From Spirochaetota bacterium (GTDB taxonomy: Bacteria; Spirochaetota; UBA4802; UBA5550): a stretch of 64,000 nt of DNA. A program made the position numbers and the translations under genes. The DNA is taken from NCBI GenBank assembly GCA_017999915.1, contig JAGNKX010000002.1, forward strand, positions 186,001 through 250,000. The letters run 5' to 3'. Below the pieces are notes generated by a model that was given only the letters and a program-made list of their open reading frames with translations, was not told where the DNA came from and made no database searches. Within the stretch, counting starts at the first letter, position 1, and each line of letters begins with the position of its first letter. This document shows positions 1 through 64,000 of this stretch, in pieces.

Positions 1-62
1 GATTTATATCCTTCAATCTCTTTCTTTATGATAGATTTAATTTCTTCAGTTTTAATCTTCAT
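1..62 (-). CDS. atpA: F1 ATP synthase alpha subunit, N-terminal 20 residues only (runs off the window)
   Basis: Partial gene. The reading frame starts with ATG at 62 and reads MKIKTEEIKSIIKKEIEGYK before the left edge cuts it off, which is the usual amphipathic start of the F1 alpha subunit. An AGGAG lies 11 bases upstream. The start overlaps the end of atpH by 11 bases, so translation is probably coupled. Alpha follows delta in the standard atp order (B-E-F-H-A-G-D-C). The identification rests on the short N-terminus plus position. Confidence 0.85.
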   Translation of the reverse strand, partial: MKIKTEEIKSIIKKEIEGYK

Positions 63-621
63 AGGCCACTTCACTCCTGACTTTGCTATTTAACAGATTA
101 TTCTTTATATTTTTAAGATCTTTTGCCAAAGATCCGTCAATTACAGTGTCACCTACTTTAATTATTATACCACCCAAAATGCTTGCATCGATCTGTTCGC
201 TCATGATAACATCTTTCTTCATTACATCTTTGAGCTTGGTGGCCAGCTTGCTTTTGACTGATGAATCCAGTTCAGCAGAGGTGATAACGGTAACCTTCTG
301 GCGGTTATTGAGATTGTCAATAAAGGCCACCAGGGCATCATTGATTTCCACGATGCATGACTGCCGATCATTGTCTATGAGCACTTTTAAAAAATAAACG
401 ATGTAATCGGAAAGCTTCCCTTTGAAGATCTTATCGATAAAATCTTTTTTGCTTTCCTTGGTAATTCCCGGCGAAACAAGAAAGTTTCTGAAGTCCTTAT
501 CTGATTTCACCAGGTCGGCAAGAAAACCGATTTCCTCTTCGACTTCGGGAAGGATCTTTTTATCCTGCGCGAGTTCTACGAGAGAGGATGCATATACACG
601 AGCTATATCCTTCGCAGCCAC
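52..621 (-). CDS. atpH: F1 ATP synthase delta subunit
   Basis: Delta subunit (OSCP family) of the F1Fo ATP synthase. It ties the top of the F1 alpha/beta hexamer to the peripheral b stalk. At 189 residues it is the normal length. The N-terminus (MAAKDIARVYASSLVELAQ) has the family's helical start, and the C-terminal part carries the conserved LGGIIIKVGDTVIDGSLA segment near residues 148-165. It lies 44 bases downstream of atpF and overlaps atpA, as expected in an atp operon. Confidence 0.95.
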   Translation of the reverse strand: MAAKDIARVYASSLVELAQDKKILPEVEEEIGFLADLVKSDKDFRNFLVSPGITKESKKDFIDKIFKGKLSDYIVYFLKVLIDNDRQSCIVEINDALVAFIDNLNNRQKVTVITSAELDSSVKSKLATKLKDVMKKDVIMSEQIDASILGGIIIKVGDTVIDGSLAKDLKNIKNNLLNSKVRSEVAYED

Positions 622-665
622 GTTATTACCCTGTTATCATTTTAATATTAGGACAGTTCAGTAAA

Positions 666-1175
666 TTACTGAACTGTCCCTATTTTATTCAAAGCTTCTT
701 CGACAAGAGCTTTCTGATCTTCCGGCTTAATGTTCTTGTTGATAATTTTAGACGCGATTTCCGTCGACAGCAGAACAACTTCCGTCTTGATATCCAAAAG
801 CGCTTTATCCTTGGCAAGGTCGATCTCTTTTTTGGCGCGATCGGCGATCGTTCTCGATTCCGTCGTCGCCTTTTCCACGATATCGGCCTTGATCTTTTCG
901 GCCTCTTCCCTGCCCTTGGCGATTATCTGGGACGCCTCGTTCCTGGCGTTGTCCATCATCGTCTTGTGCTGGGTAAGCAGCTTTTCGGCTTCCTGACGTG
1001 TCCGTTCGGCATTGTCAATGTCAAATCGAATCTTTTCTGCTCTGGCGTCCATCGAATCAACGATTGGTTTCCATGCCGCTTTCCAGAGGACCAGTACCAT
1101 GATGAGAAAAGTTACTATAGTCCACAATAATAGACCTGGATCGACCCGGAGCAATCCTTCTTTCAAGAATTCCAT
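666..1175 (-). CDS. atpF: Fo ATP synthase b subunit
   Basis: Peripheral-stalk b subunit, 169 residues. One N-terminal membrane helix (roughly residues 12-32, LLLWTIVTFLIMVLVLW) is followed by a long charged helix rich in Ala, Glu, Lys and Arg that would form the coiled-coil stalk. The order membrane helix then coiled coil and the position between atpE and atpH identify it. There is a single b gene and no b-prime. An AAGG lies 7 bases before the ATG. Confidence 0.95.
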   Translation of the reverse strand: MEFLKEGLLRVDPGLLLWTIVTFLIMVLVLWKAAWKPIVDSMDARAEKIRFDIDNAERTRQEAEKLLTQHKTMMDNARNEASQIIAKGREEAEKIKADIVEKATTESRTIADRAKKEIDLAKDKALLDIKTEVVLLSTEIASKIINKNIKPEDQKALVEEALNKIGTVQ

Positions 1176-1239
1176 ATAAATACCTTTTAAAAAAGCTAAA
1201 TTCTACTAAGCTTATGCTAAAATAGGCAACGGCTTAGGC

Positions 1240-1530
1240 TTACTTCTTCACTTCTTCAGCTGCCGCGGGTTTCTTCTCTTCTACGCTAACCGGCGTTTGC
1301 TGCTTTTGAATGGCGAGCATGAAGGTAATAACGAGAGCAAAGAACGTGAAACCTTCGATAAGAGCCGCTGCGATAATCATCGCCGTTCTCAGGTCACCGC
1401 TCAATTCAGGCTGACGGGCCATACCTTCGATAGCGCCGGAGGCCAAGCGGCCGATACCCATTGCAGCGCCGATAACAACCAGACCAGCTCCTAAACCAGC
1501 TCCCAGATACGACAAACCTAAATATTCCAT
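1240..1530 (-). CDS. atpE: Fo ATP synthase c subunit (rotor ring)
   Basis: Hairpin proteolipid of the rotor ring, two membrane helices joined by the polar RQP loop. I chose the second of two adjacent ATGs (1530) because it sits at a better distance from the AGGAGG; the first (1533) is only two bases from it. The ion-carrying acid is Glu59 in ALIEGFTFF. The helix-1 Gln and the Ser/Thr after Glu that mark sodium-binding rings are absent, so protons are the likely coupling ion. A C-terminal tail rich in Glu, Lys and Ala after the second helix is unusual; most c subunits end at the membrane. Confidence 0.95.
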   Translation of the reverse strand: MEYLGLSYLGAGLGAGLVVIGAAMGIGRLASGAIEGMARQPELSGDLRTAMIIAAALIEGFTFFALVITFMLAIQKQQTPVSVEEKKPAAAEEVKK

Positions 1531-1626
1531 CATTTCCTCCTAGGTATTTGATACTTAATATTTTACCCTTTATTATTTTAAATTAATTCTTAATGAATTA
1601 ATTTATATGCAACTCAATCACCGGCA

Positions 1627-2577
1627 TCAGTGGGCATGCATCGATGAGCCGATAAACATTGCCGACAGGACCGTGAAAATAAAGGCCTGCAGCCACGCCA
1701 CAAGAAGCATTTCAAGAGCGTAGATCATCAGTGAACCCACAATCGAGCCGATACCGACAAAGTAAGACTGGAACATCATGACCAGGAATATGAATATCAG
1801 GATAACGACGTGTCCCGCGGTCATGTTCGCGAAAAGACGGACAGTCAGCGCAAAAGGCTTAATGAGAAGACCGATAAGCTCGATCGGCCACAGGAGACAG
1901 AGCCCGAGTATGAACGGCACACCATGGGGAACGGTGCCCTTGTAAATCCAGAGAGGACCCTGCTTGACGAAACCGACTCCCAGGATCAGAACAAGGGTAA
2001 GGCTCGCCAGACCGCCGGTGACCGCCAGGTTGCCGGTCGCGGTGGCCATGCCCGGAAGCATGCCGACATAATTGCAGAACAAAATAAAGAAGAAGAGACT
2101 TAGAAAATAAGGGGCGAACTTCTTGGCATATTTGCCTTCGAAATTCGGCTCGACCATTTCTTCCATGACCCACTGGATAAGGGATTCCCACCAGTTGACC
2201 CATCTTGATTCGGAACCCTTCTCCGCTTTCTTGATCTGAAACGCCAGTGGTATGAAGATGCAGAGTATCATAAATGTCGCGAGCCACATCATGATGACCC
2301 ACTTGGTGATTCTCATGTCGAAAATGCCGAAGAGCTTATTCTTGAGGGGCCCTTCATTGACATGGGCTATTGAGTTATTGATACCCCTGAGAAACTTGAC
2401 GAGGATAAAATCATGCAAACTGGTATGGACTGGTTCAATGACATGATCGGTAAGGTGGCTGGTAACGAGCTCCCCGACACCGCTTACTTCATGATGTCCT
2501 CCGCCGGGAGCCAATAAAAAAACAAGGAAAAGAATATATGCTATTAATGCGATTGAAATTGGAATTATCCGTTTCAC
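1627..2577 (-). CDS. atpB: Fo ATP synthase a subunit
   Basis: Stator a subunit that carries the ion half-channels, 316 residues from a GTG start at 2577. I prefer this start to an upstream TTG at 2592 because an AGGAG lies six bases before the GTG, inside the stretch the longer form would translate. The essential arginine is Arg247 in KPFALTVRLFANMTAGH. Several membrane helices follow a long N-terminal periplasmic-type segment rich in His. The protein ends in MHAH. It is first of the large atp subunits in the operon, as usual. Confidence 0.95.
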   Translation of the reverse strand: MKRIIPISIALIAYILFLVFLLAPGGGHHEVSGVGELVTSHLTDHVIEPVHTSLHDFILVKFLRGINNSIAHVNEGPLKNKLFGIFDMRITKWVIMMWLATFMILCIFIPLAFQIKKAEKGSESRWVNWWESLIQWVMEEMVEPNFEGKYAKKFAPYFLSLFFFILFCNYVGMLPGMATATGNLAVTGGLASLTLVLILGVGFVKQGPLWIYKGTVPHGVPFILGLCLLWPIELIGLLIKPFALTVRLFANMTAGHVVILIFIFLVMMFQSYFVGIGSIVGSLMIYALEMLLVAWLQAFIFTVLSAMFIGSSMHAH

Positions 2578-2741
2578 GGGAATCTCCTGCAACTTTTATT
2601 AATACTCTATCCTAACTCAAAGCGCATCTCCGCAATGAAACCGGATGCCCTTGACTAACTGTTTTATTCTCTTTCCCTGTCACCAATATAATCTATAATG
2701 GTGACCATTTAAAAAAATAAGTCTTAAAAATCAAGATTAAT

Positions 2742-2996
2742 TCAAAAAAGCCCGTTATTTCTTTCCTGATTTTTCTTGTTTTTTTCTCTAATACCGAGAT
2801 CTCTAAGCTCCTTGATCAAATTATAGAAACCGGCCACCATGCCAACAAAAGCTCCTATGGTTGTAAAGACCGGGGCTCTATTCAGATGCTCATCGAGCTT
2901 ATAGCCCCCAATAACAAACAACGTTACAGTCGCTGCAAGTTGAATTCCTATAGTTGAATATTGAAGAAACCCATAATCCGTTTTTCTTTTCTTCAA
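2742..2996 (-). CDS. AtpZ/AtpI-like small membrane protein at the head of the atp operon
   Basis: 84-residue protein with two membrane helices (about residues 15-32 and 43-62) and a charged C-terminus. The pattern GGYKLDEH...GAFVGMVAGFYNLIKEL is typical of AtpZ, a small protein found beside atpI that helps assemble the ATP synthase or imports Mg2+. The start is TTG at 2996 with an AGGA about nine bases upstream. The usual longer atpI gene between it and atpB is missing; 164 bases without a gene lie there. Confidence 0.8.
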   Translation of the reverse strand: MKKRKTDYGFLQYSTIGIQLAATVTLFVIGGYKLDEHLNRAPVFTTIGAFVGMVAGFYNLIKELRDLGIREKNKKNQERNNGLF

Positions 2997-3408
2997 ACTA
3001 ATTTATTCCTGTTAGAAATATTTACATTCAACTTACACTTGTCAGCATTTTTTTTATCAGGCAATTGTCAAGGGTTTTTCATCATCGCCGCTTTGTTTTT
3101 TATGTCGTTTTAATAAAATAACAATTAATGGGGATGGTATTCCCCCGGAGTTCGGTGAATTTTCCATAAACACGTAGCATGGATGACGCGTCATGGGCAG
3201 GCGCACATGGTATACGGTCAAGCCCTTATAATCGCATTATTGAACGAGGGAAAATTTAAGCAACTCTCATCACCTGTCGATAATAAAAAAGTCAGATCAT
3301 ACATCGGTGGCAATCGCAGCCGTGCGGTCACGATAATCGGCAATGTTCATAGCAGGCGGGTAATCCCTTGATTCCCCCCCTGGACATTTATCCATGGAAG
3401 GATATCGC
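2997..3408. other. Intergenic region before the atp operon
   Basis: Divergent region of about 410 bases, AT-rich near the atp side. On the minus strand a TTGACA (3067-3072) could be the -35 of the atp promoter, but I see no convincing -10 at 16-18 bases. A short open frame at 3183-3371 has no ribosome site and no family resemblance. No other structure found. Confidence 0.3.
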
Positions 3409-3663
3409 ATGAAACTCTCTATAAAACTTATTCATAATCACAAAGAGATTATAGCCAATTGCCCCGAGCTGGATATTAATTGCTACGGATCGGATAAAGA
3501 AGAAGCCATACGAAGAATAAAAAATGTGATTACGTTCTACGTGGATTCTGCGAAGGAGCTCGGCCTTGACGTTGAATCGCTTGACGAGATATCGGTAGAT
3601 GGAGAAAAAGACCAGTCCCTGGTCGATATCGCCGCGTGCCATCACCACCCTACCATCAATTAA
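3409..3663 (+). CDS. HicB-like small protein, no HicA partner
   Basis: 84 residues from ATG 3409, chosen because GGAAGGA lies six bases upstream; an ATG at 3394 overlaps that ribosome site. The pattern KLSIKLIHNHKEIIANCPEL followed by GSDKEEAIRRIKNVITFYV resembles the partial RNase H fold of HicB-type antitoxins (strand, strand, then helix starting at the DKEEA segment). No HicA toxin gene (about 60-80 residues, double-stranded-RNA-binding fold) lies on either side and no DNA-binding tail is visible, so it is more likely a solitary HicB-fold protein than half of a toxin-antitoxin pair. Confidence 0.6.
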   Translation: MKLSIKLIHNHKEIIANCPELDINCYGSDKEEAIRRIKNVITFYVDSAKELGLDVESLDEISVDGEKDQSLVDIAACHHHPTIN

Positions 3664-3713
3664 GCGGCCAGGGCCTCTCGCGAGGCCCTGATGCTTGTTC
3701 TGCCGCTTATTTT
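3661..3713. terminator. Bidirectional terminator between convergent genes
   Basis: Nested hairpin. An outer stem TAAGCGGC (3661-3668) pairs with GCCGCTTA (3702-3709), and inside it CAGGGCCTC/GAGGCCCTG (3669-3677/3682-3690) has a TCGC loop. A T tract follows at 3709-3713 on the plus strand. It includes both stop codons of the convergent genes. Confidence 0.7.
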
Positions 3714-5098
3714 CCTTCCAGTTCGGATTCGTCGACCTTGTACTTGTTCCCGGCGAGAAGCTCGGCGACCCAGGCTTTGCGTTTTTCCGACCTTTTGATG
3801 TCCTGCATCCGGCGCTCAATGTTCGGACGGGCTTCCCCGAAGGATATGATCTTCTTGACGCTCTTGCCCCCCTCGTTCACGTTCCTGGTGAACATGCGGT
3901 CGACATTTTTATTGTAATAATCCCGTATGTCCTGCGGAGTGACGGTAATGTTCGCCAGAACGACCTCGGACTCATAGGTGCCGGCAAGATTGTAATCGAT
4001 GAAATACTTAAGCTCGTTCTTGAACTTCTCGTCCTTGTCGATGCCGCGACGCTTCGCCTCCTGCATGAACACTTCCTCGCGCAAAAAGCGCTTGGAGAGC
4101 TCCCGCTTCATTTTTTCATCGACCGGCATGTCCATGCGGCCCATCTTCCTTCTTTTGCCCAGGATGAAATCGATGATCTTATTGAGATCGGCGACCTTGA
4201 ACTCGGTAGCGGCCACCTTGTAAACAACGGCGTTGGGATCGGCGAGATTGACCGTGTCTATGTTGTTCACCACGTCCTTGGCCTTCATCAGCCTCTCCTG
4301 CAGGCGCACCGAGGAATTGTACATGAGGCGCCGCTTCAGTCCCATCTGCTGGTTTTTGTCCTCCACGACGTCCTCGATATTGTCCGCGGTGACTTTTTTC
4401 TTTTCATCCACCTGGATGATATACACGGCGTTGCCGATCCTCACCGGCTCTTTTGTGTATTCCCCTTCCTTGACAGCGAAAACGGCCTTGGAAAAGTCCT
4501 CGCCGCGCATCCCTCCGATGATATACCCGATATCGCCGCCCTTTCTCTTGGAAAAATCGTCGGAATGCTTCTCGGCGAGCTCCTTGAAGGAGGCTCCCTT
4601 TTTGAGCTCCTCGATGACGGCCTTCGCTTTTTCGGTCCTTTCTTTAAATGCCTCCTCCATTTCGGCATCGGTCAGCTTCTGGCGGTTATTCTTCTCGATC
4701 CTGTAGTTTTTAACGGTCAGCTTTATTATCTTCGCCTTGGCTGCATCCTCGCTGAAACTCCCTTCGGTGCTGATCACCTTGCCCAGGTACTGCGAATAAA
4801 ATCCCCGGGTGGCGAGATTCTTTATGAACACGAAATCTTCTTTTTTATCAAAACCGGCTTTCTTCGCCTCCTGGACCACCATTTTTTCAACAGCAAGGCG
4901 TTCGAGGTGGTTCTTCTGCTCGGACTTTTTCTTTATTATAGCGTCTTTTGCCATCTTACGGGCATCCAGCCATTCATGGAACTCCCCCCTGGTGATCTGG
5001 CCGCCATTATACGTGGCAAGGACATCACCAGACCTTTTACAACCGGCAGCGGCCACCATCATGGCCAAAACGGATACAGCGACAATGCTCCTTTTCAT
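3707..5098 (-). CDS. Parvulin-type peptidyl-prolyl isomerase lipoprotein (SurA/PpiD-like)
   Basis: 463 residues. The signal peptide ends in a lipobox with Cys20 (VAAAGC), so it is a periplasmic lipoprotein. A chaperone-like N-terminal helical part (about 25-150) precedes one parvulin domain (about 165-260) with FKELAEKHSDDFSKRKGGDIGY and a closing AVYIIQVDEKK strand. A second SurA-like helical half follows (about 290-463). The layout fits an outer-membrane protein folding factor like SurA or PrsA. GGAG lies 8 bases before the ATG. Its upstream neighbour encodes an outer-membrane barrel, a plausible client. Confidence 0.85.
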   Translation of the reverse strand: MKRSIVAVSVLAMMVAAAGCKRSGDVLATYNGGQITRGEFHEWLDARKMAKDAIIKKKSEQKNHLERLAVEKMVVQEAKKAGFDKKEDFVFIKNLATRGFYSQYLGKVISTEGSFSEDAAKAKIIKLTVKNYRIEKNNRQKLTDAEMEEAFKERTEKAKAVIEELKKGASFKELAEKHSDDFSKRKGGDIGYIIGGMRGEDFSKAVFAVKEGEYTKEPVRIGNAVYIIQVDEKKKVTADNIEDVVEDKNQQMGLKRRLMYNSSVRLQERLMKAKDVVNNIDTVNLADPNAVVYKVAATEFKVADLNKIIDFILGKRRKMGRMDMPVDEKMKRELSKRFLREEVFMQEAKRRGIDKDEKFKNELKYFIDYNLAGTYESEVVLANITVTPQDIRDYYNKNVDRMFTRNVNEGGKSVKKIISFGEARPNIERRMQDIKRSEKRKAWVAELLAGNKYKVDESELEGK

Positions 5099-5240
5099 GT
5101 ATCAACTCCAAGAATAAATAACGTTGTGGAATAAGGACATAGCAAAGGATCGGTGTTACAAAATGTCAATTGAATTTCATGGCGGGGTGCGTTTTTGCCG
5201 TGTTAGGGACTTATAAACTTGGTTCCGGCCGGGGAGGCCG

Positions 5241-6272
5241 TTAGAACTGGAGCCGCGTGCCCAACTGGAGGTTGATATCCCTGCCGTTTGTAATATTGAC
5301 GTTGGTTTCGAAATTCAGCTTCAGTACCCAGAGGTTGATCTCAAGGCCGGCGATGAAAAGTCCCATGAACGGATCCGGGCGCCTGTGATACTCTGCGCGG
5401 GCATTGAGAATGCCTATGAACCCGAGGAGCGAATTGTACAGGGTGCCGACGCCGCTGCCGTCGAGATCGATCTTGCCAAAGTTCAGGGCTGCGCCGAACC
5501 CGGCGTATATGTCGAATATCCAGAGGAAGCTCATGTACACCACGGCCTGTCCGTTGACGCCCATCATCCACCACTTGATATTGAAGTTATAGTACGCGTT
5601 AAAGGTCAGGTCATAGACGCCGCCGCTGACGACGATATTGCTCAGCTTGTATTCGTAGTTGCCGCCGATCCCCATGATCCCTTCCATGTAATCCGCTCCG
5701 ACGGCAATGGTGAGGCCTCCGAAGCTTAACAGGTGCGGAAGTATTTCTATCTTTTTTATCAAATTCTTTCGAATCCTGGCGCCTCCCGAATAATAGTTGG
5801 ACTTTCCCAGCTTCGCCGATTTCTGGTTCAGGGGGATCCGGTAAATGGCGTCGGTGAAGATCATGACCTTTACGAGGAGGTCAAAGCCGCTTTTCAGGCC
5901 AAAGCCGAAATTGAGGACCGGATTGGGAGCGTAGGCGGGATAAATGTTCTTCTCGCGGGCGATATCCTTGTCGTAATGCTTCATGTTGGCGCAGCCGATG
6001 GCGAAGGACACGCCGAAAAACATGTGAGGAAAATCGCCGATACAGGCGTCCCCTATAGGGTACCCGCCAACATTGGCGAGGGAAAAGGCCGAGGGATAAT
6101 TCCTGAAGTTCTTGTATATCGTGTTATCAAGCTCGACGATAGTGGAGGCCATCCCCTGGATGGGAATCATGGGCGCCATGGTATTGTCGACGAGTATCCA
6201 TGAATAGGCCGATTGCATCGAGAGGCAGGAGAACAGGCCGACCATGAGGATTATAAGTGCTATGCGCTTCAT
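5241..6272 (-). CDS. Predicted outer-membrane beta-barrel protein, function unknown
   Basis: 343 residues with a cleavable signal peptide (about 1-24, ending SAYS). The rest is alternating polar and hydrophobic strands rich in Gly, Tyr and Asn, and the chain ends in a phenylalanine (LQLGTRLQF), the usual barrel-closing signal of outer-membrane proteins. I cannot name a family. It sits 142 bases upstream of the PPIase gene in the same direction, so the two may be co-transcribed. Confidence 0.65.
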   Translation of the reverse strand: MKRIALIILMVGLFSCLSMQSAYSWILVDNTMAPMIPIQGMASTIVELDNTIYKNFRNYPSAFSLANVGGYPIGDACIGDFPHMFFGVSFAIGCANMKHYDKDIAREKNIYPAYAPNPVLNFGFGLKSGFDLLVKVMIFTDAIYRIPLNQKSAKLGKSNYYSGGARIRKNLIKKIEILPHLLSFGGLTIAVGADYMEGIMGIGGNYEYKLSNIVVSGGVYDLTFNAYYNFNIKWWMMGVNGQAVVYMSFLWIFDIYAGFGAALNFGKIDLDGSGVGTLYNSLLGFIGILNARAEYHRRPDPFMGLFIAGLEINLWVLKLNFETNVNITNGRDINLQLGTRLQF

Positions 6273-6435
6273 AGATTATCCCGAGTTTTATATACCTCTA
6301 TTGATACCTCTATTGTCGGCAGATTGTGCAAGAATTTCATAATAATACATGGCACGAAGAGGTACCGGGCTCAAAGGACTTATATAAAATACCGATGTAA
6401 GTCCATTTTGTCAACGAATAACTGGAAATGGGAGG

Positions 6436-7194
6436 CTATATCGTCAGAATCTCGGGCCCGGACACGGTAACCGCGATAGTGTGTTCCCAATGGGCCGACA
6501 AACTGCCATCAGCTGTTACCGCGGTCCACCCGTCATCAAGGAGGCGGACCCCGTGGCCGCCTTCGTTGATCATCGGCTCCACCGCGAGGACCATTCCAGG
6601 TTCCAGTATCATGCCGGTGCCTTTTTTCCCGTAATGGGGCACCACCGGGGACTCGTGAAGTGCGAAACCGACCCCGTGGCCCGTATAATTCCGCACAACG
6701 CTGTACCCGCGCGTCTCGGCATGGACCTGGATCGCGTGGCCGATATCGCCGATCCGGCCGCCGGGGACCATGACGGCGATGGCCTTCTCCAGGGCCTGCC
6801 GCGTGGCTTCGGCGAGATTCTTCGCGCCGTCGGGAACCCGTCCCACGGCAAAGGTACGGCAGGCGTCTCCAAAGTAGCCGTTCAGTACAACGCCGATGTC
6901 GATTTTAACAAGGTCGCCGCTCCGGATCTTTTTTTTCTTTGAGGGAATGCCGTGGACGACCTCGTCATTTATGGATATGCAGGATGCCGCGCTATAGCCC
7001 GGCACCGTTTTGAAGGCGGCCCTGCCCTTGCGCTTGACGATCATGGAATCGATCATCAGGTCGGTTTCCCAGGTGGACAGGCCTGCCAGGGAGGAGCTTG
7101 ACAGCTTTGCGAATATTTCGGCGATGATGACGCCGGCGTCCCGTATTCGTTTGATATCGTCAGGAGACTTGATCCGTATGCGCTTGTTCCTCAT
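6436..7194 (-). CDS. map: Methionine aminopeptidase, type I
   Basis: Removes the initiator methionine from new proteins. 252 residues, the compact bacterial type I length. All five metal ligands are visible: Asp99 and Asp110 (KIDIGVVLNGYFGDACRTF), His173 (TGHGVG), Glu206 (VEPMINEG) and Glu237 (WEHTI). His180 in FALHESP is the substrate-side histidine. It follows recA by 61 bases, in which the minus strand can fold CCCGGC/GCCGGG inside GGCG/CGCC, a hairpin without a U tract. Confidence 0.97.
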   Translation of the reverse strand: MRNKRIRIKSPDDIKRIRDAGVIIAEIFAKLSSSSLAGLSTWETDLMIDSMIVKRKGRAAFKTVPGYSAASCISINDEVVHGIPSKKKKIRSGDLVKIDIGVVLNGYFGDACRTFAVGRVPDGAKNLAEATRQALEKAIAVMVPGGRIGDIGHAIQVHAETRGYSVVRNYTGHGVGFALHESPVVPHYGKKGTGMILEPGMVLAVEPMINEGGHGVRLLDDGWTAVTADGSLSAHWEHTIAVTVSGPEILTI

Positions 7195-7255
7195 GATCCT
7201 CGATCAGCTTCTGGCGCCCGGCAAGGGCCGGGACAGGCGCCGGCATTCCATCGGG

Positions 7256-8329
7256 TTACGCCTCGGCCGCCTGTGGCGCTTCGGGCTTGCCTTTTTCCTT
7301 CGTCCTTTCGGTGAGGCCGGCCGCGACCTTTATCTTATTCTCGATATCCTGCGCCACGGCGGGATTGTCCAGGAAGTATTTCTTCGCATTCTCGCGGCCC
7401 TGGCCGATGCGCTCTTCTCCGTAGGAGAACCAGGTCCCCGATTTCTTAACGATTTCGTAGCGGACGCCGAGGTCCAGGATGTCGCCCACCCGGGAGATGC
7501 CGGAATCGTACATGATATCGAACTCCGCCTGCCGGAAGGGAGGGGCCACCTTGTTCTTCACAACCTTGACGCGGACCCTGTTCCCGATGGCCTCCTCGCC
7601 GGACTTCAGGGTCTCGATCTTGCGGATGTCGAGGCGCACGGAGGAGTAGAACTTGAGGGCGTTGCCGCCGGTGGTCGTTTCGGGAGAGCCGAACATGACG
7701 CCGATCTTCATGCGGATCTGGTTGATGAAGATGACGCAGGTCTTGGACTTGGCTATTACGGCGGTGAGCTTGCGCAGGGCCTGGCTCATGAGGCGCGCCT
7801 GCAGGCCCATGTGGGAATCGCCCATGTCGCCGTCGATTTCCGCTTTCGGCACCAGGGCCGCCACGGAGTCAATGACTATGATGTCCACCGCGCCGGAGCG
7901 CACCAGGGCCTCCACGATCTCCAGGGCCTCCTCGCCGGTGTCCGGCTGGGAGACCAGGAGCTCCTCGGTCTTCACGCCGAGCTTCGACGCGTAGGTCGGG
8001 TCAAGGGCGTGCTCCGCGTCGATGAAGGCAGCGACGCCGCCGATCTTCTGGGCCTCGGCCACGATATGAAGGGTGAGCGTGGTCTTGCCCGACGATTCCG
8101 GTCCGTATATCTCCACGACCCTTCCCCGGGGAACGCCGCCGATGCCGAGGGCGATGTCCAGCTCGAGGGAGCCGCTCGAGATCGCCTCTATCTGGACGAC
8201 CTTGTCCTCGTCGCCGAGGCGCATGATGGATCCCTTGCCGAACTGCTTTTCTATCTGCATGATCGCCGATTCAAGGGCCTGGGCCTTCTGCGTGTTTTCT
8301 TTCTGATTCATTTCTTTCGGTTCAGCCAT
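7256..8329 (-). CDS. recA: RecA recombinase
   Basis: Strand-exchange protein and SOS co-protease, 357 residues, full length. Walker A is GPESSGKTT at 76-84, and the L2 loop region has [27 protein letters not shown]. The C-terminus is short and charged ([11 protein letters not shown]). No intein. GAGGT lies six bases before the ATG. Transcription probably starts from the promoter at 8533-8561, leaving a leader of about 200 bases. Confidence 0.98.
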
Positions 8330-8488
8330 ATGATTACCTCGAATTCAATTATAATATATGATAGGGACCGGTTGCATGACCATTGATAATTACCGCACGC
8401 CGCCGGGGCGGCCCTCAATAATTTCAGGTTTCGCAACGGGTCTAATGAGTATACGAATATGCCGTGGCCATATTAAAGCTTATGTCTC

Positions 8489-8589
8489 ATATTTTTGTAA
8501 AGTAGAAAAAAAATTTCACCGGCATCAATGGGGAGATACGATATCGCCGGGATTATGTCAAGTAAAAAATACTATATTTTTGTTAAGTA
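8489..8589. repeat. Pair of 16-bp direct repeats around the recA promoter
   Basis: ATATTTTTGTAAAGTA at 8489-8504 and ATATTTTTGTTAAGTA at 8574-8589 differ at one base. One lies just upstream of the -35 and the other in the early leader, 85 bases apart. No standard LexA box (CTGT-N8-ACAG, or TTTG-N5-CAAA as in Leptospira) is seen, so these are the best candidates for the damage-response operator. Confidence 0.45.
8533..8561 (-). promoter_or_regulatory. Predicted recA promoter
   Basis: On the minus strand TTGACA (8556-8561) is followed after 17 bases by TATCTC (8533-8538). A second TATAAT-like hexamer nearer the gene (about 8350-8355) has no -35. Two near-identical 16-mers flank the promoter at 8489-8504 and 8574-8589. 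Confidence 0.6.
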
Positions 8590-8602
8590 TCATGATAACC
8601 GC

Positions 8603-8843
8603 ACAATTTTTGGGGTCGGGCTATCCCGCTCGTCCGCCTCGTATAAGCAGAGCCAAATGCGACCTCCTGTCGCGGCTCTGCACTCGGACCTCCTGTCCAG
8701 CGCACCAGTTGACCCGGTAGAATCGGCGACATCATCCAAAATACTGGTCGCATATTACTGCCAGGATGGCAGGAATGCCGCGAAGGGCACGGATGCCCGT
8801 GAGCGGCCTCGCTGGGATAGCCACGACCCCTGGTAAAAATTGT
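8603..8843. mobile_element. 241-bp MITE-like element with long terminal inverted repeats and internal hairpins
   Basis: The ends are ACAATTTTT (8603-8611) plus GGGGTCGGGCTATCCC (8612-8627) on the left and GGGATAGCCACGACCCC (8814-8830) plus AAAAATTGT (8835-8843) on the right: about 25 paired bases with one bulge and a four-base offset. Inside are four or five hairpins: GCAGAGCC/GGCTCTGC (8647-8654/8674-8681) enclosing GCGAC/GTCGC; GGAC/GTCC (8686-8698); CTGCCA/TGGCAG (8758-8772, loop GGA); GCCGC/GCGGC (8777-8781/8803-8807) enclosing GGGCA/TGCCC (loop CGGA). No convincing protein frame. It fills the gap between recA and the next gene. Confidence 0.65.
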
Positions 8844-8859
8844 TACTAATAACAGTATT

Positions 8860-9642
8860 TCACCGGCGAAGATCCTTTGAGATGGAAAGGGCCGCTTCGG
8901 CGATCTCATCGAGGAACGGAACGAGCCCTTCCCGCGTAGTTCCCAGGGGAATCTTGACCTGCAGATCGAGGCATGAGAGGGCCTTTTCATCGCCGCCCAG
9001 GAGCTTGAGGGCGTTATCCCTGCCGATCATAACGGTCTCCCAGTCAGTGGAAACTCCGCAGCTTGCGGCGCGATCCGCCAGCTTTTTCATTTTATCGAGG
9101 GTGCCGATGGAAAGGCGGCTGAAGATCGACCGGGCCTCCTCCTCGCTTTGGTCCTTAACGGTATGCAGGTACAGGCCCGGCCCGGGATTGAGCCAACCGA
9201 GAAGGCTCCGCGCCGCACCGGACCGGTTCCCGGGAAATACCGCCAGGTGAAGCTTGAGGTTTTCGGTTTCAGGAACCTTGACGCGGCAGAGAACCATGAG
9301 GGAGCTGGCGCCGGGAAGCATCGGCGCGAAATCGCTCTTCGCGACCCTGGAATACTTGAAGCTTATGGGGAGGTCCCTATGCATCCCAAAGGCATAGAGA
9401 ATATTATAGAACGAAGCGAACTCCAGGTCAAGGCCGCCCAGGGTTTCCCTGAAGGAGGAGTCATGCTTTTTCTTGATGGAGGAGCCGATGGTGAAGCCGA
9501 TGGCCACAAGGACCGCGACCGCCAGCACCATTATCGCCAGCAGGGTGATATTCCTGCCCATGATCCCCGGGGCCACGGCAAAGAGGACCCCCAGAATGAC
9601 CAGGCAAACGATACCGGCGGTGATAAAACCGATTCTGTTCAA
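8860..9642 (-). CDS. Unknown membrane-anchored protein
   Basis: 260 residues from a TTG start at 9642, supported by AGGAG nine bases upstream; there is no ATG nearby. Two membrane helices (about 7-28 and 32-54) come first, then a soluble domain rich in Leu, Gly and charged residues, probably cytoplasmic given the KKKH after the second helix. I recognise no family. It stands alone, with the MITE-like element immediately downstream. Confidence 0.6.
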   Translation of the reverse strand: MNRIGFITAGIVCLVILGVLFAVAPGIMGRNITLLAIMVLAVAVLVAIGFTIGSSIKKKHDSSFRETLGGLDLEFASFYNILYAFGMHRDLPISFKYSRVAKSDFAPMLPGASSLMVLCRVKVPETENLKLHLAVFPGNRSGAARSLLGWLNPGPGLYLHTVKDQSEEEARSIFSRLSIGTLDKMKKLADRAASCGVSTDWETVMIGRDNALKLLGGDEKALSCLDLQVKIPLGTTREGLVPFLDEIAEAALSISKDLRR

Positions 9643-9900
9643 AGGCAGCTCCTATCTCATGCATCACCCTGCACTATCCGTATGTAAGAGTCAATTATTT
9701 TTGCAGGGACCGATTGTCAGGAAAAATCAGAATCCCTAAAGGCATCATCGACATCATATCACCCCTGGAGCTTTTTTTTACTTGATTAATTCGGTCTTCG
9801 AGCATAGGATCTTCAAAAAAGGCCCGCATAACAGCCATGGACGCGGCCTTCCCCATGGCGCTGCATCTGTGTATAGAAAAATCCGTGAAAGGAGCCGCCC

Positions 9901-12105
9901 GTGCCATCATCAATAAAAACAGTGCCGATTGTTCTGTTAATGGTCCTCCTTGTTTTGGCATGCGCTCCCACCCGGCATCATCGGCCAGGAGCGGCTGACG
10001 GCGTCCTTGACCTGGCCGGCTACTCCCTCGAAAGGAATGGTCCGGTGGCCCTCGATGGAGAGTGGGAGTTTTACTGGAAAAGGTTCATTGATCCCCTGTC
10101 ATTCCAGGGACCGGAACCTCCCCTGCCCGATAATTTCATTGGGGTGCCGCGATTCTGGGACGGCCACCGCGTGGGAAGCAGAACCATCGGCGCAACGGGA
10201 TTTGCCACGTACCGGCTCACGATAAAAAACTGCTCATACCGCGGCGTGGCGGGCATTAAATTTTCCGAGACCAGCACCGCCTTCAGGCTTTACGTAAACG
10301 GGGCTGAGATCTATGCCTGCGGCCGACCCGGCGAGGACCGGGAAAGCGCGGTGCCCCGGTGGCTGGGCGATACCGCCTATTTCAAATCAGCGGCCGACAC
10401 CGTTGACATTGTAGTTCACGTGTCGAATTATCATTACATCAGGGGCGGTCTCTTTAAATCAGTCAAGCTCGGCACCGCCGACGAAATCAAATCGGCCCAT
10501 GAAATGTCTTCATGGATCGATTTTTTCATATTCGGCAGCCTGTGCATCATGGGTTTGTACAACCTGGGCCTTGCGGCCCTCAGAAGAAAAGACCGGTCAC
10601 CGCTCTATTTCGGGATATCCTGCCTGCTCATCGCGTTGCGATCCCTTTCCTCGGGCGAGCACTATCTCACACACCTGCTTCCCCTGGCGTCGTGGGAGTT
10701 GCTTCACAAAATCGAAGTCCTGTCCTTCACCGCTCTTATACCGGTTTTTATGATGTATCTTCAATCGCTCTTCCCTGATCGATTCCACCGGCGGGTCATC
10801 ATACTGTCCGCCGCCGTGAGCGGAGTTATTTCACTGATCGTGCTGGCGACCCCGTCCACCGTGTATTCGCGCACGGCTCTTTTTTTCCAGGTCTTCACCA
10901 TCGCCATGATGGTCTATGGCATCGTCATGCTCATAGGCGCCGCCCGAAGGCACCGGGAAGGATCTGCCATTATTCTCACGGGATTCATGCTCCTGGCCTT
11001 GAGCGCCATCAATGACATTCTGTACGACAGAAGCATCATACAGACGGCCTACCTTTCGCACATTGGCCTCTTTGTATTTATCTTTTCACAGGGCTACCTG
11101 CTCCTGGCGCGGTTTTCAAACTCCTTTGACCGCATTGAGAAACTCACCGACGACCTGCAGCGCTCATTCAAAGAGATAGAGAACAAGAATATTTCCCTCA
11201 TTTCCGCCAACCGCGAGCTGGAGGAGCTTAAAAACGGCCTGGAGAAAATCGTCGAAGAACGGACAGATGAACTTCATTCGGCCCTGGCGGAAATGGAACA
11301 GATGAACGATCAGCTCATCACAACCAACAGGTCCCTCAAGGAGGCCCATAAGGCGGCAGAGGCGGACATGAAGATGGCCGCCAACGTGCAGACCGCGGTT
11401 ATCCTCAAGGACCCGCCCCGGATCGACGGGTGGGACATCGCCTGCAGGTACATCCCCATGGCAGGCGTTTCCGGCGATTTTTACGATTTTTACAAGTTCG
11501 GCGACAGTCTCACGGGCGTGGGGCTCTTTGACGTTTCGGGACATGGCATCTCCTCGGGACTCATAACCATGACGGCCAAGACGATCCTCTTCAGGCTTTT
11601 CAGGGAATACCACGATAAGAATTTCTCCCAGACCTTCACCCGGTTCAACATGGAGCTCCATCGGGAAATCGGGCAGGCCTATTATTATCTGACCGGCGTG
11701 CTCCTGAAAATCAGCGGCGGCGACGTCGAATACCTCAACGCGGCCCATATCGATATACTGGTGAAGGGCAATGGCGGCGTTCATCCGGTACGGCACGATA
11801 ACGGCGAAGAAAACAACGGCTTTCTCCTCGGGATTATGCCCGACGAGCATCAGTACCCGATGATCCCTTTTACGGTTGCGCCCGGCGAGGTCATCGCCAT
11901 CTTCACCGACGGTCTCATCGAGGCGCATAAAATAGAACTGGAGACGTACGGCATGAAGCGGCTCATGGCTTCACTGGAGTCGGCGCCGGACGGCAGCGCC
12001 CGGGAGATTCTTGACCGCCTGCTCAGGGACCTTTATTCCTTCACAGGAGAGGACAGGTTAACGGACGACCTCACCCTAATTATCATGAAGCGCGAGAGTA
12101 AATGA
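9901..12105 (+). CDS. 7TM-DISM receptor with PP2C (SpoIIE/RsbU) phosphatase output
   Basis: 734 residues from a GTG start with AAGGAG about seven bases before it. The N-terminus ends in a lipobox-like LACAP. Residues about 30-190 form a DISM-type extracellular sensor (NGPVALDGEWEFYWKRF...), about 195-410 seven membrane helices, about 415-490 a coiled coil, and about 490-734 a PP2C serine phosphatase. Its metal acids are in GVSGDFYDF, LFDVSGHG, FTDGLIEA and DRLTDDLTL. RsbU-like phosphatases dephosphorylate anti-sigma-factor antagonists, so this is a ligand receptor that could switch on a sigma-factor pathway. The stop overlaps the next start as ATGA. Confidence 0.88.
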   Translation: MPSSIKTVPIVLLMVLLVLACAPTRHHRPGAADGVLDLAGYSLERNGPVALDGEWEFYWKRFIDPLSFQGPEPPLPDNFIGVPRFWDGHRVGSRTIGATGFATYRLTIKNCSYRGVAGIKFSETSTAFRLYVNGAEIYACGRPGEDRESAVPRWLGDTAYFKSAADTVDIVVHVSNYHYIRGGLFKSVKLGTADEIKSAHEMSSWIDFFIFGSLCIMGLYNLGLAALRRKDRSPLYFGISCLLIALRSLSSGEHYLTHLLPLASWELLHKIEVLSFTALIPVFMMYLQSLFPDRFHRRVIILSAAVSGVISLIVLATPSTVYSRTALFFQVFTIAMMVYGIVMLIGAARRHREGSAIILTGFMLLALSAINDILYDRSIIQTAYLSHIGLFVFIFSQGYLLLARFSNSFDRIEKLTDDLQRSFKEIENKNISLISANRELEELKNGLEKIVEERTDELHSALAEMEQMNDQLITTNRSLKEAHKAAEADMKMAANVQTAVILKDPPRIDGWDIACRYIPMAGVSGDFYDFYKFGDSLTGVGLFDVSGHGISSGLITMTAKTILFRLFREYHDKNFSQTFTRFNMELHREIGQAYYYLTGVLLKISGGDVEYLNAAHIDILVKGNGGVHPVRHDNGEENNGFLLGIMPDEHQYPMIPFTVAPGEVIAIFTDGLIEAHKIELETYGMKRLMASLESAPDGSAREILDRLLRDLYSFTGEDRLTDDLTLIIMKRESK

Positions 12106-13064
12106 TAATGGACGCTTTCATTAACACCTTCAACGCCGTCACGGTCATACTGGGGCTGGGGCTTCTCGGCTTTTTCGTCGTAAGAAGGAAGATACTGCCC
12201 GAAAGCGTGCTATCGGTCATAACCCCGCTGGTGATCAATATCGCCCTTCCCTGCATGGTGTTTCATAATATCGTCCGGCAGTTCAACCCGGCGGAATCGC
12301 CCGGGTGGTGGAAGCTGCCCCTCTACTGGTGCGCCTTCACTGCCGGCCTCGCGGCCCTGAGCCTCATCTTCAGGTTCGCGGTTAAGAGCGACATTCGCGG
12401 TGAGTTCTCCCTGAGCCTCTTCTACCAGAACGGGCTCTTCATCCCGACTGCGATAATCACGGGCCTCTTCGGCGAAAGCCCGGTCCAGCTCTCGACGCTG
12501 TTCCTTTTCATGATCCTGTATCCGGCATTCTTCTTCAACACCTACCATCATTTTCTCTATGGAAACAGGTCCGATCTTTTCAGGATAAACTGGGAAAAGA
12601 TGCTGAACCCGGTCCTGGCGGCAACGGTGCTGGCCCTCCTCGTCCGGCTTTTCCACCTGCAGGATTACATACCGCGGTTCGCCCTCTCGATCATCTCCCA
12701 GGTGGGCAACATCACCATACCGCTGATCATGATCAGCCTGGGGGGCACCATCTATATCGATTTCATGAGGCGGGGAACGATCCGCTGGGCCGAGATCACC
12801 AAGTTCATTATCATAAAAAATATCGTTTTCCCCGCGGTGACGCTGGGGGCGCTTGTACTGCTGAGGCCCGATTTCCCCGTGGCTTTCATCATCCTCCTTG
12901 AAAGCGCCGTGCCCCCCATCACCACCCTTCCGACCCTGATCGAACAGGAGAACGGGAACAGCGCCGCGGTGAACCAGTTCTTCCTGGGGAGCCTGCTCTT
13001 CTCCTTAGTTTCGATCCCCGCGGCCCTTTCAGCTTTCAGCCTCTTTTTCACCGCTCCGCGTTGA
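12102..13064 (+). CDS. AEC (auxin efflux carrier) family transporter
   Basis: 320 residues with about ten membrane helices in two halves, as in the AEC/malonate permease family. Characteristic segments are VITPLVINIALPCMVFHNI in helix 2 and VGNITIPLIMISLGGTI in the second half. Members export or import small carboxylates or similar compounds; the substrate here is unknown. The ATG overlaps the phosphatase stop by four bases, and a second ATG at 12108 is possible. The tight coupling suggests the receptor and the carrier handle the same compound. Confidence 0.85.
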   Translation: MIMDAFINTFNAVTVILGLGLLGFFVVRRKILPESVLSVITPLVINIALPCMVFHNIVRQFNPAESPGWWKLPLYWCAFTAGLAALSLIFRFAVKSDIRGEFSLSLFYQNGLFIPTAIITGLFGESPVQLSTLFLFMILYPAFFFNTYHHFLYGNRSDLFRINWEKMLNPVLAATVLALLVRLFHLQDYIPRFALSIISQVGNITIPLIMISLGGTIYIDFMRRGTIRWAEITKFIIIKNIVFPAVTLGALVLLRPDFPVAFIILLESAVPPITTLPTLIEQENGNSAAVNQFFLGSLLFSLVSIPAALSAFSLFFTAPR

Positions 13065-13068
13065 CCAT

Positions 13069-13102
13069 AGCGATTGTTATCGGTATTTCCGGGGTCAGAG
13101 CA
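13069..13102 (+). repeat. Composite of the 16-bp palindrome (imperfect) and the GGGGTCAGAGCA 12-mer
   Basis: AGCGATTGTTATCGGT (13069-13084) matches ACCGATAGTTATCGGT at 14 of 16 bases and is followed six bases later by GGGGTCAGAGCA (13091-13102). The same two motifs lie side by side at 20192-20230. A further core CGATAGTTATCG is at 13174-13185. Confidence 0.6.
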
Positions 13103-13154
13103 AGTCCTATGGTTCTATCCGCCTGTCAGAAAAGGATTAACCAGCTATTGTGCG

Positions 13155-13370
13155 TCAGAGTGACCTGTAATTTCGATAGTTATCGCTTATTCCAAGGTAC
13201 TGCAACAAAGCCACCATCGCCTCTACGCCGATAACATGCATAATTTGTAGCGGCCTTATCATGAATAAACCTGCCACAGGTTTAAGAACAGTCTGCCAGA
13301 TATATAGTTGTCGGTTATGACCGAAATAGGAAACAACCGTGACAAGATACCCCATCCATCCAGCAATCAA
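13155..13370 (-). CDS. Possible small protein coupled to the AlgJ-like gene
   Basis: 71 codons starting with TTG at 13370 that overlaps the stop of the upstream gene as TTGA. The protein would be fairly hydrophobic and matches no family I know. Its last codons run through a copy of the CGATAGTTATCG repeat, so the frame may be fortuitous. The overlap is the only positive evidence. Confidence 0.25.
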   Translation of the reverse strand: MIAGWMGYLVTVVSYFGHNRQLYIWQTVLKPVAGLFMIRPLQIMHVIGVEAMVALLQYLGISDNYRNYRSL

Positions 13371-14506
13371 TTCAAGAATTTTATGGCATCCTCAATAAAT
13401 CCATAGCCAAGAACAAAAAGTGTTTGTTCATTCGCTTCTATTAGCACAATATCCTTTTTCATCACCAATTGCTTGAGATTATCCGGGGACTTGTCGATCG
13501 GGCCGAGGGTTCCCTCAGGGTATTTGCTGTTCTTTTCATAATAATAGAAAAAATCACGGTTGAGATACACATTGTGCTTGTCTAAATAGTATAAAACCAT
13601 CTTCAGGTAACTCCCCCCTATAACAAGCACCCTTGGCCTGAAGAATTTTCCGCTGTCCGCCGTGGTCTGGGGATAATAATACAAATCATCGTAAAAGCTC
13701 CGCTTATATTTGATATTTGACAGCGCAGCCAGGTCGCAATCATGCCTGAAGGGAACCGCTTTCTCCGTGACCGCATTGCATGTAATATCCGCCATCCTGC
13801 GGTTCACATCCTTCTCGATTTTTGACAGGAGATCCCGGGTGAAATAATACGCGGCATAATAACTCCAGTGAGTGCCGCTTTTCGTATAGATATTCTTTAT
13901 CTTGTTCTTTTTTAATTTAACCATAAAAACATGCCCATCGATATAATTGATATTATATTTACTCAACAATGGGAGTATTTTTTCATAATTGGTCATTTCC
14001 CTGACATGTTTATTAGCCAAGTATTTTTCTTTTACATATTCCGGATACACGCTGACCTTGCTGGGGGTTATGACAAAGAGGCAGTATTTCCCATATGACG
14101 CGAGTTTTTTCTGCAGAATGCCCAGATTCTTCACCTTGGTTTCCAGCTGCTCGCCGGATATGGCGTCCAGGCCGTTATAGGAATCGATGTACACTTTCTC
14201 AAAGAGCCAGCTGTCCTTGCCGAGAACTATTTTAGATGAATACTTTGACGACAGATCCCCGAAAACCGAATAATTCATCTGGTTGTCATAGATAATAGCC
14301 CTGCCCCTCAATCCGATATTTTCCGAAAGAAATTTTTCCAGATCCTGCTGAAATTTTCCCGAAATAAAATCCTTAACGTTGAAGGCGGGCTTCATTGTCT
14401 TTATTTCAGAGCCGTTCAACGGCAAATCCGGCAATAGCTTCTTGAAGGGAGCAATCCCTATAATAACAACGCCAAGCAACAATGATATCAAAGCAAGTCG
14501 TCTCAT
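13367..14506 (-). CDS. AlgJ/AlgX-like SGNH-type O-acetyltransferase partner protein
   Basis: 379 residues with an N-terminal membrane anchor (about 4-20). It resembles the SGNH/DHHW-type proteins that pair with MBOAT acyltransferases. GKDSWLFEK (about 96-104) is the typical early motif, GTHWSYYAAYY (211-221, His213) matches the D-T-H-W motif, and VLVIGGSYLK carries the likely nucleophile Ser. The motif Asp before Thr-His-Trp is Gly211 here, so catalysis may be altered or the aspartate supplied elsewhere. It sits three bases downstream of the MBOAT gene, and the pair should acetylate an extracytoplasmic glycan. Confidence 0.8.
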   Translation of the reverse strand: MRRLALISLLLGVVIIGIAPFKKLLPDLPLNGSEIKTMKPAFNVKDFISGKFQQDLEKFLSENIGLRGRAIIYDNQMNYSVFGDLSSKYSSKIVLGKDSWLFEKVYIDSYNGLDAISGEQLETKVKNLGILQKKLASYGKYCLFVITPSKVSVYPEYVKEKYLANKHVREMTNYEKILPLLSKYNINYIDGHVFMVKLKKNKIKNIYTKSGTHWSYYAAYYFTRDLLSKIEKDVNRRMADITCNAVTEKAVPFRHDCDLAALSNIKYKRSFYDDLYYYPQTTADSGKFFRPRVLVIGGSYLKMVLYYLDKHNVYLNRDFFYYYEKNSKYPEGTLGPIDKSPDNLKQLVMKKDIVLIEANEQTLFVLGYGFIEDAIKFLN

Positions 14507-14509
14507 ATG

Positions 14510-15940
14510 TTAAAACCTGAAATAGATAAAGGGTTTAAAGCTATTGTTAACCAGTGAAAAATACGAAAGAACGAACAGGGAATACATTACGCAGACCTTC
14601 AGGAAAGCGAATTGGTTTGCGGACAATTTATCTTTAATACTTTTCGCATATTCAAGGATGCCATCGGGAATGAAGCTGATGACAACGGCAAGGATCAGGA
14701 TAAAAACACCCCTGTTGTCTATCAGGTCTGAGAATAGTATCTTTGATGATACCTCGTTGATCGACGTGACATCGAACATCCGCCCCAGATATTTTACCGC
14801 ATTGGTCATGTTTTCGGACCGGAATAAAACCCATCCGATCATTATGAAGAAAAATGTTATGCCTGCGTTTACCGCGCCGCCCAGACTTTTTGACTTCTCC
14901 AGCCAGAATTTCTTATCCGCCACAAGAAATAATCCATGATAGACACCCCATATGATGAAGGTCCAGTTGGCGCCATGCCAGATGCCGGATATCAGGAAAA
15001 CGACCCAGAGATTGAAATAATTCCGTAATACTGACACCCTGTTACCGCCGAGAGGAATATAGACATACTCCTTGAACCACTGCGAAAGTGACATGTGCCA
15101 TCTTCGCCAGAATTCCGTGAAGTTTTTTGCGATATACGGCCTGTTGAAGTTTTCCTTGAATTGAAATCCGAGCATCCGGGCGATGCCTATGGCCATGTCC
15201 GAATATCCGGCAAAATCGAAGTAGATCTGGAAGGTATAGCACAGTATGCCGAGCCAGGCGTATGCCGGGGTCATATGGTTGTAATCCAGGGCAAAAACCT
15301 TATCGGCAACATCGCCAAGTGTATTTGCAATCAATACTTTTTTTGAAAGCCCGATGATGAATCGAAAGACGCCATTGAAACTGTCCTGCAAGGATCGTGA
15401 GCGGCTTATCAGCTGATCCGATAGCTCATGGTACAGAATGATGGGGCCCTGTACAAGCTTCGGGAACAAGGCGACATACAGGGAGAAATTCAGAAAGCCG
15501 GCCGATTGCGCCTTGCCCCTGTACAGGTCAACGAGATAGCTCAACTTGTGGAAGACGATGAAAGATATGCCGAGTATATACGCACTGGATGACCATGTAA
15601 TGGCTGGTTGATGAATGATCTGTGCCATGCTGTTGATCTGGGCTATGAAAAAATTCAGGTACTTGAAGTATATCAGCAAGCCTAAATTTTCGATAATCCC
15701 GATTATTAATAACAATCTCTTTCTACCGGTTTTGCATATCAATTCTCCCAGTATATAATCAATGACAGTGCTTATGATCAATACCGCCAGACCAACAGGC
15801 GTACTCCAGAGGTAGAATAAATAACTGAAGACCAGAATGTATAGATTCCTCAGGAGGTTTTTGTTTCGTGGAATAATATAGTACAGAATCAGGAAAAGGG
15901 GCAAAAAAAAGAATATAAAGATATAGGAACTAAAATTCAT
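14510..15940 (-). CDS. MBOAT-family O-acyltransferase (AlgI/DltB-like)
   Basis: 476 residues with about ten membrane helices. The conserved MBOAT block is FNRPYIAKNFTEFWRRWHMS (His282) followed by YVYIPLGGNR and LISGIWHGANWTFIIWG (His322, catalytic). AlgI-type proteins move acetyl groups across the membrane to an SGNH partner, here the next gene. The target glycan cannot be told from the sequence. AGGA lies about ten bases before the ATG. Confidence 0.9.
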   Translation of the reverse strand: MNFSSYIFIFFFLPLFLILYYIIPRNKNLLRNLYILVFSYLFYLWSTPVGLAVLIISTVIDYILGELICKTGRKRLLLIIGIIENLGLLIYFKYLNFFIAQINSMAQIIHQPAITWSSSAYILGISFIVFHKLSYLVDLYRGKAQSAGFLNFSLYVALFPKLVQGPIILYHELSDQLISRSRSLQDSFNGVFRFIIGLSKKVLIANTLGDVADKVFALDYNHMTPAYAWLGILCYTFQIYFDFAGYSDMAIGIARMLGFQFKENFNRPYIAKNFTEFWRRWHMSLSQWFKEYVYIPLGGNRVSVLRNYFNLWVVFLISGIWHGANWTFIIWGVYHGLFLVADKKFWLEKSKSLGGAVNAGITFFFIMIGWVLFRSENMTNAVKYLGRMFDVTSINEVSSKILFSDLIDNRGVFILILAVVISFIPDGILEYAKSIKDKLSANQFAFLKVCVMYSLFVLSYFSLVNNSFKPFIYFRF

Positions 15941-16271
15941 GTATCATATCCTGAACGTTAACGGTAAAACTCTTTATTAAATCATTCAAATATAATATAG
16001 CTTGATCCCATGACCGGATAAAGTTTATACAATATACCGGCTTTAATGGTATTCATTCATTCCTGTTTTAGGGCTCTTCAGTACAAACAGTACTGTGCGG
16101 GGATTTTAAATCGTGTGCATCGATAGAAATAGATTAATTATTAGATACACAATTAGCCCTTATGTGAAATATTCAAAACAGTTCATGAAAAGATCAAGTA
16201 ATATATGTTAAAAAATGATAGAAACGCCTAAGCCCGGCAAAATACACAGGAGCACCGGGAAAATGAAGAAT
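15941..16271. other. AT-rich intergenic region upstream of the MBOAT gene
   Basis: About 330 bases without a credible gene. It must hold the promoter of the AlgI/AlgJ pair on the minus strand, but I cannot single out one hexamer pair. A short plus-strand frame from 16215 runs into the next gene's antisense and has no ribosome site. Confidence 0.3.
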
Positions 16272-16299
16272 AAAAAAAAGCGGGGATACTCATCCTCGC
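16272..16299 (-). terminator. Terminator of the leuA operon
   Basis: On the minus strand GCGAGGAT (16292-16299), loop GAGT, ATCCCCGC (16280-16287), then eight T (16272-16279). One mismatch in an eight-base stem. Confidence 0.75.
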
Positions 16300-16339
16300 C
16301 CTTATATTCGCTCTTCATTGACAGTGTCATTCACCATTG

Positions 16340-16915
16340 TTACCAATCTTCATTATTCTTCTCGGAGCCATCGGTAGTCCTTATGCTATTCATGATAAAG
16401 ATAAAGGGACCGCTTGAAAATTTTTTATAGGGTTCTTCTTTATTTATATTGTAGACAAAAAAGTAATGCGAACCCTTGAAACGAAGAACCATTACCGCTG
16501 CGTACATGATATCCCCGCTGCTTCTGTTGCGTATGCCTCCACTGTAACCAAGGTTCTCAATGCCGGAGGGGAGCTTCAGTTTGATACGCTTCAATTCGAT
16601 CTCGGCATAACCGACAAATGTATCTTCCATGAACTTTTTAAGTGTCACGGACAGTTCCCGGCCGGAATCCGGCTCAGGACCCAGCATGACAAACAGCTCC
16701 GAATCCAGGGCATACCAATCCCTGGACGACGCGTTTCCAGCGGCAGCCGGTTTCCCGATGATCCGTTTCTCTTCGGCTGAAAGGTCCCATCCCTGAGGAG
16801 CCTCAATGGATATCATGCCGAGAGGCACCCTCCCGGCTGCATAGGCTATGCCGCTGTAGAGGATGATAGCCGGGATAGCCAGCTGAAGAATAATCAATAG
16901 TAAGCCTTTTTTCAT
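16340..16915 (-). CDS. Secreted protein of unknown function
   Basis: 191 residues with a signal peptide (about 1-27, ending AYAA). The mature part starts VPLGMISIEAPQGWDLSAEEK and is a mixed alpha/beta sequence without a motif I can name. GGAG lies nine bases before the ATG. It begins 21 bases after leuA on the same strand and shares its terminator, so it should be co-transcribed, though nothing in it suggests a role in leucine synthesis. Confidence 0.65.
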   Translation of the reverse strand: MKKGLLLIILQLAIPAIILYSGIAYAAGRVPLGMISIEAPQGWDLSAEEKRIIGKPAAAGNASSRDWYALDSELFVMLGPEPDSGRELSVTLKKFMEDTFVGYAEIELKRIKLKLPSGIENLGYSGGIRNRSSGDIMYAAVMVLRFKGSHYFFVYNINKEEPYKKFSSGPFIFIMNSIRTTDGSEKNNEDW

Positions 16916-16936
16916 AACCGGATCTCCGTGAATGCG

Positions 16937-18559
16937 TCAGACTCCTTCGCCGATGTTCCCGTTCCCGTTCCCGTTGCCGCCGTTCATGAGGTCACGGCGG
17001 CGCTGGCCGGCGATCTTCATGTATTCCAGCTTGTTCAGGGCGTCCACGAAGGAGTGGATCCCGGCGATGGACACGTCGATATTGGCGGAGCTGCCGAAGG
17101 CCTTGAGCTCCCTCCCCTCATACTCCTCCGACACGGTGCAGTGAACCTCTGCGACGGCGTCGGATCCGCCGGTGATGGCCACCAGGTTGAAAGAGGTGAT
17201 CTTTGCCGTGGTGCCGGTGATCCTCTTGACGGCCTTCACCCCGGCGTCGACGCCGCCGTTGCCGTGGGACACTTCAAAGGACTCGCGGTTTTCCTTCTTG
17301 TGATCCTTGATCGTCACCAGCGCCATGGGGGGCGAGAACATACCGGTCGATATCTGCACGTTCTCCACCTTGTAGCGCCGGTGCTCCTCGCCCTTGAACA
17401 GGGACTCGCCCACCAGGACCGTGAGGTCCTCGTCGAAGACCTCCTTCTTGCTGTCCGCCAGGGCCTTGAAGAGACGGAAGAACCGCTCGGTCTCATCCGT
17501 GTCGAGGTTGTAGCCGAGGGAGGCGAGACGGTCCAGGACCGCGTGGCGGCCCGAGTGCTTGCCCAGGACCAGGGAAGACTTGGAGATGCCCACGTCCTCG
17601 GGCCTCATGATCTCGTAGGTCATGGCATTTTTGAGTAGGCCGTCCTGGTGGATGCCCGACTCATGGGCGAAGGCGTTGCTGCCGACGACGGCCTTGTTGG
17701 GCTGCACCGACACGCCGGTGATGTTCGTCAGGAGCCGGCTCGTGGGAATGATCTGCTTCGTGTTGATGCCGGTATGCACCTTGAAAAGATCGCTCCTGGT
17801 CCTGATGGCCATGACGATCTCCTCCATCGAGGTGTTGCCGGCCCGCTCGCCGATGCCGTTGACCGTACACTCCACCTGGCGCGCCCCGGCCTCGATTGCC
17901 GCGAGGGAATTGGCCACGGCCAGGCCGAGGTCATTGTGGCAGTGGACCGATATGATGGCATTCGCTATGTTGGCCACATGGTCAAAAAGATACCTGATGA
18001 GACGGTGGAAGTCGGACGGGATCGCGTATCCCACCGTGTCGGGAATGTTGACCGTCACCGCCCCTGCCTCGATCACGGCCTGGACCATTTCCGCGAGGAA
18101 CACCGGGTCGCTCCGCGTTGCGTCCATGGGGGAGAACTCGACGTTTTTCGTATAGCTTTTAGCCTGCTTCACCGCCTCGACGGCCAGCTTCAGCACCTCC
18201 TCGCGGGTCTTCTTGAACTGGTGCTGGATATGGATGTCGGAGCTGGAAATGAAAGTGTGGATACGGGGATTCTCCGCCCCCTGGATGGCCTTCCAGGCGG
18301 TGTCGATATCCTTCTGGTTCGCCCGGGCCAGGCCTGCCACCTGAACGCCCTTGACCCTGTCGGCGATCATCTTCACCGCATCGAAATCGCCCTCTGAGGC
18401 GATGGGAAATCCCGCCTCGATCACGTCAACGCCGAGCTTGATGAGCTGGTCGGCGAAGATCATCTTTTCCTTCATATTCATGGTGAAACCGGGGGATTGT
18501 TCCCCGTCACGGAGGGTTGTATCGAATATTACGACTTTATCTTTATTTATTTCAGTCAT
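16937..18559 (-). CDS. leuA: 2-isopropylmalate synthase
   Basis: First committed step of leucine synthesis: condenses acetyl-CoA with 2-oxoisovalerate. 540 residues from ATG 18559, chosen for GGAG seven bases upstream; in-frame codons further upstream lack a ribosome site. The TIM-barrel catalytic part has DTTLRDGEQSPG (13-24) and SVHCHNDLG with the metal histidines. A LeuA dimer/regulatory domain with the leucine feedback site follows (about 390-520). The C-terminus ends in a Gly-Asn repeat (GGNGNGNGNIGEG), an odd flexible tail. A leader peptide and attenuator precede the gene. Confidence 0.93.
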   Translation of the reverse strand: MTEINKDKVVIFDTTLRDGEQSPGFTMNMKEKMIFADQLIKLGVDVIEAGFPIASEGDFDAVKMIADRVKGVQVAGLARANQKDIDTAWKAIQGAENPRIHTFISSSDIHIQHQFKKTREEVLKLAVEAVKQAKSYTKNVEFSPMDATRSDPVFLAEMVQAVIEAGAVTVNIPDTVGYAIPSDFHRLIRYLFDHVANIANAIISVHCHNDLGLAVANSLAAIEAGARQVECTVNGIGERAGNTSMEEIVMAIRTRSDLFKVHTGINTKQIIPTSRLLTNITGVSVQPNKAVVGSNAFAHESGIHQDGLLKNAMTYEIMRPEDVGISKSSLVLGKHSGRHAVLDRLASLGYNLDTDETERFFRLFKALADSKKEVFDEDLTVLVGESLFKGEEHRRYKVENVQISTGMFSPPMALVTIKDHKKENRESFEVSHGNGGVDAGVKAVKRITGTTAKITSFNLVAITGGSDAVAEVHCTVSEEYEGRELKAFGSSANIDVSIAGIHSFVDALNKLEYMKIAGQRRRDLMNGGNGNGNGNIGEGV

Positions 18560-18720
18560 GGTTTTTCTCCTTTTCGGGTAGTATGGTATTATATAGGATA
18601 CGATCCTCCCCAAGCAACAAGGGGCATAGACCCCGCCACCTCCCCGGATTCAGAACATCACCATTATAATCCATTCATATACCTGCCTGTGCTATCCGTT
18701 TTACAATCACATCATAACAT

Positions 18721-18748
18721 AAAAAAAGCCGCCACATTCTGTGACGGC
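18721..18748 (-). terminator. leuA attenuator (regulated terminator)
   Basis: On the minus strand GCCGTCAC (18741-18748), loop AGAAT, GTGGCGGC (18728-18735), then seven T (18721-18727). It lies between the leader peptide and leuA. Its 5' arm can instead pair with the end of the leader region at 18773-18780 and flanks. Confidence 0.85.
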
Positions 18749-18776
18749 TTTTATTGTTTCAGTTCTCAAGAAGGCA

Positions 18777-18863
18777 TCACAAAATATGGCCAGGGAGACT
18801 TTCCTCCAAGCTTAATAACAGACCGAGAAGCAGGTTTAGAAGTGATGCCATCATTTGTTTCAT
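18777..18863 (-). CDS. leuL: Leucine-rich leader peptide of the leuA attenuator
   Basis: 28 codons from ATG 18863 to TGA 18777-18779; 11 of 28 are leucine. The core reads ASLLNLLLGLLLSLEESL. Codons 5-8 contain GGCATCAC (region 1, 18842-18849), which pairs perfectly with GTGATGCC at the end of the peptide (region 2, 18773-18780). A ribosome waiting for Leu-tRNA on the run would cover region 1, free region 2 to pair with the terminator's 5' arm, and let leuA be transcribed. The ribosome site is weak (AGGATA about 15 bases upstream). No amino-acid family similarity is expected for such leaders. Confidence 0.85.
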   Translation of the reverse strand: MKQMMASLLNLLLGLLLSLEESLPGHIL

Positions 18864-18914
18864 CGTTACAACCGGCGTTATATCCTATAATTAAAATCGG
18901 AATCGCTTACAAAT

Positions 18915-18942
18915 AATATAGCACAATTTTCGAAATGGTCAA
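18915..18942 (-). promoter_or_regulatory. Predicted promoter of the leu leader
   Basis: TTGACC (18937-18942) and TATATT (18915-18920) on the minus strand, 16 bases apart. Transcription would begin near 18907, about 45 bases before the leader peptide start. Confidence 0.7.
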
Positions 18943-19233
18943 CAGTGTCAATAGAATTTTAATTTTTTTCCATTTACCGTCCAGCCAGTCCCGAAATGAT
19001 TAATACCTCTTGACTTTCTGCCTTATCATGTTCATCATTATTCCCGATGTCATACCATGGATCGCACATGAGGCATCATTCGGGCTTACGGCAGCATCGA
19101 CACCGGCGACTCCGAATTCGGCCTGGGACACGCCAAGATCGGCTCCATCCTGTTCAACATGGGCATCACCGGCCAGCGGCCCGGCGGCTTCAAACCACAA
19201 TAATCCAAGCCCCGCATGGGCCGGAGGAACGAC

Positions 19234-20148
19234 ATGGGATCTTTTTTTGCAAATACCGTTCTGTTCGGGGAAGATATCCTGAACCGTGTTCACATATTCG
19301 CGGGACCGTGGCTGGACGCGGCCATGGTGGGTGTGACGTCGCTGGGAAGCGAGATCTTCTACATGGCCGTGATCCCGGTGCTCTACTGGTGCTGGGACCG
19401 GCGGCGCGCCGCCTATATCTGCGCCGCCTATCTCACGGCCATGGCGGTCAACGATTCCATGAAATGCCTGTTCAATAATCCGCGGCCGGATCCGGCGCAT
19501 CTGCTTCCCGGCATACAGGAAATGGCATCACGGTACAGGCCCCGGGGCCCCGGTTTTCCCAGCGGCCATGCCCAGGGATCTGTCGCCTTCTGGGGGACCC
19601 TCGCGGTTATGACCCGGGGCGGGACAATGAAGGCGCTCTGCGCCCTGATGATAATCCTGGTATCCTACTCCCGCCTCTACCTGGCAGTGCACTACCTGGG
19701 AGATGTCCTCGGGGGGCTGGTCCTTGGAATACTCTGCCTCGCCGTGATCATACCCGCTGCGATCATCGCTGAAAAATATTATCGCTCCATTAGCCAGATT
19801 ATACTCATCACCCTGTTGATCATCATACCGATAACTATCTTCATTTTCGTAGCCGGAGATTATATGAACACCACCATGGGGGCGCTGTCGGGATTCATGG
19901 TCGGGGTCATTCTTGCTGAAGAGAAGATTCGCTTTAATCCATGGAACAGGCTCCCCATTCAGCTGGTGAAGATAGTTATCGGTATCAGTGTGTTGGGGGC
20001 GCTCCGGTTCGGATTGAAATATATAGTGCCCGAAGGTCTGGCTGCGGGATTTTTCCGGTACTGGTGCATCGGCTTCTGGTGCTCCTTCGGTGCACCTTTT
20101 GTTTTTTCGAAGTTCGCGGCCCTGCGGGGAGAGGAAAAGGCGCTCTGA
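19234..20148 (+). CDS. PAP2-family membrane phosphatase
   Basis: 304 residues from ATG 19234, chosen for GGAGG six bases before it; an upstream in-frame ATG at 19216 has none. The three acid-phosphatase motifs are complete: KCLFNNPRP (77-85), PSGH (109-112) and SRLYLAVHYLGD (145-156). Multiple membrane helices follow. The family removes phosphate from lipid substrates such as phosphatidate or undecaprenyl pyrophosphate, or from sphingoid-like bases; the substrate here is not evident. Its stop codon lies inside a copy of the GGGGTCAGAGCA repeat. Confidence 0.88.
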   Translation: MGSFFANTVLFGEDILNRVHIFAGPWLDAAMVGVTSLGSEIFYMAVIPVLYWCWDRRRAAYICAAYLTAMAVNDSMKCLFNNPRPDPAHLLPGIQEMASRYRPRGPGFPSGHAQGSVAFWGTLAVMTRGGTMKALCALMIILVSYSRLYLAVHYLGDVLGGLVLGILCLAVIIPAAIIAEKYYRSISQIILITLLIIIPITIFIFVAGDYMNTTMGALSGFMVGVILAEEKIRFNPWNRLPIQLVKIVIGISVLGALRFGLKYIVPEGLAAGFFRYWCIGFWCSFGAPFVFSKFAALRGEEKAL

Positions 20149-20246
20149 CCCCAGCCTCATTCATGAAAAGGGTAAAACTTAACAGCCGTTTACCGATAAC
20201 TATCGGTCCCAAGGGGGTGCTCTGACCCCCTGGTTGACCCCCTGGT
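20142..20246. repeat. Repeat cluster between PAP2 and alr genes
   Basis: Reading 5' to 3': GCTCTGACCCC (20142-20152), the perfect palindrome ACCGATAACTATCGGT (20192-20207), TGCTCTGACCCC (20218-20229), and a tandem pair of TGACCCCCTGGT (20223-20234 and 20235-20246) that abuts the alr stop codon. Both neighbouring genes converge here. Confidence 0.7.
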
Positions 20247-21422
20247 TCACTCCACGTAGATCCGGGGCACCCTCAAGCTGATATTGCAAAGGAATTCATA
20301 GGTGATAGTGCCGATCCTATCACACAGAACCTCAAGAGGTATTACGGAGCCGTTCATCTCGCCGAAAAGGAGCACATCATCGCCATTGTACGCTGTTCCT
20401 TCCATGCCAATGTCCACCATGACCTGGTCCATGCACACGGTCCCGACCACGGGATAGACCCTTCCGCGGATGGCCACCTCCCCCCGGTTTGACAGGAACC
20501 TACTGTAGCCGTCGCCGTACCCCACGGGAAGTGTCACGATGCGGGTCTGACACTTCGTGGTATATGAATGATTGTAGCTTACTCCGACTCCGGCCGGCAC
20601 TACCTTGAAATAGGAAACCTTGGTCTTGAGGGTCATGGCCGGAAGAATTTTCCTTCCATTGAAATCACGTCCCGGATCGTACCCAAAGGGATCGTATCCG
20701 TACAGCATGATACCTGGACGGACCATGGTAAAATGGGACGCCGGGGTTCCGATTATTCCGGCCGAATTGGCCAGGTGCACCAGCTCCGGCAGGGCATTCT
20801 TTCGAGCCATGAAATCAACGACTTCGCTGAAGCGCCGTATCTGCGTATCGGTGAAATCCCTGTCCGACTCGGCCCTGGCGAGATGGGAAAAGACGCCCTT
20901 CACGGCGATACCGGGCAGCTCCAGGGTGCGCCCGATGAAACGCTCCGCGTTGTACCAGTGAACCCCTATCCTCTCCATGCCGGTATCTATCTTGAGATGG
21001 ACCTTCGCGGTTTTACCGAGGCGTCCGGCGGCTTCCGATATGGCAGCTGACTTGTCATAGGACGAGCTTGTTATCTCTATATCGTGTTCGAGAAACTCTC
21101 CGATCTGGTCGGTGTTGATGGCGCCGCACACCAGGATCGGCGCGGTGATGCCGCTCTTCCTGAGATAGACCGCCTCTTCAAGATAGGCCACGCCGAGGTA
21201 ATGGACGCCCGCGGCCAGGAGCGTTTCAGATATGGTCCTGATGCCGTGGCCATAGGCGTTGGATTTCACCATGGCCATGATCTTCACGTCCTTGCCGACA
21301 AGGGACCGCACAATCTCGAAATTATTCCGGATCCTTCCGAGGGAGACTTCCGCCCTGGTGGGCCGGTTCTGGTATGTTTCGATGTTAATCTGCATAATAT
21401 GATTTCGCCGCGCCATCGGCAT
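20247..21422 (-). CDS. alr: Alanine racemase
   Basis: PLP enzyme that makes D-alanine for peptidoglycan. 391 residues from ATG 21422; a second ATG at 21395 (MQINIETYQNRPTRAEV) is equally possible, since neither has a clear ribosome site. The PLP lysine is in MVKSNAYGHG (Lys53 of the longer form). The C-terminal domain has VGVSYNHSY with the catalytic tyrosine region and TVCMDQVMVDIG. Length and motif order are normal for Alr. Confidence 0.95.
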   Translation of the reverse strand: MPMARRNHIMQINIETYQNRPTRAEVSLGRIRNNFEIVRSLVGKDVKIMAMVKSNAYGHGIRTISETLLAAGVHYLGVAYLEEAVYLRKSGITAPILVCGAINTDQIGEFLEHDIEITSSSYDKSAAISEAAGRLGKTAKVHLKIDTGMERIGVHWYNAERFIGRTLELPGIAVKGVFSHLARAESDRDFTDTQIRRFSEVVDFMARKNALPELVHLANSAGIIGTPASHFTMVRPGIMLYGYDPFGYDPGRDFNGRKILPAMTLKTKVSYFKVVPAGVGVSYNHSYTTKCQTRIVTLPVGYGDGYSRFLSNRGEVAIRGRVYPVVGTVCMDQVMVDIGMEGTAYNGDDVLLFGEMNGSVIPLEVLCDRIGTITYEFLCNISLRVPRIYVE

Positions 21423-21480
21423 CAAAGGCTGCGACAGCGGTAGTGCATCAATAACAATTTGTCAACGACTATCCAGTGGC

Positions 21481-21495
21481 CCGATAGTTATCGGT
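21481..21495. repeat. Copy of the 16-bp palindromic repeat
   Basis: CCGATAGTTATCGGT, matching 15 bases of ACCGATAGTTATCGGT. The stop codon of the amidohydrolase gene (21488-21490) lies inside it. Confidence 0.7.
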
Positions 21496-22324
21496 TGACA
21501 ATAGAATCAATCAAATCCCGGCCATTTTGATAGAATACCCTGTCATAAAATTCCTGTGACAGTCCATAATCGGCAAGGGTCCCTATCTCCGATTCACGGG
21601 CCATGATAAGGTTCGGGAAATCGGACCCGTACAGGATCCGGTCCCTGTGTTCTTCAAGGGCCTCGTTCCCGAGGTCGAATCCGCCCTTCCCCTGAAACTC
21701 CCTGAAAAAGGAAAAGGCCGTGTCCAGATAGAGGGCCGGATGGTCTTCCAGGAGATCCATGAAGCCGCGGTACTCCAGGGCGCCCATGTGGGCGATGTTG
21801 GCGGGAATCTCCGGGTAGTATTCAAGGAGCCTGTTAAACTCTGCAAGGCCCACGAATTCGTTGCCCACCGGGCCGGTGCCCACGTGGAAGAGGATGCGCT
21901 TGCCGCGCTCCATCACCATTTCGTACATCGGGAAGAGGCGCCTGTCGTGGGGATAGAAGCGCTGCACCAGGAGCTGCAGCTTGAAGCCGAGGACGCGGGG
22001 ATGGGCCAGCACTTTTTCAGCCATGGCCAGGCCCTTATCGTCGCCCGGATGAAAAGCCGCGAAGCAGTACAGGTCCGGATATTCGTCGAGGACCTGCAGG
22101 TTCCATTCATTCAGGGCCCCGGCAATGCCCTCGCGGTGGGCATAGTTGGAATAGACGATTTTTTCCACTCCCTGTTCCCGCAGGTATTCGACGCACTGAC
22201 GGTAATACATCCTGTATAGGACGTCCCATTTATATCCTTTCGAGAAAAAATCCCAGATGGCATCGAACATCCTGTCCGGAAACAGGTGAACATGGAAATC
22301 GATAATGCTGGATGGAATAGCCAT
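21488..22324 (-). CDS. Amidohydrolase-superfamily metal-dependent hydrolase (amidohydrolase 2 type)
   Basis: 278 residues with the TIM-barrel metal-site order of the PF04909-type amidohydrolases: IDFHVHLF (His11, His13), then RILFHVGTG and NIAHMGALEYRG with later histidines, and DRILYGSDFP with the final aspartate. Members are decarboxylases or hydrolases of cyclic or aromatic acids, and the substrate is not deducible here. It lies 65 bases upstream of alr on the same strand and may share its transcript. Confidence 0.8.
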   Translation of the reverse strand: MAIPSSIIDFHVHLFPDRMFDAIWDFFSKGYKWDVLYRMYYRQCVEYLREQGVEKIVYSNYAHREGIAGALNEWNLQVLDEYPDLYCFAAFHPGDDKGLAMAEKVLAHPRVLGFKLQLLVQRFYPHDRRLFPMYEMVMERGKRILFHVGTGPVGNEFVGLAEFNRLLEYYPEIPANIAHMGALEYRGFMDLLEDHPALYLDTAFSFFREFQGKGGFDLGNEALEEHRDRILYGSDFPNLIMARESEIGTLADYGLSQEFYDRVFYQNGRDLIDSIVNR

Positions 22325-22471
22325 GATGCAATTATGAAGTATAACCGGATTCCCCTGTCAAACCTTTTAGCTCCAGTTGATACCTGTCTCAAATTTATGT
22401 ATATTCAAATAATCCCTTTGTTTGTTGATTATCTAGTTATGCTTCGATATTTTTTTAAAAGAGGATGCTTG

Positions 22472-25036
22472 ATGATAAAACATCTCCTTCTCCTGTCAGC
22501 TGCGTTATTTGCAGCATATGCCACGGCCTTCGGCAACAGTGATCCCGACACCTTGATGTTCTATACCATTGAGGCAGCTCCCGGAGGAACGGTCATCGAT
22601 ATAGAAGGCGGAGGCACGGCGAATGACGTTCCGGCGATCATGTACCGCAAAAACGGCGGCTCTAACCAGCAGTTCCGTTTTATTCTTTATGGCAATGAGG
22701 GCTGGCATCTTATCCAGGGCCGCGGTTCCGGAAAATATCTCACCGTGGCAAATGACAACGTGGTGCAGCGGTCATTATCGCACAACTATGATACCCAGCT
22801 ATGGCGCGTCACCGCGGCGGGGGACGGTTACCGGTTCATAACGAAAAACGGCGGCGCCATGGCAACGGGAAAGGCTCCGAAAAAAAACAACGACATCGTG
22901 ATAGTGACCCGGAGCGCTCTCCCGGGAAAAACCTGGATACTGTCGCCGGCCCTCAATGAACGTGAGACGGCCGCCATGAAAGCCGCCGAGGCCTGGATAC
23001 GCGGCAATTCAAATGAATACAAGCAAATTATAGGCTCTGCTGCGGGGTCAGAGCAGGGCGCCCTGCTCTTTCAGACAGCCAGGTTTATCCATACAAGCTA
23101 CCACAAACCCGATGCGGCCGTGCCGGTATATCTTGAGGCGCGGAAAGCAGGCTACGATGAGCCGAACCTGTTTGAATCCCTTGCCGATGCCTACCACGGT
23201 TCAAAAAAGAGCCCCCAGGGGGCGGCCTGTCTCGATGATGGATACCGCGAAAGGCTATCAATCCTGGTGAGCGCTCCCTCAGGGACCGGCTCCCGTGCAT
23301 CCCGCGATTACGAAAAGAAGAGAAAGGCGCTCCTTGAGACAGCCGCGGCCCTGATAGACTTTCACGCCGGAAAGCTAAACAGCTTCACCAGGGGACCGGA
23401 GATATACAATGATCTTTCGAAGCGCGGTATCAGCCTGAACCATCGGCGATTCCAGCGATCATGCGCTGAAAGCGCCTTCTGGGCCGGGAACGAAGCCTTT
23501 GCCAGTGGCGACTATAAAGCAGCCGCTGCCCGTTACGATGTAGTCATGGCTTTGGATGGAGTGTCTGGCGAGCCGGGGAAGATCATCAAGCGCTATGACC
23601 TCGACCGTATACTATCGATCCTGGAGCGGCGCAGGGCCCTTGGAACCATAATGCCCGACTATATCCAGAAGCACACGGCGCTTTTCGTGCTTACATTCAG
23701 CGCGCAGTTCAAGGGAAAGGAGAATATCGTATCCATATACAATTCCTATACGGAACAGGACCCCCGGGTGAAAAAAACCATCATAAACCAGGACCTGATG
23801 GCCAGGATGGTGGAGGCCTTTACCGGCGGCAGGCTCTCGATACGGTATGACCGCCATTTCCTGAAAAAATCGACCCTCACCGATTTCTACGAATGGAAAA
23901 GCAAAAAGCGCGGGATGGTATGCTCTCCCCAGATGAACAGCTTCACGCCGGAAGATGAAATCATTGACATCATGGGATCAACTGTCGCCGATACCGATGT
24001 TTATGAAATCTACTGGGACAAGACCGGTCTTCCCCGCGGCGAGTATATCTGCTTCGGCGGCAGCACGACCGGCTACCCCGTCATACCCTACACGCTGAGC
24101 ATCCCCCGGCGGGGCTTCATGGAAAATCATATCGGGCGCTCCACGGGGCTCGGCCTGGTGTTCCATGAGTATTTTCACACGGTGGAGCGCGTCGGCGGCT
24201 TCAAGACACAGGACGACGAGGAAAACATCATTTCATATTATCCCGAATACGCGAAGACCAGGAGCGCGCTGGGATATTACGATTACATGTTCACCACGAA
24301 GCTCGCCGCCATGGTCGGAGGCCATGACGCAAAAAAGCTTGAAGGAGGATGGCGGGCCTTTTCATTCTCATCGCGGAGTCCCTTCAGAATGCAAGGTGTC
24401 AAACTCAAGCGACTGACAAAGCTCGCCCTTGATATACCCCTGGATCGGCGCAAAGAATCGCGCATGATACAGGAAAAAGCGCGGGCCAAGGATAAAGCCG
24501 GCCGCAAGGATGAAGCCTTTGCCCTTTACGAAAAGGCCTTCGGCATAAATCCTTCTTTTGTGGAATTTTATAAACTATCGGCAAGGCGCTCCGCCGCGGC
24601 GGGACGCAATGATGAGGCGGCGCGCTCCATGGAAACCTATCTATCCCATGCGGACAGTTCCGGCGATGCCCGGTGGCTGGGCAATCTCCTCATTGAAAAG
24701 CTCGACCGTGCCGGCGACGCGGAACGCTATTATGCCGAAGCCTATCGCCTTGGCGCCGGCAGGACGATCGCGCGCATTTCCCTGGACGCGGGATGGCGCT
24801 TTTTCAAGAAGGGTAATAACGACAAGGCCCTTACCTATTTTGAAAAAGGCCTGACTGCGGACAACTGTGATGAAAAACTGGAATGCCTGTATCTCAAGGG
24901 TGAAATCATTTACAGGCAGGGTTATCCCTCGAAGGGCATGGATATGATGGAACAGGCAATGGATGGGGGGTTGTCCGCAAAAAAATGGTATAAAGAAAGA
25001 TTTGAAAAGATGGTGAAAAAGGCGGGAGGCAGGTGA
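22472..25036 (+). CDS. Secreted lectin (beta-trefoil)-zincin-TPR protein
   Basis: 854 residues from ATG 22472, chosen because GAGG lies eight bases upstream and a signal peptide (MIKHLLLLSAALFAAYATAF) begins there. Domains in order: ricin-type beta-trefoil (about 25-165, with QQFRF, TQLWRV and KTWIL in QxW positions), a helical middle with TPR-like repeats, a zinc-peptidase motif HEYFH (565-569), and C-terminal TPRs (about 660-850). It is a likely exported metallopeptidase that binds carbohydrate. A relative with another domain order is at 37731-40235. A GGGGTCAGAGCA copy lies inside the gene at 23044-23055 (encoding part of GSEQG). Confidence 0.75.
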   Translation: MIKHLLLLSAALFAAYATAFGNSDPDTLMFYTIEAAPGGTVIDIEGGGTANDVPAIMYRKNGGSNQQFRFILYGNEGWHLIQGRGSGKYLTVANDNVVQRSLSHNYDTQLWRVTAAGDGYRFITKNGGAMATGKAPKKNNDIVIVTRSALPGKTWILSPALNERETAAMKAAEAWIRGNSNEYKQIIGSAAGSEQGALLFQTARFIHTSYHKPDAAVPVYLEARKAGYDEPNLFESLADAYHGSKKSPQGAACLDDGYRERLSILVSAPSGTGSRASRDYEKKRKALLETAAALIDFHAGKLNSFTRGPEIYNDLSKRGISLNHRRFQRSCAESAFWAGNEAFASGDYKAAAARYDVVMALDGVSGEPGKIIKRYDLDRILSILERRRALGTIMPDYIQKHTALFVLTFSAQFKGKENIVSIYNSYTEQDPRVKKTIINQDLMARMVEAFTGGRLSIRYDRHFLKKSTLTDFYEWKSKKRGMVCSPQMNSFTPEDEIIDIMGSTVADTDVYEIYWDKTGLPRGEYICFGGSTTGYPVIPYTLSIPRRGFMENHIGRSTGLGLVFHEYFHTVERVGGFKTQDDEENIISYYPEYAKTRSALGYYDYMFTTKLAAMVGGHDAKKLEGGWRAFSFSSRSPFRMQGVKLKRLTKLALDIPLDRRKESRMIQEKARAKDKAGRKDEAFALYEKAFGINPSFVEFYKLSARRSAAAGRNDEAARSMETYLSHADSSGDARWLGNLLIEKLDRAGDAERYYAEAYRLGAGRTIARISLDAGWRFFKKGNNDKALTYFEKGLTADNCDEKLECLYLKGEIIYRQGYPSKGMDMMEQAMDGGLSAKKWYKERFEKMVKKAGGR

Positions 25037-25067
25037 AGGCTGCGGGACATGGGGTTTTTTTATGAGC

Positions 25068-25079
25068 TGCTCTGACCCC
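25068..25079 (-). repeat. GGGGTCAGAGCA repeat copy
   Basis: TGCTCTGACCCC on the plus strand, followed by a small hairpin CCCCTTTTT/AAAAACAGGGG (25075-25098). It stands between the lectin-zincin gene and the ahcY terminator. Confidence 0.6.
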
Positions 25080-25145
25080 TTTTTGAAAAAACAGGGGAAC
25101 CATCGAATTTCAACTGGTCTTTTTTTTACTCTGACACCGGGACCG

Positions 25146-25171
25146 AAAAAAGGGCGGCCCATTGGCCGCCC
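25146..25171 (-). terminator. Terminator of ahcY
   Basis: On the minus strand GGGCGGCC (25164-25171), loop AATG, GGCCGCCC (25152-25159), then six T (25146-25151). Perfect eight-base GC stem. Confidence 0.9.
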
Positions 25172-25209
25172 CTATAATGCGCTATTTAGATTCCTGATTA
25201 TTCTTTTTT

Positions 25210-26652
25210 TTAGTACCGATAATGGTCCGGTTTATAGGGCCCTTCAATCGATACACCGATATAATCCGCCTGCTCCTTGGTCATTTTTGTCAGCTTGACG
25301 CCCAGCTTGTCCAGGTGCAGCCGGGCAACTTCCTCATCAAGCTTCTTGGAAAGAGTGTATACACCGATCTCATGTTTGCCCTGGGCCAGCTCGATCTGCG
25401 CCAGGGTCTGGTTGGTGAAGCTGTTGCTCATGACAAAGCTGGGATGGCCCGTCGCGCAGCCGAGATTTACAAGACGACCTTCCGCAAGCACGATGATGGA
25501 GCGGCCGGATTCCAGTGTCCATTTGTCCACCTGGGGTTTGATGGTATCCTTTTTACATTTCGGATTGTTCTCAAGATAATGCATGGCTATCTCGCTGTCA
25601 AAATGGCCGATATTGCATACAATGGCCCCTTCTTTCATCTGCTCCATATGCTTCCCGGTAATAACATCCAGGTTACCGGTGGAGGTAACGAAGATATCGC
25701 CTTCGGAAGCCGCGTCATCCATGGTGGTCACTTCGTAGCCCTCCATGGCGGCCTGGAGGGCGCAGATCGGGTCGATTTCAGTGATGAGGACCCTGGCGCC
25801 GAAACCGCGCATCGACTGGGCGCAGCCTTTGCCGACGTCACCGTATCCGCATACGACAACAACTTTACCGGCAACCATGATATCGGTTGCTCTCTTGATG
25901 CCGTCCGCCAGGGACTCCCGGCATCCGTAGAGGTTATCAAACTTCGACTTGGTGACCGAGTCATTGACGTTGATGGCCGGGAACAGGAGCTCCTTGTTCT
26001 TTTCCATTTGATACAGGCGGTGCACGCCGGTAGTGGTTTCCTCGGAAACGCCTTTAACCTTGGCGGCGATCTTGGTCCATTTCTGCGGATTAAGTTGAAC
26101 GCTTGCGATCAACCTATCTATGATGATCTTGAATTCCTTGTTGTCATATTTCTTTTCAAGAATCGATGGATCCTTTTCCGCCTTGACGCCCTGGTGGATC
26201 ATGAGAGTCGCGTCACCGCCGTCATCAACGATCTGGTCCGGACCGGATCCGTCAGGCCAGGTCAGGGCCTGCTCCGTGCACCACCAGTACTCCTCAAGTG
26301 TCTCGCCCTTCCAGGCAAAGACCGCTGCCGTATCGGCCTTGGCTATCGCCGCCGCCGCATGGTCCTGGGTGGAAAAAATATTGCATGAAGCCCATCTCAC
26401 ATCGGCGCCAAGCGCCTGGAGCGTTTCAATGAGCACCGCCGTCTGGATCGTCATGTGAAGACTTCCCATGATCTTGAGGCCCTTCAACGGCTTCTGTGCG
26501 CCATATTTCTTGCGTACCGCCATGAGGCCGGGCATCTCATCTTCCGCGAGCTGAATCTCTTTTCTTCCCCATTCAGCGAGAGAAATATCCGCCACCTTGT
26601 AGCGGAGATCTTTATCAAGCGGCGTGATATCTCTTTTTACTGTAACATTCAT
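25210..26652 (-). CDS. ahcY: S-adenosylhomocysteine hydrolase
   Basis: Splits S-adenosylhomocysteine to adenosine and homocysteine in the methyl cycle. 480 residues from ATG 26652, where AAAGGAG lies seven bases upstream. The NAD-binding motif is [15 protein letters not shown], with [13 protein letters not shown] and [10 protein letters not shown] also present; the chain ends in DHYRY, the conserved C-terminus that completes the neighbouring subunit's NAD site. A 20-bp palindrome at 26680-26699 lies 28 bases upstream of the start and is the likely operator of the regulator encoded next door. Confidence 0.97.
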
Positions 26653-26679
26653 CGCAATTCTCCTTTTTAATAATTTATA

Positions 26680-26699
26680 ATGTATTGATATCATTACAT
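26680..26699. promoter_or_regulatory. Operator candidate upstream of ahcY
   Basis: ATGTATTGATATCATTACAT is palindromic at 18 of 20 positions. Its TTGATAT and AATGTA parts recur in the larger palindrome at 27708-27751, consistent with one ArsR-type regulator binding both. Confidence 0.65.
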
Positions 26700-26794
26700 C
26701 CCGTCAAAAAATCCCGCTGTTTTTCTGATAATAATTTATTGCAGGATTTTTCCGGATATGGAATGAAACATCTCGATTATATGATTTTATCCCT

Positions 26795-27709
26795 CTATTT
26801 TTTTATAGAAACAAACAGGTCGATTTTCAAACCGTCCCGCGCGTCAAACTGAACAAATTCCCGGGGCAAAAATCCGCCGGCCGAAAGCCATTTTTCAATA
26901 TTCTTTTTTGTAAATCCAAGCCACCGGTGTTCATATTTTTTTCTCATTTCTTCATTCTGGTGCTTATCCAGATCAACGATTATCAGCGAGCCGCCCGTTT
27001 TAAGGACCCTTCCCGCTTCCAGTATGCTTGTGTCCGGAGACGGCAGGTGATGAAGGACCATGTTGATAATCGCCGCGTCAGCCTCCTGGTCACGCATGGG
27101 AAGATGTTCCATTTCGCCGATCCTGAGCTCGATGCCCTTTCCGTTTGATGCGAGTCGACGCTCCGCTTCTTCCAGCATCCTTGGCGACTTATCCACGCCA
27201 ATGACCTTCCTGGCCTTTTTCCTGATAGGAATGAGCAATTCACCGGTTCCGCAGCCCAGGTCCGCGGCGACATCGCAATCAGCTATTCGCTCCACGATTT
27301 CATCAGAAATATTTACAGTGCCGAATATCCCGAGCTTTATGTCGTCCCATTCCGAAGCAATTGAATCGAAAAACCTGGTCTTTTCTTTTAATCCTTCCTC
27401 CAGGATGGCTTTCATCGCCATATAATCTTGTTTCAAATCCTGATTATTGCCGACAAAATCGCGAAATAGGTCGTTAAAGTCGCCTCCACGTCCTTCCTGT
27501 GCCGCACTATAGAAAACCCACAGTCCATCCCGGCGAAATTTAAGAAGGCCGCAATCGGTCAATATTTTTAAATGCCGTGAAATTCGCGGCTGCCCCATCC
27601 CCATGACCGAGACAATTTCATTGACATTTAGTTCATGACGAAGAAGAAGATTCAGCAGACGCAAACGCGTTTCGTCAGCCAGGGCTTTATAATACTGAAC
27701 TATTTCCAT
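26795..27709 (-). CDS. ArsR-family regulator fused to a SAM-dependent methyltransferase (SahR-like)
   Basis: 304 residues. Residues about 1-95 are a winged-helix ArsR domain (YYKALADETRLRLLNLLL, then MGMGQPRISRHLKIL as the recognition helix). Residues about 110-304 are a class I methyltransferase fold with VAADLGCGTGELL (SAM loop) and NMVLHHLPSP. No metal-binding cysteine pair is seen. Regulators of this build (SahR) sense S-adenosylhomocysteine in Proteobacteria and control ahcY and related genes, and ahcY is the next gene downstream. The ATG at 27709 sits at the edge of a 44-bp palindrome and has no ribosome site. Confidence 0.85.
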   Translation of the reverse strand: MEIVQYYKALADETRLRLLNLLLRHELNVNEIVSVMGMGQPRISRHLKILTDCGLLKFRRDGLWVFYSAAQEGRGGDFNDLFRDFVGNNQDLKQDYMAMKAILEEGLKEKTRFFDSIASEWDDIKLGIFGTVNISDEIVERIADCDVAADLGCGTGELLIPIRKKARKVIGVDKSPRMLEEAERRLASNGKGIELRIGEMEHLPMRDQEADAAIINMVLHHLPSPDTSILEAGRVLKTGGSLIIVDLDKHQNEEMRKKYEHRWLGFTKKNIEKWLSAGGFLPREFVQFDARDGLKIDLFVSIKK

Positions 27710-27751
27710 TTACATTACTATATCAAGATATATTGATATAGTAATGTAAAT
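27708..27751. promoter_or_regulatory. 44-bp palindrome over the start of the ArsR-methyltransferase gene
   Basis: Two perfect 19-base arms (27708-27726 and 27733-27751), with spacer GATATA; the inner part reads TATATCAA-GATATA-TTGATATA. It begins at the second base of the start codon, so it would act as operator and also fold the mRNA start into a hairpin. Confidence 0.75.
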
Positions 27752-27998
27752 ACTGTTTGAAGTCAAGTTTTTTTATTATTTTTTAAAATTTATATTTTTG
27801 GCCGTCAGAGTAATTATTTGCAATGAAATAATATGCACAGGGAGCAGAGTAATTTCATTTAGTAATCCTTCCAGAGATCCAGAAACCATTTTTTGGGTGT
27901 AACGATTTTTCAATAGAGTAAAAAATAATATTATCTCTTGAAATATTTGCACTTTCTAAATATTATTACAAATTATATCAATTATCCCGAATCAATAC

Positions 27999-29684
27999 AT
28001 GAAAATAATCTTCTTAACCGATATACACGGCTCCTTCGGCCAGACAGCATCCCTACTCTACGAATCAGTAGCCGATTTGTATATCATCGCCGGCGACCTG
28101 ATCGACATCCCCTTCTATAGCATCAATACCGCGATCCAGTACCATGACATACAGACCTATCTTCACACCCTCAGGAAAAAAATGAAAAGGGAAGAGCTGG
28201 TGCTGGAGGATTTCGTCAACGAGCTGCTCGATTCCCCCAATGTCCCCGAAGATATCATCGAGAAGGGAAGCGAATACCAGCAGATGACCATCAGGTCCCG
28301 GCGCGTCATGCAGCAAAAGTACAAGGTCCTGGAAAACATGATCTCGTTCAAGTCGGCAACGGTATTCGCGCTGCCCGGCAACTACGATATGGACCTGAAA
28401 TTCACGTCACTCCACGAGCGGGACCTTCACCTGCACTGGCACAACATCGGCGGCCTCAAGGTCGCCGGATACGGGGGCGCCGATGTATGGACCGCGGGAA
28501 TCCCCGAGCGCTATATTGTACAATACAACGGCGGCATAGGCCTGAACGACCGCAACAACGAGATGTGGAATTTCTTCAAGGCGGTGAAACCGGACATCAT
28601 CGTCGCCCACCAGCCGGCCCACGGCATACACGACCGGATCGCCCGCATAGGTCCGTCCGGGTCCCCTGCCCTCAGGAATTTCTGCGAGAACAATTCGGTG
28701 AAGCTCTGCCTTACCGGCCACATCCACAACGACTGGGGCTTCAAGGAGGTGGATGGATGCGTGTATCTCAATCCCTCCAACTTCGGCGAGGTTACCACGG
28801 TGCAGGGCGAAGTCTCCGAGGGGGGGTTCTTTTACCAGATCGAGTTCAACGAAACCGATCTCGAAAAGATATCCCTGAAAAAGATGGTCGGCGATCACCG
28901 CATTCACGATATCGTCGAGCATTACCACATTGACGGGAAGTGGCTCGAGGATATCATCGACGTGGAGCGCTACCAGGCGCGGCGGCTGGGACGGAATTAC
29001 GACATGGAAATACAGAAATACCATCACATCCCCGAGATAGAGCTCTTCAAGGAGATCAAGAACTTCTTCCGCATGTTCCGCACCCAGGAGACGGAGGAGC
29101 GTCTTGACGAGCTTGACCATGCCGTGGAGATGCTCAAGGACAGGTTCGATGATATCGCCATGGATATTGTCGGCTCGGTCAACATGGGCATATCCCAGGA
29201 AAGCTCGGACATCGACATCGTCCTGTATGTACGGTGCGGAAGGAACTGCCAGGACATGTACGAGCAGTGCGATTATTACAAGAGCGCCAAGGCCCTGCTC
29301 GAAACGATCATCGGCGACAAGTACAGGTTCGAGATCATCGACTGCATCGACCTGAACGTCGTCGAGCGCAGCATCATCACGAAAAACTACGAATGCGAGG
29401 TGACCCAGCGCTTCGTTGCGTACCGGTCCATCTGCCGCCCGGTGAACTACAAGGCCATCGCGCCCATCGAAGACATCCTGAACGAAGACATTGAATTCCG
29501 CCGGGAAATGGAGGGAAGCATCCGGTCATATTTCCGGATCTTCGCCACCACGTCCCAGCACATGCGGTCCTTTGACAAGTACGAGTCGCGGCTGAAATCG
29601 ATCGGGATCAAGCTTCCCGAATCGATACGGGATAAAATACGGGAGTACCTGCAGGTGACCAACAGGGATAATCTCAACTGGTAA
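27999..29684 (+). CDS. Metallophosphoesterase fused to a nucleotidyltransferase-fold domain
   Basis: 561 residues. The N-terminal half is a calcineurin-type phosphoesterase: TDIHG (7-11), AGDLID (31-36), GNYD (127-130), a later AHQPAHG and GHIHN (240-244). The C-terminal part has a polymerase-beta-like nucleotidyltransferase signature GSVNMGISQESSDIDIVLY (392-410), with Asp404 and Asp406 as metal acids. Both sets of catalytic residues look intact. The combination suggests opposing addition and removal of a phosphate or nucleotide. The ATG lacks a Shine-Dalgarno site. It may be co-transcribed with the methyltransferase that follows. Confidence 0.75.
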   Translation: MKIIFLTDIHGSFGQTASLLYESVADLYIIAGDLIDIPFYSINTAIQYHDIQTYLHTLRKKMKREELVLEDFVNELLDSPNVPEDIIEKGSEYQQMTIRSRRVMQQKYKVLENMISFKSATVFALPGNYDMDLKFTSLHERDLHLHWHNIGGLKVAGYGGADVWTAGIPERYIVQYNGGIGLNDRNNEMWNFFKAVKPDIIVAHQPAHGIHDRIARIGPSGSPALRNFCENNSVKLCLTGHIHNDWGFKEVDGCVYLNPSNFGEVTTVQGEVSEGGFFYQIEFNETDLEKISLKKMVGDHRIHDIVEHYHIDGKWLEDIIDVERYQARRLGRNYDMEIQKYHHIPEIELFKEIKNFFRMFRTQETEERLDELDHAVEMLKDRFDDIAMDIVGSVNMGISQESSDIDIVLYVRCGRNCQDMYEQCDYYKSAKALLETIIGDKYRFEIIDCIDLNVVERSIITKNYECEVTQRFVAYRSICRPVNYKAIAPIEDILNEDIEFRREMEGSIRSYFRIFATTSQHMRSFDKYESRLKSIGIKLPESIRDKIREYLQVTNRDNLNW

Positions 29685-29694
29685 AATATGTTTC

Positions 29695-29707
29695 ACCGAT
29701 AACTATC
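29695..29707. repeat. Partial copy of the 16-bp palindromic repeat
   Basis: ACCGATAACTATC, 13 bases of ACCGATAACTATCGGT, placed just after the stop of the phosphoesterase-nucleotidyltransferase gene. Confidence 0.5.
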
Positions 29708-29727
29708 TATGAATCCGGATACCCTTC

Positions 29728-30432
29728 ATGTTTAGCGATATATACGCCCCCTATCACCCCCTTGAATCGTGGTTTTATGATTCGGCCGTAGCGCCGGTCA
29801 TATCCGAATCAATCGACATGAACAACGATCTGCAATTCCAGTTCATGCGATCAATGCCGGAAACGGCAAGAATTCTGGATGTCGGATGCGGCGGCGGCCA
29901 CCTTGCCGCCTCCCTGGCCGGCCGGCATCCCGGTTGGCGGATCACCGGGGTGGACCTTTCTGTTCATCAGGTGCGGCGCGCCCTGAAGCGCTGCGGGGTA
30001 TTGGACGAACAAACCCGGTTCGTCGCCGGATCCGCCCTTGCGCTGCCCTTCAGGTCAGGCTCCTTTGACGGTTTGATCAGCGTATGCGCCATCAAGCACT
30101 GGCCTGAGCCTGCGCGGGGCCTGGCAGAGTGCCTGCGGGTGCTCCGTCCCGGCGGGACCCTGGCGATACTGGAAGTGGACCGAAACCGCGGCGGCGACGA
30201 CGAGCGGGCCTTTGTCGCGCGGCAGCGTGTGCCGTTCTTTTTAAAGCCCTTTGCCCTGGCCGGATTCAAATGGAAGGTCGCGGCGCGGTCCCTCACGATG
30301 GATGAGGGTGTTGAGCTGTTCAAAGGCACCGCCGCCGCCATCAGGACCTATACCATGCCGGGGATGCCCCTCTGGATGATCATCGCCAGGAAAGGGACAA
30401 TCCAAGTCACATCTCAAGGAGTAAATGAATGA
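29728..30432 (+). CDS. Class I SAM-dependent methyltransferase (type 11)
   Basis: 234 residues. Motif I is ILDVGCGGGHLAA (about 50-62), followed by GVDLS, FDGLISVCAIKHWPEP (motif IV region) and LRPGGTLAILEVDR. This is the UbiE/type 11 methyltransferase pattern; the acceptor is unknown. The stop overlaps the next start by four bases (ATGA), linking it to a GDSL-like lipoprotein. Confidence 0.8.
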   Translation: MFSDIYAPYHPLESWFYDSAVAPVISESIDMNNDLQFQFMRSMPETARILDVGCGGGHLAASLAGRHPGWRITGVDLSVHQVRRALKRCGVLDEQTRFVAGSALALPFRSGSFDGLISVCAIKHWPEPARGLAECLRVLRPGGTLAILEVDRNRGGDDERAFVARQRVPFFLKPFALAGFKWKVAARSLTMDEGVELFKGTAAAIRTYTMPGMPLWMIIARKGTIQVTSQGVNE

Positions 30433-31163
30433 ACCGCAGAATCATTGCCGCCATCATTATGGCGGGGCTTCTCGCCCCGGGATGCGCCACCTATACGAGG
30501 GTGAAGCTCGATCCGCCCCTCAAGTTCCTTCTCCTGGGCGATTCCATCATGGCGGGATATTTCGGGTACATGCTGGAGCACCGCCTCAGGGAGACCCCCG
30601 GCGTGCAGGCCCTCCGCGTCGCGGTCAAGTCAACGGGCCTCAGCGAATTCATCCGCTTTGACTGGCCCGGGAAGACGATGAACTATATCAGGTGGTACAG
30701 GCCCGACGTGCTGATCGTCCTCTTCGGCGGCAACGACTGTTACGCCCTGCGAAGGCCTGACGGTTCGCTGCTGCTCTTCACCGATCCCGCCTGGCGCGCG
30801 GAATACGGAGCGCGCCTTGACCGCTACCTTGACGAAATCACGCCACTGGTCAGGCGGGTATACCTGGTGGGACAGCCTTCGACCAACCATCCCTATTTTG
30901 AATCACGCTACCCGGTCCTGAACGAAGTGTTCCGCGAGCGGTGCCGGAAGCACCGCGGTGTCCGGTATGTACCGGCATGGGAAATGACCAGCAGGAAGGG
31001 AGTTTTCGTCGCGGTCATGAAGGATATGAAAGGGCTCGAGGGGCCGGTGAAGTATCCGAACGACCCGATCCATCACACGCCCTTCGGCGGCCGCGTCCTG
31101 ACCGAGCTCTTCCTCGACTACATCTCCGACGAGTTCCGTCCCGCGGCGACTGCCTCGCGGTAG
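30429..31163 (+). CDS. SGNH/GDSL-type esterase lipoprotein (DUF459-like)
   Basis: 244 residues with lipobox LLAPGC (Cys19). SGNH blocks are visible: FLLLGDSIMAG (Ser nucleophile), LIVLFGGNDCY (Asn block) and DPIHHTPFGG (catalytic Asp and His). This arrangement fits periplasmic SGNH hydrolases or acyltransferases that act on cell-envelope glycans. It overlaps the methyltransferase stop and ends three bases from convergent lysA. Confidence 0.8.
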   Translation: MNRRIIAAIIMAGLLAPGCATYTRVKLDPPLKFLLLGDSIMAGYFGYMLEHRLRETPGVQALRVAVKSTGLSEFIRFDWPGKTMNYIRWYRPDVLIVLFGGNDCYALRRPDGSLLLFTDPAWRAEYGARLDRYLDEITPLVRRVYLVGQPSTNHPYFESRYPVLNEVFRERCRKHRGVRYVPAWEMTSRKGVFVAVMKDMKGLEGPVKYPNDPIHHTPFGGRVLTELFLDYISDEFRPAATASR

Positions 31164-31166
31164 GTC

Positions 31167-32417
31167 CTACAGGCGGGAAAAATCGAGCGTGGCGAAATAA
31201 TCGTCCAGCGTTTCGGCGCGGCGTATCATCTCCACGGAGCCGTCCTCCTTCAGCAGCAGCTCAGCCGACCTGAGCTTGCCGTTGTAGTTGAAGCCCATGG
31301 CATGGCCGTGGGCGCCCGCGTCATGGATGACCACGATATCGCCGATCTCGATCTCCGGCAGGCGGCGGTCAATGGCGAACTTGTCGTTGTTCTCGCAGAG
31401 CGAACCGGTCACGTCGTACACGCGGTCCCGCGTCCGATCCTCCTTGCCGATCACGGTGATGTGATGATAGGCGCCGTACAGTGCGGGCCGCATGAGGTTG
31501 GCCATGGACGCGTCCAGGCCGATATAGTTCTTGTAGATGTTCTTCCGGTGGATAGCCCTGGCCACCAGGTAGCCGAAGGGCCCCGTTATCATCCTGCCGC
31601 TCTCCATGAATATCTTGAGGGGATGGAGCCCCGCGGCCGCGATCGTCTTCTCATAGCGCTCGCGGATCTTTTCCGCCACGTATTCCAGATCGATGGCGGT
31701 GTCCTCAGGCCGGTAGGGTATGCCGAAGCCGCCGCCGAGGTTCACGAACTCGAAGCGTATCCCCTCCTGGAGGTGGATCTCCAGGACGAGATTGAAGAGC
31801 ATGTCCGCCGTGTCCACGAAATAATCGGGATCGAGCTCGTTGGAGGCGACCATGGTGTGGAGGCCGAACCTCTTCACCCCCTTGTCGCGCATGGCATGGT
31901 AGCCCTCGAAAAGCTGCGGCCGCGTGAAGCCGTACTTCGCGTCCTCCGGGTGGCCGATGATATGATTGCCGCCGCGCAGGGGCCCGGGATTGTACCTGAA
32001 GGATATGACCTCGGGAATCCCGACATGCTTTTCCAGAAAGGGAATATGGGTGATATCGTCGAGGTTGATGATGGCACCCAGCCCCCGGGCCTTGACATAT
32101 TCCGCGGCCGGCGTATCGTTGGAGCTGAAGAAAATATTCTCCCCGGTTACACCGGTCCGTTCGGCCAGCACCAGCTCCGCCAGGGAGCTGCAGTCCGAGC
32201 CGAACCCCTCTTCCTTGAGGAGCTTCATGATATGGGGATTGGGACAGGCCTTGACCGCGTAGTATTCCTTGAAGCCGGGCGCCCAGGAAAAGGCCTTCAC
32301 GAGGCGCCGGGCGTTCTCCCTCATCCCTTTTTCATCATAAATATGAAAGGGTGTCGGGTATTCCCCGAGGATACGTTCTATCTGCTCCCTTGAAAAGGGA
32401 AGTTTTTTATCAGCCAT
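31167..32417 (-). CDS. lysA: Diaminopimelate decarboxylase
   Basis: PLP fold III enzyme making L-lysine from meso-diaminopimelate. 416 residues. The PLP lysine is Lys56 in YYAVKACPNP. The phosphate loop is NLGGGFGIPY, and substrate residues are in FMESGRMITG and the cysteine of GSLCENNDKF. A related arginine or carboxynorspermidine decarboxylase is less likely because of the ESGR and CENND context. No lysine-pathway neighbours are in view. GAGG lies about 12 bases before the ATG. Confidence 0.88.
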   Translation of the reverse strand: MADKKLPFSREQIERILGEYPTPFHIYDEKGMRENARRLVKAFSWAPGFKEYYAVKACPNPHIMKLLKEEGFGSDCSSLAELVLAERTGVTGENIFFSSNDTPAAEYVKARGLGAIINLDDITHIPFLEKHVGIPEVISFRYNPGPLRGGNHIIGHPEDAKYGFTRPQLFEGYHAMRDKGVKRFGLHTMVASNELDPDYFVDTADMLFNLVLEIHLQEGIRFEFVNLGGGFGIPYRPEDTAIDLEYVAEKIRERYEKTIAAAGLHPLKIFMESGRMITGPFGYLVARAIHRKNIYKNYIGLDASMANLMRPALYGAYHHITVIGKEDRTRDRVYDVTGSLCENNDKFAIDRRLPEIEIGDIVVIHDAGAHGHAMGFNYNGKLRSAELLLKEDGSVEMIRRAETLDDYFATLDFSRL

Positions 32418-32650
32418 TACACAATCCGCCTCTATCCTGTTTTTGCCGGTTGAGGTGATACTAATGACGCAAATTGAACCACTGTCAAGAAATTATTATC
32501 AAAGGCTCAGCCAGGTTGACAACATACAATCAGACAGTGTTTTTTGGATAATAATATAAAATTTTGATGACAAATTAATAATTATATACATACAATATGT
32601 TCAGCAAATCGGACGTGTTAGGAGCTGTACAATAAGCCCGGAGTAGCGTA

Positions 32651-34210
32651 ATGACAAAAAACGATACAAAAAATGAGAAAAAACATGACGATACCAGCAA
32701 ATCCAAAATCTTCTCCGACGTTATCATAGAAAACAACAAGCGACTGTTATACGCGTTCCTTTTCATCATGTGCTTCGCCAACGTGGCCGTTACTGCCATC
32801 AAGGCCGCGGGCATAGGTTCGAAATACCTGGAATACGAGCATATCGTCATCGAGCTAATCATCGTCGCCGTGACCCTGACCGCGAGCGTGCTCATATCCA
32901 ACCGGTTCAAAGGCAAAATAGCTTCCGGCTACATCATGATCACGGGCATCCTTTTCTGCATCACCGTATTCGAATACACTTTTCACGGCGCGAAACAGCT
33001 CTTCGCCACACGGTACATCCCCCTGGCCCTGAGCATTTTTTATTTCAACACCCCGGTGACCATCTATACCACTGTGCTGGTATTCATTTCCCAGACCGTA
33101 ATATTCATCATCAGCCCGGAGCTGCGCCTGCCGCCGCCCTATTCGGACACGGCGGTGCGCTATATCCTGTACGGCATGACGGGCGTCGGCGCCTTCTACG
33201 GCTCCCGTGCCACCCGGAGGCTCCTGAACTTCGCCATCTACCAGCATGACGAGGCGAAGAAGAGCCTCACCGGACTCCGCGGCATGGCGGTGGCCGTCAC
33301 CCAGTCCATGGACATCATGAAAAAAGAGACCGTGGAGCACGACCATATCACCAAGACCATGAACGATATTTCCCAGCACCAGGCCGCGGCCCTCGAGGAG
33401 ATCACCACGTCCCTGGAGGAGCTGGCGTCGAATTCCAGCACCATCAGCGATATCGCCCGGTCCCTCTACGAGGAGCTGGCCATCACCGTCGATTCGGTGA
33501 ACGACCTGAAGTCCGTGAACGACAAGGTCCAGGAGAGCTCCCAGGAGATGAACCGGTCGCTGAACGAGGTCACCGAATACTCCGGGGCCACCGCTGACCA
33601 GATCAGGCTCACCGAGCAGAAATTCAACACAGTCAAGGTTAAATCGGACGAGATGGCCAGCTTCGTGCAGATCATCAACGACATCGCCGACAAGGTCAAC
33701 CTCCTCTCCCTCAACGCGGCCATCGAGGCGGCCCGGGCAGGGGATTACGGCAGGGGCTTCGCGGTCGTGGCGGACGAGATATCGAAGCTTGCCGACGCGA
33801 CGACCCAGAACGCCAAGGAGATCGGCAACATCATCAGCGAGAACCTGAAGCTCATTGACGAGAGCGGCAAGCTCATCATCATGTCCGTGGACACCATGGC
33901 CAAGCTCAACGACGCAATCCTGGCCATCAAGGTCGAGGTCACCGAGGTGGGCAACCTCATCTCAGACATCGGCGTCACCATCAAGACGATCAAAAACTTC
34001 AGCACCAAGATCCACGAATCGAGCAAGACCATCGAGAATTCGACATCGGAGCAGAAGATCGCCACGGACGAATCGACCAAGACGGCCTTCGATATCGCCC
34101 AGAACTCGCAGGAAATCGTCAACATAGCCCTGAAGCTGTCCCGCTCGACCTCGATAATAAACGAGCTGACCGCCGAACTGGACCGCGTTATCGGCGAGAT
34201 GGTGCAGTAG
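32651..34210 (+). CDS. Methyl-accepting chemotaxis protein with a six-helix membrane sensor
   Basis: 519 residues. Six predicted membrane helices (about 33-52, 65-84, 92-115, 122-138, 141-156, 173-192) form the sensor, with no periplasmic ligand domain and no clear HAMP. The cytoplasmic part (about 210-519) has the signalling hairpin tip with NLLSLNAAIEAARAGDYGRGFAVVADEI. The input is therefore a membrane-embedded domain as in MASE-type sensors. No other chemotaxis gene is nearby. It ends directly against copA, convergent with no gap. Confidence 0.9.
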   Translation: MTKNDTKNEKKHDDTSKSKIFSDVIIENNKRLLYAFLFIMCFANVAVTAIKAAGIGSKYLEYEHIVIELIIVAVTLTASVLISNRFKGKIASGYIMITGILFCITVFEYTFHGAKQLFATRYIPLALSIFYFNTPVTIYTTVLVFISQTVIFIISPELRLPPPYSDTAVRYILYGMTGVGAFYGSRATRRLLNFAIYQHDEAKKSLTGLRGMAVAVTQSMDIMKKETVEHDHITKTMNDISQHQAAALEEITTSLEELASNSSTISDIARSLYEELAITVDSVNDLKSVNDKVQESSQEMNRSLNEVTEYSGATADQIRLTEQKFNTVKVKSDEMASFVQIINDIADKVNLLSLNAAIEAARAGDYGRGFAVVADEISKLADATTQNAKEIGNIISENLKLIDESGKLIIMSVDTMAKLNDAILAIKVEVTEVGNLISDIGVTIKTIKNFSTKIHESSKTIENSTSEQKIATDESTKTAFDIAQNSQEIVNIALKLSRSTSIINELTAELDRVIGEMVQ

Positions 34211-36622
34211 CTACCTGAATCTCCTCAGCAGCAGCGAGTTCATCACCACCGAGACCGAGCTCATCGCCATGGCGGCGCCCGCTATGACGGGAGAGAGCAT
34301 CCCCGATGCCGCAAAGGGGATGCCGACGCAGTTGTAAACGAAGGCCCAGAAAAAATTCTGCCTGATCTTCCTGATGGTGCGGCGTGAAAGCCGGATGGCG
34401 GTGACGATTCCCCAGAGGTCTCCGCTCATGAGGGTGATGTCCGCCGACTCCATGGCGATGTCCGTTCCGGTGCCGATGGCGATGCCGGTATCGGCCGCGG
34501 CCAGGGCCGGCGCGTCGTTGATGCCGTCCCCCACCATGGCCACTGCCCCGGCCCTGCCCTGGAGCTCCCGCACGGCATCGGCCTTGGCAGCGGGGAGCAC
34601 TCCCGCTATGACACGGCCAGCGTCGATGCCCGCCTGCGCCGCTATGTACTCGGCCGTGCGCCGGTTGTCCCCGGTGACCATGTAGACGTCGATCCCCATC
34701 CCCGCAAGGTCCCCGATGGCGCGCCGCGACGAATCCCTGATGGTATCGGACACGGCAACCACGCCGGCGGCGGCTCCGTCGACCGCGATGAGGACCGCGG
34801 TCTTCCCCATGCCCTCCAGGCCCGCGATTATATCGCCGCAGCAGGACGTGTCAATGCCGCTCCCGGCGAGGTAGTTCGGCGTGCCCGCCAATAAGTCTTT
34901 CCCCTGGAAACGTGCTCTGACCCCCCTTCCCGGCTCGGCTATGAACTCTTCCGGGTCCGGCACTTCCCCTGACTCGAGGGCGCGGCCGTATATGGCCCTG
35001 CCCACGGGATGCTCCGATCTCTTTTCCACGATGCCGGCGTAACGCAGTAGGTCCTCTTGTGTCACGGTCCCGGCCGGCACGATATCGGATACCGACAGCA
35101 CGCCGGTGGTGATGGTCCCGGTCTTGTCCAGCACCACGGCCCTGGTGCGGCAGGCAGCCTCCAGGGCCGGGCCGCTCTTGAAGAGGATACCCAGGTCAGC
35201 GCCACGGCCGGTCCCCACCATGACCGCCGTGGGCGTGGCGAGCCCCAGGGCGCAGGGGCAGGCGATCACCAGCACCGCCACGGCGCTCACGATGGCCATC
35301 CGCGCGTCCCCCGTGGCGATCATCCATGCCGCAAAGGTCACGGCCGCCACCGCCAGCACCGACGGCACGAATACGGCCGCGACCCGGTCCGCGAAGCGCT
35401 GGATCGGCGGCTTTCCCGCCTGGGCCTCCTCCACGGTGCGGATGATCTGGGCAAGGACCGTGTCCCTGCCGACGCGCTCCGCCCGGAAGGTGATGGTCCC
35501 GAAGCGGTTGATGGTGGCCCCGGTGACGGCGTCGCCTGGGCCCTTGTCCACGGGAACGCTTTCGCCGGTTATCATGCTCTCGTCCACTGAGGACGCGCCC
35601 CCGATGACCTTCCCGTCCACCGGGATCTTCTCCCCAGGCTTTACCACCACCGTGTCCCCCGGGGCGACCTCCGCGGCAGGGACAGCGATCTCCCGCCCGT
35701 CCCTCAGGATCACCGCTTCGGCGGGCTGGAGCCCCATCAGCTTCTTGATGGCATCGGAGGTCATCCCCTTGGCGCGGGCCTCGAAGAATTTCCCCAGCAG
35801 GACCAGGGTTATGACCACGGCCGAAGCCTCGAAATAGAGGTCCCCCGCCGCGCCCGACACCGCGGCAAGGATGAAGCCGTTGTAGACGCTGTAGAAATAG
35901 GCGGCGCTTGTGCCGAGGGCCACCAGGAGGTCCATGCCGGGGCTGCCGCCGCGCAGGCCCAGGTAGGCGTTGCGGTAAAAGCGCCATCCCACGATGAACT
36001 GCACCGGCGTCGCCAGGGCCAGCTGCAGCAGGGGGTGATGAAGGATCGGCGCATGGATATCAAGCATCATGAGGATCATGGAAAGGATAAGCGGAGCGCT
36101 CAACGCGGCGGAGACAGCCACGAGGGTCCCGAGCTTCCGCATCTCCGCGCGCCGGAGCTCCGCGGCCCGGTCCGGGCGGTCCTCCTCGATCTTCTCCGCG
36201 TCGTATCCGGCCCTGCGTATCTCGCCGACTATTTCGTATGACTTGATCCTGAGGGGATCGTAGCGCACGCGGCCCTTCCCGGTGCTCAGGTTCACGGAGG
36301 CTTCTATGACACCGTCCTTTTTCCCAAGGGCCTTCTCTATGCGGGCAGCGCAGGCGGCGCAGGACATGCCGGTTATGAGAAGATCGACCGCGGTCTCATC
36401 TTTTTCCCCGTCGATTTCCGCGCCGTATCCGGCCTTCTCGACGGCAGCGACGATTTCCTTCTCCCCGACCGCGGCGTCATCGTAGGTTATCCTGGCCGTT
36501 TCCAGGGCCAGGTTGACCGTCGCGCCGGTGACGCCCTCTATTTTCTTGAGGGACTTTTCGATCCGGGCGGAGCAGGCGGCACAGGACATGCCGGTTATTC
36601 GGAGCTTCTTTTCTGTTTCCAT
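34211..36622 (-). CDS. copA: Copper-exporting P1B-type ATPase
   Basis: 803 residues. Two N-terminal HMA domains ([13 protein letters not shown] near 8-20 and [13 protein letters not shown] near 84-96) are followed by eight membrane helices. ACPCALG is the copper-type CPC motif, with DKTGTITTG as phosphorylation site, and [33 protein letters not shown] closes the hinge. TM7-TM8 residues ([22 protein letters not shown]) fit Cu(I) export. A TGCTCTGACCCC repeat lies inside at 34913-34924, encoded as part of GRGVRARF in the N domain. No copper regulator is adjacent; HMA chaperone-like genes are at 56.4-57.1 kb. Confidence 0.93.
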
Positions 36623-36784
36623 GGCGGCCCCTTTGTTTATCTGAAATACAGGTTATCATTATGTTACCGCTAATCACTGATTGCAACCATCTTACCGGAT
36701 TGGCCCATAAAAAAGAGGATTGATTTTTTACCGATACCAATAAAAAATATCATCTATCATTACGCTTCAGGGGGATGGATAAAA

Positions 36785-37660
36785 ATGAAAACGATAACGC
36801 GATCATTACAGGCAATACTGGTTTTAACCGCACTGTCAGTTACAGTCAGCGCCGCAGATACCAGGGAAAAGCTGTTCCTGGTCATCAATTACTCGGTCCA
36901 TCACTGCAATATCGATATCGAACTCAATGGCGTGCAAATGACAAAAACCGATAAAAATTCCGCCTACTCAACTACGGGATTCTCCACAGGGGCCGGTCTC
37001 TGGATAATGCCGGGTAAAAATACCATATCGCTGCGGGTGCGCCCCATGGAAAAGCCCGCCGACTCCGGTGACAGGCCCTCCGTCGAGATCAGCCTCTCCA
37101 CGGTTACCGAGGGCCAGATGACCAACGAGGGGAAAAAATTCTTCGAACTAAAGATACCCGAAAAAGACAACGATACCAGGCTGGACAACGTAACAAAGCC
37201 CTTTACGGTCACGAAAACCTTCACCCCGGCCTATGCGCCTCCGTCGGAACTCTGGGGCAAGATCAAAACAGTCAAGATCGACGACGCCGCCCGCGCGGAA
37301 ATAACCAGGCTTGCAAAAGACTATCACGCGGCCCTGAGCAGGAAAGACGCGGACGCGGTCTGGACGATCCTGCAATTCGCCTCGATGGACTCGGCGCGCA
37401 TCCGCCACCAGCCGGCCGACGAGCTGAAAGCGCAGTTCACCAAGGTCTTCAAGGGAATGATGGCTGACAGGAATTTCAAGCTGCTGCCCCTGGACGCCGG
37501 GAAACTCGCCATGAAGCCGGTGGCGGACGGCAAGGTCATCCAGGTCACCGATCAATCGGGCAATGAGCCGATACGGACAAAGGAAACCAGGGACGGCGGC
37601 GCCTACACCTTCGGCGTGTTCGCGGGCAATATCGATGGGAAGTGGATAATCGTGCGGTGA
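36785..37660 (+). CDS. Secreted protein of unknown function, source of a duplicated tail
   Basis: 291 residues with a signal peptide (about 1-22). The N-terminal half is a beta-rich domain (REKLFLVINYSVHHCNIDIEL). The C-terminal half (about 165-291) looks like an NTF2-like fold with AKDYHAALSRKDADAVW and ends in FGVFAGNIDGKWIIVR. The last 16 codons and the bases after them recur 4.5 kb away at 42162-42209. It is first in a run of secreted-protein genes. Confidence 0.65.
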   Translation: MKTITRSLQAILVLTALSVTVSAADTREKLFLVINYSVHHCNIDIELNGVQMTKTDKNSAYSTTGFSTGAGLWIMPGKNTISLRVRPMEKPADSGDRPSVEISLSTVTEGQMTNEGKKFFELKIPEKDNDTRLDNVTKPFTVTKTFTPAYAPPSELWGKIKTVKIDDAARAEITRLAKDYHAALSRKDADAVWTILQFASMDSARIRHQPADELKAQFTKVFKGMMADRNFKLLPLDAGKLAMKPVADGKVIQVTDQSGNEPIRTKETRDGGAYTFGVFAGNIDGKWIIVR

Positions 37661-37730
37661 GAGCCTCAGCAGCGCCAGGGGAACTGATTCAGCAACCATG
37701 AAACATCTAACGACCAGGAGATAGACAATA

Positions 37731-40235
37731 ATGAGAGGAAAAATCAGTTCTGTGATGCTGATCCTTGCATCAACGATTTTCTTTTTAACGCAGCAGGCGC
37801 CGGCCCAGACCCAGGCAGACCGCGACAAGGCTCAGGCCAGCTATAAACAGGGCCTGGAGCAGGTCGAGGCCAGCAAATTCCAGGAGGCCTATGATTCCTT
37901 TAGAAACGCCTGGCAACTCGATAAGGGAAATTGGGATTACAAATGGCGATTTATGGTTATCTCTTCCTACATGGGCCAGCAGGCGCTCTTTAAAGGGAAC
38001 CATGCGAAAGCCCTGGAGCTTTTCAATGGTGCTTTGAGTGTAAAGCGTGAAATAACCAAAGAGGAGGATTTTGAGTTTATTACCATAAAAAGGTTTATCG
38101 ACCTGACTGAGGAGCATCAGAAATATTATCCGGTCAAACCGGAATACACGTACAAAATACAGGTGCTCTACATCATGAATACCGATGTCAAGAATACCTT
38201 TGATAAAAAGAACCAGTCCATTACCTGTAAAGGCTCGATCCCGAAAGTACTCCCGGACAACATGGTCCGCTATCACGAGATGCTGAGAATCTATCTCGAG
38301 ACCCTGAGCCGCGGCCGCCTGAGTATATCCTTTGACACACAAAAGGTGGATGCAACGGTCACGAGGGTGCTGGAATTATATGGTTACAGTCCCGACTTTG
38401 ACAGCATTCAACCGTCCTTGTCCCCGCTGTACTTCGCGGGACGCAATACCTACGATACGATCCTTTTTTATTGGTACAGCGGAAAGCTGCCGTGTACTAT
38501 ACATGCAACCTGGGATGGAGGTGTAATCCTGGTTCCCTACGCCTGGAGAAGCAGTGCGATGAGGGGTCGAATCGTGTTGCACTCAGGAGAAGGGGGAACG
38601 CAGATAGATCATATTTCTAACATAGGCCATCACTGGATAGCCTTTCACGAATATTTTCACCATATCGAGTACCTGTGCGGCAACATCGCGCCCCAGCATG
38701 CCCATCTTCCCGAAGAATTCCCGAAGGCGCGGAAAAATTTTCCCCAATGGATACCCGAAACACACAAGTCCGGGGCCACCCTTGAATACAGCTGGTACAA
38801 ATACCACATCCGGGAAACCGCACCGGCGCGGATGGAACAACTGTCCCGCGAGACCGGCATCAAACCACCATGGCGCAACATGAGCTATGTCAACCGGTTC
38901 CCCGACACCACCGACGAGAGGCTGTTCAGGTCTTATAGCGCCATAATGGAGAAAGTCTCCATGCTGGACCGCCAGAAGGCGGCAGACCTGGTTGACGAGG
39001 GATTCAGGCTCACGTGGTCTGGCAAAAACAGGGAGGCAGAGGAAAAATTTGAGCAGGCGCTGAAACACAATCCATACCATCACGCGGCATTGGATCAGCT
39101 CGGGTGGCTGGCCATTGCCTCCCGCAACAATGACTTTATCCGCGCGGACAGGTATTACACCGAGATGGCCAGGGTGTTCCCTGACCCGAAAAAATGCTTT
39201 GGCGCCGGCGCGGTTTTCTTTGAACGAAACCAGCCTGCCCGCGCCATTCCATATTTCAGAATTGCCGCGGGCAGAGCAGATGCCCTGCCCGGATATACAG
39301 TGTGGCTGGCGCGGGCCCTGGCCGCGTCAGGCGACGCAAAAGGCGCGTCAGCCGAAACAGCGCGTATATCCGATCATCCGATCATGAAGGCGCCCCTGGC
39401 GGTGATAGAGTCGCGCACCCTTGATCTCACTCTTCTCACAACGGGGTCAAGCCCCGATGCGGAAGACTCTATGTGGCTGTCCAAGCTGTGGCGGCCGATA
39501 CCGGACCGGGCGCGCTGGCGCCTGGTGCCGGCCAGGGACGGCGTCCATGTCCGTATCGTATCCAACCTGCACTGGAGGTGCCTTGACGCTCGCGGCGACA
39601 GGATCGTCCTGGACCCGATAAATGAGAATCTGTCGCAGGAGTGGAAAATGGCGACGCTCCCCGACGGTCAGCGTAGGTTCATATCTAAATCCTCCGGCCT
39701 CACCCTTGCCATTCTTCCCGCGTCAGGAAAACAGGGTCCAATTCTTTCCCTGCAGAAGGCAGGCGAGAGCAAACACCAGGCATGGGCGGTGGAGACCTTT
39801 GATCCCCTGATCGGGATTGCCGATAGCATGGCCCCGGCCTGGTTCGTTTCCGTATCAAGCGGCATGGCGGTGGCCATAAAGGGCGGCGACCGGTCAAACG
39901 GCGCGCCGGTCATTCAATGGACGCGGGAGAACGGCGCCCATTTCCAATGGAAGATCATCCCCGTCGGAACAGACGGAAGCCTCATACTCCTGTCGGCCCT
40001 GTCCGGGAAGTGCCTTACTGCCATTGAGAAAGACGGGGCTTACTCAATCCAGAGCCGCGAATTGACCCGGAAAGCCGATCAACTGTGGCGCATCGACAGG
40101 GGAAAGGATGGAACAATCAGGCTGATACATACAGGATCAGGCCTTGCCCTGCAGCCCGATTTACAAGACAAATATGGCATCACCCTTGGCGTGGTTGAAG
40201 ACACAGCGCCGCAGTGGTGGAAGATAGAGTATTGA
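37731..40235 (+). CDS. Secreted TPR-zincin-TPR-lectin protein (permuted relative of the 22.5 kb gene)
   Basis: 834 residues with a signal peptide (about 1-25). Order: N-terminal TPR-like helices (about 30-110), peptidase region with HEYFH at 306-310, TPRs (about 420-540), then two beta-trefoil lectin stretches (about 590-690 and 700-834) with QxW-type motifs such as SQEWKM, HQAWAV, HFQWKI, DQLWRI. The same HEYFH, TPR and lectin parts occur at 22472-25036 with the lectin at the front. It is a likely exported metallopeptidase. The next gene starts 16 bases later, so the two form an operon. Confidence 0.75.
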   Translation: MRGKISSVMLILASTIFFLTQQAPAQTQADRDKAQASYKQGLEQVEASKFQEAYDSFRNAWQLDKGNWDYKWRFMVISSYMGQQALFKGNHAKALELFNGALSVKREITKEEDFEFITIKRFIDLTEEHQKYYPVKPEYTYKIQVLYIMNTDVKNTFDKKNQSITCKGSIPKVLPDNMVRYHEMLRIYLETLSRGRLSISFDTQKVDATVTRVLELYGYSPDFDSIQPSLSPLYFAGRNTYDTILFYWYSGKLPCTIHATWDGGVILVPYAWRSSAMRGRIVLHSGEGGTQIDHISNIGHHWIAFHEYFHHIEYLCGNIAPQHAHLPEEFPKARKNFPQWIPETHKSGATLEYSWYKYHIRETAPARMEQLSRETGIKPPWRNMSYVNRFPDTTDERLFRSYSAIMEKVSMLDRQKAADLVDEGFRLTWSGKNREAEEKFEQALKHNPYHHAALDQLGWLAIASRNNDFIRADRYYTEMARVFPDPKKCFGAGAVFFERNQPARAIPYFRIAAGRADALPGYTVWLARALAASGDAKGASAETARISDHPIMKAPLAVIESRTLDLTLLTTGSSPDAEDSMWLSKLWRPIPDRARWRLVPARDGVHVRIVSNLHWRCLDARGDRIVLDPINENLSQEWKMATLPDGQRRFISKSSGLTLAILPASGKQGPILSLQKAGESKHQAWAVETFDPLIGIADSMAPAWFVSVSSGMAVAIKGGDRSNGAPVIQWTRENGAHFQWKIIPVGTDGSLILLSALSGKCLTAIEKDGAYSIQSRELTRKADQLWRIDRGKDGTIRLIHTGSGLALQPDLQDKYGITLGVVEDTAPQWWKIEY

Positions 40236-40251
40236 TACCGAAGGTGACTCA

Positions 40252-42147
40252 ATGAAAAAAACGATTCCCCTGATTCTTTATATTATGCTCATCCTGACCG
40301 TACCAGCCCTTTCTCCAGGAAAAATTTCCGGCGGCGGTCCTTTCGAGCTGTTCCCTGCCCTTGAGGCTCAGGCCGCGGCAAACCTGCCCCAGGGCATGGA
40401 CGCGGCCAGGGCCCGGGAACTGCTTGGCTCGTGGTACGACGGGGGCAACAGCGAGCTCGTCCGCGGGATGGAGATGGTCCTCGCCGGCGAGGGGGAAACG
40501 AACCACGCCCTGGCTCTCCTGCTTCATCTCCTCGACAGAGACTGCTATGAACGCGGTGAAACCATGACGGCCGCCCTGGCGCTTGCGAACAACCACCTCT
40601 ACGCGCTGGTAACCCCGGCGATCCGCGAGGAGATAAAGAAAGATATCGTTAAACACTACAGGTTCTACCGTAAGATCATTGCGTGGCAGAAAAAGTCACT
40701 GGAGCTTCCCTATGATCTGTCCCGGGTTCCCCTCGTCGCCCAGATATACTGGGCGGACCGGAGGGCCTATCCGCCCGAGGACATCACGTACCCGGTTCGC
40801 ACTCTCTCCGACTACCATGAGTATGTCGACTCGATAGAGACGCTGGAATTTTTCCATAACACCGCAGTCGAGAGGAAGCTTTACCTGGGTGAGTCCGTCA
40901 CAAAAATAGGGCGTAATGTCGCCCAATTCGTTCATAAAAGCAAAGCAGCTGACGGCCTCAGCCAGCACTTGTACAATCCGGATGAAAAAACAGCCGGGAA
41001 AATCATCGGCCGCATGCCGCAAGACCCGGGACCGCGCACCGGCCTCGAATGGTTCCAGCTCCGGTACATGGGAATCCAGCGCAACATATGCGATTTCATC
41101 TGGACCAATTACCAAAGACAGCTCCTCGAGCGGACAGGGCACTCGGTGGGCCTGTGCGAAGTCTCATCGCTCATTGAGATGGCCGCCTTCAAGGGGATGG
41201 GAATCCCCGCCGGGCTCATGGTCCGCTTTCCGCCCAAGGAACGGCCCTTTCCCGGCCATGTATTTGCCATGTATTACGACCCCTTCCTGAAAAAATGGAA
41301 GAATCTCGAGATGATACGCTCATGGGACAAGCCCCTGCTGACCGAGCTCGTAATCCACAAACCGGTCTGGCACCACCGCGTCAAGGACCTCCAGGTCAAG
41401 GTCACGGAGAAGGCCCCGGCCAATCGTTTTTTCAAAGTGCTTGATTTCGGCATTCCCAACGGGCTGATTGAAAAAGTGTTCATGACAAACCGCCCGTCAT
41501 GGAACGATACGCTTTTCAGCCGGGCCATGCTTCCCGACGATCCCAGGGACAGGGACGGCGACGGCATCCCCGATTTCGAGGAAAAAATCCTCGGCACCGA
41601 CCCGTCACGGCCTGATAGCGCGGGTGACGGCGTATCGGATCTATGGAAACTGAACCACGGCTACGATCCGGGTACTCCCATCACGCAGGGCTCCCTGGAT
41701 TCCCCCCCCATGGACGGCCTCGGCGGCGCATTCTCCGGTGAAAGGAAAATGACCACCGTCACCGTGAAACGCGCAGTCAGCCCCCGCGAGGACGTGCCGG
41801 AGATAAACACCATGTCCGCCGCGCGCCTGGGGGACAATGTCTATGTGCACGTCACCTTTCACAATGATATCCGCAAGTGCAAACGGAAGGACAATTATAT
41901 ATGGTTTGGCATCGAGGGAGGCCGAGGCCGCGTCAAGGGCTTCGACCTTGTGGTTGATGGCAACGGGATCGGCCAGAACAATAACGTCCGGGCACAGGAA
42001 CCGGACGGCTACCGCGACCTGCGGGGCATTTCCATCACCGACGTGGAGCTCATGGTGCCGGTGCGCTACCTCGATGGGGCCTCTTCGGTTAAGATTGTTT
42101 TCTTTACGGCCCTCGAGCGCGGAGAGCTGATACTGCCTGTCAGATAG
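40252..42147 (+). CDS. Secreted transglutaminase-like protein with thrombospondin type 3 repeat
   Basis: 631 residues with a signal peptide (about 1-24). A helical region (about 35-290) precedes a transglutaminase/protease-like core: Cys302 in VGLCEVSSLIEMAAFKGMG and His336 in FPGHVFAMYYD. The usual third aspartate is not obvious (NLEMI stands there). Residues about 428-472 are a calcium-binding TSP3-type repeat (DRDGDGIPDFEEKILGTDP). The C-terminal 150 residues are beta-rich, similar in look to DOMON/CBM9-type domains. AAGGTGA lies before the ATG. Confidence 0.6.
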   Translation: MKKTIPLILYIMLILTVPALSPGKISGGGPFELFPALEAQAAANLPQGMDAARARELLGSWYDGGNSELVRGMEMVLAGEGETNHALALLLHLLDRDCYERGETMTAALALANNHLYALVTPAIREEIKKDIVKHYRFYRKIIAWQKKSLELPYDLSRVPLVAQIYWADRRAYPPEDITYPVRTLSDYHEYVDSIETLEFFHNTAVERKLYLGESVTKIGRNVAQFVHKSKAADGLSQHLYNPDEKTAGKIIGRMPQDPGPRTGLEWFQLRYMGIQRNICDFIWTNYQRQLLERTGHSVGLCEVSSLIEMAAFKGMGIPAGLMVRFPPKERPFPGHVFAMYYDPFLKKWKNLEMIRSWDKPLLTELVIHKPVWHHRVKDLQVKVTEKAPANRFFKVLDFGIPNGLIEKVFMTNRPSWNDTLFSRAMLPDDPRDRDGDGIPDFEEKILGTDPSRPDSAGDGVSDLWKLNHGYDPGTPITQGSLDSPPMDGLGGAFSGERKMTTVTVKRAVSPREDVPEINTMSAARLGDNVYVHVTFHNDIRKCKRKDNYIWFGIEGGRGRVKGFDLVVDGNGIGQNNNVRAQEPDGYRDLRGISITDVELMVPVRYLDGASSVKIVFFTALERGELILPVR

Positions 42148-42161
42148 GGGCCTGAGTCGTA

Positions 42162-42209
42162 GGCGTGTATGCGGGCAAGATCGACGGGAAGTGGATTATC
42201 ATACGGTGA
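42162..42209 (+). pseudogene. Tail fragment of a second copy of the 36785-37660 gene
   Basis: Codes for GVYAGKIDGKWIIIR and a stop, matching GVFAGNIDGKWIIVR at 37613-37660, and the following GAGAGCCT is identical too. No frame leads into it from upstream. It is the remains of a duplicated or deleted gene. Confidence 0.75.
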
Positions 42210-42263
42210 GAGCCTGGCCCGCGACGGGGGCCGGCGGGATCACCCCGCCGGCATCCAGATCCG

Positions 42264-42917
42264 CTATTTATCCGCCCCGACCCAGGGCTCCGGTTTCCCG
42301 CTTATGATGAATAGAGAGGGATTGATGGCGCCGCCGCCCAGGCCCATGCAGCCGAGACCGATATAGACCGAGTCATTGAGCTTGCGCAGCTCATCGCGCA
42401 TGGAATGGACGACCCCGCCGTTATAAAGACTGTAATTCAGCTTGTATGAATTCTTCCCGTCATATTCAGACGGACCGATCGAGGTGGCAATCTTCCTTGT
42501 TCGCACAAGGGTCTTCTGCCCGTCCTTTTCAGCCGCGAAAATATTATAGCCTTCGCCCCTTGTCTTGTCCACGGCCCTGAAAGCCTTGCCGGTCCATTTT
42601 CCCGGTCCGAAGAAATTGTCCGTGTACGCCTGAACAGCCGGCGCCATGATGCCGCCCGGATGGTTCTGTGCGATATATTCGCCCTGGAGATCGTCGATCC
42701 CGGGAGCGGAAACCGCGTAGAAGAGCTGGACGAAATCAGCCTTGGAAAGCTTGAGCAAGTCCTCCACAGTGGCCGTCGCCGGGTCCTTGCCGAGAATGTC
42801 CGCCGGGCTCTTGCCCTTGTAGGAGCCGCCCTTCTGTGCGATATTGATGCCCGTGACCGCAAGATTGATCCCTACTATTATGCCAATTGCTATCAACGCT
42901 ATTTTCAATGTTTTCAT
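42264..42917 (-). CDS. Unknown protein with an N-terminal membrane anchor
   Basis: 217 residues. A signal anchor (about 5-22) is followed by a soluble domain with GKSPADILGKDPATATVEDLLKL and GLGCMGLGGGAINPSLFII. I know no family for it. The soluble part would face the periplasm. It lies 19 bases downstream of the SDR gene and so is probably in the same transcript. Confidence 0.6.
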   Translation of the reverse strand: MKTLKIALIAIGIIVGINLAVTGINIAQKGGSYKGKSPADILGKDPATATVEDLLKLSKADFVQLFYAVSAPGIDDLQGEYIAQNHPGGIMAPAVQAYTDNFFGPGKWTGKAFRAVDKTRGEGYNIFAAEKDGQKTLVRTRKIATSIGPSEYDGKNSYKLNYSLYNGGVVHSMRDELRKLNDSVYIGLGCMGLGGGAINPSLFIISGKPEPWVGADK

Positions 42918-42936
42918 CTGTCATTTCTCCGGTGTA

Positions 42937-43752
42937 TTATTTTCTTCCAACAAAATTGTCCATGGCCCGGTCGCCGCCTGACTTGGCCAGGAAAAAATCG
43001 AAGAGGCTTGTGGGCAGGAGCTTGAGTATCATGGACCCGCGTATGCTCATGGCTGGCAGCATCACGTAAGGCTTGTCCTTTTTCACGCCCTTCACGATGG
43101 CACCGGCTGCCGTTTCGGGTTTCACGAAGGGGCTCAAAACCATGGGCTTGCACCCCTTGAACATGCCCGTGTCTATGAAATAGGGGCACACGCAGGTGAT
43201 GTGCACATTTTTGTACCCGAATTTTTTCAGCTCCCTCCTGAGGGCCTCGGAAAAACCGACTTCCGCGAACTTGCTCGCCGCGTAGTCCGTGAGAAGGGGC
43301 ATGCCGAGGAGACCGCTCGAGGACGCCACGTTGACGATGTTTCCGCTGTTCCGCTTCGTCATCTCGCCCAGGAACTCCTTGGTGAAATAGGTATGGCCCC
43401 AGTAATTGACGCTCATCGAATGCTCCATCTCGTCCAGGGACATGTCGAGGAAGGCCTTGCCCGCCACGACTCCCGCGTTGTTTACCAGCACGTCGACCTG
43501 TCCGAAATCCTTCCGGACCGCCGCGGCTGTTTTCGAAACCTCGGCGCTTTTCGAGATGTCGCACGTATAGGTCCCCGTTTTCACCGACGGCCCCGCCGCC
43601 TTCACCTCGGCCTCAACCTTCGCAAGAGAGTCCCTGTTGATGTCGACCATGGCCACGTTGGCCCCTTCGCCGGCGAACTTCATCGACATGAGCCTGCCGA
43701 TGCCGCTGGCCGCGCCGGTGATCAGCACGTTTTTGCCTTTCAATTGCTTCAT
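42937..43752 (-). CDS. Short-chain dehydrogenase/reductase
   Basis: 271 residues from ATG 43752, where AGGAG lies seven bases upstream; an in-frame upstream start at 43782 has no ribosome site. The Rossmann motif is TGAASGIG, then NNAGV, catalytic Ser in ASSSG and YAASK with Tyr and Lys. The C-terminal part resembles the retinol dehydrogenase-like branch of the family (IDTGMFKG). The substrate is not evident; co-transcribed with the unknown protein downstream. Confidence 0.88.
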   Translation of the reverse strand: MKQLKGKNVLITGAASGIGRLMSMKFAGEGANVAMVDINRDSLAKVEAEVKAAGPSVKTGTYTCDISKSAEVSKTAAAVRKDFGQVDVLVNNAGVVAGKAFLDMSLDEMEHSMSVNYWGHTYFTKEFLGEMTKRNSGNIVNVASSSGLLGMPLLTDYAASKFAEVGFSEALRRELKKFGYKNVHITCVCPYFIDTGMFKGCKPMVLSPFVKPETAAGAIVKGVKKDKPYVMLPAMSIRGSMILKLLPTSLFDFFLAKSGGDRAMDNFVGRK

Positions 43753-43871
43753 GCTCAACTCCTGATTGTTGGATGCAACCATGCATGCATGCGTTGCGGC
43801 ACATCGGCGCCGGGCGCCTCAATGCCCATGATCGGAGCTTACTCAAAAAGGTATTTTAAAATCGACCGGTG

Positions 43872-45017
43872 TTATAACTTCGGACTATTAATCGGGGGCC
43901 GCCGGAGGGACTGGTTTTCCCGTCGGTACGCCACGGGAGACTTGCCGGTGAAGCGGGTGAAGGCGTCATAAAAGGCCGACTTGGAATTGAATCCCACGGC
44001 GAAGGCGATGTTGAGGACCGGCGCGTCGGGCTCGGAAACCAGGAGCTCCCTGGCACGGTCTATTCTGAAGCTGTTGATGAAGCCGTTGAAGTTCGTGTTG
44101 AGCTTTTCGTTCAGGAGCTGCGATAGCTGGTGCTGGGTCAGCTCCACGCGGTCCGCGAGGTCCTTGAGGGTGATGTTCTCGTCCAGGAAAAGCTCGTCTT
44201 CGACCATCATCCGGTTAAGCTGAAAGACAAGGGCGTCCACGTCGATTCCGCTGAGGCGCCAGCGCCCGCTCCCGCCATAGCGGTTCTGGGCTTGAAGGAT
44301 CACCAGGTGGATAAGCCGGGGATACCGGAGCCCCGCAAGGTAGGATAGTATGAAAAGCAGCCCGATGGCGCTGATGCCGCCCAGGACCGGCATGATCGAT
44401 CCCGTGAGATACCCGTAAAAGATGAAGCCGCAGGAGGCCATGATGACCACCGAGGAAACGCCCGTGATGGCCAGCATGACCGACTGGGCCTTATCGCTCC
44501 AGAGCGACACGATCTTTATCTTGAGAATCGAGAAGCAGACCGCGCTTTGAACCGCGGCCATGCCGATAAGGACCCGCATCCCCGTTATCTCCGGGCGGGA
44601 GGGCCCGCCGCCGAAGATACCTTTCAGGACATCGGACCGTGTCCCTGACGGGAGGAGCATGAAATAGATATCGCCCGCGGCGGCGATACATGCGGGAATG
44701 AAGAAAATGAAGCGCCGCCGGGGCAGCGATTCCGGCGGAAAAATGACAAGGTAATATGCGAAATAGGCGGCCGGTACAATGGCGTTGATCAGCGTCATGT
44801 GAAATGACAGCAGCGCGGGGTATGCGGCCGCCATGCCGTTGGCGATGAAGCTGATCTGGAACATGAGGAGACTCAGCATAAACAGGAGCGCCGAGAGGTT
44901 GATGTTCTCGATGCGCTGTGAAGGGATGATGGCGTGTATCATCGAATAGAGCAGCGCCACGCTTCCGGAGAAGAAGAGGAAGCCGACGAAAATGGTCTCC
45001 ATAAAAGATGCTTCCAT
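43872..45017 (-). CDS. AraC-family regulator with a membrane-embedded N-terminal domain
   Basis: 381 residues from ATG 45017; 45002 is also possible and 45146 is the longest frame. About seven membrane helices (about 1-240) precede a C-terminal AraC DNA-binding domain (about 270-370) with two helix-turn-helix units: ITLKDLADRVELTQHQLSQLLNEK and LNIAFAVGFNSKSAFYDAFTRFTG. This 7TM-AraC arrangement is typical of Leptospira-like spirochaetes. The ligand is unknown. It is a separate unit from the ilvC gene upstream, with a terminator between. Confidence 0.85.
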   Translation of the reverse strand: MEASFMETIFVGFLFFSGSVALLYSMIHAIIPSQRIENINLSALLFMLSLLMFQISFIANGMAAAYPALLSFHMTLINAIVPAAYFAYYLVIFPPESLPRRRFIFFIPACIAAAGDIYFMLLPSGTRSDVLKGIFGGGPSRPEITGMRVLIGMAAVQSAVCFSILKIKIVSLWSDKAQSVMLAITGVSSVVIMASCGFIFYGYLTGSIMPVLGGISAIGLLFILSYLAGLRYPRLIHLVILQAQNRYGGSGRWRLSGIDVDALVFQLNRMMVEDELFLDENITLKDLADRVELTQHQLSQLLNEKLNTNFNGFINSFRIDRARELLVSEPDAPVLNIAFAVGFNSKSAFYDAFTRFTGKSPVAYRRENQSLRRPPINSPKL

Positions 45018-45150
45018 GGCGTTCTGGATTCCTGGTGTGCGAAAGACCTCTATATTCGCAATAATCCCCGCCCATTTTTTTGTCAACGCGGAAAATTGCA
45101 TGACCCCGGTCCATGGCCCAGACAAAAATCCCTTCCGGGGGCACAAGGAA

Positions 45151-45174
45151 AAGGCGCGGTTTAATCCGCGCCTT
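45151..45174 (-). terminator. Terminator of the ilv operon
   Basis: AAGGCGCGG (45151-45159) and CCGCGCCTT (45166-45174) form a nine-base perfect stem with a six-base loop, followed by a short T run on the minus strand. Confidence 0.75.
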
Positions 45175-45244
45175 TATGAGTAACCAACAATTGCTACTTT
45201 CCTTCGGCTCTTCTCTCTTTATTGGAGAAAAACCGGGGGCGGGG

Positions 45245-46240
<996 letters not shown>

Positions 46241-46253
46241 GATGAACTCCTTG

Positions 46254-46289
46254 TTGACCCCCCTGTCCCCCTGAGGGGGCATGGGTCAA
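46254..46289 (-). promoter_or_regulatory. Hairpin just before the ilvC ribosome site
   Basis: TTGACCC (46254-46260) and GGGTCAA (46283-46289) enclose CCCCC/GGGGG (46267-46271/46275-46279). The ribosome site AAGGAG follows about two bases after the hairpin in the transcript. It may stabilise or process the ilvC message. Confidence 0.5.
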
Positions 46290-46316
46290 TTTATAATATT
46301 TTTATTACTAATTCAA

Positions 46317-46448
46317 CCTCACCCGCGCTCCGCGCACCCTCTCCCATTAAACTCGGAAAAAAGGAGAGGGTTTCCGAGAAACGATATTCTATCCGCTCCC
46401 CCTCTCCTTTTTTCAATTCTTAATGGGAAAGGGGGCCGGGGGGTGAGG
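46317..46448. repeat. 132-bp palindromic repeat element between ilvN and ilvC (plain form)
   Basis: Ends CCTCACCC (46317-46324) and GGGTGAGG (46441-46448). Inside, CCCTCTCCCATTAA (46337-46350) pairs with TTAATGGGAAAGGG (46420-46433) with one mismatch, and AAAAAAGGAGAGGG (46357-46370) pairs perfectly with CCCTCTCCTTTTTT (46400-46413). The same element, carrying an extra hairpin module, is at 49764-49982. Confidence 0.75.
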
Positions 46449-46460
46449 TCAGATAATAGC

Positions 46461-46961
46461 CTACTCCTTCAACAGCGACACCCGTCCGGTGCGCATCAGC
46501 TCCCTGATGCCGTAGGGCTTCAACAGCTCGATAAAATTATGGATCTGGACCGGATCGCCCTTCACGCCCAGGGTGATGGTCTTCGGCGAGATATCGGCGA
46601 TATCCGCTTTGAAGATCTCGCCCAGCTGGTAGATCTCGGGTCGCTTGTTCGGCGGGGCGTTCACCTTCACCAGGACCAGCTCACGCTCCACCGTGGGAAG
46701 ATCCGTATGGTCGCTCACCTTGATGACGTCGATCAGCTTGTTCAGCTGCTTCTTGACCTGCTCGATGACCCGGTCGTCGCCGCGCGTCACGATGGTCATG
46801 ACCGATACGTCCTCCTGCTCAGTGGCGCTCACCGCCAGGGAATCGATGTTGTATCCGCGCGCGGAGAAAAGGCCGGCCACGCGGGCCAGGACGCCGAAGC
46901 GGTTCTCCACCTTGACCGATATCACGTATTGCTTCATGGTTTCATCGTTTGGCGCTGTCAT
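46461..46961 (-). CDS. ilvN: Acetolactate synthase small (regulatory) subunit
   Basis: 166 residues, full length, with an ACT domain at the front (KQYVISVKVENRFGVLARVAGLFSARGYNI) that binds valine for feedback control, and the second half typical of IlvH/IlvN. The start at 46961 (MTAPNDETMKQY) is three bases after the ilvB stop; an internal ATG at 46937 is the alternative. It partners the large subunit encoded upstream. Confidence 0.93.
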   Translation of the reverse strand: MTAPNDETMKQYVISVKVENRFGVLARVAGLFSARGYNIDSLAVSATEQEDVSVMTIVTRGDDRVIEQVKKQLNKLIDVIKVSDHTDLPTVERELVLVKVNAPPNKRPEIYQLGEIFKADIADISPKTITLGVKGDPVQIHNFIELLKPYGIRELMRTGRVSLLKE

Positions 46962-46964
46962 GGC

Positions 46965-48650
46965 TTACGCGAGCATCTCCCTCATGATGATCTCCTTGAA
47001 CGACTGCCCCGCCGGCACCATCGGGTAGACGTTCTCCTCGCGGGAAACGACAAAATCCATGATGATGGGGCGGTCGGTGATGGACAGGGCCCTCTGCAGG
47101 GCCGGTGCCACCTCCTCGTAGGTCCTGATCCGCATTCCCTCGGCGCCATAGGCCTCGGCAAGCTTTACAAAATCAGGCGCGAAATCGATGCAGGTGTGGC
47201 TGTAGCGTTTATCGAAGAAAAGCTGCTGCCACTGGCGCACCATGCCGAGGAAACCGTTGTTGAGGATGGCGATGATGACCGGCAGCCGGTGCTGCACCGC
47301 GACGATCAGCTCCTGGATGTTCATCTGTATCGAGCCGTCGCCGGCGATGTCGATGACGCGCTTGTCGGGCCGCGCCAGCTGAGCGCCGATGGCGGCGGGG
47401 AAGCCGTATCCCATGGTGCCCAGGCCGCCGGAGGAAATGAAGGTCCTCGGCTGGGTGTACTTGTAGAACTGCGCGGCCCACATCTGGTTCTGCCCCACCT
47501 CGGTGCAGATGATGGCGTCGCCCTTTGTCTGGCGGTAGATCTCCTCGACAACGAACTGCGGCTTGATCCGGTCATCGCCGTTCCGCTCATAGGTCAGCGG
47601 GTGCTCGCGCTTCAGCCTGTCGATCTCCGCGAGCCACTCGTCGATCTTCGGGGCCTTGACCTGCTCGATCATGGCGGCGAGGACCTGCCTGCAGTCGCCC
47701 ACGATGGGAACGTCAACCGCCACTGTCTTGCTGACCGACGCCGGATCGATGTCGATGTGTATGACCTTCGCGTTTGGAATGAAGTCCGAGATCTTCCCGG
47801 TGACGCGGTCGTCGAAGCGGGCGCCCACGGCGATCAGGAGGTCGGACTCGTTCACCGCGTGGTTGGCGTAATAGGTGCCGTGCATGCCCAGCATCTCCAG
47901 GGCGAGGCGGTCGGTCTCCGGATAGACCCCGAGGCCCAGGAGCGTCGTGGTGATCGGGATCTGTGTCTTTTTGACGAACTCCCGGAGCTCCTTCGAGGCA
48001 TTGGATATCACCACGCCCCCGCCGGCGTAGATCACGGGCCGCTTCGCGCTCTCGATGAGCTGGCACGCCTTCCTGATCTGGTTCGGATGGCCCTCGTACA
48101 CAGGCTTGTAGCTCCGTATATGCACGCTCTCCGGATAGGCGAACTTGTGCTCCCCCTTGGAGATGTCGACCGGGACGTCGATAAGGACAGGCCCGGGCCT
48201 GCCCGTTGATGCTATGTAGAAAGCTTCCTTAATAACGCGCGCAAGGTCCTTGATGTCCTGGACCAGGTAATTATGCTTGGTTATGGGACGGGTGATGCCG
48301 GTACTGTCGACTTCCTGGAAGGCATCGTTGCCGATCTGCTGCCTGGTCACCTGGCCGGTGAACACCACCAGGGGGACCGAGTCAAGGTGCGCCGTTGCGA
48401 TGCCGGTCACGCAGTTGGTCGCGCCGGGGCCGGAGGTGGCGATGACGACGCCGACCTTGCCGGAGGCCCGCGCGTACCCGTCGGCCGCGTGCACCGCCCC
48501 CTGCTCATGCCTGGTCAGAATGAACTTGAAGGGCGCGTTGTGCAGGGCGTGGAATATCGGAATGACCACGCCGCCCGGATAGCCGAACATGCACTCGACA
48601 TTCTCCTTTTTCAGGCATTCAACGATGATGTCCGCGCCTTTTATCTTCAC
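46965..48650 (-). CDS. ilvB: Acetolactate synthase large (catalytic) subunit
   Basis: TPP- and FAD-dependent enzyme that opens valine, isoleucine and leucine synthesis. 561 residues from a GTG start at 48650 with GGGAG about seven bases upstream. The TPP motif is [29 protein letters not shown], with the glutamate block FGYPGG...[21 protein letters not shown] at the front. Normal length and order. First gene of ilvB-ilvN-(repeat)-ilvC. Confidence 0.97.
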
Positions 48651-48700
48651 GAAGAAACTCCCATGGTTACGATAAGTCTACTATAATAAAGAAAGTGTTT

Positions 48701-48730
48701 AACATATTGTCCGATGCCGAAATTTGTCAA
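48701..48730 (-). promoter_or_regulatory. Predicted ilvB promoter
   Basis: TTGACA (48725-48730) and TATGTT (48701-48706) on the minus strand, 18 bases apart. The leader would be about 45 bases, too short for an attenuator like that of leuA. Confidence 0.65.
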
Positions 48731-48859
48731 TTTTTTTTCTAGAAAAGCAATTACCAGGGTCAGCGCTCCGTTTTTTGGCAGCCAGTAAAAAATTTCTTGA
48801 AATTAATCAAATCGGCGGTAGCATACCGCCCGTGCATATGACAGGGATAGAGCGCGTCC

Positions 48860-49756
48860 ATGCTTGATAAAATCATAGATGAAGTCATAAAAAAAATAAC
48901 GGCCTATAACGCGAAAGGCAACCAGGATTCGATCCCCCATTCGGATAACTTCGAAAAGGAGATCCAATCCCTTCTCGGCATAGACCAGCCGGAGCTCCTG
49001 AGGATCATACGGATACTCAAGGATTCCCATAAGATATTTTCGATCGAGATCATAAAGGAGGACCCCGAAAACGACGTTAAGCGCATCGACGGATACGTCG
49101 AGGCCGACCTCCAGACGATCCGCAAGCTGAAGAATTTTTTCCAGAAATTCCTCATGGACGAATACGAAAAGCAGTTCAACAAGCGTTTGCTGTTCCACCA
49201 GATAGTGAAGGACATGTATTCCAGGCCGCAATTCTACAAGAACACCCTGATCGGCCAGATCGGCAACAAGGCCATCATGCTCGACGAATACGAGGGCTAC
49301 ATCGAGCGCAACTTCAACGAGTTCACCGACGCGTGGAAGGCGGGCAAGCTGAAGGAGCTCCTGCTGATGAACGAAAACAAGCTCCTCAACGACCCGGCCC
49401 CTTCCTCCGGAGGCAAGAACCTGAAAGGCGGCGGGGCGTCAAGCCAGCGGGCCGTGGACTCGGCCCAGTATCAGAAATACTCCAATGACAAATCGAAACA
49501 GTCCCTTTCAAAGGTGCTGCAGATATACGGCGTTGAATTCTTTTTCCGGATCAATTTAAGGAAGTACAATTTCGACCTGCTGACGCAGATCGTCGAAAGC
49601 GGTGAAATAGACCGGCGGTCCGACCTGACCCTCCTGAGGGACATGATCCAGAACATGAAGGAGAATATCGGGCGCGACCCGAAGCTCGGGGAGTACACGG
49701 ACAAGATCTACCGCCTCGAGAGGATCATCTCACGGCAGATGCTTTATAGTCATTGA
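48860..49756 (+). CDS. Unknown cytoplasmic protein
   Basis: 298 residues, highly charged, mostly helical, no signal or membrane segment. Helices in about 1-160 are followed by a low-complexity linker (DPAPSSGGKNLKGGGASSQ) and a C-terminal helical part (about 215-298). I recognise no family. It stands alone, divergent from ilvB, with the repeat element right after its stop. Confidence 0.6.
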   Translation: MLDKIIDEVIKKITAYNAKGNQDSIPHSDNFEKEIQSLLGIDQPELLRIIRILKDSHKIFSIEIIKEDPENDVKRIDGYVEADLQTIRKLKNFFQKFLMDEYEKQFNKRLLFHQIVKDMYSRPQFYKNTLIGQIGNKAIMLDEYEGYIERNFNEFTDAWKAGKLKELLLMNENKLLNDPAPSSGGKNLKGGGASSQRAVDSAQYQKYSNDKSKQSLSKVLQIYGVEFFFRINLRKYNFDLLTQIVESGEIDRRSDLTLLRDMIQNMKENIGRDPKLGEYTDKIYRLERIISRQMLYSH

Positions 49757-49763
49757 CTTAATG

Positions 49764-49982
49764 CCCTCACCCGCCCCTCCCCTCGACGACGCTCGGGACA
49801 AGCCGGGGCACACTAAGCGACAGGATGTCGCGCATGCAGCATCGTACACGGATGTACTAGATGCTGCCTCCCATTAAGCTTGGTAAAAAGGAGAGGGTTT
49901 CTGTTTGAATTGAATATTCATCAGATGTTTCCCCTCTCCTTTCTTCAATTTGTAATGGGAGAGGGGATCAAAGGGGTGAGGG
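49764..49982. repeat. 219-bp palindromic repeat element carrying the GGA/CGGA-loop hairpin module
   Basis: Ends CCCTCACCC (49764-49772) and GGGTGAGGG (49974-49982) are perfect inverted repeats. The inner part shares CCTCCCATTAA, AAAAAGGAGAGGG and CCCCTCTCC with the 46.3 kb copy. The inserted module has GCGACA-GGA-TGTCGC (49817-49831) and GCAGCATC (49836-49843)/GATGCTGC (49860-49867) enclosing GTACA-CGGA-TGTAC (49844-49857). Confidence 0.8.
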
Positions 49983-49997
49983 GTATTCTACATCCCC

Positions 49998-50555
49998 TCA
50001 CTTCTTACCGCACGGGGCCTTTCCGTCCATGTATTCCTTGAACGGGACCTTGTTCAGGTAGCACTCATCCTTGATATAGCTCAGCAGCGGTAGCATCATA
50101 TCCTTATTGATAAAGCCGGGGATCTTGGTTATCAGGTTTCCGTCACGGTCCAGGAACACCAGGGTGGGAAGGCCCTGGACGCCGAGCATCATGGCGAATT
50201 CCTGCTTGGTGAGGGTATGGTTTTTGTACTTGATGGTCTCCCCGGGATTCCTGTCGGTGTGAAGGCGCACGCAGATATAATTATCGCCGAGCTTGGCCGC
50301 GACCTCCCGGTCAGCGAAGACCTCGACCTCCATCTTCCTGCACCAGCCGCACCAGTCCGCGTAAAAATCCATGATGACCGGCTTCCCCTTGGCCGAGGCG
50401 AGCTTCAACCCTTCGTTGAAATCATGCCAGGTGACGGCTGCGCCGCCCGAAACCGGAGCCGCCTTGACGCTGTTTTCCTGCTCCGATGATTTCGAGCACG
50501 ACGCGAAGATCCAGAATATGGCCATTGAGACAACGAGTATGGTAATTTTTTTCAT
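49998..50555 (-). CDS. Thioredoxin-like lipoprotein with WCGWC active site
   Basis: 185 residues from ATG 50555, with GGAG ten bases upstream. The lipobox is IFASC (Cys20). The thioredoxin-fold domain (about 45-165) has DFYADWCGWCRKM, typical of DsbD-C-terminal-like or cytochrome c biogenesis thioredoxins, and the cis-proline at GLPTLVF. It probably reduces or repairs disulfides in the periplasm, tethered to the membrane. No redox partner gene is adjacent. Confidence 0.85.
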   Translation of the reverse strand: MKKITILVVSMAIFWIFASCSKSSEQENSVKAAPVSGGAAVTWHDFNEGLKLASAKGKPVIMDFYADWCGWCRKMEVEVFADREVAAKLGDNYICVRLHTDRNPGETIKYKNHTLTKQEFAMMLGVQGLPTLVFLDRDGNLITKIPGFINKDMMLPLLSYIKDECYLNKVPFKEYMDGKAPCGKK

Positions 50556-50567
50556 TATGCGCTCCAC

Positions 50568-50881
50568 TATAGTAAGGAATCAGAGTGACTCATCCTCTCT
50601 CTTTATGAAAAGGAAACCGCTCTCCTGATACAACCCTCTTTAAAAGCAATGATAAAAAATGCAATTTAATAATGCTATTTTGTATTTTTTATTCCACAGC
50701 CCTCCGGCTATGGACAATCGCCTCTTGTTCCCTGCCGCTTGATCAGCAGATCATTAAATATTATTCAGTTTTTTATAATATACTGAATTTCTTTATAATC
50801 GTCAACTCCGGTCCTTCATTAATAATTTGTTATTGACCAGGCCGCGGGATACTGATGTTCCTACTGGCACAGGATGACACC
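50568..50881. other. AT-rich intergenic region
   Basis: Divergent promoter region of about 310 bases between the thioredoxin-like and nucleosidase-like genes. No gene, repeat or clear hexamer pair found. Confidence 0.3.
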
Positions 50882-51490
50882 ATGAGCGGACCAATCGGCA
50901 TCATCATAGCAACCACAATGGAAGCCAAGCCCTTCATAGAGGGCCTTGGCCTTAGCCTCATAGAGAAAAAACCCGCGCCGATCTACGGCGCCGGTCCGGT
51001 CGTCCTCGCCGTCTCCGGCATAGGCAAGACCTGCGCGGCCATCGCCGCCACGGATCTCATCGACCGCTACCACCTCCGGAAGATCCTCAACCTCGGAGCG
51101 GCCGGTTCAACGGGAGGGAAATACCGGGTCGGCGATATTCTCCATGTCGACGCGGTATACGAGCTTGACCGTCCCATCAACGATTCCGGCTCTCCGGCGG
51201 AGCACCGGGCCGATACGCTGGAGGGCTTCGCCGTCGCCTCCCTGGCGACGCAGGACCGTCCCGTTCTCACGGACGAAGACCGCGCCGCGGCCGGGAAATA
51301 CGCGGATCTTGTCGACATGGAAGGAGCCGCCGTGGTCCAGGCCTGCCGCGCCCTGGACGCTTCCGTGCATCTTTACAAGATAGTCACAGATACCCCCGGC
51401 TGCAGCGTCCGGAGCATAATCAAGAACATCATGCATACCAGGGATTCGCTCTTCGAGTTCTGCAGGGACCGTGTGATGCCGCTCTTATAG
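50882..51490 (+). CDS. Nucleoside phosphorylase-family protein (MTA/SAH nucleosidase-like)
   Basis: 202 residues from ATG 50882 (AGGATG upstream); 50855 is a longer alternative. The PNP/MTAN fold is visible: GIIIATTMEAKPFIEG start, GIGKTCAAIAATDLI, NLGAAGSTGG and VDMEGAAVVQACRAL with the catalytic-type acid pattern. It is shorter than MTA/SAH nucleosidase (about 230). The substrate could be S-adenosylhomocysteine/methylthioadenosine or a futalosine-like nucleoside; sequence alone does not decide. Confidence 0.7.
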   Translation: MSGPIGIIIATTMEAKPFIEGLGLSLIEKKPAPIYGAGPVVLAVSGIGKTCAAIAATDLIDRYHLRKILNLGAAGSTGGKYRVGDILHVDAVYELDRPINDSGSPAEHRADTLEGFAVASLATQDRPVLTDEDRAAAGKYADLVDMEGAAVVQACRALDASVHLYKIVTDTPGCSVRSIIKNIMHTRDSLFEFCRDRVMPLL

Positions 51491-51498
51491 TAGATCCC

Positions 51499-51526
51499 CC
51501 TAAATCCCCCGGAGGGGGACTTCCCG
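51499..51526. repeat. G/C-rich intergenic hairpin
   Basis: CCCCCTAAATCCCCCGGAGG plus GGGAC after the nucleosidase-like gene. CCCCC/GGGGG pairs across a GGA turn; no T run follows, so it is not a classic terminator. Confidence 0.4.
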
Positions 51527-51607
51527 AAGAATGCATTTGCACAGATACGCCTTCAGCGTATATCCGCCCAAGGCACAGGTTGGATGTTCACCCGGAAATA
51601 TCTTTTA

Positions 51608-52423
51608 TTAAAAAAAGAATTTCTCCATCTCGTCCGGGATTCCGGCGCTGCCGTTTATCAGAGTGACCTCTATCCAGACCACGCTGCCCAGGCAGTACTG
51701 ATAATAATACTCGTAATTGACCGTGGTCCCAAGTATCCTCCCCTGCACCATCAGGAGCTTTTCCTTCTCATCGAAGTAATAGATATCACCGCTTTCGCCG
51801 GAGCCCCCCTGCTCGCAGAAATAGTTTTTCAGGACACGGAGCCGGCCCCTGTCGTCATAGCCCGCCTCCCAGTAGGAGAATGAATCACGGCAGTTCCCGG
51901 TCCTGCCGCTGATATAAGCGGCGTCCTTCTCGTCGGAGAGGGACACGCCCAACAGCACCGGCACGCGCAGCTGCGGGTACAGGGACCCGGACTTCTTCTT
52001 CCACCACTTCCTCATCTCTTCCTCGGCTGAAGCCGGGACCCGCTCCTTTACCCCGGCGGCCATGAAGTAGCGCTTTGTTTTTACGGCGGTGCCGGCGATC
52101 CTGTTTTTCAGCTCGCCCACCTTCTTTTTTTCCGCGGCCAGGATCGCGTTCACGTTCCGCTGGTCTATCTTCGTCAGCATCGAGTATGAAAAATTCCTGT
52201 CCGGTCTGTACCACCCCACGGATAGGAAGTGCCTGTTCAGGGCGCCGCTTTTAAAAACGTAGCCGTACCGGGCGAAGACCGCGTTCCGCGCGAGGATGAG
52301 GTCTTCGATGGAGCTGCCGGACCATGACGCCGGATCGACGGCCTGGTTCTTTTCCAGGTAAAGGGTCTTACCGGAAACGAATGCGGCGATGACGAGAATG
52401 ATAAGGGCTGTTAATCTATACAT
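51608..52423 (-). CDS. YARHG-domain secreted protein
   Basis: 271 residues with a signal peptide (about 1-18). Residues about 40-75 match the YARHG domain (LILARNAVFARYGYVFKSGALNRHF), found in exported proteins of many bacteria and thought to act at the cell envelope. The remaining part is a beta-rich domain of unknown function. It stands alone. Confidence 0.75.
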   Translation of the reverse strand: MYRLTALIILVIAAFVSGKTLYLEKNQAVDPASWSGSSIEDLILARNAVFARYGYVFKSGALNRHFLSVGWYRPDRNFSYSMLTKIDQRNVNAILAAEKKKVGELKNRIAGTAVKTKRYFMAAGVKERVPASAEEEMRKWWKKKSGSLYPQLRVPVLLGVSLSDEKDAAYISGRTGNCRDSFSYWEAGYDDRGRLRVLKNYFCEQGGSGESGDIYYFDEKEKLLMVQGRILGTTVNYEYYYQYCLGSVVWIEVTLINGSAGIPDEMEKFFF

Positions 52424-52580
52424 GGAAAAATCTCCTGCAGGGTGGAGCGTTTACTCTCAGGCATCATGGGCCATCCGTACCATCAAAACGCATTAAAGGC
52501 AAGTAGAATATGAGATGAATAAAGGCCAAATATGTATAACGCCACCTGCCGCCGTATTCGTGGAACTGTCAATAAAATTC

Positions 52581-52609
52581 TTGACATGATACAGCTTTTA
52601 AAAATTTTA
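52581..52609 (+). promoter_or_regulatory. Predicted prfC promoter, almost leaderless
   Basis: TTGACA (52581-52586), 17 bases, ATTTTA (52604-52609). The expected start of transcription (about 52616) is only a few bases before the prfC ATG at 52620. Confidence 0.5.
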
Positions 52610-52619
52610 GTGACACATC

Positions 52620-54209
52620 ATGGAAAAGATAAAAAACGAAATAAAATTACGGCGTACATTCGCCATTATATCACACCCTGACGCGGGCAAAACCACGTTA
52701 ACCGAAAAACTGCTTCTTTATGGCGGGGCAATCGAACTCGCGGGATCAGTGACGGCGAAAAAACAGCAAAAAGATACATCTTCTGACTGGATGGAACTGG
52801 AGAAAAAAAGAGGGATTTCGATATCTTCTACGGTATTGCAATTCACCTACCGGGGATTCAAGCTGAACCTGCTTGATACTCCCGGGCATAAAGATTTTTC
52901 GGAAGACACATACCGCGTCCTAATGGCGGTTGACGCGGTAGTAATGGTGATAGATGCCGGCAAGGGTATCGAAAGCCAGACCATCAAACTTTTTGAAACC
53001 TGCAGAAAACGCCGTATCCCGGTTTTCACTTTTATAAATAAAATGGACCGTCCTGCCCTGCCGCCCCTTGAATTGCTGGACCAGATCGAAAAAGTCCTCG
53101 ATATTCACGCGTATCCGGTGTGCTGGCCCCTGGAAAGCGGCAGTTCTTTCAAGGGGGTATACGATAGGATCGATAACACGGTGCACCTTTACGAGAAAGT
53201 CCCCGGCGGCGTCTACCTGGCGCCGGTTTCAGTCCTTGGCATCACGGACCCCGTAGTGAAGAACGCTTTAAACGAATCTTCCTATAAAGAAATTGCAGAA
53301 GAGATTGAACTGCTTGATGCTGCGCACGGAAAACTCGAAACCAGCAAAGTGGACAACGGTGAAACAACGCCTGTTTTTTTCGGAAGCGCGGCCAACAATT
53401 TCGGAATAGAACTTTTCCTGAACCGGTTCCTTGATTATTCAGGAGAACCGCTGCCGAGAAAAGCCGGCGACCGTGACGTTTCCATCGAGGGCCCCGCGTT
53501 TTCAGCCTTTGTATTCAAGATACAGACCAACATGAACCCCCAGCACAGGGACAGAATGGTTTTCGCCAGGGTCTGCTCCGGAAAATTTTGCAGGGACATG
53601 ACCGCGTATAATTCCAGAAACGGGAAAAACGTAAGAATATCGAATGCGCATAACATATTCGGAAGAGAACGGGAAACCGCCAACGAGGCATACGCCGGAG
53701 ACATCATCGGTTTTATCACTAATGCTGATTTTCAGATCGGTGACACCATCAGTTCCGATCCGGCTTTGTGCTTCAACGAAATTCCCCGCTTTGCGCCTGA
53801 ATGCTTTGCCTATGTTCATAATACATCGATATCCAGCTATAAGTCTTTCCGGAAGGGACTTGACCACCTGCTGGCTGAAGATATCGTTCAAACGTTTTAC
53901 CCGAAAAACGCCTCTTCCAATCTTCCCCTTCTGGGAGCCGTGGGACCGCTTCAATTTGATGTGCTGCAATACAGGCTCAGGGATGAATACGGCGTGGAAA
54001 CAAGACTTGAAATGAAAGAATGGACCGCTTTGCGCTGGCTGGATACTATTACTGGAGATGACTTTTCACAATTGTATCTCCCGCATGGCTGTCATTATGG
54101 AAAAGACAACAGCGGAAGGCCCGTATTGTTCTTTCCGAATTCCTGGACAATGCAGTATTTTGCAGAGAAAAACCCTTCGGTCAGCATATACGACACCCTG
54201 GCATCTTAG
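52620..54209 (+). CDS. prfC: Peptide chain release factor 3
   Basis: GTPase that recycles RF1/RF2 after termination. 529 residues. G1 is SHPDAGKTT (18-26), G3 DTPGHKDF, G4 NKMD. Typical RF3 segments TAKKQQKDTSSDWMELEKKRGISISSTV are present, separating it from EF-G and TetM-type proteins. The gene is visibly more AT-rich than its neighbours and has no ribosome site; it may have been acquired. Normal length. Confidence 0.93.
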   Translation: MEKIKNEIKLRRTFAIISHPDAGKTTLTEKLLLYGGAIELAGSVTAKKQQKDTSSDWMELEKKRGISISSTVLQFTYRGFKLNLLDTPGHKDFSEDTYRVLMAVDAVVMVIDAGKGIESQTIKLFETCRKRRIPVFTFINKMDRPALPPLELLDQIEKVLDIHAYPVCWPLESGSSFKGVYDRIDNTVHLYEKVPGGVYLAPVSVLGITDPVVKNALNESSYKEIAEEIELLDAAHGKLETSKVDNGETTPVFFGSAANNFGIELFLNRFLDYSGEPLPRKAGDRDVSIEGPAFSAFVFKIQTNMNPQHRDRMVFARVCSGKFCRDMTAYNSRNGKNVRISNAHNIFGRERETANEAYAGDIIGFITNADFQIGDTISSDPALCFNEIPRFAPECFAYVHNTSISSYKSFRKGLDHLLAEDIVQTFYPKNASSNLPLLGAVGPLQFDVLQYRLRDEYGVETRLEMKEWTALRWLDTITGDDFSQLYLPHGCHYGKDNSGRPVLFFPNSWTMQYFAEKNPSVSIYDTLAS

Positions 54210-54341
54210 AATCTTCTTTTATCATTGCGCCATACTGTGACGATTTATCGATTCGATGCACTCAGAGATGCGTATAATGCCGTTTTAGCAATGCCCGGGG
54301 ACCGCATTTTAATTAATTGCCCTGCCGGGGTATAAAAATAC

Positions 54342-54370
54342 TTGCATTTAGCGACATAAAAAAATATTAA
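54342..54370 (+). promoter_or_regulatory. Predicted transketolase promoter
   Basis: TTGCAT (54342-54347), 17 bases, TATTAA (54365-54370); about 70 bases of leader to the ATG. Confidence 0.6.
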
Positions 54371-54446
54371 TACCCCATTATTTATCTTGCAAACCGACGA
54401 CAATCCTTATTATCTGCCGGCTCGATATCAATAGAAGGACAGACCT

Positions 54447-56444
54447 ATGGCCATTACCAACGACGACCTCAAGCTGATTGCGACATCCATACGCACGCTC
54501 TCCATGGACGCGGTGCAGAAGGCCAATTCCGGCCACCCGGGCATGCCCATGGGGTGCGCCGATATCGCCGCTGTCCTCTGGACCAAGTTCCTGAAGCATG
54601 ACCCGGCAGACCCGGCATGGCAAAACCGTGACCGCTTCGTCCTGTCGGCCGGCCACGGGTCCATGCTCCTCTACTCCATGCTGCACATGAGCGGGTATGA
54701 CCTCACCCTGGACGACATACGGAATTTCCGCCAGCTTCACAGCAAGACCCCGGGGCACCCGGAGAACAGGGTTACTGCCGGGGTGGAGACCACCACGGGC
54801 CCCCTGGGCCAGGGCTTCGCCAACGGCATCGGCATGGCCGTTGCCAGGGACCTCCTCGCGGCCGAATTCAACAGCGACGGGAACACCCTGGTCGACCATT
54901 ACATCTACGCCATCGTGAGCGACGGCGACCTGATGGAGGGGATTTCCTCAGAGGCCGCGTCCCTCGCCGGCCACTGGGGCCTGGGAAAGCTGATCTACAT
55001 CTACGATTCCAACGACATCTCCATCGAGGGCCCCACGGACCTGGCCTACTCCGAGGACGCCGCGAAGCGCTTCGCGGCCTATGGCTGGCACGTGCAGAAG
55101 ATCGACGGCCACGATTACGGACAGATAGAGAAGGCGATAAAAAAGGCCCAGAAGAACCTGGACCGGCCCTCACTCATAATCGCGAAGACCAGGATCGCAA
55201 AGGGAAGCCCCAAGCTCGAAGGATCCGAGGAATCCCACGGCGCGCCCCTGGGTGTCGACGAGGTGGCGGCGACGAAACAGAACATCGGCTGCGCCCCGGG
55301 CGATTCCTTCTGCGTGCCCCAGCGGGCGTACGATATCTTCGGCGAGCGGAAGAGAAAGATGAAAAGGGCCCACAACGCGTGGAAGAAGCAGTTCAAGACC
55401 TCCGTCACCGGCGAAAAGCTCGCACGGTGGAAAACCTTCTTTACCGCTCCCGATATAGATGCTCTCAGGAAAAAACTGCCCGCCTTTGATCCCGCCAAGG
55501 CGGTGGCAACACGCAGCGCCAGCGGCAAGATCCTGGAGGCCCTGTTCAGGGAGCTGCCGAACCTGGCCGGAGGCTCCGCCGACCTCGGACCCAGCAACAA
55601 GTCCTTCGTGAAGGGCTTCAGCGAATCGGGCAAAGGTAAAACCGGGCGCAACATCCACTTCGGGATCCGCGAGCACGCCATGGGATCGATCCAGAACGGC
55701 ATGGCTTACTACGGCGGCGTCATCCCCTACACCGCCACGTTCCTGGCCTTTCTCGACTACATGCGGCCGTCGGTGCGGCTTGCGGCCCTGGCCAAACTTC
55801 ACACGATATATGTTTACACCCATGACTCGCTCTTCGTCGGCGAGGACGGACCCACGCACCAGCCGGTGGAGCATGTGGCCTCGGCCCGGGCGATTCCGAA
55901 CCTGACCGTGATACGGCCCGCCGATGCAGAGGAGACAAAGGAGGCCTGGCTTGCCGCCATAGGGCGAACGGAGGGGCCCACCATGCTCTCCCTCACGCGC
56001 CAGGACCTGCCGGTGATCGCGCGGGAGCAGGGCCGCGGCGCGGAAAACCTTCACCGCGGCGCCTACATCGTAAAGGAGCCGTCAGGCAAGCCGGACATCG
56101 TCATCCTCGCCTCCGGATCGGAAGTGCACATCTCCATCGCGGCCGCGGAGGCCCTGGAATCACAGGGCATAAAGGCGCGGGTCCTATCCTTCCCCAGCTG
56201 GGAGCTTTTCGACCGCCAGCCACAATCGTACCGGATGGAGGTCCTCTCCCACGGAACGCCTAAGGCGGTCGTTGAAGCCGGCATCCGCATGGGATGGGAG
56301 AAATACGCCGGGCCCCATGCCCTCTATATCACCATGGACCGCTTCGGCGAGTCAGCCCCTGCCAAGGTGCTGGCGGAACAGTACGGCTTCACAAAGGAAA
56401 ATATAGTAAAGAAGGTCACGGAATTCATGAAGAATGGAGCATAA
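54447..56444 (+). CDS. tkt: Transketolase
   Basis: TPP enzyme of the pentose phosphate pathway, moving two-carbon units between sugar phosphates. 665 residues, full length. Substrate and TPP blocks include [26 protein letters not shown], the TPP-binding [22 protein letters not shown] (split SDG-DLMEG) and, in the pyrimidine domain, [24 protein letters not shown] lies upstream of the ATG. The small HMA gene starts two bases after its stop, probably translated together. Confidence 0.96.
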
Positions 56445-56446
56445 CC

Positions 56447-56650
56447 ATGAAACAAGTATTGTTAACACCGGACATGAGCTGCAAGCACTGCAAGATGACC
56501 ATCGAAAACGCGGTCAAAGGGCTGCGGGGCGTCAGCAATGTCAACGCCGATCCGGATACGAAAAAAGTTGAAATTGATTTCGATGAAACCTTGGTCACCA
56601 TTGACGCCATCAAGCGCGCCATTGAAGAGGCCGGTTACGAAGTGAAATAG
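56447..56650 (+). CDS. Small heavy-metal-binding (CopZ-like) protein
   Basis: 67 residues, one HMA domain with the metal-binding motif MSCKHC (Cys11 and Cys14). Fold pattern beta-alpha-beta-beta-alpha-beta is complete. Copper chaperones of this kind pass Cu(I) to CopA, which is encoded 20 kb away. The ATG lies three bases after the tkt stop and GGAG is inside the tkt end, so it is probably co-translated. Confidence 0.85.
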   Translation: MKQVLLTPDMSCKHCKMTIENAVKGLRGVSNVNADPDTKKVEIDFDETLVTIDAIKRAIEEAGYEVK

Positions 56651-56835
56651 TTTTCCCTGTCACAGCCCCTATTGATCTCCGCCTTGGATGCTCTTTCAGG
56701 CGGTAAATATTTACATAAGATAAATATTCAACCCCGCCGAGGGCCAAACCGCGGCATTTTCATCATTATTTTTTCACTCGCAGCTGGATAATTCCCGGAA
56801 AAGTAAGTATAATAATTTTACAAAAGGAGTCATCC

Positions 56836-57066
56836 ATGCTCGTAACAAAAGAATTAACATCTTCCAACATGAGCGGCGGCCACAGCAAGGCGACCATCGA
56901 AAACGCCATAAACTCTCTCGGGGGCATTGAGAAGGTAGTGGCGAACCCGTTCACGAAAAGGGTGACGGTGGAATTCGACGAGTCGTCGCTGACCGTGGAG
57001 GACATTCAGCATACCATTGAAAATGCCGGTTTCGAAGCGGAGATCGAGGCTGATTCGATGCAGTAG
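56836..57066 (+). CDS. HMA-fold paralogue lacking the metal-binding cysteines
   Basis: 76 residues, same fold as the gene before it: SGGHSKATIENAINSLGG against SCKHCKMTIENAVKGLRG. The two cysteines are Gly and Ser, so the usual copper site is gone, though Met, His and Ser remain. It has its own ribosome site (GGAG nine bases upstream). It is a degenerate or repurposed duplicate. Confidence 0.8.
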   Translation: MLVTKELTSSNMSGGHSKATIENAINSLGGIEKVVANPFTKRVTVEFDESSLTVEDIQHTIENAGFEAEIEADSMQ

Positions 57067-57078
57067 GCTTCATGTCTC

Positions 57079-58437
57079 TCAGGGGCAGGAGGGCAGCCAG
57101 CTTTCCAGTGCGGCGCCCACGGTTGACGCGGTCCCGTAACTCGCTCCGCCCCAGCCCGCGTCGCTGAAGGCCTTTGCCACGACGTCAGCCCCGGCCGCCC
57201 AGGCTCCCGTGTTCATTTCAAGCAGCAACACCCTCTCATCGGCAAGGTCGCGGAGCCGCGCCGCGGCCCAGGACAGGTTCTTACCGTGACTGCATTTATA
57301 ATCGCGGATGTAAACGATGAAATCATTAATCGCGTTGAGGTCATAGCCGGCATATATCCGCTGGCCGGGATCGGCAAGCTTCCTGATCAGGAAGACCGTG
57401 GAAAAGGTATGCAAGATGCCGTAGGTGAAGGCCGGCGGAGGGCTGCTGTCCATCTGGCTTTGCCGCAGTTCGCCATGGCCCCAGCCGAAGGGGAGCGCGT
57501 TGAGGTCCAGCGAAGTATCCTGGCAGAACCAGACCGGTTCGACCATTCCTCCGGCCCGGGTGACAAGGTCCTGCGAGTGCCACACCGGCACCAGGGTGTC
57601 CCATTCGTCGTGGACGACCAGGAATTTTGTGGAAAGCTTCCCGGCAAGGGCGGCCGTGGTCCAGGTGTCCCAACCGGGAGTCGCGTACATCCTTTCGAGA
57701 TAGGCCTGATAGAATGAAACGTACTGGCTTTCCTTTGTGGCGTCGGCAATGACGGGGATGTCGACGGTCACGTAACGCTCGAACTCCTTGAAGTCAACGG
57801 GCGGATAGAGCGCCACGCCAGCCGAAGGGACCGCCCCGGCCGGAGCGTTGGCCGCGCCATAGAGGGCCTCAAAGCCTCCCCAGGAGCCGCCGTAGATGCC
57901 GAGCCGGGCCGTGTCGGCAAACCCGGAATCCGCGAGAAATCTGAGCCCCGCGGTCATGTCGTCCACATCGTTCTGCAGGTTGCCCTTCGTGTAAAAACGC
58001 CCGAAGGCGTGGAGCACGCCGAAACCGTTAATCGAGAATATCGTGGCGCCTTCAATATAGGTCCGATAAGAGTATAGGGCCGTGCCCGTGGGAGGAGTGT
58101 CGCCGTTCCAGGTGATCCCGTCATAGGGATTGGTCATGACCACCGCGGGCTTTAGGCCCCCTTCCGGGGACGGGATCCACATGGCGTAGGCAGGCTCTTT
58201 TCCGTCGTAATCCAGCCTGAGGAGATAATACGGCTGGCTTCGGCTGTCGATCCTCTCCACGCCGCTTCCGAGCAGGGTCGCACCGGCCGGCAGGGTGATC
58301 GCCGGCGCCGGATTCGGGAGGAAAAGGAGCGCCAGAAGAGCGCCGGCGCCGTCATTTTTTTCCGAACAGCCGGATAAAGCGATCGCCGCCGACAGCAGCA
58401 ATGAAAGCAGAAGAATGTTTATTTTCAAGAATTTCAT
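57079..58437 (-). CDS. Alpha/beta-hydrolase lipoprotein (serine hydrolase)
   Basis: 452 residues. Lipobox ALSGC (Cys23). The nucleophile elbow is IYGGSWGGFEAL (Ser near 199), in the prolyl-oligopeptidase/dienelactone-hydrolase style; VVHDEWDTLVPV supplies the acid region and GWGHGEL the likely histidine. A secreted esterase or peptidase; no substrate evident. It ends 12 bases from the convergent HMA gene. Confidence 0.7.
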   Translation of the reverse strand: MKFLKINILLLSLLLSAAIALSGCSEKNDGAGALLALLFLPNPAPAITLPAGATLLGSGVERIDSRSQPYYLLRLDYDGKEPAYAMWIPSPEGGLKPAVVMTNPYDGITWNGDTPPTGTALYSYRTYIEGATIFSINGFGVLHAFGRFYTKGNLQNDVDDMTAGLRFLADSGFADTARLGIYGGSWGGFEALYGAANAPAGAVPSAGVALYPPVDFKEFERYVTVDIPVIADATKESQYVSFYQAYLERMYATPGWDTWTTAALAGKLSTKFLVVHDEWDTLVPVWHSQDLVTRAGGMVEPVWFCQDTSLDLNALPFGWGHGELRQSQMDSSPPPAFTYGILHTFSTVFLIRKLADPGQRIYAGYDLNAINDFIVYIRDYKCSHGKNLSWAAARLRDLADERVLLLEMNTGAWAAGADVVAKAFSDAGWGGASYGTASTVGAALESWLPSCP

Positions 58438-58828
58438 AACGGCAAACCATAGTAATATACAAAATAATCAGCGCCTGTCCAATAAATTTCTTTAAAAAAA
58501 CATCGACGTATCAAGATTCTCATTGCGGGCGCCATTGCATCGGCACAGGCTTGTTATTAAAACAACAATAACTGCATTGTTGAAAAATAAAACTTCATCC
58601 CTTCTCATGAGGTTAGGTCGTCATTAACACATGGCGGGAAGGGGGGAAGGTGTTGAGATCATCAATAGGGAAACCCTCTCCATTTTATGGAGGCAGCAGC
58701 TAGTACATCCGTGTACGCTGCTGCATGCGCGACATCCTGTCGCTTAGTGTACGCGGAGCGCGGGTGAGATCAAATGATTTCGGGCCGGGGGATGAGGGTA
58801 AATTGATATTGTGGAGCGCGGGCGGGGT
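58438..58828. other. Intergenic region between the hydrolase and polA
   Basis: About 390 bases. The first 170 are AT-rich and hold the promoter side of the hydrolase. The rest is the hairpin repeat element listed separately. No gene seen. Confidence 0.4.
58665..58768 (-). repeat. Third copy of the hairpin-module repeat, inverted
   Basis: In reverse orientation to the 49.8 kb copy: GCAGCAGC (58693-58700)/GCTGCTGC (58717-58724) enclosing GTACA-TCCG-TGTAC (58703-58716), then GCGACA-TCC-TGTCGC (58729-58743), with CTCACCC/GGAGAGGG flanks. The outer stem differs from the 49.8 kb copy by a compensated pair. Confidence 0.75.
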
Positions 58829-61546
58829 CTAATGCGCCTCCTCCCAGCTCTTGCCGACGCCCACGTCGACCCTGACAGGCACCGCCAGGTCCAGGGCGTG
58901 CTCCATCCGGTCTATGACCATCTTTTTCGCCGCCTCCAGCTCCTCCTCCGGGACCTCGAAGACGAGCTCGTCGTGGACCTGCATGATCATCCGCGTCTTC
59001 ATGTTGCTGCTCCTGATATCACCGCTGATGTTGATCATGGCTATCTTGATCATGTCGGCGGAGGTCCCCTGTATCGGAGTGTTGATGGCGATGCGCTCCG
59101 CGCCCTCGCGGCGGAAGGAAGTGTCCGAATCGATCTCGTCGATGGCGCGCTTCCTGCCGAGCATGGTCGCGACAAAGCCGTTGACCCGGGCGAACACTAT
59201 GGTCTCGTCGATGTATTTCTTGAAGCCGGGATAGGTCTCGAAGTAGATGCGGATGAACTCGGCCGCCTCCTTCATGCCGATCTCGGCCTGCTGGGAGAGG
59301 CCGAAGGGCGACACGCCGTAGATCGTGGCGAAGTTGATGACCTTGGCCTGGCGCCGCATGTCGGCCGTGACCTCTCCGATGGGCACGGCGAAGACCGACG
59401 ACGCGGTCATGGCGTGGATGTCGATCCCCTCGTTGAAGGCGCGGATCATGTTCGCGTCGCCGGAGAGGTGGGCGGCCACGCGGAGCTCGATCTGGGAATA
59501 GTCGGCTGACAGGAGGAGGCATCCCTTCTCCGGCACGAAGCCGCGGCGTATCTCCTTGCCCATTTCGTCGCGGACCGGGATGTTCTGGAGGTTCGGTTCG
59601 GACGAGGATAGCCTGCCCGTGGCCACCACGGTCTGGTTGTAGGAGGTGTGGATCCTGCCGGTCTTCGGGGAGACAAGCTTCGGCAGCGCGTCGATGTAGG
59701 TGTTCTTGAGCTTGGAAAGGGTCCGGTACGATATCAGGCGGTCGATGATGGGATGGCTCCCCTGCAGCGACTCCAGCACCTTGATGTCGGTGCTCAGGCC
59801 AGTTTTCGTTTTACGCTGGGGCTTCAGGCCCAGCTTTTCGAAGAGCACGTGGGAGAGCTCCCGCGTGGAATTTATGTTAAAGCTCTGCCCGGCGGCTCCG
59901 TAGATCTCCTCCTCTACGTTCTTCAGCAGCTCCCGGTTCTTCACCTCCAGCTTTTTGAAATAGGCGGTGTCGATCTTCACTCCGGCGCGCTCCATTTCCG
60001 CCAGCACCGGCACCAGGGGCATCTCGATGTCGTTGAAGAGCGGGGACAGGTCCTCGTCGTCGATCTTTCTTTTAAAAATGTTGTAGAGCCGGTAGGTCAC
60101 ATCGGCGTCCTCGATGGCGTATTCGGATATTTTATCCAGGGGGACTTCTTCAACAGGGATCGCGCTCTTGCCGGTGCCCACCAGCTCCTTGAAGGTTATG
60201 GTCTTGTAATTGAGATATTTTCCCGCCAGGTCGTCCATGTTGTGGCGGCGGTCGTTGGGCGAGAGAAGATACGACGCCACCATGGTGTCAAAGGCGACGC
60301 CGGCCAGGCCGATGCCGTAGTTTGCGAGCACCAGCAGGTCGTACTTGATGTTCTGGCCGATCTTCCGCACCTTCGGGTCGGTGAGAAGGGGCTTCAGCTG
60401 GGACAGGGAGCGCGAGGGGTCCATGTACTCCTCGCTGAACATCCCCCGGGAGAGAAGCGGCAGGTACCACCCTTCCCTCTCCCGTATGGAAAAGGACATG
60501 CCCACGAGCTTGGCCTCGACTGGCGCGAGGGACGTCGTTTCCGTGTCGAGGGACACCTCCCCGGCCCTGCGGATGAGACCGATCATCTCCTCGATATCTT
60601 CTTCGGTCCTGATCACGCGATACCGCTTCTCCTCTTTTTCCTGCGCCTTCGGTTCGGCCGCCGGTTCCCTGCCCGCGCTCTCCCCGAAGAAATCCTTTAT
60701 GATGGAGGTCATCTCGAGCTTCCTGAAATAGGGCACGGCGGCGTCGGGACTGATGCCGCTGAATCCGAATTCCGAAATGTCATGATGAATGGAAAGGTCC
60801 GTCCGTACCGTGACGAGATCGCGGCTCAGGTAGGCCATCTCCTTTTCACGGACCAGTGTCTCCTTCTGCTTCCCCTTCACCTCGTCGATACGCTCGTACA
60901 GGCCGTCAAGGCTGCCGTATTCCGCGATCAGCTTCTGCGCCGTTTTCTCGCCGATCCCCTTCACGCCGGGCACGTTGTCCGAAGCGTCGCCCACCAGGGC
61001 CATGTAGTCGATCACCTGGTCGGGCCGCACGCCGAGCATCTCCTCAACCTCCTTCGGACCGTACACCTCGTACTCCGATATCCCCTTCTTGTTGGCGTAG
61101 ATCCTCACGTCGTCGCCCACCAGTTGGTAGGCATCCTTGTCGCCGGTGACCAGCATCACCTCCACGTCTTTCGCGGCGTACTTTTTCGCCATGGTGCCCA
61201 GCACGTCGTCGGCCTCGAAATCGGCCTCCTCGATGCGGGGGATCCCCAGGGTCTCGATCATCTTCTTGATCTCGTCGATCTGTGAGCGGAGGTCCTCCGG
61301 CATCTTCTGGCGGTTCGCCTTGTACTCCGGGTACAGGGCGAAACGGAAGGATTTCTTCGGCGGATCGAAGGCCACCGCCAGGTAATCCGGCTTCTGGTCT
61401 GCGATGAGCTTGAGGAGCATCCGGGCGAATCCGAAGATGGCCGAGGTGTTCTGGCCGTCGCTGTTCAGCAGGGGGCTGCGGATGAAGGCGTAATAGGCCC
61501 GGTAACAGAGGGCGTGGCCGTCGATGATAAAGAGGCGTTTTTTCAT
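58829..61546 (-). CDS. polA: DNA polymerase I
   Basis: 905 residues, three domains: 5'-nuclease (about 1-290, FIDGHALCYRAYYAF start and VTGDKDAYQLV), 3'-5' exonuclease (about 310-510, VSLDTETTS and YAIEDADVTYRL with its acidic residues intact, so proofreading should work), polymerase (about 510-905, SADYSQIELRVAAHLSGD, KVINFATIYGVS and MQVHDELVFEVP). GGGAG lies upstream of the ATG. Confidence 0.97.
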   Translation of the reverse strand: MKKRLFIIDGHALCYRAYYAFIRSPLLNSDGQNTSAIFGFARMLLKLIADQKPDYLAVAFDPPKKSFRFALYPEYKANRQKMPEDLRSQIDEIKKMIETLGIPRIEEADFEADDVLGTMAKKYAAKDVEVMLVTGDKDAYQLVGDDVRIYANKKGISEYEVYGPKEVEEMLGVRPDQVIDYMALVGDASDNVPGVKGIGEKTAQKLIAEYGSLDGLYERIDEVKGKQKETLVREKEMAYLSRDLVTVRTDLSIHHDISEFGFSGISPDAAVPYFRKLEMTSIIKDFFGESAGREPAAEPKAQEKEEKRYRVIRTEEDIEEMIGLIRRAGEVSLDTETTSLAPVEAKLVGMSFSIREREGWYLPLLSRGMFSEEYMDPSRSLSQLKPLLTDPKVRKIGQNIKYDLLVLANYGIGLAGVAFDTMVASYLLSPNDRRHNMDDLAGKYLNYKTITFKELVGTGKSAIPVEEVPLDKISEYAIEDADVTYRLYNIFKRKIDDEDLSPLFNDIEMPLVPVLAEMERAGVKIDTAYFKKLEVKNRELLKNVEEEIYGAAGQSFNINSTRELSHVLFEKLGLKPQRKTKTGLSTDIKVLESLQGSHPIIDRLISYRTLSKLKNTYIDALPKLVSPKTGRIHTSYNQTVVATGRLSSSEPNLQNIPVRDEMGKEIRRGFVPEKGCLLLSADYSQIELRVAAHLSGDANMIRAFNEGIDIHAMTASSVFAVPIGEVTADMRRQAKVINFATIYGVSPFGLSQQAEIGMKEAAEFIRIYFETYPGFKKYIDETIVFARVNGFVATMLGRKRAIDEIDSDTSFRREGAERIAINTPIQGTSADMIKIAMINISGDIRSSNMKTRMIMQVHDELVFEVPEEELEAAKKMVIDRMEHALDLAVPVRVDVGVGKSWEEAH

Positions 61547-61570
61547 GTTGCTGTCTCCCGAAATCCGAAC

Positions 61571-62572
61571 CTATAACCATTCAATCGCATGCTTTTCTAA
61601 AACCGTTATCCTTTCCTTGAGGCGTTTTGAAATATAGAGGTTTACCTTGTCGTCCGCGAGGATCACGTCGATCTCGCCGTGCTGCTTCAGAAATTCCCGC
61701 GCCTTTTCAAGGCCCATCACGAAGATTGCGGTGGCATAGGCGTCCGATAGCGCCGCGCTCTTTGATATCACCGATACGGATGTGAAGGTCTTCGTGGGAT
61801 ATCCGGAGCGGGGGTCGATGATATGGTGGTACCTCACGCCATTGCGCATGACAAAACGCTCGTAGTCGCCGCTCGTGGCTATGGCGTCCATGTCCTCCAG
61901 GTCTATGGTGAGAAGGATGGCGTCCTTGCGGGGATGGCGGAGTCCCGTCACCCATGATCCGAAGAATTTCTTGCCGAAGACCTGCAGGTCGCCGCCGGCG
62001 TCGACAATGCCTGCCTTCACCCCCTTGCCTTTGAGAGCCTCGACCCCCTTCATCACCGCGTAACCCTTGGCTATGGCGCCCAGGCCGATCTTCACGCCGG
62101 GCCGCGCGAAGGATATACTCTTGCCATCAGGATTCAGAATGATGTTCTTCGACCCCACCAGGGGAAGCAGGATGGCCACAGCGCCGGGCGACGGCGGCGT
62201 AAAATTCTTATCCTTATAGTTCCAGAGGCCCTCCAGGGCGGCGAATGTTATATCAAAGCACCCCCCGGTCTCAGCGGATAGATCGACCGACCTCTTTATG
62301 AGATCCCTGGTCTCCCCGGTCACCGTCACAGGGCCGGCTGACCCTCCATGGTTAAGCCGGTAGAGGTCGCTTTCGGGCCTTACCGGGCTCAGGAGCTTCT
62401 CTATGCGCTCTATCTCGCCGAAGGCGGCCCCGGCCGCCGCGCCCGCCAGTTCCGTGTCGCACACCATGGTGAGATTCACGGAGGTCCCCATCAGGGGCCT
62501 GGTCACATGGTTGACCGGCTTCTGACAGGACAGGAGGATGAGCAGTAATATCGGCAGGGCAATTCGATTCAT
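61571..62572 (-). CDS. apbE: FAD:protein FMN transferase
   Basis: 333 residues. A lipobox-like LLSC (Cys16) makes it a likely periplasmic lipoprotein, as usual for ApbE. Motifs: GTSVNLTM, GLGAIAKGYAV, DAGGDLQVFG and the C-terminal DPRSGYP with ALSDAYATA. It attaches FMN to threonine of flavoproteins such as Na+-translocating NADH dehydrogenase or Rnf subunits, none of which is in view. GGAG lies upstream of the ATG. Confidence 0.92.
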   Translation of the reverse strand: MNRIALPILLLILLSCQKPVNHVTRPLMGTSVNLTMVCDTELAGAAAGAAFGEIERIEKLLSPVRPESDLYRLNHGGSAGPVTVTGETRDLIKRSVDLSAETGGCFDITFAALEGLWNYKDKNFTPPSPGAVAILLPLVGSKNIILNPDGKSISFARPGVKIGLGAIAKGYAVMKGVEALKGKGVKAGIVDAGGDLQVFGKKFFGSWVTGLRHPRKDAILLTIDLEDMDAIATSGDYERFVMRNGVRYHHIIDPRSGYPTKTFTSVSVISKSAALSDAYATAIFVMGLEKAREFLKQHGEIDVILADDKVNLYISKRLKERITVLEKHAIEWL

Positions 62573-62731
62573 GGCCGACGCTCCATACTATTAAGGTAGA
62601 TTTACGTCTGGATAAAATAATCGAAAAGCCTTTTCATTTTCAAGGATAAAACAGGGAATCCGATGAATATATTTACGTTTTGAAGGAGCTCCCAAAAATC
62701 AATCGCATTGAAAATCAATCTCCCTACAAAC

Positions 62732-62763
62732 AAAAAGCCCCGCTTCGCATGGAAAACGGGGCT
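62732..62763 (-). terminator. Terminator of the lipase gene
   Basis: On the minus strand AGCCCCG (62757-62763) and CGGGGCT (62736-62742) with a 14-base loop, then a T run (62732-62736). Confidence 0.75.
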
Positions 62764-62791
62764 GTCGAGTATCTTCAATGACGCACATCGA

Positions 62792-64000
62792 TTATTGCGG
62801 AAGGGTACGTAAAAAACCCACCCTTTCAATGTACCAGTCCTCGATATGGCCTATGACGTCCTTTGGATGATTATCCTTGTCCCAGGTGAATATCTCGACA
62901 CCGGTAATATCAAAATGGTCGAAACCCTTGAGAACACCGTAATAGTTCCACTGGCCCTTCCCGGGAATGGTTTCGCCGTCCCAATCGACGATGCTGTCCC
63001 TGACGCCGCTGTAACCCGCCGGATAGAGCCAGGGCCCGTTCATCGAGTTGGTATTGACCACGCCATCATTGGGCCACCAGGAGCTGTCTATGGGAACGCG
63101 ATCACTGACATCCATGTCATAAAAATCGCCGTCGCGGGCGCGCCAGTAACCGCGATACCGCTCGTCATTGCAGGTATAGGCCCCCATCATCGGGCCGGTG
63201 ATGAACCAGGCGATGAAATTATCCGCGTCGCACTCGTGATAATATTCACCGTTATCGCGCATCAGCGGCGACTTCGAAGGATGGCTCGATATGCCGGCAA
63301 AGGAAAAATAATAGGTGCTGCCCTGCGCGTGGACCCAGGCGTTCTGCTCCATGCATCCTTCGGGGCTCAGGTCCCAGAGGCAGATATCCTTCATGTCCCC
63401 GCTGAAATATGTTTCCGCGGCCTCGTTCACCCGTGCGAAATATTCCTTGATCGATTCGCCCTTCTGCCGCGGGATGACGCCGAACTGGTCGAGCTTGAAA
63501 TCGTAAATATTGAAAATGGTCCGGGACGAGTCGACGCCTATCACCTCGAGCACCCCGATGAGTAGCTCCTGGACGAAGGGAATGAGCTTGACCACGCCGT
63601 TGGCCAGGGTCGTGCCGTTGTGAACGCCGGCCATGGTGGAGATGCTGCTGACCATGTTTTTCGTTTCAACCCCGCCGGTGAAGAAGGGAGATATCGGCTC
63701 CTGGCCGGTGTAATCGGCGTTTCTTTCATCGGCATATCCCTGTTCCATGAGCTGGGAGAAGACCCGCGCCGTCATGGCTCCCTGGCTGTGGGCTATGATG
63801 TGGATCTTGCGGTTCGGGCCGGCCTTGCCCCAGTTGTAGAGCAGGGCTTTTCCGGTAAAGTCGCGGCCAAAACGGGCATGGTTGTGCTTTTTCGAATGGG
63901 CCAGGCCGTAATCCACTCTGACACCCCTGAGCTGGGCATAGAGCTCGCAGGCGCGGTCCCAGTTGCTTGAAAAGGGACCCACCACGGCGGTGTAACAATC
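62792..64000 (-). CDS. Family I.5-like lipase, N-terminus beyond the window
   Basis: At least 402 residues; the frame is open to the right edge, so the true start lies outside. It closely follows the Geobacillus/Staphylococcus family I.5 lipase pattern: VGPFSSNWDRACELYAQL, VDYGLAHSKKHNHARFGRDF (zinc ligands), IHIIAHSQG (nucleophile Ser), YDFKLDQFG, WPNDGVVNT (Asp) and FDHFDITGVE (His). Secreted esterase acting on long-chain triacylglycerols in known members. It ends in FLRTLPQ. Confidence 0.85.
   Translation of the reverse strand, partial: DCYTAVVGPFSSNWDRACELYAQLRGVRVDYGLAHSKKHNHARFGRDFTGKALLYNWGKAGPNRKIHIIAHSQGAMTARVFSQLMEQGYADERNADYTGQEPISPFFTGGVETKNMVSSISTMAGVHNGTTLANGVVKLIPFVQELLIGVLEVIGVDSSRTIFNIYDFKLDQFGVIPRQKGESIKEYFARVNEAAETYFSGDMKDICLWDLSPEGCMEQNAWVHAQGSTYYFSFAGISSHPSKSPLMRDNGEYYHECDADNFIAWFITGPMMGAYTCNDERYRGYWRARDGDFYDMDVSDRVPIDSSWWPNDGVVNTNSMNGPWLYPAGYSGVRDSIVDWDGETIPGKGQWNYYGVLKGFDHFDITGVEIFTWDKDNHPKDVIGHIEDWYIERVGFLRTLPQ

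Follow-up and report, generated by a model that had tools for sequence, protein, structure and literature searches.

A probable leucine leader-peptide attenuator before leuA, followed by a second conserved element, in an uncultured order of spirochaetes

In the enteric leu operon, a leucine-rich leader, alternating RNA regions and a terminator precede leuA; its Rfam family is Leu_leader (RF00512). In Salmonella, according to the accessible part of the report, replacing CUA by CUG codons made the leu attenuator less sensitive, and codon rarity cannot by itself account for the codon bias of leaders in every operon (PMC1183508). The available portions of two further reports describe, in Actinobacteria, a LEU element with a pseudoknot in which the leucine run pairs with the leuA Shine-Dalgarno sequence (PMC1262725) and, in Staphylococcus, a leucine-rich attenuator peptide that controls branched-chain synthesis (PMC5794164). 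For spirochaetes, which were included in the screen concerned, the accessible excerpt places the ilvB (WRC-14-1) motif before ilvB in Leptospira only (PMC8632094). A literature search that took in spirochaetes and Leptospira, mostly among papers outside subscription, found no leu attenuator from a spirochaete.

Here we analysed a window of 64,000 nucleotides (the whole stretch of DNA, to which all coordinates refer). Its LeuA is 93-71% identical to LeuA on 17 contigs (L033-L049) of MAGs named as Spirochaetes, Spirochaetia or Spirochaetota bacterium, and the host, which the initial annotation had thought a possible spirochaete, is therefore a spirochaete. The features of this leuA and its leader region are, in the direction of transcription:

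18942-18915, minus strand: candidate promoter, TTGACC-16-TATATT with TG before the -10 (sigma-70-like consensus scan, 10/12)
18863-18777, minus strand: leucine leader peptide ORF, 28 codons, 11 Leu, ATG at 18863-18861 and TGA at 18779-18777 (read from the sequence)
18849-18842, minus strand: region 1, GGCATCAC (exact complement of the region 2 core)
18833-18813, minus strand: main control codons LLL-G-LLL, codons 11-17 (read from the sequence)
18788-18771, minus strand: region 2, core GTGATGCC at 18780-18773, containing the leader stop (RNAduplex with region 3)
18752-18740, minus strand: region 3, terminator 5' arm AAAAGCCGTCACA (sequence and alignment pair counts)
18736-18721, minus strand: region 4, terminator 3' arm plus seven T (sequence and fold)
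18559-16937, minus strand: leuA, 2-isopropylmalate synthase (TIGR00973, 661.7 bits for a cut-off of 598.7; NF002086, 732 for a cut-off of 532)

All the attenuator parts that were first described before leuA, i.e., the leader, the 1:2 helix, the 2:3 antiterminator and the 3:4 terminator, are present in the window. The annotated frame of 28 codons with 11 leucines and two runs of three can be read directly at 18863-18777 (MKQMMASLLNLLLGLLLSLEESLPGHIL), and the chance of at least 11 leucines in 28 residues at 10% leucine is P = 4e-5. Only one of the 11 leucine codons is CTA and, by eye, the first ATG has no well-placed Shine-Dalgarno sequence, an AGGA lying ~19 nt upstream. For the promoter claimed upstream of the leader, the consensus scan does recover the sigma-70-like site at 18942-18915, but this is no proof of function. 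Region 1 complements the core of region 2 exactly, as had been stated, and the 1:2 helix scores above shuffled sequences (z 3.3, p 0.003). The pairing proposed between region 2 with its flanks and the terminator 5' arm (region 3) corresponds to a duplex of -18.9 kcal/mol (RNAduplex), while regions 3 and 4 form the expected terminator, with a 13-pair stem (18752-18724), a loop of 3 and seven T ending at 18721, ~160 nt upstream of leuA. Folded separately, the terminator (18756-18721) reaches -18.4 kcal/mol and the antiterminator piece (18795-18737) -10.6 kcal/mol. Overall, three terminator-like sites were found in 18550-19050 vs. 0.2 expected in shuffles, two of which are the attenuator terminator stem and one the hairpin of a second element described below. 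The minimum free energy fold of 18870-18721 consists of helix 1:2 and the terminator, and RNA folded from 18800 on also gives the terminator; this is what one expects where timing and the ribosome set the outcome, and is not proof that they do.

The best explanation of this locus is very probably ribosome-mediated transcription attenuation, with charged tRNA-Leu as the signal that gates leuA, and the earlier reading of leader-peptide attenuation is supported. Transcription would start before the leader, whose 28-codon peptide would be translated by a ribosome. With leucine plentiful, this ribosome would reach the TGA in region 2 and, because it would then mask region 2, the 3:4 terminator would form and transcription would stop near 18721. 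With charged tRNA-Leu scarce, the ribosome would stall on the leucine codons and mask region 1, leaving region 2 free to pair with region 3, so that the terminator would be blocked and leuA made. If the leader were not translated, 1:2 would form and the terminator would fold. As read from the sequence alone, region 1 (18849-18842) is followed by the LLL codons (18833-18813) and then by the stop (18779-18777) within region 2, and it is from such features that we infer translation, stalling, leucine response and read-through for the window attenuator.

We used an order sample of 46 genomes and a phylum sample of 392. A covariance model (R1) that spans leader stop to terminator and was built from 36 of the leader loci, which therefore match it by construction, matched 37 of the 46 order genomes at E<=0.001, and the same 37 carry an orthologous leuA (32 at best E<=7.2e-217 and five more at best E<=3.1e-165). 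The nine order genomes without an orthologous leuA are G012, G017 and G212, which are 72, 73 and 71% complete, G029 and G150, which have no close leuA, and four members of family f3 (G021, G026, G030 and G038). A first comparison found a leucine-rich leader and then a terminator in 33 of 34 distinct spirochaete leuA upstream regions, the 34th (L093, from another Spirochaetes MAG, LeuA 51% identical) being without such a leader; L028 and L049 had been left out because the anchor motif failed. Adding G013 (the genome of L028), G009 and G001 as L113-L115 brought the number of leaders to 36, L049 being a leuA truncated by the end of its contig, with coordinates that fit G001:C51 and the other half on C73 (L114), and G222 (L225) supplied the 37th. 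The leucine-rich leader and the terminator are thus found in all 37 genomes with an orthologous leuA, and a locus that kept leuA while losing the leucine run or the hairpins was looked for among these 37 and not found. This holds for the orthologues, but not for every leuA considered, L093 being without a leader and the leader before the type-2 leuA of G026 being leucine-poor. Since the leaders were picked by leucine-richness and not blind, their leucine content alone is no independent test; a similar rule applied outside the order returned some leucine-rich small ORF in 14 of 60 loci. The leader stop is TGA in 37/37, inside the GTGATG of region 2, the terminator arm begins 22-30 nt past it (33 leaders), and the distance from the terminator to the leuA DTTLRDGEQ motif is 55-369 nt, mostly 130-280 nt (33 loci).

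This constant presence of a terminator bears on a translation-level alternative, under which the leader would act, like the actinobacterial LEU element, on leuA initiation and not on the terminator. The LEU element does set a leucine leader before leuA without an obvious intrinsic terminator, as far as the accessible text of PMC1262725 goes, and the short leaders of L088, L092 and L112 likewise show no obvious intrinsic terminator by eye. However, in 33/33 of the present loci (and, by reading, in the other four) the leader is followed by an intrinsic terminator whose arms are conserved and covary, and we consider translation-level control very improbable here.

The pairings that transcription attenuation would require could be followed across relatives in an alignment of 36 rows (A1), covariation of the hairpins having been proposed at the outset as a check. 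For the terminator helix, 96.8% of 432 cells are paired (shuffles 92.6%) and 26 cells carry double changes, vs. 5.7 in shuffles; for the antiterminator, 83.4% of 428 cells are paired (80.1% shuffled, 28-52% when slid), with 13 double-change cells vs. 5.5. Both helices keep pairing through double changes. Within the antiterminator, three pairs show a double change and there are 12 further pair types, both counts lying at the shuffled mean; two core pairs are invariant and thus uninformative, and the two outermost pairs are broken in roughly half of the genomes. The 2:3 duplex averages -18.3 kcal/mol with its own partner, -14.2 when swapped between species and -9.7 when shuffled, the own pairing beating the median swap in 34/36 rows; the corresponding values for 1:2 are -20.8, -18.1 and -16.0, with 24/36. 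A stricter test of the 1:2 helix gave p<0.05 in 23/37 and p<0.01 in 11/37, was not significant in 14/37, and yielded a combined p of 6e-25 on related rows. Because the rows are related, these pairing statistics overstate independence.

Codon usage sets the leaders apart as well: CTA accounts for 23.4% of 256 leucine codons in 33 leaders, vs. 1.1% of 1099 in leuA of the same 33 genomes and 1.8% of 2947 when long ORFs at these loci are counted. CTA is more frequent in the leader than in leuA in 31/33 genomes, and its share in leaders ranges by family from 12% (f1) to 50% (f7). This 13-21 fold enrichment is an independent test of whether rare CUA codons are favoured in leu leaders. Together with the conserved antiterminator, the conserved CTA bias argues against a constitutive terminator, one that would belong to an upstream gene or to a small RNA, with the leucine-rich ORF as a bystander. 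Moreover, the next long ORF upstream of the leader (19216-20148) lies on the opposite strand. Nothing specific favours a constitutive terminator beyond the start signal of the window leader, which is weak by eye, and we give this explanation almost no credence.

Beyond the orthologous loci, some attenuator-like arrangements were encountered. At E<=0.01, R1 matched 63 of the 392 phylum genomes, namely the 37 order genomes (E<=2.5e-5), G021 (0.0025, the match lying at its own attenuator) and 25 outside the order (best 5.1e-5). The G021 leuA is type-2 (NF002991/PRK03739, 635.5 bits, cut-off 455), and those of G030 and G026 are similar to it by eye. G021 (L151) and G030 (L152) each have their own leucine leader and terminator, built on other stem sequences than those of the orthologous loci, with 2:3 pairings of -14.7 kcal/mol (p 0.017 vs. 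shuffles) and -16.6 kcal/mol (0 of 300), respectively. G026 keeps the hairpins (2:3 pairing -13.7 kcal/mol, p 0.007) but has few leucines in its leader, and for G038, the fourth of these f3 genomes, the stretch examined ends short of the gene start.

Eighteen of the 25 out-of-order matches (E 5.1e-5 to 0.01) were inspected by eye, G237, G238, G259, G335, G351, G369 and G391 being left aside, and outside genus g34 they showed no amino-acid-rich leader. A second match in the window's own genome (C5, E 0.011) and extra matches in the order genomes G018 and G031 were set aside, with no leucine leader seen by eye. In seven genomes of g34 (family f15, another spirochaete lineage; L164 and L237-L242), a Met/Cys-rich leader (e.g., MKTIIVMNKMFCLMQMCMFNNDGCK) is followed by a terminator. 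The one such downstream gene examined, that of L164, encodes an O-acetylhomoserine sulfhydrylase (metY-like), and this leader is a candidate methionine leader-peptide attenuator.

Covariance-model searches with Rfam gave no match to the window leader region at the gathering score. In 18500-19050, 17 matches were obtained up to E 5 and Leu_leader was not one of them, the T-box leader was matched neither at the gathering score nor up to E 5 in the same interval, and no credible family could be assigned to the leader at gathering or permissive thresholds. A search for leaders at the ilvBNC-like genes of the window and at a leuC-like gene elsewhere recognised no Ile-Val-Leu-rich leader. The ilvB-ilvN-ilvC-like genes lie at 45245-48650 (minus strand), their upstream region being without a recognisable leader peptide.

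Between the terminator and leuA we came upon a second conserved element, which was unexpected and is brought to light here. It lies inside the interval that the initial annotation gave to the attenuator (18559-18942), in addition to the parts named there:

18647-18593, minus strand: element 2, conserved in the order (match of model R2 at G000:C2:204593-204647; the model includes the window locus)
18627-18589, minus strand: tiny ORF of element 2 in the window's genus, MPLVAWGGSYPI

In the window, element 2 consists of a strong Shine-Dalgarno sequence, GGAGGTG (18643-18637), and a hairpin GGGG/CCCC (18634-18621) that holds an ATG, followed by GCTTGG. The usual layout in relatives, by eye, is GGAGGTG or nearly so, ~5-9 nt, a start codon within GGG...CCC, and then CTN. 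Element 2 is found in 30 of the 37 orthologous loci (29/36 by the search rule, plus L225). Another locus, L041, lacks the stem but keeps the Shine-Dalgarno sequence, the ATG and a peptide resembling RKL, and the element is absent in L016, L019, L035, L036, L038 and L113, where spacers are mostly short. A model (R2) built from 29 of the element-2 loci matched 28 of the 392 phylum genomes at E<=0.01, all of this order and once each, the best match outside having E 0.013, and the pattern was not found in 60 loci scanned outside the order.

Extension of the inner stem amounts to 50 pairs (22 distinct loops) vs. 29.0 (sd 4.3) when 3' halves are swapped, with 0 of 5000 swaps as high. Outside the window's genus (25 loci), most ORFs follow the pattern M-x(0-2)-[FIV]-P-x-x-L, with Q or R in place of P in family f7 and L041; the third positions of the conserved codons are free, and conservation ends at the leucine codon. 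This codon is CTT in 13 ORFs, CTA in nine, CTC in two, TTA then CTA in L013, and never CTG, several of the CTA cases coming from close relatives. In the window's genus, the peptide is instead MPLVAW or MPLFAW; L048 has TTG, L034 lacks a usable start, and a CTT occurs in another frame with nearly the same spacing along the RNA (by eye). The CT pairs with the Shine-Dalgarno sequence above tail-shuffled controls (mean 2.71 vs. 1.47; 26/30), and selection may act on the peptide, the RNA or both. Folding element 2 with the leuA start gave no common picture in the three loci considered.

It is tempting to extend the attenuator into a two-stage control, in which the hairpin-locked mini-ORF of element 2 would add a second leucine- or ribosome-dependent step. 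Its occurrence once per genome in this order only (R2, E<=0.01), the covariation of its hairpin in comparison with swaps, and a leucine codon that is CTN in 24 of 25 ORFs and at which conservation stops all point that way. Against it stand the six orthologous loci that lack the element and the stemless L041, the different peptide of the window's genus, the TTG of L048 and the lack of a usable start in L034, the relatedness behind several CTA cases, and the prospect that the conserved CT instead serves to pair with the Shine-Dalgarno sequence. On balance we hold two-stage control to be possible but rather unlikely. That the leuA leader is an attenuator followed, after read-through by RNA polymerase, by a hairpin-locked tiny ORF of an unreported kind, with its leucine codon as a second checkpoint for leucine or the ribosome in leuA expression, is a yet more doubtful proposal.

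Outside the spirochaetes, MAGs named as Planctomycetota, Phycisphaerae and Sedimentisphaerales (L088, L092 and L112) have, before leuA, a short leader that ends in LLLLRP or LLLLRL; a hairpin of the GCGCC type lies close to its stop, and no T run was seen immediately behind the hairpin (by eye). These are perhaps another type of leuA leader.

Compared with described systems, the attenuator resembles the leu operon of E. coli and Salmonella (leuL) in its leucine-rich leader, alternating RNA regions and terminator before leuA. Unlike in the enteric operon, the leader stop here lies inside region 2, element 2 follows the terminator, the ilvBNC-like genes and the leuC-like gene are without such a leader, and Leu_leader is not matched. 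The initial likening to the enteric leu operon thus stands for the mechanism but not for the gene order, nor does it extend to Rfam, whose Leu_leader is not among the matches. The use of rare CUA codons is shared with the Salmonella leu leader, as described in the available part of PMC1183508. With the LEU element, going by the portion of PMC1262725 at hand, the locus has in common a uORF with a leucine run upstream of leuA, but in a comparison by layout it differs in its intrinsic terminator well upstream of leuA. The leucine-rich attenuator peptide of Staphylococcus, from another phylum, is similar by its description in the accessible part of PMC5794164. Like the present leader, the Leptospira ilvB motif is a spirochaetal cis RNA that precedes a branched-chain gene, but in the accessible excerpt of PMC8632094 it is not presented as a leucine leader attenuator. 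Finally, leuA loci of Syntrophales, Aquificota and Thermodesulfobacteriota show, by eye, a leucine leader and then a terminator-like hairpin, although with stem sequences other than those found here. Given these leucine leaders in other phyla, the mechanism is broad, and the spirochaete attenuator is a further case and no new kind: conserved and mechanistically ordinary, in a lineage for which we found no report. It would extend textbook leader-peptide attenuation to an uncultured spirochaete order, in which the switch and its gene occur together in 37 of 37 genomes.

Follow-up and report, generated by a model that had tools for sequence, protein, structure and literature searches.

A SahR-type regulatory system in a Spirochaetota bacterium, with an extended operator and a candidate CODH/ACS target

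Read from its sequence, the locus described here is a SahR system. Its phylum is a new one for SahR, its operator is extended, and one of the operons among its apparent targets was not expected. Protein family, conserved synteny, a conserved operator, its overlap with the promoter and three sites in one genome all point in this direction, and the analysis supports the 44-bp palindrome at the start of sahR as the DNA site at which the gene's product, an ArsR-methyltransferase repressor of SahR type, acts. It is very probable that sahR encodes an autoregulated repressor of the S-adenosylmethionine (SAM) cycle, and that three units, namely sahR-ahcY, a homocysteine-methyltransferase/MTHFR fusion gene with metH, and a CODH/ACS cluster, are switched on together by S-adenosylhomocysteine (SAH). 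The SahR system would thereby be carried from the Proteobacteria to a second phylum, the Spirochaetota, in which it is widespread; a precise operator rule is supplied, hexamers every 8 bp, along with a testable link from SAH level to the CODH/ACS cluster, that is, from methylation demand to one-carbon/acetyl-CoA metabolism. The window referred to throughout is the whole 64-kb stretch of DNA that was analysed, positions 186001-250000 of contig C2 in genome G000 (5.46 Mb).

The regulator and its conservation

The product of sahR carries an ArsR HTH domain (PF01022, residues 12-56) followed by a methyltransferase domain (PF08241, Methyltransf_11, residues 150-244), the order of domains, an ArsR winged helix at the N-terminus and a SAM-dependent methyltransferase joined to it, that defines the SahR family and that bears out the earlier note on this DNA, which had called it an ArsR-methyltransferase gene. 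The AlphaFold model has a mean pLDDT of 95.1, and its C-terminal domain superposes on methyltransferases, many of them SAH-bound, with Z of 21-23. When a solved full-length relative was sought, only separate ArsR and methyltransferase structures were returned, an absence that proves nothing because the methyltransferase domain fills the fold list. When 50 proteins from spirochaetes and Pseudomonadota (29-80% identity to the query) are aligned, Q40, S44 and H46 of the recognition helix are invariant, as are G152, G154, G156 and D173 of the SAM/SAH pocket. The closest named relatives in public contigs are from uncultured Spirochaetes MAGs, at 80 and 71% identity. The upstream neighbour on the opposite strand (27999-29684, +) encodes a calcineurin-like phosphoesterase, whose C-terminal part resembles a nucleotidyltransferase only weakly (PF22600, below cutoff).

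Orthologues of SahR were found in 34 of 59 relatives and in 62 of 198 genomes of the phylum. Association with ahcY is without exception, the latter lying downstream of sahR on the same strand at 30/30 loci of the window's order, with spacing that ranges from overlapping to about 400 nt, and at all 23 further spirochaete loci; in the window the distance is 142 nt. Each of the 30 order loci has the palindrome upstream of sahR, either as such or in variant form. One spirochaete sub-clade (L182, L186, L198) has ahcY about 740-770 bp downstream of sahR, a long branch in the tree and a box degenerate in its left half. Pseudomonadota relatives (30-37% identity, full-length alignment) mostly precede metF/metH genes, and most have a box resembling ATATAAAGATATCTTTATAT; a Ruegeria genome, whose phylum supplied the Pseudomonadota set, gave no SahR match. 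In a tree of the spirochaete and Pseudomonadota proteins, with Desulfovibrio SahR not included, full support sets the Pseudomonadota proteins apart on one side, and the branching order among the spirochaete clades is not settled; the rows L174 and L175, labelled other-spirochaete, belong to the window's order.

Table 1. Features of the sahR-ahcY region, in window coordinates
Feature	Position	Strand	Remarks
ahcY, S-adenosylhomocysteine hydrolase	25210..26652	-	TIGR00936, 642 bits; AGGAG ribosome site about 26660
Near-palindrome before ahcY, ATGTATTGATATCATTACAT	26680..26699	.	no support as a SahR operator; a stray half-site at best
sahR	26795..27709	-	ArsR-family winged helix + class I SAM-dependent methyltransferase domain, 304 aa
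44-bp palindrome, ATTTACATTACTATATCAA-GATATA-TTGATATAGTAATGTAAAT	27708..27751	.	predicted SahR operator over -10, +1 and start-codon edge; two perfect 19-nt arms, 6-nt spacer
8-bp-phased hexamer lattice	27711..27748	-	[TACATT]AC[TATATC]AA[TATATC]TT[GATATA]GT[AATGTA]
Core SahR box, 20 bp, ATATCAATATATCTTGATAT (- strand)	27720..27739	.	ATC-N10-GAT type
-10 element TACTAT	27738..27743	-	inside left arm of palindrome; predicted +1 about 27731
-35 element TTGACT, sahR(-ahcY) promoter	27761..27766	-	predicted, conserved spacing

Operator anatomy, promoter geometry and ahcY

The palindrome covers the first two bases of the sahR ATG, and the earlier description of two perfect 19-base arms at this position holds up well against chance. 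With the arms taken as 22 bp, all positions but one pair (21 of 22); 3000 dinucleotide shuffles averaged 12.6 pairs and never exceeded 17. Its core is the 20-bp palindromic ATC-N10-GAT box that in the SahR family precedes sahR. With a matrix trained without this genome the site scores 57.2 bits, whereas nowhere else in the 64-kb window, overlapping positions aside, does the score rise above 9.4 bits; a full-sensitivity model search gives the site 43.4 bits. The consensus of sahR operators in the window's order is TATTACTATATCAATATATCTTGATATAGTAATA.

The operator can be read as five hexamers spaced at exactly 8 bp. Among 29 operators of the order, lag-8 self-identity is 0.61, compared with 0.35 in mononucleotide shuffles, and is the highest of lags 1-16, the corresponding z-score being inflated by the relatedness of the 29 operators. 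Four loci with unusual spacing (L016, L028, L030, L033) retain this lattice, the hexamers in them being even in number. The three-hexamer core is the SahR box itself, ATATCAAGATATCTTGATAT in other spirochaetes and ATATAAAGATATCTTTATAT in Pseudomonadota, the two forms differing at a symmetric pair of positions. The SahR box likewise lies over the start codon at L156 and L170, both from Pseudomonadota, as ACATAAAGATATCTTTATGT with the ATG inside the right arm, and the architecture is thus not peculiar to spirochaetes.

On the sahR strand the sequence TTGACT-N17-TACTAT (27766-27738) resembles a promoter whose -10 element falls within the operator. A TTGA[CA]/-10 pair with 16-18 nt spacing occurs at 23 of the 30 order loci, and TTGAC stands 37 nt from the palindrome centre at 11 of the 30. 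Given this conserved -35/-10 geometry, transcription is predicted to start near the palindrome centre, which would leave the left arm outside the RNA and give an mRNA that contains the right arm only. No Shine-Dalgarno-like word was found near the sahR start, as the earlier note had remarked, and the same is true of 26 of the 30 order sahR loci; occupation of that space by the operator may be the cause.

This geometry bears directly on the proposal, also made in the earlier note, that the palindrome is twofold in function, a DNA operator and a transcribed hairpin that lids the sahR start codon. The full 44 nt would indeed fold as RNA (-22.5 kcal/mol, z -6.3), there is no ribosome site before the ATG, and changes in the arms are compensatory, as would be expected for a DNA palindrome or an RNA stem alike. 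The folding part of that proposal stands for the whole palindrome; it does not stand for the predicted sahR transcript, which reaches only -1.3 kcal/mol and is equalled or bettered by 192 of 200 shuffles. At four loci (L020, L036, L040, L041) the promoter is shifted and the predicted leader is only 0-5 nt, making the mRNA nearly leaderless. Departures from pairing are mostly non-G-U, and the same operator precedes other genes, some of which have ribosome sites (metH of L089). With the left arm expected to lie outside the transcript, the RNA lid is contradicted by the conserved promoter geometry as well as by the folding of the predicted transcript, and is very improbable. A riboswitch at the sahR locus was rejected as well, an Rfam scan of the leader having given no match at the gathering score and only a sub-threshold chance match.

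A similar question arises at ahcY, where the near-palindrome 27 bases from the ATG at 26652 had been taken for a matching operator. The sequence is there, with 9 of 10 positions paired, and it sits in a promoter-like spacer, so that ahcY might have its own weak SahR operator with a promoter of the form TTGACG-N17-TACATT. Its status as an operator does not survive comparison with the sahR site, however: it scores 6.6 bits against 57.2 with the matrix trained without this genome, and in the full-sensitivity model search only 3.3 bits over 11 nt, as a half-site, against 43.4. Pairing as good is found in 73 of 3000 shuffles (2.4%) of that intergenic region, and the element is absent in all relatives in which it was sought, including one whose AhcY is 95% identical. 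Elsewhere in the order, moreover, sahR and ahcY may overlap or nearly touch. The low score, the shuffles and the absence in relatives speak against the element as a SahR operator, and separate control of ahcY by SahR is accordingly judged very unlikely. A search for a terminator-like site between sahR and ahcY found none. Taken with the weak and non-conserved ahcY element, the simplest reading is that ahcY is carried on the sahR transcript, and the two genes are probably co-transcribed.

The predicted regulon

Pattern searches for ATATCAA-N6-TTGATAT and for the form with a 14-nt gap returned mostly background, and a profile model was used instead; it was trained only on 13 sahR operators, and the best 150 candidates were scored per genome. 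Sites in the order of about 20 bits or less were treated as chance. Three sites stand out among the best 150 candidates of this genome, that of sahR (E 1.4e-10), C1:823843-823878 (E 1.1e-8) and C21:47447-47482 (E 6e-7), the next having an E value of 0.23. Neither of the latter two, nor the 8-bp hexamer lattice, is mentioned in the earlier note. The C1 site lies about 140 nt before a gene for a bifunctional homocysteine methyltransferase/MTHFR (NF006396, 740 bits), which is followed by a full metH with its activation domain. Together with the sahR-ahcY pair, this predicted operator before the fusion gene and metH agrees with the sahR, ahcY, metH and metF part of the core SahR regulon, of which metK is another member. 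The C21 site abuts acsV (RACo/AcsV), after which come genes for a CooC-like ATPase and a FosX-like glyoxalase, then folD, acsD, cooS, acsB and acsC. Its promoter reads TTGACA-N17-TACTAT, and the TTGAC-N17-TACTAT spacing is found at the acsV and metH operators as well.

Across 44 genomes, all 11 non-sahR sites with E <= 1e-4 precede either acsV (five: G000, G002, G003, G004, G005) or methionine-synthase or metF-fusion genes (six: G000, G003, G007, G010, G015, G016). AcsV of this kind is present in 5 of the 6 genomes of the genus, and the site is present in all five. Some observations weigh against the proposed regulon: the distant AcsV genes of the order (36-42% identity) have no site, which limits the CODH/ACS site to a single genus; the C1 operator stands as far as about 140 nt from its gene; and no site was found at the fusion gene of either G004 or G005. 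In G016 the operator precedes a MetH of 807 aa that lacks the PF02965 activation domain (L103:6699-9119), and methionine synthases of similar length are encoded at L090, L093 and L094. The cluster behind the SahR-type operator in G000 is compact and lies on one strand (C21, about 36086-47440; L101, L199). Its FosX-like gene (NF000222, 195 bits) is unexplained and was not seen in the G004 cluster.

Control of CODH/ACS in response to SAH, as predicted here, appears to be new, since the papers searched contained nothing that connects the CODH/ACS cluster with the level of SAH. For AcsB of Dehalococcoides, PMC7005905 describes a cleavage of acetyl-CoA from which methionine obtains its methyl group, and SAH control of CODH/ACS would make sense if the same were true here. 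The balance of the evidence leans slightly towards a history in which the CODH/ACS operon of this genus (the carbonyl branch of the Wood-Ljungdahl pathway) has been captured by a repressor that senses SAH, such that methylation status would directly set acetyl-CoA synthesis or cleavage, perhaps with acetyl-CoA cleaved to provide methyl groups for methionine as in Dehalococcoides, and in which the 8-bp-phased hexamer array could hold more than one dimer. Reductive use of CODH/ACS, in competition with MetH for methyl-folate, is equally possible as the physiological setting.

Proposed mechanism and comparison with known systems

Autorepression by occlusion of the -10 element and transcription start, relieved by SAH, is the best-supported mechanism. 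We infer DNA binding by this SahR from its family and operator, and take the sign of regulation and the effector by analogy from published SahR work. In Desulfovibrio, SahR is described as SAH-responsive, with sahR, ahcY, metH, metF and metK as core targets (PMC4239095), and in Ensifer deletion of sahR raises sahR transcription (PMC8877191). SahR would sit on the 8-bp-phased operator as a dimer or in a small cooperative array, cover the -10 element and the start, and block RNA polymerase. Accumulating SAH would bind the methyltransferase-like domain and release SahR, with the predicted result that sahR-ahcY is turned on to remove SAH, the homocysteine-methyltransferase/MTHFR fusion and metH are turned on to remethylate homocysteine, and the acsV-cooC-folD-acsD-cooS-acsB-acsC cluster is expressed.

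Much the same operator and regulator could respond to SAM or to another ligand rather than to SAH. SAM and SAH share one pocket, between which motif I and D173 do not discriminate, and SamR of the Xanthomonadales, a distant SahR homologue, is suspected in PMC4239095 of being a SAM sensor. Yet at every spirochaete locus examined sahR is accompanied by ahcY, the gene for an enzyme that acts on SAH; as PMC4239095 presents them, ahcY is a core SahR target and SamR regulons are without SAM-cycle genes except metK, and a SAM effector is therefore rather unlikely. Still less credible, to the point of being negligible, is that this is an unrelated ArsR-type regulator of metal or arsenic response that happens to carry a methyltransferase domain among accidental methyl-cycle neighbours. 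The general HTH_metalloreg model does match the protein, whereas synteny with ahcY extends across the phylum, the box matches the SahR box and the predicted regulon is that of the methyl cycle. The earlier note suggested a SahR-like regulator whose operator covers the start of its own gene, and these same features, with the domains, support that suggestion.

The SahR proteins of the Proteobacteria (Novichkov et al. 2014; Leyn et al. 2014, PMC4239095), as described there, likewise have the ArsR HTH and methyltransferase domains, a 20-bp ATC-N10-GAT palindrome, autoregulation, and sahR, ahcY, metH and metF as targets. Here, in contrast, the host belongs to the Spirochaetota, the box in the window's order is extended to a lattice of 4-5 hexamers with 8-bp spacing, and the predicted regulon includes the CODH/ACS cluster, no counterpart of which appears among the SahR targets noted from PMC4239095. 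SamR of the Xanthomonadales is a SahR-like protein with a longer, 24-bp palindrome of the ATC-N10-GAT type; according to the same source it lies beside metH genes, whereas here sahR lies beside ahcY. McbR of Corynebacterium, cited in PMC4239095, is likewise an SAH-responsive repressor of methionine genes, although it belongs to the TetR family and is unrelated to the SahR protein family. SAH and SAM-SAH riboswitches also place ahcY and metF/metH under SAH control, whereas the control predicted here would be exerted at a DNA operator.
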